Shown piece after piece: positions 1-46,295 of a DNA stretch of 46,295 nt. Under the pieces are notes generated by a model that was given only the letters and a program-made list of their open reading frames with translations, did not search any database and was not told the origin of the DNA. Every line of letters starts with the position of its first letter. Within the stretch, counting starts at the first letter, position 1. This stretch comes from Crocinitomicaceae bacterium (lineage in GTDB: Bacteria; Bacteroidota; Bacteroidia; Flavobacteriales_D; Crocinitomicaceae), in assembly GCA_022448165.1 (NCBI GenBank), contig JAKVAS010000007.1, positions 1 through 46,295 of the forward strand. Reading direction: 5' to 3'. The translations under genes and the position numbers were made by a program.

Positions 1-1
1 G

Positions 2-520
2 ACAAATACGGAGAACTTAACTCCTCGTTCATTTTTGAATGCATTTTTACCGTACAACTCAACACTCTCTATTGAAGAAAAATTCAAAACTTTCATTCGT
101 GAAGATCGAATGGATCTATTTGAGCGCTTTAAGTGGCTCGGATTATTTGAAAACGAACCTCTTATTGGTATCGAAAATGCAACTCCCGCACAAGTTTTGC
201 AGCAAATTCTTGTAAAAAAACTATCCCTTAGCAATGGTGATAAAGACATGCTAGTTATGATTCATGAATTTGAGTACAAATTGAATAATAAACAGCATAA
301 GATCACTTCTCACATGGTAAACATTGGAGAAGATCAAATTTACACTTCAATGTCTAATACAGTTGGATTGCCAGCTGCAATATGTGGAAAAATGATCTTG
401 AACGGAACATTAAAGACGAAAGGAGTAACCCTGCCAGTTCAGCCAGAAGTATACGAACCAATCCTTACAGAGCTAGAAGAATTCAATATTTGTTTTGTAG
501 AGGAAGAAAAGACGCTCTGA
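2..520 (+). CDS. Saccharopine dehydrogenase family protein, C-terminal part (cut by window edge)
   Basis: The reading frame is open from the first bases of the window to the TGA at 518-520, so this is the C-terminal ~172 residues of a longer protein that begins outside. The TTG at 35 is only an internal codon. The visible part resembles the C-terminal domain of saccharopine dehydrogenase/reductase: a KDMLVMIHEFEY strand, then VGLPAAICGKMILNG, then a closing PVQPEVYEPILTELEEF segment. Family members interconvert saccharopine with lysine or alpha-aminoadipate semialdehyde using NAD(P). In Bacteroidota they usually serve lysine catabolism. The Rossmann domain lies off the window, so cofactor and direction cannot be judged. 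The next gene starts 80 nt downstream behind its own likely promoter. Confidence 0.72.
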   Translation, partial: TNTENLTPRSFLNAFLPYNSTLSIEEKFKTFIREDRMDLFERFKWLGLFENEPLIGIENATPAQVLQQILVKKLSLSNGDKDMLVMIHEFEYKLNNKQHKITSHMVNIGEDQIYTSMSNTVGLPAAICGKMILNGTLKTKGVTLPVQPEVYEPILTELEEFNICFVEEEKTL

Positions 521-535
521 TTTATGGTTTTCAGT

Positions 536-543
536 TATCTTTG
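536..543 (+). promoter_or_regulatory. Candidate -7 promoter element (TATCTTTG) for metG
   Basis: TATCTTTG matches the Bacteroidota housekeeping -7 consensus TAnnTTTG exactly. It lies 57 nt before the metG ATG and after the stop of the preceding gene. No good TTG (-33) element was found at the usual 17-23 nt spacing, so the call rests on the -7 element alone. Confidence 0.45.
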
Positions 544-600
544 CGCAATCATTTGCACTACATCGATGTTGGATGCAGTCTGTAAAGAGAATACTGAATT

Positions 601-2661
601 ATGAGTAAAGCAAAATATACTATCACATCTGCACTTCCGTATGCTAATGGACCTCTTCACTTGGGACATGTTGCAGGCGTTTACCTTCCCTCTGATATTT
701 TTGTGCGTTTCTTACGTATGAATAATCACGATGTAGCGTTTATCTGTGGTAGTGACGAACATGGCGCTGCGATTACACTTCGTGCCAAAAAGGAAGGAAC
801 TACACCTCAAGAGATTGTGGACAAGTATGATGGTATCATCCGTAAAGCTTTTGATGATTTTGGAATTTCTTTTGACATCTTCCACAGAACCTCATCAGAG
901 ATACATCATAAAACAGCCCAAGATTTTTTCAACGTTCTTGACGAAAAAAAACAGTTCACGAAAGAAACACGTGAACAATATTACGATGAAGATTTCAATC
1001 AATTCTTAGCGGATCGATATATTACAGGAACTTGCCCGAATTGTCAACATGATGCAGCATATGGAGATCAATGTGAAAAATGTGGTTCAACATTGAGTCC
1101 AACGGAACTAATTAACCCAAGTTCTACATTAAGTGGAAAAGCTCCTATATTAAAACCTACCTCTCATTGGTATCTTCCATTGGAGCGTCATGAAGATTGG
1201 CTACGTTCTTGGGTAAAGGAGGGACAATTAAACGGTAAAGAACACCACAACCCTAAGAATTGGAGGAACCAAGTTGTAGGCCAATGCATGTCTTGGATTG
1301 ATGGAGGATTAAAGCCTCGTGCTATGACTCGTGATCTTGACTGGGGAGTAAAGGTTCCAGTTGAAGGAGCTGATGGAAAAGTTCTATATGTATGGCTAGA
1401 TGCTCCAATTGGATACATTTCAGCGACAAAACAATGGGCATTGGAAAACAATAAGAACTGGAAAGATTACTGGACAGGAGACCGTAAATTGGTTCACTTT
1501 ATTGGAAAAGATAATATTGTTTTTCATACAATTATATTCCCAATTTTATTAAAGGCGCATGAAGGTCTTATCCTACCAGACAATGTTCCCGCTTACGAAT
1601 TCTTGAACCTTGAAGGAGACAAATTTTCAACATCTCGCAACTGGGCTGTTTGGCTTCATGAATATTTGGAAGCTCATCCAAACAAAGTTGACGAGTTAAA
1701 ATATGTTCTCACCTCTATCGCTCCTGAAACAAAAGACAGCGAGTTCACTTGGAAAGAATTCCAAACACGTATCAATAATGAACTAGCAGCTATTTTAGGG
1801 AATTTTGTAAATCGGGCAATGGTTCTTACGCAAAAATACTATAATGGAGCAGTTCCAGTAATGGGAGAGCTCACTGAATTCGATAACGACATTATATCTC
1901 AAATGGAAGCTATTCCAGGAAAGATATCCAAATTAATGTACAGTTATAAATTAAGAGAAGCACAGGCAGAAGCCATGAATCTAGCTCGACTTGGAAATAA
2001 GTATCTAGCTGACACGGAGCCATGGAAAATGGTTAAAGACCCTGCGAATGCAGCTCGAGTTGCGACCATAATGAATATTGCTTTACAAATCACTGCCAAC
2101 CTAAGTATTGTTCTAAAACCATTTCTACCAGCGACTGCTAAAATCTTGTCTGATCATTTAAATTTCCATGTAAGCGATTGGGAAAAGGCTGGTTCAGCAG
2201 ATCTATTAACTGAAGGCCATCCAACTACAAAAACACCCATCTTATTTGAGAAAATAGACGATGAATTTGTAGAAAATGAAAAAGCCAAACTGGAAGCAAC
2301 GAAAACTATTGAAAATAGCTTCCCTCCGCAAAAAGAAGAGACAAGCTTTGACGACTTCACCAAAATGGACATTCGTGTTGGAACCATCTTAACTGCAGAG
2401 AAAGTAAAAAAAGCAAACAAGCTATTAAAACTATCAGTAGACACTGGTATTGACCAACGTACAATTGTTTCTGGAATTGCTCAGCACTATTCTCCAGAAG
2501 AGGTTATCGGAAAAAAAGTAACTGTTCTAATGAATTTAGCACCTCGTAAAATTCGTGGTGTTGAATCTCAAGGAATGATCTTAATGGCAGAAAATGCAGA
2601 GGGTGAATTAAGCTTTGTTTCTCCTGAAAAAGAATTTGAAGCTGGCGGTGAAGTAAAATAG
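601..2661 (+). CDS. metG: Methionine--tRNA ligase with C-terminal tRNA-binding domain
   Basis: Charges tRNA-Met with methionine in the cytoplasm. This is a class I synthetase of 686 residues, the usual length for the long bacterial form. The HLGH signature is at residues 20-23. A CPNC...CEKCG zinc knuckle lies around 144-162. The second signature is KFSTS at 341-345, followed by RNWAVWLHEYL; this KMSKS variant is common in Bacteroidota. A helical anticodon-binding domain follows. From about residue 584 there is an OB-fold tRNA-binding (EMAPII/Csaa-like) domain starting DDFTKMDIRVGTI, which supports a dimeric enzyme. The ATG at 601 gives the expected N-terminus (KYTITSALPYANGPLHLGH). The next gene starts 12 nt after the stop and is probably co-transcribed. 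Confidence 0.97.
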   Translation: MSKAKYTITSALPYANGPLHLGHVAGVYLPSDIFVRFLRMNNHDVAFICGSDEHGAAITLRAKKEGTTPQEIVDKYDGIIRKAFDDFGISFDIFHRTSSEIHHKTAQDFFNVLDEKKQFTKETREQYYDEDFNQFLADRYITGTCPNCQHDAAYGDQCEKCGSTLSPTELINPSSTLSGKAPILKPTSHWYLPLERHEDWLRSWVKEGQLNGKEHHNPKNWRNQVVGQCMSWIDGGLKPRAMTRDLDWGVKVPVEGADGKVLYVWLDAPIGYISATKQWALENNKNWKDYWTGDRKLVHFIGKDNIVFHTIIFPILLKAHEGLILPDNVPAYEFLNLEGDKFSTSRNWAVWLHEYLEAHPNKVDELKYVLTSIAPETKDSEFTWKEFQTRINNELAAILGNFVNRAMVLTQKYYNGAVPVMGELTEFDNDIISQMEAIPGKISKLMYSYKLREAQAEAMNLARLGNKYLADTEPWKMVKDPANAARVATIMNIALQITANLSIVLKPFLPATAKILSDHLNFHVSDWEKAGSADLLTEGHPTTKTPILFEKIDDEFVENEKAKLEATKTIENSFPPQKEETSFDDFTKMDIRVGTILTAEKVKKANKLLKLSVDTGIDQRTIVSGIAQHYSPEEVIGKKVTVLMNLAPRKIRGVESQGMILMAENAEGELSFVSPEKEFEAGGEVK

Positions 2662-2673
2662 TACCTTAAAAGA

Positions 2674-4140
2674 ATGTATACCGGTGTTCTCGTTTTTATT
2701 CTGTCATGCCTCACGGGTTGGGTTTCTTGGCAAAAATTTAAACAACAACAATATCAATGGGCAATTTTCTTCTTAATAATACTAGGACTCGGACTACGTA
2801 TATTCCTAGCCTCCGATTTATTCATACACCCATGGGATGAACGATATCATGCACTTGTAGCAAAGAACATGTTACAACACCCGTTAACACCAACACTATA
2901 CGACAACCCTATACTTCCTTACGATTACAAACAATGGACAGCGAATCATGTTTGGCTGCACAAACAACCTGTTTCGCTTTGGGGAATTATGCTTAGCTAT
3001 ATGGTTTTTGGCATAAACGAGTTCGCACTGCGATTACCTTCTGTACTATTGAGTACAATAGGAATTTGGATTATGTATCGAATCGGCTTCCGATTATTCA
3101 GTCGAAAGGTTGGCTATTATTCAGCTTTTCTTTACGCCATTCACGGGATAATTATTGAATTTGTAAGCGGAAGAACTCCGACCGATCATATCGACATTTT
3201 CTTCCTCTTCTTCATTCAATTTGCGGTCTTGATGGCAATAGAATTCTCAATTACCAAAAAGTCTTTTTACAACATTTCATGCGGTGTTCTTATTGGGTTG
3301 GCTTTACTCACAAAATGGCTCCCTGGACTAATTGTACTACCAATTTGGGGGTGCTTTCTATTACATCAAAAATTTAGCTTCAGATCAATCCTTCTCCATG
3401 GAACTATACTCTGCTTTACTATTGCAACAATTGTGATTCCTTGGCAATGGTACATTTTTGAATACTTTCCGCAAGAGGCTATCTGGGAAAGTGAATTCAA
3501 CCGAAAACATATTTTTGAATACCTAGACGTAAAAAAGCAACCGATTTTATATCACTTTAACATGTTGCAAATTAACTTTGGGCCGTTCATTTACCTTCCT
3601 CTCATCTGGATAATTTCAAAAGCTATCAAGCGTAAGACGAACTGGAAATATTGGGGCATATTAATTTGGATTCTTATTCCATATATTTTCTTCACCTTGG
3701 TAAAAACAAAAATGCAAGGGTATACACTTTTTGCAGCCCCAGCAATCTTCTTAATATCCGGTATTTTTGTGTCTTATTTAAACTTTAACAAATCTCATTT
3801 TTCTAAGAAATGGTTGGCTCCAGTAGTTATCCTCATCCTATTTGCACTACCCATTCGTTTAACCGTTGAACGGCTTAAGCCGTTTAAAAATGAATCAAAA
3901 ACTGTGGAATGGAAAAACGAAATGATCAATTTTTCCAAGCATATTTCATCCAAACAATCTGTAGTTGTTTTCAATGAACCTCGCCCAATTGAAATGATGT
4001 TTTATACAGACGCCACCGCCTATGACTATTTACCGAAATCAGAAATTATCGATAGTCTTTTAGTAGAAGGTCATGAGCTATACTTAAATCAAGAAGGTCT
4101 CTTAATTAAAATTGATCGAACGACAAAAGTAGAATGGTAA
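2674..4140 (+). CDS. Polytopic membrane glycosyltransferase, GT39/ArnT-like
   Basis: A 488-residue protein dominated by hydrophobic segments, about nine to eleven membrane helices. After the first helices comes an Asp-Glu pair (D55-E56 in HPWDERYHALVAKNM). This is the catalytic signature loop of the GT-C superfamily, which includes protein mannosyltransferases and ArnT. Such enzymes move a sugar from a polyprenyl-phosphate carrier onto lipid A, protein or another acceptor on the outer face of the inner membrane. The LPGLIVLPIW and KTKMQGYTLFAAPAIFL segments also fit the family. The last ~90 residues form a soluble tail. Donor and acceptor cannot be told from sequence. It starts 12 nt after metG, but the pairing says little about function. 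Confidence 0.82.
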   Translation: MYTGVLVFILSCLTGWVSWQKFKQQQYQWAIFFLIILGLGLRIFLASDLFIHPWDERYHALVAKNMLQHPLTPTLYDNPILPYDYKQWTANHVWLHKQPVSLWGIMLSYMVFGINEFALRLPSVLLSTIGIWIMYRIGFRLFSRKVGYYSAFLYAIHGIIIEFVSGRTPTDHIDIFFLFFIQFAVLMAIEFSITKKSFYNISCGVLIGLALLTKWLPGLIVLPIWGCFLLHQKFSFRSILLHGTILCFTIATIVIPWQWYIFEYFPQEAIWESEFNRKHIFEYLDVKKQPILYHFNMLQINFGPFIYLPLIWIISKAIKRKTNWKYWGILIWILIPYIFFTLVKTKMQGYTLFAAPAIFLISGIFVSYLNFNKSHFSKKWLAPVVILILFALPIRLTVERLKPFKNESKTVEWKNEMINFSKHISSKQSVVVFNEPRPIEMMFYTDATAYDYLPKSEIIDSLLVEGHELYLNQEGLLIKIDRTTKVEW

Positions 4141-4183
4141 TACCAGTTAAAAAACTTCTTTTTATTTAAAAAAAAGAAACGCT

Positions 4184-4191
4184 TACCTTTG
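4184..4191 (+). promoter_or_regulatory. Candidate -7 promoter element (TACCTTTG)
   Basis: An exact TAnnTTTG match ending 15 nt before the ATG at 4207. It overlaps an upstream in-frame TTG (4189), which argues that translation starts at 4207 with a very short leader. The upstream side is A/T-rich without a clear TTG at -33. Confidence 0.5.
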
Positions 4192-4206
4192 TGCAAAAAC
4201 TACAGA

Positions 4207-6069
4207 ATGAAGCAACTTATTACTACTGCTGTGATCCTTTTATTCGGATCAGCATTCAGCCAAACTACAGCTGAATTAAACATTGATGGAATCTCTTCCC
4301 AATTGATCTCGAAGATCTTACCCGGAGACCTGATCAGTTACTATGGAAATTATGGAACAAACGGAATGTTCCAACATAAAAACCTTAAAGCAAAACTCAA
4401 CAATGTAGACGACTATAGAACCTCTACATTTTCTAAATCAGTAGATCTAAAAGTCGATGAGAATGGTCAATATGACTTACATGAAATTCTGACAGTAGAA
4501 GGAGGAAGTCGTTTAGACCTCTCTAAGGACGTTGAAATCATTGTATACATTGAAACTATATATGGAAATAGAATTTGGTCCAAGGTAACTCGTGATTCTT
4601 CAACTATAACAGACCCAATCATATTAGATCAGTATACTGCAAAAGAAGGAAAAGATTACCCTGCTGAAAAGGAATTAATTGTAGAGTTCAGTGCGAAACC
4701 AGTAAATCAAACACTTCGTGATGGTATTATAGATAATGGCGATGATTACAAAAAGCGTAAGAGAGAAGACTTTCATTTTATGCTAAAAAACAAAGGGGAT
4801 CAAAATTGGAAAATTGATGTTTGGGGTCCTTTTGGTTCAGTTAGTAGTGGATTAGGAATGAAGGCCATTCTTAAAAACCCCGAAAAACTCGACCTATCTA
4901 AAACTATTGTAATGCGTGCCGAAGCAAAAACCTTAAAAGGAAAACTAGTTTGGTCAGAGGTAGAACTAGAGCCTAGATCTGTTTCGCGCCCTATTAAGGC
5001 AGTTAATTATGACGGTATTGAAGATCAGAATGAAACTCCTAACATCACGGAGACAGAAACAAACTCTACTTCCGATGAAACAACAGATACTCCTCCTGCA
5101 GAGAACAAGACAGAAGCAGAAAATACTTTACCCAAAGAAGAAACAGCTTCTTCTCCGACACAGCCCATTTATTCAGGAGCAACTGACTTAACAACTCAAA
5201 CCTTAAATGCATCTTGTAATGATACTTCCGCTGCATATACAACAGTCATGCTAAATGGTTCAAAAGTATGCATACACAATGGTACTCCTTCAGGGGGAAA
5301 AGGCTTTTATAATGGAAAACTAGAGATGGACTGTAATTTCAAGATTGCAGGGACTGTCTTTCCAATTAAAGGAGGATCATCTATTAAATACCACTTAACA
5401 AGTAAGTATTTGAGTAACGGATATTTGAGAGATGATGTTACTTACACAACAAAACAAGGAACATTTACCTTCAAAAAAGATTCAAGAATATCATTTCACC
5501 CATCGGGTGTTCTAGAAGGTATCCTAACTGAAAATACAACCGTTACTTGTCAAGGAGAAGAATTAAATGTAAGAGCATCGCAAAAAGGAATCCCTGATAT
5601 TTCTTTCGATAAACTATCTCGAATCAAGAAGATCTCCATTGCTTCTAATGTATCTTGGTTAGCTCTCCAAAAAATCAACCTTCCAACGGGAAGTACACTT
5701 TATTTTAGAAATGGAAAACTTAACTCAGTGCAGTTAAGTGAAACCTCAACTATTAAGGTTGAGGAAAAAGAATACTATATAAAAGCAATAAAAGGGAAAT
5801 CAAGTATCTTCTTAACTGATGGGAGCGTCGTAAAGTCATTTACCGTGACAGGTGAATCTCAAATAGTAATCGAAGATCAAAAAATAGCAATCAAACCAGG
5901 TTCTGAAATACGATTAAAAGCCTCAGACATAGGATATACTATCGAGCGTTTTTATGTAGACTCCCCTATAACGATCAAAGTATACAAAGGGAAAAAAATA
6001 AAAACTGTTGAAGTTAAAGCTGGTAAAAAAATTGTTATTAAGGAGGGGAAAGTAGTAAAAGCTGGCTGA
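4207..6069 (+). CDS. Exported protein of unknown function, Thr/Glu-rich linker and C-terminal beta repeats
   Basis: The protein is 620 residues from the ATG at 4207, chosen because MKQLITTAVILLFGSAFSQ is a clean signal peptide ending at an SQ-type cleavage site and because a -7 promoter element covers the upstream TTG. Residues ~20-265 look like two beta-rich domains. A low-complexity linker rich in Thr, Glu, Asn and Pro spans ~270-320. The remainder is a run of short beta-hairpin repeats with periodic Lys/Gly/Ile, ending in a very basic tail (GKKIKTVEVKAGKKIVIKEGKVV). Two Cys-containing stretches sit at the start of the second half. No T9SS sorting tail or enzyme motif is visible. It may be a periplasmic or envelope protein. 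It has its own promoter and terminator, so it is probably monocistronic. Confidence 0.6.
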   Translation: MKQLITTAVILLFGSAFSQTTAELNIDGISSQLISKILPGDLISYYGNYGTNGMFQHKNLKAKLNNVDDYRTSTFSKSVDLKVDENGQYDLHEILTVEGGSRLDLSKDVEIIVYIETIYGNRIWSKVTRDSSTITDPIILDQYTAKEGKDYPAEKELIVEFSAKPVNQTLRDGIIDNGDDYKKRKREDFHFMLKNKGDQNWKIDVWGPFGSVSSGLGMKAILKNPEKLDLSKTIVMRAEAKTLKGKLVWSEVELEPRSVSRPIKAVNYDGIEDQNETPNITETETNSTSDETTDTPPAENKTEAENTLPKEETASSPTQPIYSGATDLTTQTLNASCNDTSAAYTTVMLNGSKVCIHNGTPSGGKGFYNGKLEMDCNFKIAGTVFPIKGGSSIKYHLTSKYLSNGYLRDDVTYTTKQGTFTFKKDSRISFHPSGVLEGILTENTTVTCQGEELNVRASQKGIPDISFDKLSRIKKISIASNVSWLALQKINLPTGSTLYFRNGKLNSVQLSETSTIKVEEKEYYIKAIKGKSSIFLTDGSVVKSFTVTGESQIVIEDQKIAIKPGSEIRLKASDIGYTIERFYVDSPITIKVYKGKKIKTVEVKAGKKIVIKEGKVVKAG

Positions 6070-6132
6070 TTTTAGAATTTGAAAAATCGAACACTTTAAA
6101 CTCAATTTTACAATTGTATTATTTTTTCAACC

Positions 6133-6167
6133 ATCCTCTATTACAAATTAGTAATAGAGGATTTTTT
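6133..6167 (+). terminator. Intrinsic terminator after the exported repeat protein
   Basis: A 12-bp perfect stem (ATCCTCTATTAC / GTAATAGAGGAT) with loop AAATTA, followed by a T-run. It lies 64 nt after the stop of the plus-strand gene and upstream of the convergent response regulator. Confidence 0.85.
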
Positions 6168-6250
6168 ATTCACTATCGGTTACAGTTGCTTCGTTAGAAA
6201 TTCTTTTACGGAACAATGTCTAAACCCAGAAGGCAAAAAACCAAGACATT

Positions 6251-6946
6251 TTAAAAGCTAAGCATCTCTTTCAGCCTAACACTCTTTCTTTCGCTTACCT
6301 CAACTTCTTTCCCACATTTTAGTCTCAATTTAAGCTTTCCCTTAAACCATTTTTCAACATGAACAATGTGTCGAATACTAATGATATCTTGTCGATTGAC
6401 TCGAAAGAAAAAATTTGCATCAAGCCGTTCTTCAATCACGCTCAATGGTTTATGAAGTAACGGGCGCTTATCTTTAAAGAAAACCTTTGTATAATTCCCC
6501 TCTGTATGGAATAACTCTACATCCTTCAACTGCGCAATATAATAACGATCGCTGTCTTTAATAAAAATGCTGTTATCTAGAGAAAAAACAGGCTTTTCCT
6601 CTAATACTATTTTTGATATTGCCTTTTCTAAACGAGCCCCTTTAATCGGTTTTAGTAAATAATCGATTGTATTGTAATCAAATGACTTTACCGCATACTC
6701 ATCATAAGCCGTTGTAAATATCACTTTCGGCGATTGACGGATTTCATTCAACAATTCAAATCCATTCATGTCGGGCAAATGAATATCGAGGAAAACAAGA
6801 TCTGGAATCTCAGTATCGATCAGTTTTATTCCACTCTCCGCATCACTAGCCTTACCTACTAGTTTAATCATACGATTCTTTGAAAGTAAATTCTCCAGCT
6901 CTATTTGTGCTAGTTCAGAATCCTCAATAATAACTGCTCTAATCAT
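6251..6946 (-). CDS. LytTR-family response regulator
   Basis: A 231-residue two-domain regulator. The receiver domain (~1-120) has the acidic pair E8-D9 and the phospho-acceptor D54 in VFLDIHLPDMNG. It also has the conserved Thr in TTAYDEYA and the Lys in LLKPI. The C-terminal LytTR DNA-binding domain (~135-231) includes the typical FHTEGNYTKVFF, FFRVNRQDIIS and VEVSERKSVRLKEML segments. It binds DNA as a transcriptional regulator once phosphorylated by its partner kinase. Its ATG overlaps the stop of the kinase gene by 4 nt, so the two are translationally coupled. Target genes are unknown. Control of the adjacent hydrolase operon is possible but not shown. Confidence 0.93.
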   Translation of the reverse strand: MIRAVIIEDSELAQIELENLLSKNRMIKLVGKASDAESGIKLIDTEIPDLVFLDIHLPDMNGFELLNEIRQSPKVIFTTAYDEYAVKSFDYNTIDYLLKPIKGARLEKAISKIVLEEKPVFSLDNSIFIKDSDRYYIAQLKDVELFHTEGNYTKVFFKDKRPLLHKPLSVIEERLDANFFFRVNRQDIISIRHIVHVEKWFKGKLKLRLKCGKEVEVSERKSVRLKEMLSF

Positions 6947-7995
6947 TCTTCTATTTTTATTTGGGCTATTACTTGATTATCCTTTTCTTTAATTGAAAAT
7001 GTTGCGTTTTCCTCAAACTTCGACGCCAATCGCTGTTTTAAATTCTGTAGCCCAATGCCTTTAGTTATTTCAGACAACAAGAGTTCACCTGAGTTAACGA
7101 CTTCAATTACTCTTGTATTTCCATTACTCGAAACAGAAACCTTTACCTCCCCACCCCTAATCAATTCACCATGTTTAATTGCATTTTCAACGAGCAACTG
7201 AATAGACATTGGAGGAATCATCATTCCATTTAATTTTTCTTCAACTGTCGTCTCAAATCGTACCATATCCTTCAAATGAATCTTATTCAAATCAATATAC
7301 GCCATCACTACCTCCATTTCTTCTTCCACGGAGACAAGTTCCTTTTTTTGGTAATTCAAGGCATATCTAAGTAAATCCGAAACATTCAACAAAGCCGTTC
7401 TTGCCTCTTCTGGGTTTATTAAAATTAAAGATCGAATATTGTTGATCGAATTAAACAAGAAGTGAGGACTTAATTGCTTCCTTAGATTATTTAACTCAGC
7501 ACTTTTTAATTGAAGTAAGAGATCATACTTCTGCTCTATTAATCCTTGTTGTTTTTTAAAAAACAAAAAACTCAAGTAAATCAAGGTCCAAACCAAAATA
7601 ATAAGCGAGAAATTAAACCAGTTACCGATAAAATCTGCCCAAGTCCATGCCTCTTCTCGAAGCAAGAATACAATCAATTCAGAAAACATGAACACTGCAA
7701 TTAGCGAAGTAACAATCACAAGAACAAATACAACAGGAATAATGATAGCCCATTTCTTATTAATTAAATCAACCTTGAGTAGTAAATATCTAATTAAAAG
7801 AGTCCATACAATACCCGTAAAACCAATTAATCCAGAATATGTAATTGCCTCAAAATTTTCTGTAAAAAACCCCGTCTGAAATAGAATATTGATGAAACAC
7901 ATCAATATCCATCCTGAAAAATTAACCGCCCAAAAAGATTTCTTTGGACGGTAATTGAATATTTGCTTCTCTTTCGTTAACCTCCGCTGCTCCAT
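6943..7995 (-). CDS. LytS-like sensor histidine kinase (His_kinase family), four membrane helices
   Basis: The start is taken at the ATG at 7995 (MEQRRLTKEKQ), giving 350 residues. An in-frame start at 8049 would overlap the upstream gene by 47 nt and gives an unlikely N-terminus. Four hydrophobic helices lie at about 22-42, 50-72, 83-108 and 126-147, then a short coiled coil. The phospho-acceptor H178 is in LSPHFLFNSINNIRSL, the hallmark of the His_kinase family paired with LytTR regulators. The ATPase domain shows VENAIKHGE and GIGLQNLKQRL. There is no large extracytoplasmic sensor domain, so the signal is probably sensed within or near the membrane. It sits 7 nt after the hydrolase gene and overlaps the regulator by 4 nt. 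Confidence 0.92.
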   Translation of the reverse strand: MEQRRLTKEKQIFNYRPKKSFWAVNFSGWILMCFINILFQTGFFTENFEAITYSGLIGFTGIVWTLLIRYLLLKVDLINKKWAIIIPVVFVLVIVTSLIAVFMFSELIVFLLREEAWTWADFIGNWFNFSLIILVWTLIYLSFLFFKKQQGLIEQKYDLLLQLKSAELNNLRKQLSPHFLFNSINNIRSLILINPEEARTALLNVSDLLRYALNYQKKELVSVEEEMEVVMAYIDLNKIHLKDMVRFETTVEEKLNGMMIPPMSIQLLVENAIKHGELIRGGEVKVSVSSNGNTRVIEVVNSGELLLSEITKGIGLQNLKQRLASKFEENATFSIKEKDNQVIAQIKIEE

Positions 7996-8002
7996 CCTAC
8001 TA

Positions 8003-9778
8003 TTAATCAATTTTTGAAAGTTCGAACCCACTATAAAATAAGTTCCCATTCTCTAGTATTCTTAGCGTTTCTCCTGTTCCACGACCAATACCTATTGTCA
8101 CCGCTAAACTATCCGATATTTCCTTTAAAATAAGTGTTCTTTTAGTATCTGCACTCGTTCCTTTCATTTTTGCTACAAGTAGTCCTTTCTCTTCAGTGAT
8201 TTCTATAACTAAATCTTCATAATTCACAAAGTCACAATCTTCGCACGTATAATGACCTTCCGAAAGTTTATAGGTGCCAAATTTACCCTTCCATTCATGA
8301 GAAACAGGAATTTCCTCATACTTACAGCTAGCATAATCCTCGCTTCCAGAGCTCATTCTAATAACCTTAAAGTAAACACGCTCATTTTTCTTTGCAAAAG
8401 AGAACTCTTGATGCTTTACTTTTATTGGTACAACCCCTAGTAATCTAATTTTCGCAGCATATCGTAAAGAATCATTGACAGGTTTCAAAATCAATTTAGA
8501 TATCGCATTCATTTTAATTTTAATCTTATTCGGATTTTTAACCGTCATATTCATATTTCCTAAGAAATATCGTCCTACAATCTCATCTGCCCTGCACAAC
8601 TCATCCTTGCTCGTATTTACTTTATTTATTCTTTTGATACTCCCTTCATTTGTCCCTTCTAAATACAATTCTAACAATTCTTCCGCATCTGAAATCCTTG
8701 AGCCACTCTTTGTATTTGTTAAAATAACAGCTCCAACATTCAACTCTGGAATATATTTAAAATCAGCATGAAATGCCCAAGTATCACCTCCGTGGCCAAT
8801 GATTCTTGCTTTAACACTATCCTCCCCTTGCTTAACCCAAACATCATGCGAATACAAACCATAGCCCCAATTATTACTTTTCGGAAGCTCAATATTTAAT
8901 AATGCATTACTTTCCATTTCCTCAATCGATGCACTCTCCGCTATATATTCTCCATTATACTTACCATCAGCTAAAAACATTTTCAAATAATTCGCCATAT
9001 CTAAAGCAGAACTATAAATCAAACCTGCAGCTTTATCTCTTATTTCAGGCTCATCAAAAAACTCGCCATACTTCAAATACCCTCTTGACGTTTGATCTGA
9101 AAACCCTTTACGATTATTAACAAAACTTGATTTCATATTCAATCGCTTGAATATATTCTCTACCAAATACTCTTCATACTCTTGACCTGAAACATTCTCG
9201 ATCAATTTGCCTAATATTCCGTAACCTAAATTCGAATATGAGTGAACATAATTGGCAGGTGCAGCCATCACCATCTTGTTCATTTGACCAATTGTCCAAT
9301 CCATTGTTGGTGGCGCTTCACAAAAGAATCCATTCATTATATCACTTGGCAATCCTGATTGATGACTCAATACATCTTTTATCAAAATTGGACTCTCTTT
9401 TCCTTCTTGATTTTTGATCTTGATCGATTTAATGTGATTTTGAATTGGATCTACAACAGTAAGCATAGATTTATCTTGCAGCTGCATAATAGACAATGCC
9501 GTAAATGACTTCGTACAAGAACCAATTCGATAACTCGTGTTTTCATCCGCTTTCACACTATCCTGTAAATTCTGGAAACCATAACCATTCGCATAAACAA
9601 CCTTTCCATCTTTTACAATTGCGATGCTTGCTCCAACAACTTTATTCTTCTTAATTTTCGAATTATAGGTACTATCGATTAACTGCTTTACTCCTAGATC
9701 AATACTATTTGTTTGCCCAAAACTAAATCCTGACCCAATCAAAAAAAACAAACTAACTATCCTTAAACTATTTCTCAT
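8003..9778 (-). CDS. Exported serine hydrolase, class C beta-lactamase / DD-peptidase-like
   Basis: A 591-residue protein with a signal peptide (MRNSLRIVSLFFLIGSGFSFGQ). The beta-lactamase/transpeptidase-like fold spans ~25-375. The nucleophile motif SxxK is S87-C-T-K90 in GSCTKSFTAL. The YxN motif is Y181-S-N183 in HSYSNLGYG. The third motif is H329-G-G in IIGHGGDTW. About 220 further residues form a beta-rich C-terminal part with several Cys, including CEDCDF. Family members cleave D-amino-acid peptides, esters or beta-lactams in the periplasm. True beta-lactamase activity cannot be claimed from these motifs. It is the first gene of an operon with a LytS/LytR-type pair, which suggests a cell-wall or envelope signal. 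A strong promoter lies just upstream. Confidence 0.85.
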   Translation of the reverse strand: MRNSLRIVSLFFLIGSGFSFGQTNSIDLGVKQLIDSTYNSKIKKNKVVGASIAIVKDGKVVYANGYGFQNLQDSVKADENTSYRIGSCTKSFTALSIMQLQDKSMLTVVDPIQNHIKSIKIKNQEGKESPILIKDVLSHQSGLPSDIMNGFFCEAPPTMDWTIGQMNKMVMAAPANYVHSYSNLGYGILGKLIENVSGQEYEEYLVENIFKRLNMKSSFVNNRKGFSDQTSRGYLKYGEFFDEPEIRDKAAGLIYSSALDMANYLKMFLADGKYNGEYIAESASIEEMESNALLNIELPKSNNWGYGLYSHDVWVKQGEDSVKARIIGHGGDTWAFHADFKYIPELNVGAVILTNTKSGSRISDAEELLELYLEGTNEGSIKRINKVNTSKDELCRADEIVGRYFLGNMNMTVKNPNKIKIKMNAISKLILKPVNDSLRYAAKIRLLGVVPIKVKHQEFSFAKKNERVYFKVIRMSSGSEDYASCKYEEIPVSHEWKGKFGTYKLSEGHYTCEDCDFVNYEDLVIEITEEKGLLVAKMKGTSADTKRTLILKEISDSLAVTIGIGRGTGETLRILENGNLFYSGFELSKID

Positions 9779-9796
9779 CTTTATCTATTTAGACTG

Positions 9797-9825
9797 CAAA
9801 CATAACGGAGACAATCACCCATCAA
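9797..9825 (-). promoter_or_regulatory. Bacteroidota-type promoter (TTG - 18 nt - TATGTTTG) for the hydrolase/LytTR operon
   Basis: Read on the minus strand: TTG at 9825-9823, an 18-nt spacer, then TATGTTTG at 9804-9797. Both boxes and the spacing fit the Bacteroidota consensus (TTG, 17-23 nt, TAnnTTTG). Transcription should begin near 9790, leaving a leader of roughly 10 nt before the ATG at 9778. Confidence 0.7.
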
Positions 9826-9954
9826 AAGGGAAAATTGACAAACGCAGATAAAAGAAGACAAAATCGGAAAAAGAATGATAACACTTATCAAAATACTTCT
9901 TTGGTGTAATAAAATTTGTATCTATAAAAATACTATTCCTTTAATTTGTAGCAT

Positions 9955-10305
9955 ATGGAAAATCTACTGTCTCAACATGATTTAATTGAAATTCTAAGAA
10001 TTAACGACTTTGCTCTCAAAACACAGCTGCAAATCAAAAAAGACTTCGAACTAATAGGAGTTCAGCTTTTCCATGAAAGAAGTAATAATCCAACATATGA
10101 TCAGCTTTTTCTTGAAGTAAATTCAGGTCTCACTGAAATAACCCAACAAGGAGAACAAGCTTTACTTCGTCTACTATATCAAATTGATATTCCTGAACGG
10201 GACTTTTTAAAAACAATTTCAGGCGACAATTTTATTGCTAAAATGAGTCAATTGATCATTCGTAGAGAAGCATACAAAGTTTATTTACGTTCTCAATTTG
10301 GATAA
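9955..10305 (+). CDS. Hypothetical protein, 116 aa
   Basis: A small soluble protein, mostly predicted alpha-helical and amphipathic, with no signal peptide or recognised motif. It reads MENLLSQHDLIEILRINDF at the start and ends in a basic stretch (IIRREAYKVYLRSQFG). A near-consensus promoter lies just upstream: TTG at 9916-9918, then TAATTTG at 9942-9948, one base short of the -7 consensus. Codon use looks like that of the neighbours, which supports a real gene. It stands alone, divergent from the hydrolase operon. No function can be assigned. Confidence 0.65.
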   Translation: MENLLSQHDLIEILRINDFALKTQLQIKKDFELIGVQLFHERSNNPTYDQLFLEVNSGLTEITQQGEQALLRLLYQIDIPERDFLKTISGDNFIAKMSQLIIRREAYKVYLRSQFG

Positions 10306-10333
10306 GATTATTTTATTCAAAAAAAATTATCGA

Positions 10334-10348
10334 AGGTTAAATTAACCT
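10334..10348. promoter_or_regulatory. Dyad AGGTTAA-A-TTAACCT upstream of sucA
   Basis: Perfect 7-bp arms around one central base, about 130 nt upstream of the sucA promoter element and 29 nt after the preceding gene. It could be an operator or part of a weak terminator. No T-run follows, so an operator is slightly favoured. Confidence 0.3.
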
Positions 10349-10475
10349 ACACACTCCCCCAAAAAGCATAATGTTGTATCCAGCCGCAATGTTCTGAAAA
10401 CCTTATATTTTTAAGATTCCAACACATTTGCTTCCTTTTTTCTGTATTATTCCTACTTTAAGTGTCCAATTTGTC

Positions 10476-10483
10476 TAAATTTG
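10476..10483 (+). promoter_or_regulatory. Candidate -7 promoter element (TAAATTTG) for sucAB
   Basis: An exact TAnnTTTG match 24 nt before the sucA ATG at 10508. It overlaps an in-frame TTG at 10481, which makes that upstream start unlikely because it would lie upstream of the transcript. No convincing -33 TTG was found. Confidence 0.5.
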
Positions 10484-10507
10484 TTTTTCCATAACGTCGA
10501 AAATAAC

Positions 10508-13234
10508 ATGGATAATATATCATATGTGGGGAATGCAGATGTCAACGCGATTGACAACCTGTATAAAATGTATCTCCAAGACCCTAAAAGTGTAGATATT
10601 GGGTGGCAAAAATTCTTTGAAGGATTTGATTTTGCTCGCACCAGCTATGAAGATGGGGGTGAAATTCCTGAGAATTTCCAAAAAGAATTTAAAGTCATCA
10701 ACCTTATTGATGGATACCGTAGCCGTGGACACTTGTTCACGAAAACGAATCCGGTTCGTGATCGTAGAAAATACGTTCCAACCTTAGATATCAAGAACTT
10801 TGGTTTGGAAGAAGCGGATCTCGATCTTGTTTTCCAAGCAGGAGAGAGTATTGGTATCGGGCCATCAACGCTTCGAGACATCATCAAAGATTTGGAAGAA
10901 ACGTACTGTCAATCGATTGGTATCGAGTACATGTACATGCGTGAGCCAGGTCGTATCGAGTGGTTCCAGAACCATATTGAGTTGAAGAACCGTCCACATT
11001 ACGATGCAGCGCGTAAGAAAGAGATTTATAGAAAACTTGCGGTAACGTCTGGTTTCGAATCTTTCCTTGCGAAGAAGTTCGTTGGACAAAAACGTTTCTC
11101 AGTAGAAGGATTGGAAGTATTGATTCCTGCCTTAGATGCCTTGGTTCAAAAGGGATCTGATCGTGGAGTTGAACAATTTGTGGTAGGAATGGCACACCGT
11201 GGTCGTTTGAACACATTAACCAACATTTTCGAAAAGCGTCCACGTGACATCCTTTCAGAATTTGAAGGAAAAGAGTTTGAGATTGACGAGCGTTTTGATG
11301 GTGATGTAAAATACCACCAAGGATTCACTTCGTTTGTAAAATCTGAAGCTGGAAAAGACGTTACGTTAACATTATCTCCAAACCCTTCTCACTTAGAAGC
11401 AGTTAACCCTGTAGTAGAAGGGATTGCACGCGCAAAAGCAGATAATGACTTACAGAACGATACAACTAAAATTTGTCCTGTACTAATCCATGGTGATGCT
11501 GCAATCGCAGGTCAAGGTGTGGTATACGAAACAGTGCAAATGGCACAGTTGGACGGATATAAAACAGGAGGAACGATTCACATTGTTACCAACAACCAAG
11601 TTGGATTTACAACGAATTACCTTGATGGACGTTCTTCTACGTACTGTACAGATGTTGCGAAAACAACATTATCTCCAGTATTCCACGTAAATGCAGATGA
11701 CGTTGAAGCTGTAATCCAAGTAATGGAAATGGCAATGGAATACCGTCAGCATTTTGAAAGCGATATTTTCATTGATTTATTAGGATACCGTAAGTACGGA
11801 CACAACGAAGGTGATGAGCCTAAGTTTACGCAACCGAACTTATATGATATCATCAAGAAACATCCAAATGCGAGCGCTATCTACTTGAAGCAATTAGAAG
11901 CTGAAGGTGTGATGACGAAAGCGGATGCAACTAAGATCTCTGATGAATACAACGAGTTTTTAGAAAATGAATTCACTGAATCTCGTAAAAGAGAGAAAGC
12001 ATTGGTATATGATTTCTTAAGCGATGCTTGGGAAGGATATCGCCATGGAAAAGCAGAAGATTTCGCTGATTCTCCAGTAACAGGTGTTGACAAAGCTACA
12101 CTTCAATCACTTGGAGAAAAAATTGCTACGCTTCCAGAAGGAAAAAAATACTTCCGTAAAAGTGTCAAACTTTTCCGCGATCGTATGAACTTCATCAAAG
12201 AAGATCGTTTGGATTGGGGAACTGCGGAAATGCTTGCATATGCAACATTGTTGGAAGAAGGTCACCCTGTTCGTATTTCGGGTCAGGATGTAGAAAGAGG
12301 AACATTCTCTCACCGTCATGCAGTAGTTAAAACAGAAGATACAGAGGAAGAAGTAATCACGTTGAACTTGTTGTCAGACAAACAAGCTCCATTCACGATT
12401 TATAACTCATTCCTTTCTGAATACGGAGTACTTGGATATGAATATGGATATTCATTAGCAACACCAAACGGTTTGACGATTTGGGAAGCACAGTTTGGAG
12501 ATTTCTACAACGGTGCTCAAATTATGGTCGATCAGTTTATTACAGCTGGTGAAGACAAATGGAATACACAAAGTGGTTTGGTAATGTTATTACCTCACGG
12601 ATATGAAGGTCAAGGTGCTGAGCACTCAAGTGGACGCATGGAACGTTTCTTACAGCAATGTGCTGATTTGAACATCCAAGTATGTAACACTTCTACTCCA
12701 GCGAACCATTTCCACTTGTTACGTAGACAAATGAAACGTGAGTTTAGAAAACCATTGGTTGTCTTCTCTCCGAAAGCAATTTTACGTCACCCAAGAGCTA
12801 CCTCATCATTAGATGAAATGGCTACTGGTAACTTCCAAGAAGTGTTGGATGATCCAACAGCAAATGTAGATAACGTGGATACAGTAGTAATGTGTTCAGG
12901 TAAGTTCTACTATGAAGCGACAGAAAAAGCGCAAGAGCAAGGTGTTGAAAATATGGCGTTCGTTCGTATTGAGCAACTCTACCCTCTTCCAAAGAAACAA
13001 ATCGATGCAATTCTAGCGAAATACAAAAACGCAAAGAACATCCTTTGGGCACAAGAAGAGCCAGCAAACATGGGAGCATGGACGTACATGGCAATGGAGT
13101 TAAGAGAATTAAATCTTATCGGAATTTGCAGAAGACCATCGGCAGCTGCTGCTGAAGGATCGCATGACTTACATAAACGTCGTTTAGAACGTTTGTTCAA
13201 TGAATTGTTTGAATACGCGAAAGTAAAAGCTTAA
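10508..13234 (+). CDS. sucA: 2-oxoglutarate dehydrogenase E1 component
   Basis: The thiamine-diphosphate-dependent decarboxylase of the 2-oxoglutarate dehydrogenase complex in the TCA cycle. It is 908 residues from the ATG at 10508 (MDNISYVGNADVNAIDNLY), the usual size. The N-terminal E2-binding segment has the typical LYKMYLQDPKSVDIGWQKFF. ThDP-binding and active-site signatures follow: VVGMAHRGRLNTLTN, HGDAAIAGQGVVYET and TNNQVGFTT in the first half. WEAQFGDFYNGAQIMVDQF and EHSSGRMERFLQQC are in the C-terminal half. It is followed by sucB after a 56-nt gap with a hairpin. Lipoamide dehydrogenase (E3) is not in the window. Codon use is more biased than in the flanking genes, as expected for a highly expressed enzyme. 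Confidence 0.97.
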   Translation: MDNISYVGNADVNAIDNLYKMYLQDPKSVDIGWQKFFEGFDFARTSYEDGGEIPENFQKEFKVINLIDGYRSRGHLFTKTNPVRDRRKYVPTLDIKNFGLEEADLDLVFQAGESIGIGPSTLRDIIKDLEETYCQSIGIEYMYMREPGRIEWFQNHIELKNRPHYDAARKKEIYRKLAVTSGFESFLAKKFVGQKRFSVEGLEVLIPALDALVQKGSDRGVEQFVVGMAHRGRLNTLTNIFEKRPRDILSEFEGKEFEIDERFDGDVKYHQGFTSFVKSEAGKDVTLTLSPNPSHLEAVNPVVEGIARAKADNDLQNDTTKICPVLIHGDAAIAGQGVVYETVQMAQLDGYKTGGTIHIVTNNQVGFTTNYLDGRSSTYCTDVAKTTLSPVFHVNADDVEAVIQVMEMAMEYRQHFESDIFIDLLGYRKYGHNEGDEPKFTQPNLYDIIKKHPNASAIYLKQLEAEGVMTKADATKISDEYNEFLENEFTESRKREKALVYDFLSDAWEGYRHGKAEDFADSPVTGVDKATLQSLGEKIATLPEGKKYFRKSVKLFRDRMNFIKEDRLDWGTAEMLAYATLLEEGHPVRISGQDVERGTFSHRHAVVKTEDTEEEVITLNLLSDKQAPFTIYNSFLSEYGVLGYEYGYSLATPNGLTIWEAQFGDFYNGAQIMVDQFITAGEDKWNTQSGLVMLLPHGYEGQGAEHSSGRMERFLQQCADLNIQVCNTSTPANHFHLLRRQMKREFRKPLVVFSPKAILRHPRATSSLDEMATGNFQEVLDDPTANVDNVDTVVMCSGKFYYEATEKAQEQGVENMAFVRIEQLYPLPKKQIDAILAKYKNAKNILWAQEEPANMGAWTYMAMELRELNLIGICRRPSAAAAEGSHDLHKRRLERLFNELFEYAKVKA

Positions 13235-13246
13235 TAATTGAATTAC

Positions 13247-13269
13247 CGAGTGGAGAGTGATTTCACTCG
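13247..13269 (+). other. Intercistronic stem-loop between sucA and sucB
   Basis: The 56-nt gap holds CGAGTG...CACTCG, with an inner perfect GAGTGA-TT-TCACTC (13255-13268). There is no T-run after it, so it is more likely an mRNA processing or stability element than a terminator. The two forms of the stem compete with each other. Confidence 0.5.
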
Positions 13270-13290
13270 CAACTCATAACAAAAAAAGAT

Positions 13291-14562
13291 ATGTCAGTAT
13301 TAGAAATGAAAGTACCCAGCCCGGGAGAATCGATTTCAGAAGTAGAAATCGCTGCATGGTTGGTATCTGACGGAGATTACGTTGAAAAAGATCAAGCAAT
13401 TGCGGAAGTGGACTCTGATAAAGCCACATTGGAATTGCCTGCTGAAGAAAGCGGAATCATTACATTGAAAGCAGAAGACGGTGATGCAGTTGCCGTAGGT
13501 GCAGTTGTATGTTTAATTGACACTTCTGCAGAGCGCCCAGCTGATTTTGAATCATCTATTGAAGCTCCAGTGGAAGAAGCACCTGCAGTGAAAGCAGCAG
13601 CACCTGCTTCAGCAACAAAAGCTCCAAGTCCAGACCCAGTAAAACCGGTTGCTAATAAATCATACGCTACGGGAACTCCTTCAGTTGCCGCGGCTAAGAT
13701 TATGGCTGAAAATGGTATTTCTGGAAACCAAGTAGGTGGAACAGGAAAAGACGGACGTATCACGAAACAAGATGTTGTTGCTGCCATGGCAGCTGGATTC
13801 CCTGCAGATGCCGCTCAAGGTTGGGGAGGAACACGAGATCAACGTCGTGAAAAAATGAAAATGTTACGTCGTAAAGTAGCAGAACGTTTGGTTGCCGTAA
13901 AGCAAGAAACTGCAATGCTTACTACTTTTAACGAAGTTGATATGAAACCGATCATGGATCTTCGTTCAAAATACAAGAAAGCATTTGCTGAACACCATGA
14001 AGTAAACTTAGGTTTTATGTCCTTCTTTACGAAAGCGGTAACGGAAGCATTAAATATTTTTCCAGCAGTGAATGCACAAATTGATGGAAAAGAAATGATT
14101 TTCCATGATTATGCAGATATCGGAATTGCTGTTTCTTCTCCTAAAGGATTGATGGTTCCAATTGTTCGAAATGCAGAACAAATGAGTTTAGCAGAAATCG
14201 AACGAGAAATTAAACGTTTGGCAATTAAAGCTCGCGACGGAAAAATCACTCCTGATGAGATGACAGGTGGAACCTTCACGATCACCAACGGAGGTGTATT
14301 TGGATCAATGTTATCAACACCGATTATCAACCCACCACAAGCGGCAATTTTGGGAATGCACAACATCGTGCAACGACCAGTGGCCATTGATGGAAAAGTT
14401 GAAATTCGCCCAATTATGTACGTTGCTCTTTCTTATGATCACCGAATCATCGATGGAAAAGAATCTGTTGGCTTCTTAGTGAAAGTAAAAGAAATGCTAG
14501 AAAATCCAGAGCGTATGATTTTTGGAGCAAAAGACCCTGCTCAGGTTTTATTAGGACTATAA
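13291..14562 (+). CDS. sucB: Dihydrolipoyllysine-residue succinyltransferase (E2 of 2-oxoglutarate dehydrogenase)
   Basis: The core acyltransferase of the 2-oxoglutarate dehydrogenase complex; it passes the succinyl group from lipoate to CoA. It is 423 residues. The lipoyl domain (~1-78) has K44 in DSDKATLEL as the lipoylation site. An Ala/Pro-rich linker spans ~90-125. The E1/E3-binding domain is about 127-165 ([15 protein letters not shown]...GRITKQDVV). The catalytic domain carries the DHRxxDG active site with H384 and D388. The motif set and the partner sucA favour the succinyl rather than the acetyl enzyme. It is the last gene of the operon, with a strong terminator 24 nt after the stop. 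Confidence 0.96.
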
Positions 14563-14585
14563 AATCTAACAGTATAAACATATGT

Positions 14586-14616
14586 AAAACGCTACTCTTT
14601 CGAGTAGCGTTTTTTT
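14586..14616 (+). terminator. Intrinsic terminator of sucAB
   Basis: A perfect 12-bp stem (AAAACGCTACTC / GAGTAGCGTTTT) with loop TTTC, ending in a long T-run. It separates sucB from the copper-type cassette. Confidence 0.93.
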
Positions 14617-14651
14617 ATTTAAGTAGGTTTTCAAGAGTCGAGAGAATTATC

Positions 14652-14684
14652 TTGTCCTCGATTGATTCTTTATTTGTAAGTTTA
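14652..14684 (+). promoter_or_regulatory. Weak candidate promoter for the copper-type cassette
   Basis: TTG at 14652-14654, a 22-nt spacer, then TAAGTTTA at 14677-14684, which differs from TAnnTTTG in the last base. It would place transcription start at or beside the GTG at 14690. Confidence 0.25.
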
Positions 14685-14689
14685 GACCA

Positions 14690-15130
14690 GTGCAAATACT
14701 TCGAGAATATATAAAACGATCCATATTAGGACTATTATCCATTGTCTTGTTTTCGAACATGACTTTCGCCTTCTCGATTGATATCCATCTTTGCCAAGAC
14801 AAAGTAAAATCGGTTTCTTATTTTGGACAAAAGTCCTCATGTCAAGGAGACCTTTCCATTGGACAGCCTTCAAAATGTACTAAAGAAGACAACTTCCATT
14901 CAAAGTCTTGTTGTTCTAACCAGCAATTTTCTCAAGATACATCGCTTGAAGATAATTCACCGCTTCAATTTTCGCTTAAGAAACAAGCAACAGACATAAT
15001 TCAACTTAATCCATTCTCTCCCACAACTTCCAACGTACATCTAACGGAGGAAACACGTGGAGAAATACCATTTCCACCAAAACTAATTTGGAATCAGCAG
15101 CGAATTGCCTTCCAAGTTTTTGTTATTTGA
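14690..15130 (+). CDS. HYC_CC_PP family small exported protein
   Basis: 146 residues beginning at a GTG (14690); no in-frame ATG occurs before residue 24. A signal peptide-like stretch (SILGLLSIVLFSNMTFAFS) leads the mature protein. The layout matches the Bacteroidota HYC_CC_PP family: HLC (here L replaces Y) just after the signal, a second Cys in KSSCQGD, a third in SKC, a CC pair in KSCCSNQ, then PFPPKLIW near the C-terminus. The family is known from genome surveys beside heavy-metal genes but has no proven function. It is followed 66 nt later by the MbnP and MbnH genes and an HMA lipoprotein, which supports a role in copper handling. Odd points are the GTG start and a possibly near-leaderless mRNA. 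Confidence 0.72.
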   Translation: MQILREYIKRSILGLLSIVLFSNMTFAFSIDIHLCQDKVKSVSYFGQKSSCQGDLSIGQPSKCTKEDNFHSKSCCSNQQFSQDTSLEDNSPLQFSLKKQATDIIQLNPFSPTTSNVHLTEETRGEIPFPPKLIWNQQRIAFQVFVI

Positions 15131-15153
15131 TTAACGTTCTCTTTAGACGTTTA

Positions 15154-15167
15154 GCCGATACATCGGC
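15154..15167. promoter_or_regulatory. Dyad GCCGAT-AC-ATCGGC between the HYC_CC_PP and MbnP genes
   Basis: A perfect 6-bp inverted repeat with a 2-nt centre, 30 nt before the MbnP ATG, in a 66-nt gap. It is GC-rich against AT-rich surroundings. There is no T-run. An operator or an RNA hairpin that sets relative expression are both possible. Confidence 0.35.
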
Positions 15168-15196
15168 AATTATATTCCAACACATAATTTCAAAAC

Positions 15197-16165
15197 ATGA
15201 AAACATTTATAATTACAGCAATCACAGTATTAGGAGCATTCATCTCTTCTGCACAAATCAATACTCAACTTCGTATTTACCATAAATTGGGAGCACAAGA
15301 TTTCCAAATGAATACTACCACTCAAAATAACCTAGGACAGGATTACCACATCACTCGTTTGCAATACTACATGACCAAATTTTCCGTAGTTCACGATGGA
15401 GGTCAAGTAACTTTAGTGAATGACGATGTTGTTGCACTAATCAACGCGGAGGGAAATGATTTCTCAACGGTTGAATTAGGAAACTTGAACATTACGAATG
15501 TGGAGAGTGTAAAATTCCATATTGGTGTACATTCTCCAGTAAACAACGAAGATCCTACGCAATACCCAACCGATCATCCACTCTATCCACAATCGCCTTC
15601 TATGCACTGGGGATGGGCTTCAGGATATCGCTTTTTAGTGTATGAAGGAAAAGGAGGAAGTAATTTCTCACAAACATTCCAATTACATGGTTTGGGAAAC
15701 AACAATTATTTCGAAACAACAGTGAGTGCATCAGGTCAAGAAGTAGCAGGTAATTTAATTATTGCTTTAGATGCTGATTATACAAAAGGTGTAGAAGATA
15801 TCAATGTTTCTAACGGAGTGGTTGCGCATGGAATTAACACGGCTGATCTTGAAGCAATAGAGAACTTCCGCGATTACGTATTCTCATCAAGTAGTGCTGT
15901 AATTACCGCAAATACGGATGAATTAACACAGCTAAACTGGAGCGTTTATCCTAATCCGATAACTACTGAAAATGTACAGATCACGGTGGAGAACGTGAAT
16001 GCAATCGAACGTATTTCGATTACTAATGTTCTTGGAGAAGAAGTGCAATCAATTGTTCCTTCAGAACCGAACACTTCCGCGACTTTATCTTCAGCAGGTA
16101 TTTACTTTGTAAATCTCATCGGAGAATCAGGACTTTTGGAAACGAAGCGTATCGTTAAGCAATAG
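15197..16165 (+). CDS. mbnP: MbnP-family copper-binding protein with T9SS sorting domain
   Basis: 322 residues. Signal peptide at 1-19 (MKTFIITAITVLGAFISSA). The MbnP-type domain (~20-220) has the characteristic order: QNNLGQDYHITRLQYYMTKF, then a GVHSPVNN segment, then PSMHWGWASGYRFLVYEGKG. The only tryptophans in the domain are W138 and W140; the third Trp, W248, lies in the tail linker. In characterised MbnP proteins a Trp in this motif region is oxidised to kynurenine by MbnH to build the copper site. A T9SS type A sorting domain closes the protein (~248-322: NWSVYPNPITTENV ... GIYFVNLIGESGLLETKRIVKQ), so it should be exported across the outer membrane and anchored or released. The MbnH gene starts 2 nt after the stop. 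Confidence 0.85.
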   Translation: MKTFIITAITVLGAFISSAQINTQLRIYHKLGAQDFQMNTTTQNNLGQDYHITRLQYYMTKFSVVHDGGQVTLVNDDVVALINAEGNDFSTVELGNLNITNVESVKFHIGVHSPVNNEDPTQYPTDHPLYPQSPSMHWGWASGYRFLVYEGKGGSNFSQTFQLHGLGNNNYFETTVSASGQEVAGNLIIALDADYTKGVEDINVSNGVVAHGINTADLEAIENFRDYVFSSSSAVITANTDELTQLNWSVYPNPITTENVQITVENVNAIERISITNVLGEEVQSIVPSEPNTSATLSSAGIYFVNLIGESGLLETKRIVKQ

Positions 16166-16167
16166 TT

Positions 16168-17259
16168 ATGAGAGGTAACATATTATTTGTAGGATTCCTG
16201 ATTATAGGAGTTCTACTTATCGCTTGCAAAAAAGTTACGACGGGAAATTTTGTTCAATACGATGATACTCCTTATTCGTTGAACTATATCAATAACACGC
16301 TTCCTATTCCGAATTTACCTGCAGACAATCCCTTAACAAAGGCAAAGGTTGAATTGGGTAGAGCCTTATTTTATGAGAAGAGCATGTCTTCTGATGGTAC
16401 TGTAAGTTGTGCAAGTTGTCACAATCAAGCAACTGGATTTTCAGATCCCGATCAATTCTCTTTTGGAGTAAACGACGCGCAAGGAAATCGCCAAGCAATG
16501 GCAATTATCAATTTAGCATGGAACGACAATGAATTCTTTTGGGACGGACGTGCTCACCTATTAAGAGATCAATCTCTTGGACCAATCGAGAATCCGTTAG
16601 AAATGAACGAGACCCTAGAGAACGTAATTCAAAAACTGAATACGAATACCAAGATCAAACAACTGTTTATTCGTGCTTTTGGATCTGCCGAAATCACTTC
16701 GGAGAAAATGTCGTTAGCAATGGAGAACTTTATGATGTCTATTGTTTCTGATGATTCTAAGTTCGATCGATACTTAGCAGGAAAAGCGGTTCTAACTCCA
16801 AGTGAAGAACGCGGACGTGTACTTTATTTTGCAGAATACAATGAGTTTTTCCCTGAAGTATCCGGAGCAGATTGCGCGCATTGTCATGCAGGAAACAATT
16901 TTGAAAACGATCAATACATGAACAATGGACTTGATTTAACTTCCCAGTTCGTCGATTTTGGACGAGAAGATGCCACTGGAAATGTAAACGATCGAGCGAA
17001 ATTTAAAGTACCAACGTTAAGGAACATTGAAGTAACTGGACCTTATATGCATGATGGTAGGTTTGAAACCTTGGAAGAGGTGATTGATCACTACAATGAA
17101 GGAGTTAAGCACTCTACAACTGTGGACCCTGCATTACTTGGTACAACTTCAACAGGGTTAATGTTGGATGCTCAGGACAAGGAAGATCTTATCAATTTTT
17201 TAAAAACACTTACGGATTATACAATGCTTACCAATCCAGCATATTCAGATCCGAATTAA
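16168..17259 (+). CDS. mbnH: MbnH-like di-heme cytochrome c peroxidase family lipoprotein
   Basis: 363 residues. The lipobox is LIAC with C20, so a lipoprotein is expected. Two c-type heme motifs are present: C81-A-S-C84-H85 and C236-A-H-C239-H240. The pattern GRALFYEKSMSSDGTVSCASCHNQ, the FWDGR segment and GPYMHDGRFETLEEVIDHYNEG are standard for the di-heme CcP/MauG family. Known MbnH enzymes use a bis-Fe(IV) state to oxidise a Trp of MbnP to kynurenine. The neighbour immediately upstream is MbnP, which favours MbnH over a plain peroxidase; sequence motifs alone do not separate the two. M294 and H295 in PYMHDG are near the expected distal region of the second heme. The HMA gene follows after 13 nt. 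Confidence 0.85.
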   Translation: MRGNILFVGFLIIGVLLIACKKVTTGNFVQYDDTPYSLNYINNTLPIPNLPADNPLTKAKVELGRALFYEKSMSSDGTVSCASCHNQATGFSDPDQFSFGVNDAQGNRQAMAIINLAWNDNEFFWDGRAHLLRDQSLGPIENPLEMNETLENVIQKLNTNTKIKQLFIRAFGSAEITSEKMSLAMENFMMSIVSDDSKFDRYLAGKAVLTPSEERGRVLYFAEYNEFFPEVSGADCAHCHAGNNFENDQYMNNGLDLTSQFVDFGREDATGNVNDRAKFKVPTLRNIEVTGPYMHDGRFETLEEVIDHYNEGVKHSTTVDPALLGTTSTGLMLDAQDKEDLINFLKTLTDYTMLTNPAYSDPN

Positions 17260-17272
17260 TACAAATGCATCA

Positions 17273-17617
17273 ATGAAAAGTAGTATCGCTATTTTTTCGA
17301 TGATCGGTATGATCGCGTTAATTTCATGCGGCTCATCAAAACATCGAACAACAGAAACGTTTACCGTTTATGGAAATTGTGGAATGTGTGAATCAACAAT
17401 TGAAAATGCCTTAAGCTCCGATGATGGTGTAGTTTATGCTGATTGGATTGTTGACACAAAACTTCTTACGGTAAAGTACGACACAACCCTGATCTCCATC
17501 TCGCAGATTAAGCAAACAATCGCAGATGTGGGATATGACAGTGATTCGCATCGTGCCAAAACAGAAGTGTATGATAAACTTCATGGTTGTTGTCAATACG
17601 AACGACCCGTCGAATAA
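17273..17617 (+). CDS. Heavy-metal-associated (HMA) domain lipoprotein
   Basis: 114 residues. Lipobox LISC with C19. A single HMA fold follows, with metal-binding C36-G-M-C39 in VYGNCGMCESTIENAL and the later GYDSDSH loop. The C-terminus is LHGCCQYERPVE, an extra CC pair typical of a Bacteroidota HMA subgroup. It probably binds Cu(I) at the periplasmic side of a membrane and could pass metal to or from MbnP, exporters or oxidases; that is inference. It is the last gene of the cassette; a terminator starts 14 nt after the stop. Confidence 0.85.
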   Translation: MKSSIAIFSMIGMIALISCGSSKHRTTETFTVYGNCGMCESTIENALSSDDGVVYADWIVDTKLLTVKYDTTLISISQIKQTIADVGYDSDSHRAKTEVYDKLHGCCQYERPVE

Positions 17618-17630
17618 AATCATGTAATAC

Positions 17631-17660
17631 AAAAACGCCATTCGTATGAGTGGCGTTTTC
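17631..17660. terminator. Bidirectional terminator between the HMA gene and the convergent T9SS gene
   Basis: AAAACGCCATTC / GAGTGGCGTTTT with loop GTAT and one G-T pair. A-run and T-run flank it on the two sides, so it can serve both the copper cassette (+) and the minus-strand gene ending at 17713. Confidence 0.88.
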
Positions 17661-17712
17661 TTGTTTACGATTTGTTCAATCTTAAAGTAATCCTCTTAAC
17701 TAATAGCTAAAA

Positions 17713-19251
17713 TCATTTCTTTACAAATCGCTTAACGATATGGGTAAATCCAAAATCTAATTCTATTAAATAAACACCCTTCGGAAGTTCTGAAACGTCA
17801 AGAGTTGTCTCTTCTGTTGTCAGAAGCTCCTTTCCGATTGAGTTAATCACCTTTGCCCGAACGAACTCTTTTGGCGCTTTTATCTCAAGTGTCTTGATCA
17901 CTGGATTCGGATAAAGCGTGATCAACGTTTCATCAATGATTTCCTCACCAAGACTTAATACCGGAGGAAGACAAGATTCGACTAATCCATCATAGAAATT
18001 CTGAACTTCATCTGCGGCCTGATACAATTCATTGACACTTTCTAAATGGTCTTCTCCTAACGCCGTAACGATTGCAAAATCAAACGTAACCGTATCATGT
18101 GATGAAAACTCACCAATTTCAAACCTCATTAATTGACTTCTTTGTGAATCAAACTGCAACGAGTCTAAATTTCCTGTATTTGTATATGGATTTCCCGTAA
18201 AAGCAAACGTAGGACCCAATGTACTTCCGTCTACTCCACTTCCTTCCAATACATGCATAAACTCAGGAGGATATGAAGGCATTCCTTCCGGATAATTTGC
18301 GGAAGATCTGAACAAGCGCGTACTCGTTATGTCTTTGTTCAACGAAATGACACCTGTCGCCGGAGGAGTATCACCATATCCTATTTGTCCTTGTACAATA
18401 TCCGATGCCGTACCGTTGTAGTTAAACATCATGTTTTGATCGATCGAAGTACCTGCAAAATCATTACCTACATTACCAATCAAACCATCAAAGAAAATTC
18501 CTGCATTAAAACTGGTATAATTCTCTAAAGATCGATTGACTGCTTTGGTTTGAATAAAAGTTGTGTTTGCTACTGCCTCGTCATAATACTGATACACCAT
18601 CGTATGCATTTCTATTCCTAGACCATCCATGTTATTCACTCCACACCATGGACCGTGAGACACGTCATTGGTAATTATATAAACGGTTTCATCTCCTAAA
18701 ACACAGGGATAATCTCCTTCATAAGGCGTATATATTTGATCACCATTGACATCCACAAAAGGAGCAAGATAGAAGCTAGCGTTAAAACTTACATCTCCAT
18801 GCGCTGGCCACAGGAGTATATTTTGAGGCGCTTGATATCCGGCTGTCCCGACATTAGCGATGTGATGATCTATTTCTGCTCGAGTAACAGGGAAAATAGC
18901 TGGAACCATTTCTCCAACAGGCTCTCCTGTCAAACTCAACGGCCCTTTAAACACATATTCATCTGCCGTATACCTTGGTGTTGAAATATGTGGTTGCCCA
19001 AATTCATCTCTTCCTCCGAACCACATCGAAAGTGATCCGATATCGTTTAATCCGCTATTCCCCCCGAGAGAATAGTTAAGGGTTCCAATGGTTTGATCTA
19101 AAAATTGATTATCAAATTCAGCAAATAATATTCCTGCATCCGATAGCGTTGCACTAACATTATTCCCGTCTAAGGTTAGCGTAGAAGGAGCTTGTGAAAT
19201 TGCAGTTCCGCTCAATAGTGCGAAAATAAATAGTGAGAAGTTCTTTTTCAT
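17713..19251 (-). CDS. Secreted protein of unknown function with T9SS type A sorting domain
   Basis: 512 residues. Signal peptide MKKNFSLFIFALLSGTAISQA. The long mature part is beta-rich, with an Asp-rich calcium-site-like stretch (DVNGDQIYTPYEGDYP) common in large Bacteroidota surface proteins. No enzyme motif was recognised. The C-terminal ~75 residues are a T9SS type A sorting domain: LYPNPVIKTLEIK, then LPKGVYLIELDFGFTHIVKRFVKK. It should be delivered to the cell surface or medium. It is convergent with the copper-type cassette, not part of it, and sits alone with its own candidate promoter. Confidence 0.75.
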   Translation of the reverse strand: MKKNFSLFIFALLSGTAISQAPSTLTLDGNNVSATLSDAGILFAEFDNQFLDQTIGTLNYSLGGNSGLNDIGSLSMWFGGRDEFGQPHISTPRYTADEYVFKGPLSLTGEPVGEMVPAIFPVTRAEIDHHIANVGTAGYQAPQNILLWPAHGDVSFNASFYLAPFVDVNGDQIYTPYEGDYPCVLGDETVYIITNDVSHGPWCGVNNMDGLGIEMHTMVYQYYDEAVANTTFIQTKAVNRSLENYTSFNAGIFFDGLIGNVGNDFAGTSIDQNMMFNYNGTASDIVQGQIGYGDTPPATGVISLNKDITSTRLFRSSANYPEGMPSYPPEFMHVLEGSGVDGSTLGPTFAFTGNPYTNTGNLDSLQFDSQRSQLMRFEIGEFSSHDTVTFDFAIVTALGEDHLESVNELYQAADEVQNFYDGLVESCLPPVLSLGEEIIDETLITLYPNPVIKTLEIKAPKEFVRAKVINSIGKELLTTEETTLDVSELPKGVYLIELDFGFTHIVKRFVKK

Positions 19252-19618
19252 ACTTTAGTTTATTAAAAACAAAGTCAGTAGAACAAATACGTTTATGGTC
19301 GTTGGTTAATCAAACATAAACAAACTTTTAACATTAGCTCGGTCACAATTTATGAACGATGCACTTGAGTTTGTGAAATGATCTATTCATTTATTTCAGG
19401 ATGCAATGGAATCACAAAAATTCGTTTTTTGAAGATGATTTTGTGAGATTCAAGATTACCCAGATCTAGCAATGAATAATTTGGAGTGACCCGAAACTGA
19501 TTCTTTTCTACCGAATAATTCACTTTTTATTTCAATTTCATGCACAACGGAGTACATTTATCTCTGTTAATGAAAGGTCATTAAATTTTATTCGTCTTGA
19601 TACTAAGTGCAAATTATT
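19252..19618. other. Gene-free divergent intergenic region
   Basis: 367 nt between two divergent genes with no plausible reading frame. It holds one -7 match for the minus-strand gene (19311-19318). No exact TAnnTTTG was found for the thioesterase on the plus strand. No tRNA, repeat or strong hairpin was noticed. Confidence 0.6.
19311..19318 (-). promoter_or_regulatory. Candidate -7 promoter element (TATGTTTG, minus strand)
   Basis: The plus strand reads CAAACATA, the complement of TATGTTTG, an exact match to the Bacteroidota -7 consensus. It lies 60 nt upstream of the ATG at 19251. The nearest -33-like TTG is at a spacing of about 27 nt, longer than normal. Confidence 0.4.
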
Positions 19619-20200
19619 ATGGAATATAAGGATAGTAAATCTTCAGAAATCAATATGTCATTATTAATGACTCCATCACACTCAAATTTCAGCGGGAAAA
19701 TTCATGGTGGATACATCTTAAGCTTAATGGATGAGATTGCTTTTTCGTGCGCATCCAAATATTCAGGTCACTATTGTGTCACTGCTTCTGTAAACAAAGT
19801 AGACTTTTTACAACCAGTTGAAGTCGGTGAATTACTACATTTAAAGGCCTCTATAAATTATACAGGGAAATCATCCATGGTAGTTGGACTTCGTGTAGAG
19901 TCTGAAAATATCAGAACAGGAGAAGTAAAGCATTGCAACTCCTCCTATTTCACCATGGTAGCCAAAAGCGAAGATGGAAAAAAGGTTCAAGTTCCAGGAC
20001 TAATTTTAGACTCCATAGAAAGTGTTCGAAGATTTGCCAGAAGCATCGAAAGACAAAAACAAGCACTTGTAAGAATCAATAACTTCAAATCCTCTGACTT
20101 TAGAATTGAAGATTACCTCCCTAATCTAAAAAGTCAAAATGCTAAGATTACGCTTTCACAGTCGAAGAAGAGTGGTTTACAAAGCCAAAAACGCTACTAG
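19619..20200 (+). CDS. Acyl-CoA thioesterase, single hotdog domain
   Basis: 193 residues from the ATG at 19619; a GTG 12 nt upstream is in frame but gives no better N-terminus. The first ~125 residues are a hotdog-fold thioesterase: NFSGKIHGGYILSLMDEIAFSCASKYS is the central helix with its preceding GKIHGG, followed by VDFLQPVEVGELLHLKASI and a long MVVGLRVESE strand. Such enzymes hydrolyse acyl-CoA to free acid and CoA in the cytoplasm (YciA/BFIT-like group). The last ~65 residues are a basic, helical extension rich in Lys, Ser and Gln, not part of the fold. The substrate chain length cannot be told. Confidence 0.88.
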   Translation: MEYKDSKSSEINMSLLMTPSHSNFSGKIHGGYILSLMDEIAFSCASKYSGHYCVTASVNKVDFLQPVEVGELLHLKASINYTGKSSMVVGLRVESENIRTGEVKHCNSSYFTMVAKSEDGKKVQVPGLILDSIESVRRFARSIERQKQALVRINNFKSSDFRIEDYLPNLKSQNAKITLSQSKKSGLQSQKRY

Positions 20201-20209
20201 CCAGGCTCA

Positions 20210-20223
20210 CCTTAAGCTTAAGG
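20210..20223. repeat. Perfect 14-bp palindrome CCTTAAGCTTAAGG
   Basis: It lies 10 nt after the thioesterase stop and 84 nt before the VWA gene. No T-run follows, so it is not a standard terminator. It could be an operator for the VWA/AAA+ operon. Confidence 0.3.
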
Positions 20224-20306
20224 CAAACGCCAAAAAAAGTTAACTACCATGGTAAACATCTAGCATTTTACTTTCGTAATGGAAATGGATTCCCTAACTT
20301 TAATGC

Positions 20307-21431
20307 ATGCACTTTTCCTTTACACAAGAAGGATTTTCCTTTAAAAAATTTGAAGCTGAACAAAAAGATCCTTTCGATCGCTTGTTTGACATTTTCAAAG
20401 AATTAGTTGTTCATACTTCAGGAGATCTTGACGAAACATTTGATTGGTTGGAGACTCTTGACAAAGAGTACAATTTAACCACCCCAGAATATTCTTTGGA
20501 TGATTTCAAGGAAGATTTGATTAAACGCGGTTACATTCGTGACGAAATTGATCCAAAAGAAGGCGGTGGAATGGCAATCACGGCAAAAACCGAACGATCC
20601 ATTCGTCAATCCGCATTAGAGCAAATCTTTGGAAACCTTAAACGAAGTACCGCAGGGAATCACAAAACCAAATACACGGGAAAAGGAGATGAAACCACTG
20701 GAGATTTTAGAAATTATCAGTTCGGAGATACCCTTGAGAATATTTCCGTTACGGAGAGTTTCAAAAACGCTCAAATCAATCATGGAATAGGAGACTTTAA
20801 GCTCACCGAAGATGATTTAGTCGTAGAAGAAACTTCGTTTAAAGCGCAAATGAGTACAGTGTTGATGATTGATATCAGTCACAGTATGATTTTATATGGG
20901 GAAGACCGCATTACACCTGCCAAAAAAGTGGCGATGGCCTTGAGTGAATTAATTACCACTCGCTACCCGAAAGACACATTGGATGTTATTGTATTTGGAA
21001 ACGATGCCTGGCCGATAAAAATGGCAGACCTCCCCTATTTACAGGTTGGACCCTATCATACCAATACAGTTGCGGGGCTTCAATTGGCAATGGATATCTT
21101 AAGAAGAAAACGAAATACCAATAAACAAATCTTCATGATTACAGATGGAAAGCCAAGCTGTATCAGAGAACGAGACGGGAGCTATTACAAGAATTCCTTT
21201 GGTCTCGATCCCTACGTAGTAGGAAAGTGTTATACCATGGCTCAACAAGCTAGGAAATTGAAAATTCCGATCACCACATTCATGATTGCACGAGATGAAT
21301 TTCTTATGGAATTTGTTGAACAATTTACGCAAGCCAATCAGGGAAAAGCATTTTACACAGGACTTCAAGGACTCGGAGAGATGATTTTTGAAGACTATGA
21401 AACAAACAGAAAGAAACGTATTAAAGGATGA
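20307..21431 (+). CDS. VWA domain protein, chelatase-type partner of an AAA+ ATPase
   Basis: 374 residues, cytoplasmic. The N-terminal ~150 residues are charged and helical, with no known motif. The von Willebrand A domain spans ~175-360. Its metal-ion site (MIDAS) is intact: D189-I-S191-H-S193 in LMIDISHSM, a Thr in PYHTNTVAG, and D280 in MITDGKPS. VWA proteins of this kind pair with MoxR- or ChlI-type AAA+ ATPases that insert metals or remodel protein complexes. The ATPase gene follows directly with a 4-nt overlap (ATGA). The client protein is unknown. A near-consensus -7 box (TACTTTCG, 20269-20276) lies upstream. Confidence 0.85.
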   Translation: MHFSFTQEGFSFKKFEAEQKDPFDRLFDIFKELVVHTSGDLDETFDWLETLDKEYNLTTPEYSLDDFKEDLIKRGYIRDEIDPKEGGGMAITAKTERSIRQSALEQIFGNLKRSTAGNHKTKYTGKGDETTGDFRNYQFGDTLENISVTESFKNAQINHGIGDFKLTEDDLVVEETSFKAQMSTVLMIDISHSMILYGEDRITPAKKVAMALSELITTRYPKDTLDVIVFGNDAWPIKMADLPYLQVGPYHTNTVAGLQLAMDILRRKRNTNKQIFMITDGKPSCIRERDGSYYKNSFGLDPYVVGKCYTMAQQARKLKIPITTFMIARDEFLMEFVEQFTQANQGKAFYTGLQGLGEMIFEDYETNRKKRIKG

Positions 21432-22864
21432 ATATTACAGATATTAAAACACTCGGAGCACTTAAAGAAGCTGGATATACAAGTAAATCAATTAAAGATG
21501 AGTTGCGCGATAATTTAATCGAAGCACTAAAAGCTGAACATACGATTTTCGAAGGGATTCATGGATATGAGAAAACAGTGATTCCAGAATTGGAGCGTGC
21601 TATTTTATCAAAACATAACATTAACCTTCTAGGACTTCGCGGGCAAGCAAAAACGCGTTTGGCTCGTCAGATGGTTGCTTTACTTGATGAGTATATTCCT
21701 GTAGTGGAAGGTTCAGAAATTAATGATGATCCATTTCAACCCATTTCTCGATTTGCAAAAGAACTAGTCACCGAAAAAGGAGATGAGACACCCATTACTT
21801 GGATGCACAGAGATGAACGTATTGCCGAAAAACTGGCAACACCCGATGTTTCTGTAGCGGACATTGTTGGAGATGTTGACCCGATTAAAGCAGCGAATTT
21901 AAAATTGAGTTATGCGGATGATCGTGTCGTGCACTTCGGAATGATTCCAAGAGCAAACCGTTGTATTTTCGTAATTAATGAACTTCCGGATCTGCAAGCA
22001 CGTATTCAAGTGGCACTATTCAATATTTTACAAGAAGGTGATGTACAAATTAGAGGGTTTAAATTACGCTTGCCATTGGACATGCAATTCATCTTTACGG
22101 CCAATCCCGAAGACTATACCAATCGAGGTAGTATCGTAACTCCGTTGAAAGATAGAATCGGCTCTCAAATTCTTACGCATTATCCCCAAGATGTGGCGAC
22201 GGCAAAAAAAATTACAGAACAAGAAGCCAATAAATATCTGAATGATTACAGTCATATTCATGTTCCTGAATTTGCGCGTGATATCTTGGAGCAAGTAAGT
22301 TTCGAAGCACGTGATAGCGATTATATCGATGTGAAGAGTGGAGTTTCTGCGCGTATGAGCATTACCGGTTTTCAAAACCTCATCAGTTCTGCGGAACATC
22401 GAACACTTTTAGCCGGCGACGCTAATACAACACTTCGCGTCTCCGATTTCTTGAGTATTATTCCAGCAATTACAGGAAAAGTCGAATTGGTATACGAAGG
22501 TGAACAAGAAGGTGCGGCAAAAGTTGCGGAATCATTGATTGGTTCAGCACTAAAATCAACATACTCAAAACATTTTCCAGAGATTAAACGTTTGGAGAAA
22601 CCCGGAGAAGAACAACCCTATGATTCTATTTTATATTGGTTTGCGCAACATGGCGAATTCGAACTACTGAAAAACATTGATGATCGAAGTTATACGGATC
22701 AACTGAATATGATTGAACCACTAGAAGATTTTATTAATGAGCATCAGCCTGACGTAACAAATGAAAAAGATCGTGTTTTCTTAAAGGAATTTGTGCTTTG
22801 GGCGCTGGTTGAGCACAACAAACTTTCTAAGAGTAGAGTTTCAAGGAATGTAACGTTTGGATAA
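21428..22864 (+). CDS. AAA+ ATPase of the magnesium-chelatase ChlI / MoxR type
   Basis: 478 residues. The Walker A motif is G69-L-R-G-Q-A-K75-T76. The Walker B strand is CIFVINELPDL, with N184-E185 where most AAA+ proteins have Asp-Glu; I believe this Asn is normal in this subfamily. A sensor-1-like FIFTANPEDYTNRG stretch, a SVRM-like SARMS near residue 305, and a long C-terminal helical part follow. It is longer than ChlI proper and is not in a chlorophyll or cobalamin context. With the overlapping VWA gene it forms the usual ATPase/adaptor pair acting on an unidentified client. Translational coupling (ATGA) argues for fixed stoichiometry. Confidence 0.87.
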   Translation: MNITDIKTLGALKEAGYTSKSIKDELRDNLIEALKAEHTIFEGIHGYEKTVIPELERAILSKHNINLLGLRGQAKTRLARQMVALLDEYIPVVEGSEINDDPFQPISRFAKELVTEKGDETPITWMHRDERIAEKLATPDVSVADIVGDVDPIKAANLKLSYADDRVVHFGMIPRANRCIFVINELPDLQARIQVALFNILQEGDVQIRGFKLRLPLDMQFIFTANPEDYTNRGSIVTPLKDRIGSQILTHYPQDVATAKKITEQEANKYLNDYSHIHVPEFARDILEQVSFEARDSDYIDVKSGVSARMSITGFQNLISSAEHRTLLAGDANTTLRVSDFLSIIPAITGKVELVYEGEQEGAAKVAESLIGSALKSTYSKHFPEIKRLEKPGEEQPYDSILYWFAQHGEFELLKNIDDRSYTDQLNMIEPLEDFINEHQPDVTNEKDRVFLKEFVLWALVEHNKLSKSRVSRNVTFG

Positions 22865-22877
22865 AACAGCATTTTTC

Positions 22878-23339
22878 ATGAAGCTATTTTTGTTATTCCT
22901 TGTATTCAATATCGCGGGAACTTATTCGAACGCTCAAACCGAAGAAGTCAAGAAAAAAGTCACTCAATCCGATGACGATTCTGATGCTTGTTTCCCTGGT
23001 GGAGCAGCAGAGATGCAGCGATTTATTTATGAAACGTTGATCTATCCTGAGGAAGCTATTGAATTGGGTATTCAAGGTAGAGTCTACCTATCTTTCATTA
23101 TAGAGGTAGACGGTTCCATTTCAACCATTCAAATCATGAGAGGACTATCTCCAGAGACAAATAAGGAGGCAATTCGAATAATCAATTCTATGCCTAAATG
23201 GATTCCGAGTCAAAAAGATGGAGAGTTAGTCAGAACAAGATGTTCCTTACCCATCAATTTTGTTTTTAAGGCTGCACAAAAGAAAGCAAAACGTAAATTG
23301 AGAAAAAAAAGGAGCTCTAACGACAATCGAAAACTATAA
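22878..23339 (+). CDS. Periplasmic TonB C-terminal domain protein
   Basis: 153 residues from the ATG at 22878, chosen because it gives a clean signal peptide (MKLFLLFLVFNIAGTYSNAQ). An upstream TTG would overlap the ATPase gene. The mature protein is a TonB C-terminal domain: CFPGGAAEMQRFIYETLIYP, then GIQGRVYLSFIIEVDGSIS and LRG. Unlike true TonB it lacks the proline-rich spacer and inner-membrane anchor, so it is probably exported. Two Cys (in DACFPGG and RTRCSLP) may form a disulphide. The C-terminus is very basic (KKAKRKLRKKRSS). It starts 13 nt after the ATPase gene and is probably in the same operon; a functional link is not evident. Confidence 0.8.
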   Translation: MKLFLLFLVFNIAGTYSNAQTEEVKKKVTQSDDDSDACFPGGAAEMQRFIYETLIYPEEAIELGIQGRVYLSFIIEVDGSISTIQIMRGLSPETNKEAIRIINSMPKWIPSQKDGELVRTRCSLPINFVFKAAQKKAKRKLRKKRSSNDNRKL

Positions 23340-23345
23340 AACACT

Positions 23346-23376
23346 AAAAGCCACGATTCATGGAATCGTGGCTTTT
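23346..23376. terminator. Bidirectional terminator between convergent genes
   Basis: A perfect 13-bp stem (AAAAGCCACGATT / AATCGTGGCTTTT) with loop CATGG. It is symmetric, so it can end both the VWA/AAA+ operon (+) and the lipoprotein gene ending at 23409 (-). Confidence 0.92.
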
Positions 23377-23408
23377 CTCTTTACGTAAACTACACCTAAC
23401 TACAAAAT

Positions 23409-24356
23409 CTAAAATACTCCGTCCAAAATAACTCCCAATTCTGCTAACGAATTTACATCCGTAAGTGCAGGAATGGTTTCAACATGATTTGAAACGATGG
23501 TACTTTGCTGTATTGCATATTTCAGTTGTCCTGCTATTTCTGAAACCACAACGAAATGAAGTCCTAATCCTTCAGGAACAGTATAACTCCCCCCAGTTTC
23601 GAAAACACTCGAATTTGCTCCTGCTGAGCTTAATTTAGTGGTCGCATTCTCTGCTGTAAAAACCATAAAAACGGCAGAATTAGTACCATCACAAATCGCA
23701 GGCAAGTTTGCAGTTACAACCGTTTGTGGGTTCGGATATGACCAGAAGTAATCACAGTTGATCCAATCGTAATCTCCACTGAACGGGAAATCATACCAGA
23801 AAGATGTGTTTAAGGAATCTTGACCAAACGTAAGCGTTCCATCAGCATCCCAAATGATATTTCCTTCTGCATCTGTTGTTCCTCCAAAAAGCTCCATGTT
23901 AGAAGCAGTTGTACTTGACGGATTTGTTGAAACAGTGATGTCATTAACAATTTGAACAGGCGCGCCATTTTGTGTTACCGTAATTCTGAATTCTCCACCA
24001 GAGGAAATTGGTACAATCTGACCTCCTTGATTCGCGAGTGTTGCTTTATTCATCAAAACCATATCAGATTTCTTATAAATTTCAAGCAATTCAAGCGTTA
24101 CGTTTCCATTAACGGAAAAATTACTTCCTGATAGAACCACTTCGGTTCCTTGATTTCCATAGATCGTTGTGGGTGTATTAGCATCTACCACATACGTCTG
24201 TACTTTAGAATTCATGTACTCTTTAAACCGATCACTGATTGAAACAGTTTCGGTTCCTTCCATAGTTGGTGCGGGAATTACTTCCGCCTTGTTACACCCA
24301 GAAATTAGAGCGCCAATTAGTAGTAAGCCTCCAACAATTAGATTAGTCGTTTTCAT
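23409..24356 (-). CDS. Hypothetical lipoprotein, beta-rich
   Basis: 315 residues. Lipobox LISGC with C21, so a lipoprotein is expected; with no retention signal obvious, outer membrane placement is likely. From about residue 60 the pattern GNQGTEVVLSGSNFSVNG, then VTLELLEIYKKSDMVLMNKATLANQGG and SSGGEFRITV resembles a beta-sandwich module common in large Bacteroidota surface proteins. The later part has WYDFPFSGDYDWINCDYFWSYP, unusually rich in aromatic residues, and two Cys. No enzyme motif was found. It stands alone on the minus strand with a shared terminator. Confidence 0.65.
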   Translation of the reverse strand: MKTTNLIVGGLLLIGALISGCNKAEVIPAPTMEGTETVSISDRFKEYMNSKVQTYVVDANTPTTIYGNQGTEVVLSGSNFSVNGNVTLELLEIYKKSDMVLMNKATLANQGGQIVPISSGGEFRITVTQNGAPVQIVNDITVSTNPSSTTASNMELFGGTTDAEGNIIWDADGTLTFGQDSLNTSFWYDFPFSGDYDWINCDYFWSYPNPQTVVTANLPAICDGTNSAVFMVFTAENATTKLSSAGANSSVFETGGSYTVPEGLGLHFVVVSEIAGQLKYAIQQSTIVSNHVETIPALTDVNSLAELGVILDGVF

Positions 24357-24434
24357 GTGAATGTTTTTTGTGTTATATCTATTAGATACACAGCTAACTA
24401 AAAACGCTGCACGTCATCCAAACTATTATAAAAG

Positions 24435-24464
24435 GCGAAAGCCATCTTCTAGCGAAAATGGCTT
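24435..24464 (-). terminator. Likely terminator of the leu operon
   Basis: Inverted repeat AAGCCAT (24439-24445) / ATGGCTT (24458-24464) with a 12-nt loop. Read on the minus strand, the hairpin is followed by TCGCCTTTTATAAT. It lies 42-67 nt after the leuB stop. The stem is short, so confidence is moderate. Confidence 0.5.
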
Positions 24465-24505
24465 CCATATTAAACCATACAAACTCCTGTTTGCAGGCAC
24501 CCGTC

Positions 24506-25621
24506 TTAAATCAAGACTCCTTTCGACTCCTCAGAATTTCTTCTATTAAAGGTCACAGAGTCATTTTCTTCAATATACTGTGCTATTAAATCACCAACGA
24601 TATTACAACCGTAAGGATTTTCAGCATCAATATCTTGAGTAGTTAACTTTTCTTTTAATGCCCATTTAATCGCGTTTCGAATAACGGTCGCTTCCTGATT
24701 TAAACCAAAATGATCCATCATCATTGCTACAGATAAAATTGTCGCTTTAGGATTAGCAATATCAAGGTTTTTCGCTTGCGGATAAGATCCATGAATTGGT
24801 TCAAATAAACCATTTGAATCTCCTAATGATGCCGATGGTAACAAACCTATCGAGCCCGTAATGACGCTTGCAAGATCAGATATTATATCTCCAAACATAT
24901 TCTCAGTTAGAATAACGTCAAAAGATCCAGGTGCTTGAATCACTTGCATTGCTGCATTATCAACAAATAAGAAATCAAGTTTCACTTCTGGATAATCTGC
25001 ACTAATACGTGTTACTTCTTTTCTCCATAAACGAGATGTTTCTAATACGTTGGCCTTATCTACCAGTGTTAAATGCTTTTTCCGAACCATTGCTGCTTCA
25101 AAAGCTCTTCTTGTAATTGCCTCAATTTGCTCCACAGAATAACTGCATAAATCACTTGCTTCTGAACCATTTTCGGCTAGCTTTTTCTCTCCAAAGTAAA
25201 TTCCTCCGATCAATTCACGATAGATTACAAAATCAACATCTTTTAAGCGATCCGTTTTTAACGGAGAAAATTCTTCAACTTCCTTATATGTTGCAATAGG
25301 ACGAATGTTCGCATACAATCCTAACTCCTTACGAAGCTTGAGCAATCCTTGTTCAGGGCGAACCTTTAATGTTGGATCATTGTCAAATTTTGGATCACCA
25401 ATTGCACCAAGTAAAACTGCATCACTTTCCTTACAAATATCCAATGCTTCATCCGTGATCGGAACACCAAATTTTTCTATTGCACATGCCCCCATATCAA
25501 CATATTTCAATTGAAACGAATGATCGAACCGAAAACTTATTGCCGCCAAAACCTTCTCTGCTTGATTTACAATTTCAGGACCAATACCATCTCCCTTTAT
25601 AACCGCGATTTGCTTTTTCAT
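24506..25621 (-). CDS. leuB: 3-isopropylmalate dehydrogenase
   Basis: NAD-dependent oxidative decarboxylase; the third step of leucine synthesis from 2-oxoisovalerate (3-isopropylmalate to 2-oxoisocaproate). It is 371 residues, normal length. Signatures: IKGDGIGPEI at the N-terminus, VRPEQGLLKLRKELGLYANIRP for substrate binding, and NMFGDIISDLASVITGSIGLLPSAS, the metal- and cofactor-binding core of the family. The isopropylmalate rather than isocitrate enzyme is supported by the leu neighbours. It is the last gene of leuACDB, and its ATG overlaps the leuD stop by 4 nt. Confidence 0.96.
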   Translation of the reverse strand: MKKQIAVIKGDGIGPEIVNQAEKVLAAISFRFDHSFQLKYVDMGACAIEKFGVPITDEALDICKESDAVLLGAIGDPKFDNDPTLKVRPEQGLLKLRKELGLYANIRPIATYKEVEEFSPLKTDRLKDVDFVIYRELIGGIYFGEKKLAENGSEASDLCSYSVEQIEAITRRAFEAAMVRKKHLTLVDKANVLETSRLWRKEVTRISADYPEVKLDFLFVDNAAMQVIQAPGSFDVILTENMFGDIISDLASVITGSIGLLPSASLGDSNGLFEPIHGSYPQAKNLDIANPKATILSVAMMMDHFGLNQEATVIRNAIKWALKEKLTTQDIDAENPYGCNIVGDLIAQYIEENDSVTFNRRNSEESKGVLI

Positions 25622-26205
25622 AATTTATGCGTTGATTCAAACTTAGAAATCTCTTTTTCCTGTTTGATTAAGTACTCAATATCGCTAATCCCTTCCATAA
25701 GGAACTGCTTTTTCAATGGATCAATATCAAAATTTATGTGTAACACAATATCTTGATCCACCGCTTTTAACACCTGATTCTCAAGATCTATTTGAATCTT
25801 CACAGACTTATGTTTCGAGAAATATTTCATCATTACTCGCAGACTGTCCTGAGAAACTTCCACTGGTAAAACACCATTATTAAGGGCATTTCCTTTGAAA
25901 ATATCTGCAAATTGACTCGAAATAATCACTTTAATTCCATAATCGGCAATAGCCCATGCAGCATGTTCACGACTAGAACCACATCCAAAATTATTCCCAG
26001 CGATTAATATTTCACTTTCTGATTCAAATTGATTAAATGCAAAATCTTCCTTTGGATTACCTTCATCATCATATCTCCAGTTTGAAAACAGATGTTTACC
26101 AAATCCATCTCTATTAGTTGATTTCAAAAACTTTGCTGGGATAATTTGATCCGTATCAATGTTTTCTATGTTTAGCACAATGGCTGTAGAGTTTATTTTT
26201 TTCAT
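25618..26205 (-). CDS. leuD: 3-isopropylmalate dehydratase small subunit
   Basis: The swivel-domain subunit of isopropylmalate isomerase, acting with LeuC. 195 residues, typical. It begins with the family motif NIDTDQIIPAKFLK and contains NNFGCGSSREHAAWAIADYGIKVII, where GCGSSREH is the substrate-binding loop. It is embedded between leuC (1-nt gap) and leuB (4-nt overlap), which fits an obligate two-subunit enzyme. Confidence 0.96.
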   Translation of the reverse strand: MKKINSTAIVLNIENIDTDQIIPAKFLKSTNRDGFGKHLFSNWRYDDEGNPKEDFAFNQFESESEILIAGNNFGCGSSREHAAWAIADYGIKVIISSQFADIFKGNALNNGVLPVEVSQDSLRVMMKYFSKHKSVKIQIDLENQVLKAVDQDIVLHINFDIDPLKKQFLMEGISDIEYLIKQEKEISKFESTHKL

Positions 26206-26206
26206 C

Positions 26207-27571
26207 TTAATTTAAATATGTTCTTGGGTCAGTTACTTTCCCTGTTAATGCAGATGCAGCAGCTGTAATTGGACTCGCCAGAATTGTCTTTGCCCCATCT
26301 CCTTGTCTTCCTTCAAAGTTTCTATTCGATGTTGAAATACATACCGAACCACTAGGAATTTTATCCTCGTTCATTGCTAAACACGCAGAACAACCAGGCT
26401 CTCTAAATTCAAATCCAACATTTTCAAAAATTCGATCCAATCCTTCTTCACACGCTTGTTTTCGCACCTCATTGGAACCAGGAACAACCCAAACGATTAC
26501 ATCATTGGCTTTTTTACGTCCATCTACAATTGCCGCTACTTGGCGTAAATCTTCAATTCGACTATTTGTACAACTTCCAATAAACACATAGTCTATTGGA
26601 GTTCCCATAATACTATCAGACTCGTGAAGTCCCATGTAATTAAGCCCTTTCTCACTATTTCGAACAGAAGCACTAATTTTTTCAGTTATATTGATTCCCG
26701 TATCCGGAGAAGTCCCAGTAGTAACCATTGGTTGAATATTGGACCCTTCAAGAATAATTTCCTTATCAAACACGGCTTTCACGTCTGAATTTAGAGATTT
26801 CCAATACTCTTTTAGTTCATTGGAGACCCCCACCTTTGAAGATACATAATCAATTGTAGATTGATCAATTCCAACTAATCCACCTCTTGCCCCCATTTCT
26901 ATACTCATGTTGCAAACTGTCATTCTCTCTTCCATCGATAAATTTCGGAATACACTTCCAGAAAACTCAACGAAATGACCGGTAGCTCCTTCTGTGCCTA
27001 ACTCAGCAATAATGAACAAAGCAACATCCTTAGCAGTTACGCCTTTTCCTAGGGTTCCGTTCACTTCAACTCGCATTGTCTTTGGTCTACTCAATAATAA
27101 ACATTGAGAAGCCATTACCTGTTCAACTTGAGATGTTCCAATTCCAAAAGCGATTGCTCCAAATGCTCCATGCGTTGAAGTGTGACTGTCACCACAAACA
27201 ATTGTCATTCCAGGCTGAGTAAGTCCATTCTCAGGGCCAACAACATGAACAATTCCATTCTTTTCATGTCCGATTCCAAATAGCTCTACTCCATGAGTTT
27301 TACAATTATCAATCAGGGTTTCTACCTGGTTTCTAGACTGTTCATTTTCTATTGGTAAATGCTGATTTTTCGTTGGAATATTATGATCAACCACCGCCGT
27401 TGTTCTAGAAGGGAATCGTAACTTTATACCCTTTTGATTTAGCCCATTAAATGCTTGAGGACTAGTGACTTCATGGATATAATGTCGATCAATGAACAAA
27501 ACATCTACTTCATTGGTAACAGCTTTCACTTTGTGTTGATCCCAAATTTTATCTATAATTGTTTTCCCCAT
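26207..27571 (-). CDS. leuC: 3-isopropylmalate dehydratase large subunit
   Basis: The 4Fe-4S subunit of isopropylmalate isomerase (2- to 3-isopropylmalate). 454 residues from the ATG at 27571 (MGKTIIDKIWDQHKV), the standard LeuC beginning. An ATG 12 nt earlier (27583) is in frame but would overlap leuA. Signatures: IVCGDSHTSTHGAFGAIAFGIGTSQ, then cluster cysteines in FIGSCTNSR and GCSACLAMN, and SNRNFEGRQGDGAKT near the end. The leuA stop and this ATG are separated by a single base (TAG-A-ATG), so translation is probably coupled. Confidence 0.96.
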   Translation of the reverse strand: MGKTIIDKIWDQHKVKAVTNEVDVLFIDRHYIHEVTSPQAFNGLNQKGIKLRFPSRTTAVVDHNIPTKNQHLPIENEQSRNQVETLIDNCKTHGVELFGIGHEKNGIVHVVGPENGLTQPGMTIVCGDSHTSTHGAFGAIAFGIGTSQVEQVMASQCLLLSRPKTMRVEVNGTLGKGVTAKDVALFIIAELGTEGATGHFVEFSGSVFRNLSMEERMTVCNMSIEMGARGGLVGIDQSTIDYVSSKVGVSNELKEYWKSLNSDVKAVFDKEIILEGSNIQPMVTTGTSPDTGINITEKISASVRNSEKGLNYMGLHESDSIMGTPIDYVFIGSCTNSRIEDLRQVAAIVDGRKKANDVIVWVVPGSNEVRKQACEEGLDRIFENVGFEFREPGCSACLAMNEDKIPSGSVCISTSNRNFEGRQGDGAKTILASPITAAASALTGKVTDPRTYLN

Positions 27572-27572
27572 T

Positions 27573-28718
27573 CTAAATTCCATTTAATAAGTTCATCAGT
27601 TGATTATCATCGACCTGATTGTAACGATCGGCAACAGTTAAAAAACGCTGATAAGCAACTTCCAACTTCTCCTTCGTCAATTTGACATTCATTTTTGCCG
27701 CTCGATAATTCAATGCTGCTCGGCCACTTCGCGCGGTTAGAATAATTTGAGAATCATCCGCACCAACCTGTTTTGGGTCAATAATTTCGTATGTTTCTCT
27801 ATTCTTGATTACACCATCCTGATGAATCCCTGAAGAATGGGCAAATGCGTTTTCTCCTACAATTGCCTTATTTCGCTGAACAGGCATATTCATTTCCAAT
27901 TCAATGATTTTCGAAATAGGCGTAAGTAGAGTCGTTTCAATATTCGTTTCAAATTGGATATGTTGATGTTGATGCATAATCATTACAACTTCCTCGAGAG
28001 ATGTATTTCCAGCTCTTTCACCAATACCATTAATCGTACACTCGATTTGTTTGGCTCCAGCAGTAATTCCAGCTATACTATTTGCAGTTGCTAAGCCAAG
28101 ATCATTATGGCAATGTGTTGACAGAATAGCCTTATCAATGTTTGGTACATTATTCATCAAATAAGCAATCTTCTGACCATATTGTTCTGGTAAGCAATAC
28201 CCCGTAGTATCAGGAATATTTATGACGGTTGCCCCTGAATCAATTGCAGCTTCAACAACACGAGCCAGATATTCATTATCTGTCCTACCTGCATCTTCAG
28301 CGTAAAATTCAACTTCGGCCACATAATTACGAGCATATTTCACGGCCTTTCTAGCGCGCTCAACAATCTCATCTTGTGTCGATCTCAACTTTGCATAAAC
28401 ATGGTGGTCTGATGTGCCAATTCCTGTATGAATTCTCGGATTATCTGATGGTTTCAATGCTTTAGCAGCAACATCAATATCACCCTCAACAGCACGTGTC
28501 AGGCCACAAATGGTCGTTCCTCGAATCTCTTTTGCGATTGTGTTAACTGCTTCAAAGTCTCCTGGACTAGAAACAGGGAACCCTGCTTCAATTACATCTA
28601 CACCTAATCGTTGTAGCTCAGTTGCTATTTCCAACTTTTGATGCGTGTTTAACTTACACCCGGGAACTTGTTCTCCGTCTCTCAGTGTAGTGTCAAATAT
28701 TTGGATTTGTTCTTTCAA
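27573..28718 (-). CDS. leuA: 2-isopropylmalate synthase, short form without the regulatory domain
   Basis: Condenses acetyl-CoA with 2-oxoisovalerate, the first committed step of leucine synthesis. 381 residues. The TIM-barrel catalytic domain starts [13 protein letters not shown] and has the metal-binding histidines in [14 protein letters not shown], then [16 protein letters not shown]. It stops shortly after the barrel and subdomain I, so the C-terminal LeuA allosteric domain found in ~500-residue enzymes is missing. Short forms are usual in Flavobacteriia. Homocitrate or citramalate synthase activity is a formal alternative, but the operon with leuC, leuD and leuB settles the role as leucine synthesis. 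Confidence 0.93.
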
Positions 28719-28750
28719 AATTCCTAATTTCTTCTTAACGTTGTCTTCTA

Positions 28751-28758
28751 CAAATCTA
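28751..28758 (-). promoter_or_regulatory. Candidate -7 promoter element (TAGATTTG, minus strand) of the leu operon
   Basis: The plus strand reads CAAATCTA, an exact complement of TAnnTTTG. It lies 33 nt upstream of the leuA ATG. No clear TTG -33 box was found at the right spacing. No leader peptide rich in Leu codons was seen, so attenuation by a leader peptide is unlikely. Confidence 0.45.
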
Positions 28759-28870
28759 GATCAAGAGCACTCTAAAGGAAAATAAAAATCCACTGCTTTT
28801 GTGATGGTAAACTAAGCCACAATTGTTATAACCTGCTGACTTTAAGTAAATTAAAATTTAATTAATTCAC

Positions 28871-30415
28871 ATGTCCAAGTCTAATATTCATCCACTTACT
28901 GTACTTATTAAGTCCTTGACGAAAGCAGAAAAGCGTCATTTCAAGTTGTATGCAAAAAGAAATTTTGGAGATAAAGACCTTAAATTTTTAACCCTTTTTG
29001 ATCTGATTGTAACACATGGAGAAATAACTTCATCACGATTAGAAAAAAAACTTCCTGAGATGAAGCCAAGCGCGCTTTCAAATCTAAAGGCACATTTGTA
29101 TGAACAGCTTTTAATTAGTCTTCGATTAATTCATCACAACGATCCATCAATTCGGATTGAAGAACTCATCAGTTTTGCCAATGTTCTCTATGTAAAAGGG
29201 TTGTATTTACAAAGTTTAGAGCAATTAAAGCGAGCAAGAATTATTGCAACTAATTTTCAAAATGATCTGGCTCTGTATACAATCATTGAGATGGAACGAA
29301 AAATCGAATTGTTCTTCGTTACCGATAGTGGTTATGATCGCGCAAAAGATATTGTTGACACGAACGTAGAAATTCGCAACGTACTGCAATCGAGAGATGA
29401 GTGGTCAAATTTAGCTTTAGTTCTTTATGATTACTATTTGAAATTTGGGCATGTTAAAAATGAAGATCAGTTCAAGAAAGTGGAAATTTACTTTAAAGAT
29501 CGTGTAAGTAGTATTAGTGTCGCTACACCTTCATTACATAGCCGTGTTTACAAAGAAATGTCTTATACATGGTTTCATTTTATTACTCAAAATTTTGTGC
29601 TTTGCTACAAGCATGCAAATAATTGGGTAGAACAGATGAGACAGAGCGAATATCTCATGAAAAAGGATCCAATCATGTATTTGAAAGGGATTCATAACAT
29701 CCTTTCTGCTTTATTCTACTCCAATAAACCGCGACAATTTGAACAACATTACAATTCGCTGATAACATACATAGAAAATCATCGAGAGAATTTTGATTCT
29801 AATACTCGTATCACAGCAGATATCTATAATTATATAGGTAAATTAAACCTGCTTTTCTTAAAAGGTGACTTCAGTGAGAATGACATTTTAGTGGCAGAAA
29901 TAGATGAATGGCTAAATGAGCATATTCTATATCTAGATCAAATTCGGATTCAGGTATTTTACTATAAAATGGCCTGCCTATATTTTGGATCAGATGAATT
30001 CAAAAAATGCATCATTTACCTAAATAGAATTATCAATTCATCCCATAAGGAACAACATTTAAAGCAAGATGTTCAGTGTTTTGCGCGAATTTTGAATCTT
30101 GTCGCTCACTATGAATTAGGCAATGATGAACTAGTCGAATATCAATTAAAAAATACTTATAGATTTTTAATTAAATATGGTGATTTACAACAGGTTCAAA
30201 AATTGATCATTGAATTTATTCGTAAATCAGTATATATGAACAGAAATGAAATGACCCCTCATTTTATCGAGCTTAAATCTCAAATGGTTTGTATTTTTGA
30301 TGACAAATATGAACAGCGCCCACTTTTATACTTAGATTTAATTTCTTGGTTAACGGCAAAAGTTGAAGGAAGGAAAGTAGAGCATGTAATTCAAGAACGA
30401 CAACGAACTCGATAA
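28871..30415 (+). CDS. Uncharacterised alpha-helical repeat (TPR-like) protein
   Basis: 514 residues, soluble, almost entirely helical. No signal peptide or enzyme motif. The N-terminal ~80 residues carry a conserved-looking segment (IKSLTKAEKRHFKLYAKR ... LKFLTLFDLI). The rest reads as degenerate helix-turn-helix repeats with alternating Leu/Tyr/Phe packing positions, suggesting a scaffold. It ends 6 nt before the MutS-like ATPase gene and is surely co-transcribed with it, so the two may work together; nothing in the sequence shows how. A clear promoter was not found upstream. Confidence 0.65.
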   Translation: MSKSNIHPLTVLIKSLTKAEKRHFKLYAKRNFGDKDLKFLTLFDLIVTHGEITSSRLEKKLPEMKPSALSNLKAHLYEQLLISLRLIHHNDPSIRIEELISFANVLYVKGLYLQSLEQLKRARIIATNFQNDLALYTIIEMERKIELFFVTDSGYDRAKDIVDTNVEIRNVLQSRDEWSNLALVLYDYYLKFGHVKNEDQFKKVEIYFKDRVSSISVATPSLHSRVYKEMSYTWFHFITQNFVLCYKHANNWVEQMRQSEYLMKKDPIMYLKGIHNILSALFYSNKPRQFEQHYNSLITYIENHRENFDSNTRITADIYNYIGKLNLLFLKGDFSENDILVAEIDEWLNEHILYLDQIRIQVFYYKMACLYFGSDEFKKCIIYLNRIINSSHKEQHLKQDVQCFARILNLVAHYELGNDELVEYQLKNTYRFLIKYGDLQQVQKLIIEFIRKSVYMNRNEMTPHFIELKSQMVCIFDDKYEQRPLLYLDLISWLTAKVEGRKVEHVIQERQRTR

Positions 30416-30421
30416 ATAAGT

Positions 30422-32194
30422 ATGAATATAGAAGAAGTCTACCTATCTAAAAAAGAACAATTCGGAAAAAAACTAAGTCAAGTAAAACAGAGCCTTGTAT
30501 TACTTTCGACATTACGGTTAGGGGTTTTTATTCTAACCGGATTTTCCATCTATTTCTTTTGGGGGCAAACAGCCATGGTAGTTACATCTAGTGTTCTTGG
30601 CTTTGGTGTTTTTGGATTTCTCATTGCCCGTTATGCCGGGTTGGTAAATCGTAAGAGATACTTTGAAGCATTAAAGAAAGTAAACCAAACTGAAATTAAT
30701 GCTCTTGATAAAAATTATGAAGGAATTTCTGATGGAGCCGAATTCCTACAATCAGATCATTACTTTAATCAAGACATTGATTTGTATGGACCAGGAACCA
30801 TCTTTCAAGTTATAAATCGTACAGAAACTGTTAGAGGTGAACAATTGCTTTCTTCATGGATGAATTCAAACAACATTTCATCCATAGTATCCCGACAAGA
30901 GGGAATAAAAGAAATCGGAGAAAAGATCGATTGGAGACAACATTATAAAGCAACAGCTGGGCAAATAAAAGATGAACTTGACACCCGAGTAATCTTAAAA
31001 TGGTTAACGGAATATAGGAGATTTATTCCCGCTATATTTCGATTCATTCCAGCAGCATTTTCAATTGCATCAGTTATTATGATTACTCTCTATGCAATAG
31101 AGTTTATTCCCGGTATGTATTTGGTATATTGGTTGTTTCTAGGGCTTGGAATCACTGGCCCATATTTTAAACGAATTCATAAAACATATATAAATGTAAG
31201 TCAAGTACAAGATACCTTTGTTAACTACTCAAAGCTCCTAACATCAATAGAAACGGAAACATTTACTTCTAAGATTCTTCGTGATCAACAAGCTAAAATT
31301 GTTGAAGATGGACATAAAGCTTCCGCTATTCTGAATAGATTGGCTAAAGACATTAGTAACCTAAGTAATCGGAATAACATGATGATGATGCCAATCTTGA
31401 ATGGTTATTTTTTATGGGATTTACATTTTACTTATCGTATAGAAACATGGATTTCTGAATTTAACACAACCGCCAAACGTTGGTTCGAAACCATTGAGTA
31501 CTTTGATGCAATCTCTTCTTTCGGAAACTATGCGTACAACCACCCGAACCACATTTATGCCAACATTTTAGAAAGTGAAGGAAAAACATTAATAGCTAAG
31601 GGAATGGCGCACCCTCTTCTCGACACTCAAAAATGTGTTACAAACGATGTAACCATCAATACCGAAGACTTTATTATTATAACCGGTGCGAATATGGCTG
31701 GTAAAAGTACATTTTTACGAACTGTGGCGTTAAATATAGTACTCACAAACTGTGGGCTTCCTGTACCTTCAAAAACTTTCGATTACAAGCCTATCAAGTT
31801 GATTTCAAGCATGCGCACAAGTGACTCTCTATTAGATGATGAATCGTATTTCTTCTCAGAGTTAAAACGTTTAAAGTTTATTGTAGAGGAAATTAAAAAA
31901 GATACATACTTTATTATTTTAGATGAAATATTGAAAGGAACCAACAGTAAGGATAAAGCTGAAGGTTCTGCCAAATTTGTAGAAAAATTGGTTGCTTCAA
32001 GCTCCACTGGGCTTATTGCAACACATGATTTGAGTTTATGTATTTTAGAAAACAAATTACCAACTGTGCGAAACCACTATTTTGACGCCGAAATCATCAA
32101 TAACGAACTCTTTTTCGACTACCGATTTAAAGATGGTGTTTGTCAAAATATGAACGCTTCATTTCTTCTTAAAAAAATGGGAATTGTAGATTAA
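30422..32194 (+). CDS. Membrane-anchored MutS-like ATPase
   Basis: 590 residues. The last ~200 residues are the ABC-type ATPase domain of MutS proteins: Walker A GANMAGKST at 422-430 (K428), a MRTSDSLLDDESYFFSELKRL stretch, Walker B FIILDEILKGTNSKDKAEG and the ATHD switch motif. The N-terminal mismatch-recognition domain of MutS is absent. Instead there are two pairs of hydrophobic helices at about 30-48 and 51-69, and about 206-227 and 229-247. It therefore looks like a MutS paralogue fixed in the inner membrane with ATPase and lever domains in the cytoplasm. It has no Smr nuclease domain, so it is not MutS2. Function in DNA repair should not be assumed. Confidence 0.85.
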   Translation: MNIEEVYLSKKEQFGKKLSQVKQSLVLLSTLRLGVFILTGFSIYFFWGQTAMVVTSSVLGFGVFGFLIARYAGLVNRKRYFEALKKVNQTEINALDKNYEGISDGAEFLQSDHYFNQDIDLYGPGTIFQVINRTETVRGEQLLSSWMNSNNISSIVSRQEGIKEIGEKIDWRQHYKATAGQIKDELDTRVILKWLTEYRRFIPAIFRFIPAAFSIASVIMITLYAIEFIPGMYLVYWLFLGLGITGPYFKRIHKTYINVSQVQDTFVNYSKLLTSIETETFTSKILRDQQAKIVEDGHKASAILNRLAKDISNLSNRNNMMMMPILNGYFLWDLHFTYRIETWISEFNTTAKRWFETIEYFDAISSFGNYAYNHPNHIYANILESEGKTLIAKGMAHPLLDTQKCVTNDVTINTEDFIIITGANMAGKSTFLRTVALNIVLTNCGLPVPSKTFDYKPIKLISSMRTSDSLLDDESYFFSELKRLKFIVEEIKKDTYFIILDEILKGTNSKDKAEGSAKFVEKLVASSSTGLIATHDLSLCILENKLPTVRNHYFDAEIINNELFFDYRFKDGVCQNMNASFLLKKMGIVD

Positions 32195-32201
32195 ACAATA
32201 T

Positions 32202-32233
32202 AAAAAAGGATGAAGCGATAATCCACTTCATCC
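32202..32233 (-). terminator. Terminator of the 106-aa gene (minus strand), possibly bidirectional
   Basis: GGATGAAG (32208-32215) / CTTCATCC (32226-32233). On the minus strand the stem is followed by TTTTTT, a good terminator for the gene ending at 32253. On the plus strand it lies 13 nt after the MutS-like gene but lacks a clean T-run. Confidence 0.75.
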
Positions 32234-32252
32234 AAATTAATTTCTTCTTAAT

Positions 32253-32573
32253 TTAGTTCGACGCAGAAAGAATAAAGTCAATCGTTTCTTTGAACCCTAA
32301 ATCTAGATGGAAACCTAATCTATTTCTAGCATCAATTAATTTATCGATATTAATTGTCCCATCTTTTCCAATTTTGGTGTTTATTCCCTGTGCACTGCTA
32401 AAAGCAATTGTTCCATCTTTCCAGACATGGATATGAGGATACTTCCTTGCTCCAAAGTTACCGATAAACATTTCTTTTCGGCTTTTATCAATCTCGCAAT
32501 CTTTCTCCCTAGCAATTTCGATTAAATCATCAAGTTCTACTGAAACATCTGGTGTTATTACTAAATTTCGCAT
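32253..32573 (-). CDS. Hypothetical protein, 106 aa
   Basis: A small soluble protein with no signal peptide and no recognised motif. The first half is acidic (VELDDLIEIAREKDCEIDKSRKEM), followed by a beta-like GNFGARKYPHIHVWKDGTIAFSS segment and a C-terminal helix (GFHLDLGFKETIDFILSAS). Codon use and its own terminator support a real gene. It stands alone between the MutS-like gene and the phosphatase gene. No function is assigned. Confidence 0.6.
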   Translation of the reverse strand: MRNLVITPDVSVELDDLIEIAREKDCEIDKSRKEMFIGNFGARKYPHIHVWKDGTIAFSSAQGINTKIGKDGTINIDKLIDARNRLGFHLDLGFKETIDFILSASN

Positions 32574-32837
32574 TATAATTAATTAGTGTAATTCCTACTC
32601 ATAAGCTTTTCGGATTCCGCTCATTAGTACATAGTAGACTGCTGACTTTCAACATTGAATATAGTAAATATATCAATTATGAATAAAGAACTAAACCCGT
32701 TTTTATTCCGAAAAACAACAGGTATATTTCAAGTTACGAATCAATAATTCCTAAATATTGACAGCTATAAAATTCAATTTCGCTTTTCGAACCACTTTAA
32801 AAACAAGAATTAGTTACCCAGCCATCTCTGTTTAGAT

Positions 32838-33668
32838 CTAAACCTTTACACCAACAATACAGACATCGTCAATCTGCTCTTGATCTCCTTTCCAATTGTT
32901 GTATGACAATAAAAGCTTCTTCTTTTGCACATCCATTTCCTCGTTCTCAATGCTACGTAGTAAATTTCGAAAACGTTTCCGATTAAACTTCTTACCATTT
33001 TCACCTCCAAACTGATTGGTATAACCATCAGAAAACAAATAAAAACAGTCTCCTTTTATCAAATCAAACTCTACTGTTGTAAAGCATTTTTCTGTGAAGG
33101 AATGTCCAACAGAAGACAATCCTTTTTTATATTCTATTAACTCTCCATTACGAAGCAATAGTAACGGTCTCCCAGCCCCGCAATAATATCCTTTTTGATC
33201 TTTTATGTTGAACTTACAAAAAGCAATGTCCATTCCATCTCTAATTTCTCCAGATCGCAAATGCTCATTAAATAAACTAACCATCTCTTCATCTAACAAC
33301 CCTATAATATTTGCCGGATCCTTAGCCCCTTTTAAGCGCATAATTTGACGAAGAATCGTATTACCAGCTATGTTTACAAGCGCTCCAGGCACTCCATGTC
33401 CAGTACAATCACCAACCGCAAAGTAAACATCATCACCTTCCTGATAAAACCAATAAAAATCACCTCCAACAACATCTTTTGGTTGAAACATAACAAAAGC
33501 GTCATCAAAAACACCTTTAAATAATTCTTCCTTTGGTAAAACAGACTGCTGAATACTCCCTGCGTAGCGAATACTTTCATCCATTTCCCTAGATTTTATT
33601 TCCAAACTTGTTAATCTATCTTGTTCAGAAATGCTTACTTCTAATCTTTCTTCAATCAATGCTTCCAT
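32838..33668 (-). CDS. SpoIIE/RsbU-type PP2C serine phosphatase, stand-alone
   Basis: 276 residues. A short N-terminal coiled coil leads into the typical Bacteroidota linker ESIRYAGSIQQSVLP. The SpoIIE phosphatase domain follows: VVGGDFYWF with metal ligand D70, GDCTGHGVPGALV with D87, a later FSDGYTNQ and the closing DQEQIDDVCIVGVKV. These enzymes dephosphorylate anti-anti-sigma-like proteins in partner-switching pathways. Most Bacteroidota members carry an N-terminal sensor (TPR, PAS or 7TM); this one has none, so it must be controlled by a separate partner. It is transcribed away from the 1-kb gene-free region upstream of it. Confidence 0.9.
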   Translation of the reverse strand: MEALIEERLEVSISEQDRLTSLEIKSREMDESIRYAGSIQQSVLPKEELFKGVFDDAFVMFQPKDVVGGDFYWFYQEGDDVYFAVGDCTGHGVPGALVNIAGNTILRQIMRLKGAKDPANIIGLLDEEMVSLFNEHLRSGEIRDGMDIAFCKFNIKDQKGYYCGAGRPLLLLRNGELIEYKKGLSSVGHSFTEKCFTTVEFDLIKGDCFYLFSDGYTNQFGGENGKKFNRKRFRNLLRSIENEEMDVQKKKLLLSYNNWKGDQEQIDDVCIVGVKV

Positions 33669-34087
33669 AGATTAAAATTTTAAAACGATAAATAAATGGC
33701 GATTTCCGATTTTCAAGAGCTTTAGGAACTCTATGATTAGGATACGTATAAATAAACGTAATGATCATAAAATCAATAATTGATCATACGATCCCCTTTT
33801 TTTGGATAATTAAAATTAGAAAGTATATCGTAATTAAAAAAAGTAAAACAATACTAAATTTCGTCGAATCATTTTTTTTTTTCAGCTGCTTGAAAAGCCA
33901 CCTAAATTCGAACATAATCGTTATTCCTTATCCCTTAGTATTAATCCCGACCTCAATCATCTCACCCAATGAAACCTTAACGATCTCTAAAACAACCTAT
34001 TTAACAATCTACTTTACTCTTCTGAAAGTTATGGAATAGTACCTCACATTCAGTAGATTTCTAAAAGAGCATTTAACATGTTCATTT

Positions 34088-34149
34088 TGACATGACACAA
34101 TCCGCATTCCCCTGTCATATGTCATGTCACAACACTTTAAAGCCTGTCA
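34088..34149. repeat. Cluster of six TGACA/TGTCA pentamers with a 10-bp inverted repeat
   Basis: TGACA-TGACA (34088-34097), then TGTCA (34113), TGTCA (34120), TGTCA (34125) and TGTCA (34145). TGACATGACA and TGTCATGTCA (34120-34129) form a perfect 10-bp inverted repeat with a 22-nt gap. Such arrays are typical binding sites of dimeric regulators; it lies about 290-350 nt upstream of the sigma-54-like promoter. Confidence 0.55.
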
Positions 34150-34435
34150 ATTCTAAAAATATGTTAAAACCCATTTCGAGGATTCCCATCGTTTATAATT
34201 TTCCAAAAACAAATTCAATTTTTTTCTTCGATTAATCTCTTACCCATCAAATAATTACAAAGCACCTATGAACACCTGAATAACAAGTAATTAACTATGC
34301 TTGCACAAGGAGTTAAAGAGCTAATTACCTCACCCTCAATTTAAAAAATATGTTAAAAATGCATCCTTGATGTAATTTTCCACGAGTTCAAACGTATTAT
34401 AAGCATAGCGATACAAGTTGAAAAAACTGAAAAAG

Positions 34436-34451
34436 TTGGCACACAATTTGA
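34436..34451 (+). promoter_or_regulatory. Sigma-54 (RpoN)-like promoter
   Basis: TTGGCAC-ACAAT-TTGA fits the -24/-12 consensus (TGGCAC, 5 nt, TTGC) with the exact spacing and a single mismatch, the final C replaced by A. Transcription would start near 34463, with no protein gene in the following ~245 nt. Confidence 0.5.
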
Positions 34452-34462
34452 ATAAGTTAAAT

Positions 34463-34550
34463 CAACTAAGTAGAAGTTAGTTTTCATAAGTAGTAGTAGT
34501 TTAGGTTTTGAAAGGGAGGATGCCAGTCTTCCCTTTCATGTTTTATAAGC
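34463..34550 (+). ncRNA. Possible small RNA, about 85 nt, ending in a terminator hairpin
   Basis: Boundaries are inferred: start about 12 nt after the sigma-54-like -12 box, end in the T-rich tract after the hairpin 34510-34537. The body contains TAGTAGTAGTTTAGGTTTTG. It could instead be an untranslated leader or attenuator for the DUF6438 gene at 34710, but that gene has its own -7 box. No known RNA family was recognised. Confidence 0.35.
34510..34537 (+). terminator. Hairpin with T-rich tail in the gene-free region
   Basis: An 11-bp stem, GAAAGGGAGGA / TCTTCCCTTTC with one G-T pair, and loop TGCCAG. It is followed by ATGTTTTATAAGCGTTTTAATTTTT, which is T-rich though interrupted. No plus-strand protein gene lies upstream, so it probably ends a non-coding transcript. 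Confidence 0.6.
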
Positions 34551-34697
34551 GTTTTAATTTTTAAGAGATCAAGCAACGAAATTTGATGACCATATAATAA
34601 CTCATCCAATCAAGCAAAATAATACTCTGTTCACTCAACAAAGAATCACATTCAATCTATCAAACTACTAGGTGATAAAAAGATAACTTCTATTTCG

Positions 34698-34705
34698 TAA
34701 ATTTG
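34698..34705 (+). promoter_or_regulatory. Candidate -7 promoter element (TAAATTTG) abutting an ATG
   Basis: An exact TAnnTTTG match ending 5 nt before the ATG at 34710. If used, the transcript would start at or within a few bases of the start codon, giving a leaderless or nearly leaderless mRNA. No TTG -33 box was found. Confidence 0.4.
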
Positions 34706-34709
34706 ATAT

Positions 34710-35165
34710 ATGTGGAAAATTAGAAATATCATACTTTTCATCAGTGTTTCCTATTGTCTAACAGCGCTCTACTCTTGTGCTAGTACCAAACCAATTACTA
34801 CTGAAGAGTGGTCTATTGATTTACATAAAGGTGGATGTTTGGATGTGTGTAGGGCTTATACAATTAGTGTATCTCAAGATGGCACATACCTCTATAACGG
34901 TACTTTTAATGTAAAGCATCTAGGTAAGAAAACGGGTAAAATTCAATCCGATGAACTTGAGGAACTAAAACGGCTAATTAATCTTGTTGACTGGCCCTTA
35001 AAAGATACGACTTATGGAAATCAAGCGGAAGATTCGGCTGATAAGAAATTGATTTACACTTCCCAAAATGGGAAAAAAATTATTCAATATTACCGAACAG
35101 AACCCCAAGAAATTAGAATCCTAGAACTATTTATGGACAAAATAATCGATCGAGATGACTTTTAA
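34710..35165 (+). CDS. DUF6438-type lipoprotein
   Basis: 151 residues. Lipobox LYSC with C23. The mature part has the DUF6438 layout: DLHKGGCLDVCRAYTISVSQDGTYLYNG, with the paired cysteines of the first strand-loop, then NVKHLGKKTGKIQSDELEELKRLI. The domain is widespread in Bacteroidota lipoproteins and has no known function. The next gene starts 11 nt before this one stops, so the pair is co-transcribed and probably coupled. Confidence 0.72.
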   Translation: MWKIRNIILFISVSYCLTALYSCASTKPITTEEWSIDLHKGGCLDVCRAYTISVSQDGTYLYNGTFNVKHLGKKTGKIQSDELEELKRLINLVDWPLKDTTYGNQAEDSADKKLIYTSQNGKKIIQYYRTEPQEIRILELFMDKIIDRDDF

Positions 35166-37827
35166 ACACAGTATTATTTGTTTGAGTGTACTAACTGCTT
35201 TCTTAGGAAACGCTCAAAAAGAATCAACCTTTTCAATTCTTGAAAAAGACATTGAACAAGCAGTCCCAAAATCTCAATTACCAACAAGCAAAGGGTGGAA
35301 ACACAATCATCGTTGGTTAAATGAATTTAAGAGTAGAATCAACCCATCAGGAGAATTTTACGATGGTTCCATTTTCTATTCTGAAGCTGAAAGAGTTGCT
35401 AAACTAAAGATGCAGTCAATTGAAAAAATGGCAGGATGGATTCCAGTTGGTCCAACAGGTCGGGCTAATCAGTCATTAACCAAAGGAATGGGACGTATCA
35501 ATTGCATTGCTTTTCATCCCACCGATGCCAATACTTATTGGGTTGGAGTAGCACAAGGAGGTGTCTGGAAAACATCTGACGATGGACAAAATTGGACCCC
35601 TTTAACAGATGATCTACCTATTCTTAGAATTAATGATATCGCAGTTGACCCAAATGACCCGGACAACATTTATATCTGTGTTGGTGATTATGCCTACATT
35701 GATGTAGCTCTTTCTTTAGATGATAGAAAAAGACATACGCACTACGGACTTGGTGTTTATAGAACAATCGATGGAGGCACTACATGGAATCCTACTAACT
35801 TAACTTATCAATTAGCAGAACTTGATGGTTCATTAATGCGTCGCGTATTTATAGATCCAACAAACTCTGATAATATAGTTGCTGCCGGAACGAGCGGAAT
35901 TTGGACTTCGGCAGATGCTGGAGACTCGTGGACTATGACCAATGATAGTATCATCTGGGATATTGAATCTGATCCAAATGATGCTAATACACTTTATGCA
36001 ACTTCTGGCTTTTTACACCGTGCAAACATTGGAAGTGCAGGAATTATGAAATCAACTGACTTTGGTCAAACATGGAACTGGTTAAACACTGGAATTCCGT
36101 TAACAGGATCAGTTACCCGAATAGAGGTTGCTGTAGCTCCAAGTAATTCTAATCATGTTTATGCGTTAGCAGCTAATACGAATAGTGGATTCTACGGATT
36201 ATACTCATCATTAGATGGAGGAACTACTTGGAATTATAGTGATGCTGGCGGAATTAACATCTTGCATTGGTATGAAGGTGGTGGAACTGGAGGACAAGGA
36301 ACATACGATTTGTCTATTTTAGTTGACCCCTTGGATGAAAATAAAATCTATACCGGAGGCGTAAACATTTGGGGCTCTGCTGATGGGGGAGCAACTTTTG
36401 ACGGGGTTTCACTTTGGTACGACGCTTACGGTCCTGGTTTACATGCAGATCAACATCAAATCAAACACAACCCATTAAACAACAAGTTTTATGTCTGTAA
36501 TGATGGGGGATTGGTAAGAACTGATAACATTCAAATTGGATCTTGGAATGATGCTTTTAATCAACCTGGATATGTATGGCCAACCACATGGGAATACATG
36601 AGTGACGGAATGCAAACAAGTTCATTCTATCGTGTTGGAGTAAGTGAAGGGAACCCTGGTAATTTTATTGCAGGTGCTCAAGATAACTCTACCTACTATA
36701 ACAATAATGGTAGCTGGTCAAACTTGTTTGGAGGAGATGGGATGAATGCTATGCTTCACCCAACAAATTCTGATATAATTTTTGGATCGAGTCAGTATGG
36801 TCGAATCTTATATTCTGATGATGGCGGATCTTTCTACACCCAAATGGAGGCTCCCATTTCTGAAGATGGTGAATGGGTAACTCCATTCATGTATAAGCCA
36901 GGATCAACAGACATAGTTTACGCTGGCTTCGGAAATTTATATCGTGCGTCTCCAGGGAATGATTTTTTAGATGGTATGTCAAATTTCCCTTTAATGACAA
37001 ATGCCGTCGTTCCCGCTCCGATCTCTCACTTCAATGTATCTCAATCGAACCCAGACAATATTTATATTGCAAAGCGAATTTATCATTCATACAATCAATT
37101 GAGCGAGTTTTGGGTTAGCAATGATGGTGGTTTTACTTGGAATAATAAAACGGCAGGACTTCCAGATAGTTTATACTTTACCTATGTAGAAGTTGATAAC
37201 GATGATCCTTTAAATGCATGGGTAGTTACAGGAGGATTTGAAGCTGGAAAACACGTCTATCACACAACTGATGGAGGGGACAACTGGACAAATATTACCT
37301 TAGACCTTCCTAATTTACCTGCTAATTGTATTGTACATTATGACAATTCTGTTTACAATACGATTTATGTTGGTACGGATATCGGTGTTTATTATCATAA
37401 TGACACGCTGACAGGTTGGTTACCATATAATACAAACCTTCCGAATGTAATTGTCTCAGAACTCAATATTAATTACGGAGAAAACAAAATGTATGCAGCA
37501 ACATTTGGTCGGGGTGTTTGGAAAACAGATGTAATGGATGAACCGACAATCTCTGTTTCTAACATAACTCCACTTGAGGAGTTGGATGTTCAACTTTTAC
37601 CTAATCCAAATAATGGAGAGTTTCAATTGAATATTGATGGATTCAAAGGTTCACAGCTTGAATTAGAAATTATCAATATTATGGGAAAAGTGGTTGAAAG
37701 AAAGACTTTAAATGTAAACGGTGAATCCTTTAGTGAAACATTCAATTACCAACTTTCAAACGGAATGTATTTCGTAAAATTATCCGCAGAAAAGAAAATG
37801 AGAACCATTCGATTTATTATTGAATAG
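35155..37827 (+). CDS. Secreted Asp-box beta-propeller protein (sortilin/VPS10-like) with T9SS sorting domain
   Basis: 890 residues. Signal peptide MTFKHSIICLSVLTAFLGNAQ. About nine Asp-box repeats of the form SxDxGxxW are spread over the protein, for example KTSDDGQNWTPL, RTIDGGTTWNP, TSADAGDSWTM, SSLDGGTTWNY and HTTDGGDNWTN, each followed by a strand and a DPxNxxxIY-type turn. This is the repeat pattern of WD40/sortilin-like or glycoside-hydrolase-like propellers. The last ~85 residues are a T9SS type A sorting domain (LLPNPNNGEFQLNI ... GMYFVKLSAEKKMRTIRFIIE). It should be displayed on the surface and bind a ligand or matrix; catalytic residues were not recognised. It shares an operon with the DUF6438 lipoprotein. 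Confidence 0.85.
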   Translation: MTFKHSIICLSVLTAFLGNAQKESTFSILEKDIEQAVPKSQLPTSKGWKHNHRWLNEFKSRINPSGEFYDGSIFYSEAERVAKLKMQSIEKMAGWIPVGPTGRANQSLTKGMGRINCIAFHPTDANTYWVGVAQGGVWKTSDDGQNWTPLTDDLPILRINDIAVDPNDPDNIYICVGDYAYIDVALSLDDRKRHTHYGLGVYRTIDGGTTWNPTNLTYQLAELDGSLMRRVFIDPTNSDNIVAAGTSGIWTSADAGDSWTMTNDSIIWDIESDPNDANTLYATSGFLHRANIGSAGIMKSTDFGQTWNWLNTGIPLTGSVTRIEVAVAPSNSNHVYALAANTNSGFYGLYSSLDGGTTWNYSDAGGINILHWYEGGGTGGQGTYDLSILVDPLDENKIYTGGVNIWGSADGGATFDGVSLWYDAYGPGLHADQHQIKHNPLNNKFYVCNDGGLVRTDNIQIGSWNDAFNQPGYVWPTTWEYMSDGMQTSSFYRVGVSEGNPGNFIAGAQDNSTYYNNNGSWSNLFGGDGMNAMLHPTNSDIIFGSSQYGRILYSDDGGSFYTQMEAPISEDGEWVTPFMYKPGSTDIVYAGFGNLYRASPGNDFLDGMSNFPLMTNAVVPAPISHFNVSQSNPDNIYIAKRIYHSYNQLSEFWVSNDGGFTWNNKTAGLPDSLYFTYVEVDNDDPLNAWVVTGGFEAGKHVYHTTDGGDNWTNITLDLPNLPANCIVHYDNSVYNTIYVGTDIGVYYHNDTLTGWLPYNTNLPNVIVSELNINYGENKMYAATFGRGVWKTDVMDEPTISVSNITPLEELDVQLLPNPNNGEFQLNIDGFKGSQLELEIINIMGKVVERKTLNVNGESFSETFNYQLSNGMYFVKLSAEKKMRTIRFIIE

Positions 37828-37856
37828 TAAAATCCTGAATTACAAATAGTAGATTC

Positions 37857-37888
37857 AAAAAAGTGCCTCTAAATCGGGGCACTTTTTT
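37857..37888. terminator. Bidirectional terminator between convergent genes
   Basis: AAAAAAGTGCCTC / GGGGCACTTTTTT, 13 bp with one G-T pair, loop TAAATC. A-run and T-run make it work in both directions: for the propeller gene (+) and for the flotillin operon (-). Confidence 0.92.
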
Positions 37889-37930
37889 CGTTTTAAGACT
37901 AAATTACTTTTAATAGGGGATACATTTAAC

Positions 37931-38515
37931 CTAATCCAATAGATCTTTAGAGTCGCTAATAAACACCTCATCTTGATCATATAATAGTTTCTTTAAATTA
38001 TCCCGTTCGGTTGTTGTGACAACATAAGTTTTCGACCATTTATCGTGCCATCCTCTATTACTAAGACAAGATAGAGCTTCAAACGGAACCAATCTTGCAA
38101 AAGATCTTCCAAGAAGAGATTCAGGAGCTGGTGCTTCCGCATATTGATTTATCACTACTGAATTTGTTGCAAATTTACCAATAGTTCGTTGCATGGTATA
38201 TTCACATATAAAGTAATAACCAACCATAACGATAATATTATCCAAGGCAGGGATTAAGTTGTAAGAATATGAATTTATCCCAGCAAAAGAATCATAACTT
38301 GACGATTGAACCCAGAGTAAATCCAAACAAAAATTAAGCAATCCAAGAATTATGGCATCAATAAGATAATGTCCAAATCGAAGCCACTCTTTCACCACTT
38401 TAACTTCTCTTTTTATCGGCTTCTCGTACGGTTCATTCACCCTATTACCAAAAGAGTCTCGATACCGATGGTAAAATGTTCTATTGACTTTAAGATCTTC
38501 AATTGTTCTTTTCAT
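37931..38515 (-). CDS. RDD family membrane protein
   Basis: 194 residues. A charged N-terminal ~40 residues precedes an RDD-type membrane region: RFGHYLIDAIILGLLNFCLDLLW (helix 1, with the Arg/Asp pair that names the family), then a loop, ALDNIIVMVGYYFICEYTMQRTIGKFA (helix 2), and RSFARLVPFEALSCLSNRGWHDKWSKTYVV, which is the conserved closing segment. Function is unknown for most family members. It is the last gene of the flotillin operon, 3 nt after the 179-residue membrane protein. Confidence 0.85.
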   Translation of the reverse strand: MKRTIEDLKVNRTFYHRYRDSFGNRVNEPYEKPIKREVKVVKEWLRFGHYLIDAIILGLLNFCLDLLWVQSSSYDSFAGINSYSYNLIPALDNIIVMVGYYFICEYTMQRTIGKFATNSVVINQYAEAPAPESLLGRSFARLVPFEALSCLSNRGWHDKWSKTYVVTTTERDNLKKLLYDQDEVFISDSKDLLD

Positions 38516-38518
38516 GTT

Positions 38519-39058
38519 TTATTTCTTTACCTGATACTCATACCCCCTCTTCGGAGCACCAACATAGACCACAATTCCTCTGGGGTGAATACATTTGGTA
38601 ATCACTTCATCCAGTTCTTTTCTGTTTCCTTTACAGATCTCTTCTATCTCCCTATTCTTTTTATTTCTGGCAACAATTGCCCAATATTCATTGTCGATGT
38701 AACTATCATTCAGACCATCTACAACTAAATCATTCACTGCATATTTCTTTTTAATCACTCGGATGACATAGTTATTAAAAGACATGAATGGATGTCTTTT
38801 TTCAATCGGTATGAAACCGAAAAGACGTGTTTTTGTTATAAAAATCGAAGGGTTACTCTCATTATAGATGAAATCTCTCTCGGTAAATTTAAAGAAGACA
38901 AACATCAATGGTAAAACATTAATTACGGGAAAAAAGAATACAAACTCTATTCCCTCCATTACAATAAATGCGATATACACTACAAGTAAGATATATCCGA
39001 ATCCAACCATTGTAGGTGGGACAATGACTCCCTGATTTATTTTTATTTCGGTATTCAA
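38519..39058 (-). CDS. Hypothetical membrane protein, two helices and a PH-like cytoplasmic domain
   Basis: 179 residues. Two hydrophobic helices at about 17-35 and 38-56 form a hairpin, then a soluble beta-rich part (IFITKTRLFGFIPIEKRHPFMSFNNYVIRVIKKKY) that looks like a bacterial PH-type fold. It ends in a basic tail (VGAPKRGYEYQVKK). No motif names it. It lies 54 nt after the giant ATPase gene and 3 nt before the RDD gene, so it belongs to the operon. Confidence 0.65.
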   Translation of the reverse strand: MNTEIKINQGVIVPPTMVGFGYILLVVYIAFIVMEGIEFVFFFPVINVLPLMFVFFKFTERDFIYNESNPSIFITKTRLFGFIPIEKRHPFMSFNNYVIRVIKKKYAVNDLVVDGLNDSYIDNEYWAIVARNKKNREIEEICKGNRKELDEVITKCIHPRGIVVYVGAPKRGYEYQVKK

Positions 39059-39112
39059 TGAAATTAGTGGTTAATAATTATTAATAGAACCTTCGTGTTA
39101 GGTCCGAACTCT

Positions 39113-42100
39113 CTATTCTCTATCTATACTCGATCCAATATGATTCAACGCCTCTGAAATAGATTCCATTTGGGAAATCACAAGTGCCATTTCATTTGAC
39201 TCTCCAATTCCTTGCATTTTCACCGTTTTCACATATGTTTCTTTCACAGAGTTCCAACGATCCATTTCTTCTGGAGTAATAACTTCAAACAATTCTTTAA
39301 ATCTCAACAAACTCGATTCAGCTGATGATGTTAGCGTCTGTGATTCATTCTCGTAATGCGAAATAATAAGCGTTTGCAATTCTTCATCATTCATCACCGG
39401 AACCAATTTCTCGACAATCTTATTCATGTCACGATACGATCCTTGTAATTTAAACGGTGGTGCAGTACGATATTGATCTTCCATGGAAGCAGAAATAATG
39501 TATTCCAAATTCACCTTAAAAACGATATCCTTAACGGTAATTACACGTTTCAATAAATTCACATAATCCTCCACTTCTTCCGAGGAGTAATTCGCCTCAA
39601 GATCCATACTTTCCTGATCACCCTCCATTGCAACTTTAATAAATTGGTAAACATCCGTAAAGGACTTATTGTTCAATTTACCCAGAATCGCATTTGATGT
39701 AAGGCAATTTTCGATATAACTCAATTCAAAAACATCTTGCTTTCCTCCAATCACATCGCCCAAGTTATAGATGTCTGAACGATTGGCAAGCATATCCGGA
39801 ATCTGGAAACGCTCACCACTTTCCGTGTATGGATTACCAGCCATTACCACCATCACTTTTCGACCTCTAAAATCATACGTTTTACTTTCGCCTTTATACA
39901 CTCCTTCAATCTTCCTTTGTCCATCACAAAGCGAGATGAATTTCTGTAAAAACTCCGAATTACAATGTTGTATATCATCTAGGTAGATCATTACATTATC
40001 TCCCATTTCAAAGGCTAAATTCAATCGATTTAGCTCTTCTCTTGCCGCTGAATTTGTTGCGCTTTCGGGATCTACAGAGGTAACATCATGCCCTAAGGCT
40101 GGACCGTTGATTTTTACAAAAATCAACCCAACCCGCTGTGCGATATACTCCATCAATGTTGTTTTCCCATACCCAGGAGGAGAAATTAATAACAACATTC
40201 CCATAAGGTCAGTACGTTTATCAGCTCCCGCCACTCCAATTTGTTTCGCAAGGTTATTCCCAACTAAAGGAAGGTACACATCATTAATCAATTTATTTCT
40301 TACAAAGGATGTCATGATTTTAGGAACAAAAGATTCCAATCGAATTTCCTTCTTAAATGATTCGATACGTGCATGTTTCAAATGTTGAAACTCACGATAA
40401 GCCGGGATGCTTACCTCATGAAAACGTTCTAATCGCTCCATGAATTCAGTATAATCAAGGCTCAAATTCCCTTCTTGAATACTGCCATGTTCTCCGATTA
40501 ATCCCTCGATTTTTTCAAAGGTTTTAGCCTTGAGTACTTCTTCAGATTTAGAATTATCCTCCAGTAAGGAAACCGCAGCCTCTTCTAGATATAACATTCC
40601 CTCTTCCCATTTATACTTTCTCAAATAAGACCGAAGCCAATCTTTATATAATTGCAATTGATAATTAGGCGTATCCGAAAGCAAACTTACTGCTTCCTTC
40701 AATTTCTTATCAACCTTTGCCTCCTTTAGCCATTCCGTAAATTTTGTTTTCAACCGATCTGCTTCAGGACTCATCACAAAAGTATTTCCTCTACTTAACT
40801 CCAAAAACAAATAATCCGCAACAGATGATTTCTTCTCAGTAGCTAATGAAGTCGTTAACTTCTTCGCAATTTCTTCTGGGATTACGGATTTTCCAAAAGT
40901 TGTTTGCATCAAACCATATGCTTTTAAGCGCTGATTCCAATCTTCTCGCTGTTCATCAGACAAAATATATTGCCAACGATAGCGAGCCTCTGCACGTAAT
41001 GATGATGGGTAAATCAACAAATCAGCTTGCATATTAATCGTATACAACTTTATCAACAACTTAGTCGCATCTTCATCATGCACCCCTTTTATATAGCGTT
41101 CCTCGTATCGGCCAGACATAAATTTCTGCACTACTTTAATCAACTCTTTTGGAGATAACTTAACCGCCTCATCATAACTTAGCATCTCTTCATTCAGTAC
41201 TAATTTTTGAGTTGTTGTTAGCTCATTAAATATCAAATAGGCAAGATATTCACCTCTATAAACTTCTGTATTCTCAGAAATAATTGGTTGATCCCAAAGA
41301 TGCTTCGTATCATTAAACACAGCGTCTGTTATCGGGTCGAAGAAACTTGTTCCTGTCAAGTGATAACACATATGGTTTCTCCGCTTCACCAAAGTAACGT
41401 CGAGTTTCTTTGTATTTACCGAAAATGAGTGCGCCCCCAATTTAATCACGTCATCCCCATCGGCAAATAATTCTGTTTTATCTCGTAATTGTCTTAGAGC
41501 ATTTTCACGAAGAGATTTTAACTGACTACCTAAGTCATCCGCTTTTACCGAGTCATTAATATCCAATAATTTCCCAATATTATCCCGTACTTTTTGCACC
41601 AACATATCTGATGCGAGATAAGCATTTATTTCATTCGCTGTTTTAAACTGTTCTAATCTACCCTTGATACCTTGAAGAATTCTTTCCGTAGACTGCTGAA
41701 TAGCCACTGACCGATTATTTCTAGCTTCGACCAATGCTAACTTGTGCGATTCAAACGCATTGTGAATCTCTTCACGTGCTTCCGTAATCGGAATTCCAAA
41801 TTCAGGGAAATCTGCAAACTTTCCATCTAACTCCTCTAACTGAATAATCAATCTATTCAATGATTCATCACACTTATCCGGTGTATCACTAAGATTAATG
41901 TAATTTGATGCTCCTTGCTGAATTAGTTTTAACTGACTCTTAAATTCATTTTCCGCTTCCGCTCCAAAAATGGTTTTCCGAGCTTTTTTCAGATCTGCAA
42001 TAATCCGATTAAAACGATAAAAAATATCCGTAATGTTATTAATGATCTTAGTTGTCACTGTACTATCCTCAATATTTAAGGAGTTCACAATGTCTATCAA

Positions 42101-43999
42101 GAGTTCTAGTTCAGCAGAAACCTTAGTAATATCCTCATCAAGTTCGTTTGCTTCCACAACCTTTTTGATCATTCCTAAACGCTCTTGAATCCCATCAACT
42201 TTCAGCTGATAAGGCAATAAAGCATTCTCTGTCAGAAGAAACTCAACACAAGCATTGGAGTAAGCTGTTTGCATTTCTAGTAGCTCCTCTTCCATTTCAT
42301 TCAATAACGCAGTATCAATATAGCGCATTTCCTTCGCGGTGATAATTGCACCTCGATGCGCTCTTAACTCCGTTAACGTTTCAACATATCTATCAATCGT
42401 ATCGTATTTTGCGGATTTAGCAACCTGACGTGTCTCTAGCGTCTTTTGACTTAACTCTTCAATTTTTGCTTTCGCTGTTTTTTTAAGGTTTAACACCTTA
42501 TCGAATTCAGCCATTGCCGATTCCGCAGTTCCTTCAATGTTTATTAATGGTTCTGATAATTTCTGCGCTTGTGCATTTGGAATCCAATGATATGCATCCA
42601 AGACACCCCGAACCATTTTGGAAAGGTCAATATAAAGTGTTCCATAAGCTTCTTCTCTATCAATCAACTTAATGATTGTGCGACATTCAGCCATTGCTGT
42701 GACGATCTCCTTGTTTCCAATTTTAAATAAGTATGCATCTCGTTGTGAAGACTGAAGCGTGTCAACATGTGCAAATGGTGTTTGCCAAATCTGAATACTA
42801 TGGTGTTTTTTTGCTTCAACCTCTGATCGAAACAAGCACATTTCACCATTATCAAAAATGGAAAAACCATTACAGTGAATCGGTTGTTTTAACCCTTGCT
42901 CAATTAAATTGTAGAGCAATAAAGTATATGTTCCATCAGACTTGTTGTAAAAAACATAGAGAAAATCCTCACCGTTTGAAGAGGGAATACACTTTTGAAA
43001 GCCAATTCCTTCAAAGGGAAAATCAAAAAGTTTGTATTCTCCTGATTGTAAACAATATCCTTGCGGAAATATGATTCCATGATCTTCGGGTAACAAAACA
43101 CACGCTTGTTCAAGAGAATCGACACGCATTGCTTCTTTCACCTTGTGATTATAAACAATATACCGATATTCCTTCTCTTGATATGGTCGGATTTTCAAGA
43201 CGATGATCTCTCCTATAATGGCATATGAAACTTCAGCATCATTTAACGATTGATCTTGATGTTCCACAGGCTCTTCATAGATCCCCTTTCCTGTATCCGT
43301 ATTATCTTCAATTTTAATTGTCAAATCTCCCCCAACGGCTTCCACAAAAACTTTATCTTCAATTGAAATATGGGGGTGCGCACCATCTCTATGATGATCT
43401 GAATTAGGCCTTTTCCAATCAAAACCATATTGCTCTGGCAGTTTCACTTCATGTTCACTGCGAGAATCAATATATGTTAAGCTATTATCCTGATTTACCA
43501 ACCATTTAAAAGACTTAACATCAGAAAGCTCTTTTCCCGTTTGAAAAATGAAATAAAGATGGCCATTTCGTCTTATAAACTGTGTAAATTTCGCCTCCCG
43601 ATAATATTTATATAGATTTTTAAAATCGCTTATAAATGTATCGTCTTGAAGAAATAGAGGAGAGTGTTCTCTGAATTTTCTGTCTTGATACTGATATACA
43701 CTGAAAACATCCTTAATTGACATTTCTGTTTTCAGTCCAATTCGGACATTATACCCAAAAATGAACACGTCTCCCACAGGAATCATGTCCCTTGCTTCAC
43801 AAGAATTGCTTGTAGAGATATGCTCTGTGGAAACAAGTTCTGTTTCCACAGCTCCAAACACATTCTTTCGTTCAACATTTAACGCTTCCAATCGTGCTTT
43901 AAGATCAGAACCGTACTTGTTCAATCGCCCGCGAATGATCTCATAGGTACCCTGTTCAAGTCCCTGTTGGTCTTGACTTTCTTTATTTTCTTCCGACAT
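39113..43999 (-). CDS. Giant AAA+ ATPase with DUF3686-type N-terminal region
   Basis: 1628 residues, cytoplasmic. Residues ~20-520 form a beta-rich region resembling the DUF3686 proteins annotated as 'DNA repair ATPase'. Residues ~525-900 are long coiled coils. A helical middle part (~900-1230) follows. The AAA+ domain is near 1240-1450: Walker A P-P-G1276-Y-G-K1279-T in LLISPPGYGKTTLMEY, Walker B in MIYLDDIQHC, and a VVMAGNPYTESG sensor-1 region. It is not a repair protein by evidence here; that name is inherited. It follows the flotillin gene by 22 nt. A role in pulling on or organising flotillin-bound membrane complexes is inferred from the operon. Confidence 0.85.
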   Translation of the reverse strand: MSEENKESQDQQGLEQGTYEIIRGRLNKYGSDLKARLEALNVERKNVFGAVETELVSTEHISTSNSCEARDMIPVGDVFIFGYNVRIGLKTEMSIKDVFSVYQYQDRKFREHSPLFLQDDTFISDFKNLYKYYREAKFTQFIRRNGHLYFIFQTGKELSDVKSFKWLVNQDNSLTYIDSRSEHEVKLPEQYGFDWKRPNSDHHRDGAHPHISIEDKVFVEAVGGDLTIKIEDNTDTGKGIYEEPVEHQDQSLNDAEVSYAIIGEIIVLKIRPYQEKEYRYIVYNHKVKEAMRVDSLEQACVLLPEDHGIIFPQGYCLQSGEYKLFDFPFEGIGFQKCIPSSNGEDFLYVFYNKSDGTYTLLLYNLIEQGLKQPIHCNGFSIFDNGEMCLFRSEVEAKKHHSIQIWQTPFAHVDTLQSSQRDAYLFKIGNKEIVTAMAECRTIIKLIDREEAYGTLYIDLSKMVRGVLDAYHWIPNAQAQKLSEPLINIEGTAESAMAEFDKVLNLKKTAKAKIEELSQKTLETRQVAKSAKYDTIDRYVETLTELRAHRGAIITAKEMRYIDTALLNEMEEELLEMQTAYSNACVEFLLTENALLPYQLKVDGIQERLGMIKKVVEANELDEDITKVSAELELLIDIVNSLNIEDSTVTTKIINNITDIFYRFNRIIADLKKARKTIFGAEAENEFKSQLKLIQQGASNYINLSDTPDKCDESLNRLIIQLEELDGKFADFPEFGIPITEAREEIHNAFESHKLALVEARNNRSVAIQQSTERILQGIKGRLEQFKTANEINAYLASDMLVQKVRDNIGKLLDINDSVKADDLGSQLKSLRENALRQLRDKTELFADGDDVIKLGAHSFSVNTKKLDVTLVKRRNHMCYHLTGTSFFDPITDAVFNDTKHLWDQPIISENTEVYRGEYLAYLIFNELTTTQKLVLNEEMLSYDEAVKLSPKELIKVVQKFMSGRYEERYIKGVHDEDATKLLIKLYTINMQADLLIYPSSLRAEARYRWQYILSDEQREDWNQRLKAYGLMQTTFGKSVIPEEIAKKLTTSLATEKKSSVADYLFLELSRGNTFVMSPEADRLKTKFTEWLKEAKVDKKLKEAVSLLSDTPNYQLQLYKDWLRSYLRKYKWEEGMLYLEEAAVSLLEDNSKSEEVLKAKTFEKIEGLIGEHGSIQEGNLSLDYTEFMERLERFHEVSIPAYREFQHLKHARIESFKKEIRLESFVPKIMTSFVRNKLINDVYLPLVGNNLAKQIGVAGADKRTDLMGMLLLISPPGYGKTTLMEYIAQRVGLIFVKINGPALGHDVTSVDPESATNSAAREELNRLNLAFEMGDNVMIYLDDIQHCNSEFLQKFISLCDGQRKIEGVYKGESKTYDFRGRKVMVVMAGNPYTESGERFQIPDMLANRSDIYNLGDVIGGKQDVFELSYIENCLTSNAILGKLNNKSFTDVYQFIKVAMEGDQESMDLEANYSSEEVEDYVNLLKRVITVKDIVFKVNLEYIISASMEDQYRTAPPFKLQGSYRDMNKIVEKLVPVMNDEELQTLIISHYENESQTLTSSAESSLLRFKELFEVITPEEMDRWNSVKETYVKTVKMQGIGESNEMALVISQMESISEALNHIGSSIDRE

Positions 44000-44021
44000 G
44001 ATTCTACGCTTACTTCAGTTC

Positions 44022-46187
44022 TTATTCTCCCAGTCCTAGTGATCCAGCATTTGTGTTATCTAATCCAAATTTCTGAGCCATTCCTAGCAGTTCTGAAAGC
44101 ATTGATTGATCCTCATCCGACTTTGCAGCTTTAATCAATCTTAGAAGTAATGCCGAAACAGTAAGGTTTTTAATATCAGCAGTTTTAATGCTTGATGTTG
44201 TAATCAATCCTTTAATTTTATCAATGATTGTCACACCATTTTGGCTAGACAACAACTGTGTTTTCACTGTATTGATAATCTCACTTTTATCTGCGTATTG
44301 ATCCACCACTTTTGCGTTTGAAATTGCTCCAATAATCTTATCAAAGAAAACCGGTTCTCCACCTACAATATCAATTTTCGCAGATTCAAGAGCACTTGAA
44401 AGAACTGTGGCCTGCGCTGCAGCAATTTCCTTTTGAATATCAATTTGCGCCAGTTCAACCTCTTTGTTTTTATCCAATCGAAGCTTAAACTCTTCGTGAT
44501 CTTTTCCTACACCATCAAGCTGCTTCATTGCTGACGCTTTCTCTTTGATACCTTCTGCTTCCGACGTTAATGTTTGCTGTAAAACATGTGCTTCTGCCAA
44601 TCCCTTTTCCTTCTCTGCTTCAGCTTTCAAGTTGATTACTTCCGCTTCCGATTTACCAAGTTCCATATCAGCTTTCGCTTTCGCAAACGACTCTGCTTCA
44701 ATCCCTTTAGCACGAGCAATTGCTTCCGCCTCTAAAACAGCCGCATTTGCCTCTCCTTGCTTCTCCGTAGCCTCAGCTTTAGCCGTCATCACCTTCGCTT
44801 CTGCCAATCCATGAGCTGCTTGTTGCGTTGCTTCTGCATCCGCTAATATCTTAATTGCTTCTGCTTCTTTTGCCGCTGACTGTTGAGCTGCTTCCGCTTC
44901 AATCAATTTTTGTTGCGCTGCAAATTCAGCAGATTTCTTATGCGCCTCAGCTGCTTTTATCTCTTCTACTAATTGCGCTTCTGCTAATTGTTCAGCTGCA
45001 GTAATCGCAACTGTTTTTTGACGATCTGCTTCCGCAAATGCTTTCGTGTTTTTAATGTTTTCTTCCTCATCAACTACCGTTTTCTCAATCGCGACACGCT
45101 CACGAATAACCTCTTGGATATTCTTTCTTTCAACTTCAATTACCTTTTCTTTACTAATCTCAGCCAAAGTAACTACACGTTCGCGTTCATTCACTTCCAG
45201 TAAACGATCTTTCTCCACGCGTTCCGTTTCAACTGCTTCTGTGCGTTCCTTATTCTTTGCTGCGGAAATTATCTGACGCAATTTATTTTCTTCAGCAATC
45301 ATCAACTCTTCCTCAACCGTAATTCGCGCTTTTTCTGCTTTCAATCGCTCTTCCTCCGCTACTTTAAGAATCTCAGCACCTTCTCGTGATTTAATGTTTT
45401 CAATTTCACGTCGCTGCTTTTCTTCTTTCTCAGCCAGTTGACGTTCCATTTCTAGAATCGCCTCTTGTGCTTCAACATCTTGCTGCTTGATCGTTTTTTC
45501 TTCTTCGCGCTTAATGTTATTGGATAACACATTTTGCTTTGCTGTTAACTCATTAATCTTCTTAATTCCTTCCGCATCTAGAATATTCATCGCACTCAAG
45601 GAAGAAACATGTGTTTGCTCCAAATAATCAATTGCTGCATCATCTAAAATATATCCATTTAAATCCGTACCAATTAAATCTTTAATTGAGTCTCTAAAAT
45701 CATCTCGCTTATTATATAAGTCCACAAAATCAAATCGTTTACCAATAGTTTTTAGTGCTTCCGAAAATTTAGCTTCAAACAACTCATATAGTGCTTTCGG
45801 GTCAGATGCTCTTACACATCCCACAGATTGGGCAACTTTAACAACCGCTGAAGCCTCCTTATTCACACGTACGAAAAAAGTAACTTTAATGTCAGCCCTC
45901 ATATTATCTTTACATATCAACCCGTCTTTTCCTAATCGTTCAATTACCATCGTTTTAAGTGAAATATCCATCTTCTCCATTTTATGAACTACAGGAACAA
46001 TAAACATTCCGGAAAATGAAACTCTGGTTTTCCCCATTCCGTTTCGAACAATTGCTTCTCCTTGAGAAGCTTTTTTATAAAATTTGGCTAACATAATACC
46101 AAATGCTAAAATCGCAAGTACTGTAATACCAACAATAATATAGGTCATATTTGATACAAGATCTTCTGTTTCAACTACTAAATGCAT
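44022..46187 (-). CDS. Flotillin-like SPFH/band-7 protein (YqiK type)
   Basis: 721 residues. A single N-terminal membrane helix (~15-34) leads into an SPFH domain (~37-215; MGKTRVSFSGMFIVPVVHKMEKMDISLKTMVIER and the ADIKVTFFVRV strand). Then comes a very long Glu/Ala/Lys coiled coil (~220-570) with many AEA repeats typical of flotillins. A C-terminal region with SALESAKIDIVGGEPVFFDKII and a helical tail completes it. Flotillins oligomerise into membrane scaffolds. Upstream, 14 nt away, is the tail of a probable OB-fold partner, as in E. coli yqiJ-yqiK. Downstream is the giant AAA+ ATPase. The start at 46187 leaves ~14 residues before the helix, and the later Met14 is an alternative. Confidence 0.92.
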   Translation of the reverse strand: MHLVVETEDLVSNMTYIIVGITVLAILAFGIMLAKFYKKASQGEAIVRNGMGKTRVSFSGMFIVPVVHKMEKMDISLKTMVIERLGKDGLICKDNMRADIKVTFFVRVNKEASAVVKVAQSVGCVRASDPKALYELFEAKFSEALKTIGKRFDFVDLYNKRDDFRDSIKDLIGTDLNGYILDDAAIDYLEQTHVSSLSAMNILDAEGIKKINELTAKQNVLSNNIKREEEKTIKQQDVEAQEAILEMERQLAEKEEKQRREIENIKSREGAEILKVAEEERLKAEKARITVEEELMIAEENKLRQIISAAKNKERTEAVETERVEKDRLLEVNERERVVTLAEISKEKVIEVERKNIQEVIRERVAIEKTVVDEEENIKNTKAFAEADRQKTVAITAAEQLAEAQLVEEIKAAEAHKKSAEFAAQQKLIEAEAAQQSAAKEAEAIKILADAEATQQAAHGLAEAKVMTAKAEATEKQGEANAAVLEAEAIARAKGIEAESFAKAKADMELGKSEAEVINLKAEAEKEKGLAEAHVLQQTLTSEAEGIKEKASAMKQLDGVGKDHEEFKLRLDKNKEVELAQIDIQKEIAAAQATVLSSALESAKIDIVGGEPVFFDKIIGAISNAKVVDQYADKSEIINTVKTQLLSSQNGVTIIDKIKGLITTSSIKTADIKNLTVSALLLRLIKAAKSDEDQSMLSELLGMAQKFGLDNTNAGSLGLGE

Positions 46188-46201
46188 AGTTCTTTTTGTG
46201 T

Positions 46202-46295
46202 TTAGATTATTATTTTTAATTCCACTAGATAGTACTCGTCTTTATTTTTATCACTGATAATCATGACCGAGTCACCACGATTTACCATTCCTTTC
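46202..46295 (-). CDS. C-terminal end of a probable OB-fold membrane protein (YqiJ/NfeD-like), cut by window edge
   Basis: About 30 residues in frame from the right window edge to a TAA at 46204-46202: GMVNRGDSVMIISDKNKDEY is followed by a short hydrophobic end YLVELKIII. Its short beta-strand pattern with Gly/Asp turns resembles the closing strands of an OB fold. The position 14 nt upstream of a YqiK-type flotillin matches the yqiJ-yqiK arrangement. With so little sequence the family call rests mainly on context. Confidence 0.5.
   Translation of the reverse strand, partial: KGMVNRGDSVMIISDKNKDEYYLVELKIII

Follow-up and report, generated by a model that had tools for sequence, protein, structure and literature searches.

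The closest described relatives of the genes reported here are MbnP and MbnH of Methylosinus trichosporium (PDB 7l6g and 6e1c), and an MbnP/MbnH-type gene pair is in itself a known kind of arrangement. In MbnP, the leading Trp of a WxW motif is reportedly converted to kynurenine, and we take this motif to be the kynurenine site. Three further systems are comparable in part. In the CorA/CorB and MopE/SACCP systems of methanotrophs, according to an excerpt of PMC3912023, a surface copper protein with kynurenine is co-transcribed with a di-haem peroxidase-like gene; the likeness to the present locus lies in this combination of a surface copper protein, here a predicted one, with such a gene. MauG is the di-haem maturase of tryptophan tryptophylquinone. 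BthA of Burkholderia is a di-haem enzyme that lacks the inter-haem Trp and nevertheless forms bis-Fe(IV) (excerpt of PMC6405878). Here we describe an MbnP/MbnH-type cassette in a stretch of 46,295 nucleotides (the window) from the genome of a Crocinitomicaceae bacterium.

The cassette and its MbnP

The cassette occupies positions 14690–17617 and consists of four genes, all on the forward strand: an HYC_CC_PP gene (14690..15130; GTG start, 146 amino acids), an MbnP gene (15197..16165; 322 amino acids), a gene for an MbnH-type di-haem lipoprotein (16168..17259; 363 amino acids) and a gene for a small HMA-domain lipoprotein (CGMC) (17273..17617; 114 amino acids). The open reading frames lie exactly where the earlier note put them, and its description of four genes in a row between two strong terminators holds. 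Terminator-like hairpins on the same strand precede the cassette (14586..14613; a 12-pair stem, a 4-base loop and a T-rich tail, after a gene named sucB-like by eye) and follow it (17632..17659; a 12-pair stem). The scan found six terminator-like sites in total compared with 3.7 (sd 2.0) in shuffles, a number within chance, and the stem length of these two flanking hairpins is the only feature that stands out in it. Intergenic gaps are 66, 2 and 13 bp; MbnP–MbnH–HMA is a tight run, with HYC_CC_PP one short gap off.

The product of 15197..16165 matches PF20243 at 87.7 bits (Pfam cut-off 27) and shares its fold with Methylosinus MbnP, which confirms its initial naming as MbnP. Its AlphaFold model (pLDDT 93.5) retrieved the six 7l6g chains at Foldseek ranks 1–6 with probability 1.00; the TM-scores were modest (0.41–0.49), perhaps partly due to an extra C-terminal domain, the export tail considered below. 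A sequence search with the protein did not retrieve 7l6g, and it reached only 36 bits against the NCBIfam equivalog TIGR04052 (MbnP_like_WxW; cut-off 140), for which the Trichormus reference scores 320.7 bits. The window protein contains the motif M136-H137-W138-G139-W140 and H164. In an hhalign comparison of the 80-row family with 7l6g (probability 75.7, which is moderate; E 2.4e-5), MHWGW falls on MAWNW, and H164 is matched to the His of WMVH, the M-x-W-x-W motif and downstream His thus being common to both proteins. M136, W138, W140, H164 and H211 are invariant in 80/80 rows, while the H117 position (the ‘NH’ His of 7l6g) is Asn in the window and His in 42/80 and Asn in 34/80 relatives. The window MbnP has no Cys, whereas the 7l6g entry is named as a four-Cys motif protein. 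A tblastn search of plasmid records with the window MbnP domain gave no match at E 0.01, and a search of a viral structure library gave no usable match.

A further difference from the Methylosinus protein is a C-terminal T9SS sorting domain (type A; residues 250–322, 15944..16162), which scores 29.1 bits against PF18962 (cut-off 27) and 39.9 bits against TIGR04183 (cut-off 23) and matches T9SS tails in the PDB (8glk and 8gl6). This tail is absent from the earlier note. A search that covered GldM found this T9SS gene on contig C248 of the same genome. As MbnP ends in a T9SS tail it should be exported, and on its sequence features delivery out of the cell is its most likely fate. We found no description of a T9SS tail on MbnP in the few open-access papers searched, which were retrieved by MbnP and MbnH terms.

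The di-haem enzyme and its pairing with MbnP

The product of 16168..17259 scores 188.3 bits against CCP_MauG (PF03150; cut-off 25.6), and its best PDB chain is 6e1c MbnH (183 bits). TIGR04039 is its best NCBIfam model, at 245 bits and below the cut-off of 362.85; the Trichormus reference reaches 559 bits. The enzyme has two CXXCH haem motifs and keeps the inter-haem Trp, axial Tyr and distal Glu, the Trp and Tyr being at positions aligned with those of Methylosinus trichosporium MbnH. The inter-haem Trp, the axial Tyr and a distal Pro and Glu are also common to MauG, represented by a mau-cluster gene of Paracoccus kondratievae that is annotated as a cytochrome c peroxidase and was taken as MauG on the basis of its neighbouring genes; however, MauG sits on a long branch apart from the MbnH-type rows and acts on another substrate. 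At the sixth-ligand position of the second haem the window enzyme has Tyr, where Met is found in three of the four cytochrome c peroxidase (CcP) references with a residue there (the two residue counts, made on alignment positions, overlap in part). Grouping of the di-haem protein with CcPs, an outcome that had been considered beforehand, is not what the tree gives, as three CcP references split off with support of 100/99; on the Tyr ligand position and the tree together we reject an ordinary cytochrome c peroxidase. The node uniting the window branch with the 6e1c branch has support of 95/79, and the window enzyme is in the branch without 6e1c. The assignment of this gene as MbnH therefore stands as to type, with the expected residues and a place beside MbnP, but the enzyme belongs to a different branch from the characterised MbnH.

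In 76 of the 77 named loci that extend far enough to show it, an MbnH-type gene is located immediately downstream of MbnP or, on the opposite strand, no more than 2.5 kb away, and we reject a chance neighbourhood on this count; several loci come from close relatives, and locus counts are not independent. Across 150 genomes of the order, 25 have a strong match (at least 430 bits) to the window branch of the enzyme, and in 25/25 it is beside a window-type MbnP (tables compared by eye). The genome also has a cytochrome c assembly gene, partial and at a contig end. In a difference from Methylosinus trichosporium, no MbnB-grade gene was found in the assembly (86.5% complete), and HYC_CC_PP and HMA genes stand beside the pair. 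The sole PF05114 protein found in the assembly, on another contig (C1), scores as HvfB-like, with 56 of 325 bits for the MbnB model. At this level of completeness we reject a methanobactin locus, in keeping with the proposal of a pair that functions without methanobactin.

Probable copper handling and the flanking metal-type proteins

The neighbours of MbnP in 80 loci were surveyed as 270 ORFs in three batches (137, 121 and 12), and CusA/CzcA pumps, multicopper oxidases and HMA proteins were among the 25 most frequent families listed per batch. Because such pumps and oxidases lie near the loci of relatives, copper handling is a likely function of the cassette, and the gene set as read from its sequence most likely makes a copper-binding protein. 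We propose, with reasonable though not strong confidence, that the cassette handles copper and centres on an MbnP that the T9SS exports, together with a di-haem maturase dedicated to it. MbnP would enter the periplasm by means of its signal peptide, and the MbnH lipoprotein, of the ‘beta’ type described below and carrying two c-haems, would use peroxide-derived high-valent iron to oxidise W138, the first Trp of WxW, to kynurenine. Folded MbnP would then bind a single copper ion close to Kyn138, most probably through M136 and H164, and the T9SS would deliver the modified, copper-loaded protein to the cell surface or into the medium. Both HYC_CC_PP and the HMA lipoprotein may act as metal-binding helpers.

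The same chemistry could instead serve to acquire copper when it is scarce, the role proposed for CorA, and not to detoxify or expel it. The surface protein CorA is copper-repressible (excerpt of PMC3912023), MopE is secreted under copper limitation (excerpt of PMC3423442), and on contig C32 of the window genome a TonB receptor gene lies between an HYC_CC_PP gene and a small HMA gene. However, in relatives HYC_CC_PP stands before CusA/CzcA-type pump genes and multicopper oxidases are close by, and we regard acquisition as a serious but less probable role. In the copper-handling cassette that we favour, HYC_CC_PP would belong to a wider set of copper loci, in some of which it precedes a TonB receptor and in others a CusA-type pump.

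The HYC_CC_PP protein has a signal-peptide-like start and scores 42.5 bits against NF047658 (cut-off 28). Its HxC, CC and PP motifs are present, and H33, C35, C51, C74 and C75 are invariant in the family alignment (38 sequences); its AlphaFold model is poor (pLDDT 68.5), and our literature search found no paper on HYC_CC_PP. The small HMA protein scores 36.9 bits against PF00403 (cut-off 24.8) and presumably carries a lipobox, as read from its sequence. That the MbnP/MbnH pair is framed by these two proteins is true of the window, and across loci it is the HYC_CC_PP half of this description that recurs: HYC_CC_PP is beside window-type MbnP in 33/69 loci and in at least 14 of 30 genomes of the order (best six HYC matches per genome), whereas a small HMA gene directly after MbnH is rare (3/73 loci). 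This recurrence argues against HYC_CC_PP being an independent small gene that happens to be located upstream of an MbnP–MbnH–HMA unit, an arrangement that we consider rather unlikely, even though the 66-bp gap contains a weak hairpin (15154–15167), HYC_CC_PP is on the opposite strand in 9 of the 33 neighbouring cases, and none is present within 1.5 kb in 36/69 loci. No motif shared by the regions upstream of HYC_CC_PP in the window and three relatives was seen by eye.

Alpha and beta branches of the enzyme family

The window enzyme falls in a separate Bacteroidota branch, ‘beta’, that has the inter-haem Trp (65/65 rows) and axial Tyr. The ‘alpha’ branch, sister of the characterised MbnH, has the Trp in 0/60 rows, with Arg, Phe, Met, Tyr, Leu, Ala or Lys in its place, and in four further rows the axial Tyr is missing too. 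The first tree excluded 13 of 138 MbnH-like ORFs (<300 amino acids) and placed one (L124_ups5020) in neither branch; the second, of 79 rows, excluded most rows of both branches as well as four distant references. On the evidence of the tree alone, the pattern suggests a single loss of the inter-haem Trp. It is the alpha branch, not the window enzyme, that is comparable to BthA, although alpha enzymes have the residues listed above instead of Ser and occur beside MbnP. We found no description of the alpha/beta split in the few open-access papers searched, and the papers listed by a search on MbnP/MbnH terms included none on Bacteroidota, which is not proof of absence.

In 44/71 loci MbnP is followed by at least two MbnH-type genes, of which the tree places the first in alpha and the second in beta. 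This order, together with the alpha gene that the window genome keeps on contig C55 with no MbnP beside it, raises the possibility that the beta enzyme is insufficient alone and that an alpha-type partner, here the C55 orphan, acts with it. We think this improbable, as beta-only loci (the window, L036 and L038–L040) and alpha-only loci (L033–L035, L037, L139–L145 and L152) both exist within the stretches seen, so that neither is always needed next door, and the C55 protein clusters with the alpha enzyme from another MbnP locus, in a same-genus genome (L139; support 93/80). Still less probable is a di-haem protein that acts as a peroxide-consuming peroxidase or general oxidase beside an MbnP that is a plain metal-binding surface protein with a structural, unmodified Trp motif: the TIGR04039 cut-off is missed and jobs differ among superfamily members (excerpt of PMC6405878), but Tyr, as in MauG and MbnH, stands where most CcP references have Met, the MbnH-type gene accompanies MbnP in all but one of those 77 loci, and WxW is invariant in all 80 rows.

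While maturation of MbnP by its adjacent beta enzyme is our preferred reading of the window, a broader model can be put forward tentatively, as one that we would not yet expect to hold. The Bacteroidota MbnH family may have split into two partners, such that kynurenine copper proteins are matured by a two-enzyme system in which beta oxidises and alpha serves as an electron relay, a peroxide gate or a second-step enzyme. Alpha-only loci would then use Trp-independent chemistry as in BthA, and the window would represent a beta-only version with its product shipped by the T9SS.

If these proposals are true, the kynurenine copper site would be a feature of a common exported Bacteroidota protein, made without methanobactin, and not a speciality of methanotrophs. 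Moreover, since some of these enzymes naturally have the inter-haem Trp and others lack it, frequently next to a similar substrate, it would become directly testable whether long-range oxidation needs this Trp.

The probable copper cassette and its MbnP

The cassette consists, as the earlier note had it, of four open reading frames in a row, all on the + strand and flanked by two 12-pair hairpins (14586-14613 and 17632-17659). They encode an HYC_CC_PP protein (HYC; 14690-15130; NF047658, 42.5 bits, cut-off 28), MbnP (15197-16165; PF20243, 87.7 bits, cut-off 27), an MbnH-type di-haem enzyme of the CCP_MauG family (16168-17259; PF03150, 188.3 bits) and an HMA protein (17273-17617; PF00403, 36.9 bits, cut-off 24.8). 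The intergenic gaps are 66, 2 and 13 bp in that order, and the proposed pairing of MbnP with an MbnH-type neighbour is real. The flanking genes, sucA and sucB on the 5' side (named by eye) and a protein with a T9SS tail on the opposite strand at 17713-19251, seem not to be part of the cassette. The assembly comprises 306 contigs and is 86.5% complete; most of the closest named relatives of MbnP carry the label Crocinitomicaceae, Fluviicola or Flavobacteriales.

MbnP starts with a signal peptide, which is followed by the MbnP domain and, at the C-terminus, by a type A sorting domain for the T9SS; this last is an addition to the original description. An AlphaFold model based on an 80-row alignment of the window-type MbnP family had a mean pLDDT of 93.5 and, when searched against solved structures, its first six matches were the six chains of 7l6g, the crystal structure of Methylosinus MbnP (probability 1.00, TM 0.41-0.49); the protein matches MbnP in both profile and fold. 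T9SS tails (8glk and 8gl6) were also among the matches listed. Because the window protein did not recover 7l6g when used as a sequence query, the fold is the stronger evidence for its identity. Trichormus MbnP did recover 7l6g by sequence, where the motifs are MAWNW and WMVH, and hhalign of the 80-row family with 7l6g placed MHWGW on MAWNW and H164 on the His of WMVH (probability 75.7, E 2.4e-5). M136, W138, W140, H164, H211, N116 and Q20 are invariant in 80/80 rows, and position 137 is His in 78/80. In Methylosinus MbnP, MbnH reportedly turns the first Trp of WxW into kynurenine and the copper is said to lie close to this kynurenine, a Met and a His, which by analogy makes M136 and H164 candidate copper-site residues of the window protein. 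Residue 117, the 'NH' His in 7l6g, was excluded as a candidate because it is Asn in the window protein (of the 80 rows, 42 have His here and 34 Asn).

Two groups of MbnH-type enzymes and their distribution

The window enzyme scored best in NCBIfam with the MbnH model TIGR04039 (245 bits, short of the cut-off of 362.85) and reached 181 bits with the MauG model. Its best PDB chain was the di-heme enzyme 6e1c (183 bits), which we take to be MbnH, followed by the di-heme peroxidase 1iqc (149.5 bits). Residues follow MauG numbering, in which the spacing Trp93-Pro107-Glu113 agrees with the mau-cluster protein of Paracoccus kondratievae, and the inter-haem Trp, Pro, Glu and axial Tyr all align in the window enzyme. 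Met occupies the axial position in three of the four CcP-annotated references with a residue there; the fourth, from Sphingomonas, has His and clusters with the MbnH references in the first tree. An ordinary CcP identity, which the earlier note had named as a refutation of its reading, was rejected on the axial Tyr and on a second, 79-row tree, in which three CcPs split off apart from the window enzyme (100/99).

The MbnH-type rows of this tree form two main branches, united by a node of only 95/79. One contains 6e1c and the Trichormus and Diaphorobacter MbnH proteins, with alpha (37 Bacteroidota rows, 100/99) as their sister (99/94); the other (98/91) contains a second Bacteroidota group, beta (19 rows including the window enzyme, 100/95), and enzymes adjoining short MbnPs. 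The two groups were assigned by tree and gene order before the inter-haem residue was inspected. This residue was Trp in 65/65 beta sequences, the window enzyme included, and in 0/60 alpha sequences (Arg 49, Phe 11). In a second, partly overlapping set, Trp was present in 0/37 alpha rows (Arg 19, Phe 9, Met 3, Tyr 2, Leu 2, Ala 1, Lys 1) and in 42/42 others, among which we counted one row (locus L146, 5801) that has Trp and groups in the tree with the enzyme of the window genome's own contig C233, although it scored slightly better with the alpha profile. In four alpha rows (loci L147, L148, L150 and L151) the axial Tyr is also replaced, by Phe, and each adjoins a beta-type gene with both Trp and Tyr. 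Two of these loci, L147 and L148 (genomes G077 and G065), carry two short MbnPs in tandem, only one of which has WxW; behind them lie an alpha gene lacking Trp and axial Tyr and a beta-type gene with both.

The inter-haem Trp of MauG is described as required to stabilise bis-Fe(IV) and to synthesise the cofactor, and BthA, a di-haem enzyme of Burkholderia, as still forming bis-Fe(IV) with Ser at this position (PMC6405878). Alpha would be a further Trp-lacking case after BthA, this one linked to MbnP. At least two MbnH-type genes follow MbnP in 44/71 named loci with enough 3' sequence, and one in 20/71. Counting against a simple alpha/beta rule, within the stretches seen the window and loci L036 and L038-L040 are beta-only and L033-L035, L037, L139-L145 and L152 alpha-only; MbnP has WxW in all of them.

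A scan of the genome collection gave 386 relatives of the window MbnP, the best 80 of which were used as loci. An MbnH-type gene lies directly 3' of MbnP, or on the opposite strand within 2.5 kb, in 76/77 loci with room (the exception being L060). Some match to the whole window MbnP occurs in 144/150 genomes of the order, a figure that is raised by T9SS tails and other MbnP types. Strong beta matches (at least 430 bits, the next score down being 388) occur in 25/150, and all 25 genes adjoin a window-type MbnP when the tables are compared by eye; in four (L036, L038-L040) the PNP usual in the MbnP tail is absent. The window genome encodes three MbnPs (contigs C274, C281 and C233), each followed by an MbnH-type gene, and an orphan alpha on C55 (L043, 2252-3235), whose inter-haem residue is Tyr and which no MbnP adjoins. 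The C233 row (L041, 4035-7031) comprises an ORF that by eye resembles a sigma factor, a small protein with no Pfam match, MbnP (MYWSW) and the di-haem enzyme. Two public plasmid records carry MbnH-type di-haem genes labelled 'methanobactin export MATE transporter MbnM' (L127, 5866-7020; L133, 2857-4008), apparently a naming error. A wide occurrence of MbnP/MbnH pairs, well outside the organisms that produce methanobactin, was already published in 2013 (PMC3621798).

Framing genes and copper neighbourhoods

Only one of the two framing metal-type proteins that had been proposed recurs clearly beyond this locus. HYC is found within 1.5 kb 5' of MbnP in 33/69 loci with that much sequence (24 on the same strand, 9 on the opposite), and beside MbnP in 14/30 order genomes, 22/30 having any HYC match; it was not seen in the 20 loci L139-L158, mostly of other MbnP types. 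One His and four Cys are invariant in a 38-sequence HYC alignment, a pattern that fits metal binding and does not prove it. Besides the PP motif, most members (alignment A3) have a short, hydrophobic C-terminus, for example F-L-I, F-R-I or F-L-C. A small HMA gene directly 3' of MbnH occurs in only 3/73 loci (L047, L051 and L114), and HMA is therefore not a general partner; in L100 its position is taken by a copper-type P-type ATPase. On contig C32 of the window genome (L159, 4331-8107), a second HYC, a TonB-dependent receptor and a small HMA protein form a row that is likely to be a copper locus; the next ORF is cupredoxin-like by eye, with no Pfam match.

In eight loci a minus-strand HYC directly precedes a minus-strand gene of more than 3.3 kb. 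This gene encodes an RND pump (ACR_tran) in the three checked singly (L054, L058 and L091), followed in L054 and L091 by an outer membrane efflux gene, and three RND genes, those at L054, L091 and L103, score above the 701.45-bit cut-off of the CusA/CzcA model (748.9, 763.9 and 754.4 bits). We also searched 270 neighbouring ORFs (up to two each side, at least 120 aa, stop to stop) against Pfam in batches of 137, 121 and 12, the last being the longest. Multicopper oxidases made up 8/137 and were not among the 25 families listed in either of the other batches; this is well above what a baseline of about one per genome would give, although some loci are close kin. HMA was found in 6/137 and 6/121, outer membrane efflux in 4/137, 3/121 and 1/12, E1-E2 ATPase in 3/121 and ACR_tran in 10/12. 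Three of three multicopper oxidases inspected singly have a T9SS tail, as does the one PF07732 match in the window genome; the one of the three searched against NCBIfam had CueO as its best match (374 bits, below the cut-off of 525). The neighbourhoods lean to detoxification over acquisition.

Elsewhere in the window genome, contig C1 (L164, 5393-7196) carries an HvfB/HvfC-like MNIO RiPP pair (NF003818, 277/360 bits; NF050145, 112/142). A 96-aa ORF 5' of the pair, with a signal-like start, one Cys and no Pfam or NCBIfam match, is a possible precursor.

Proposed maturation and export of MbnP

The most economical reading is that MbnP would be matured in the periplasm by the lipoprotein MbnH, loaded with copper and exported in finished form by the T9SS, with HYC and HMA perhaps acting as helpers. 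The T9SS carries folded cargo. The window genome encodes GldM and, in a gene cut off by a contig end, part of a cytochrome c assembly protein. The nearest working analogue is CorA of methanotrophs, described as a kynurenine-containing copper(I) protein of the cell surface whose gene shares a transcript with that of a di-haem peroxidase-like protein (PMC3912023), although its family differs from that of MbnP (PMC3621798). The MbnP/MbnH pair itself is of a known kind and the cassette is a variant of it; what goes beyond routine annotation is the export tail of MbnP and the split of the maturase family into partners that keep the inter-haem Trp and partners that lack it.
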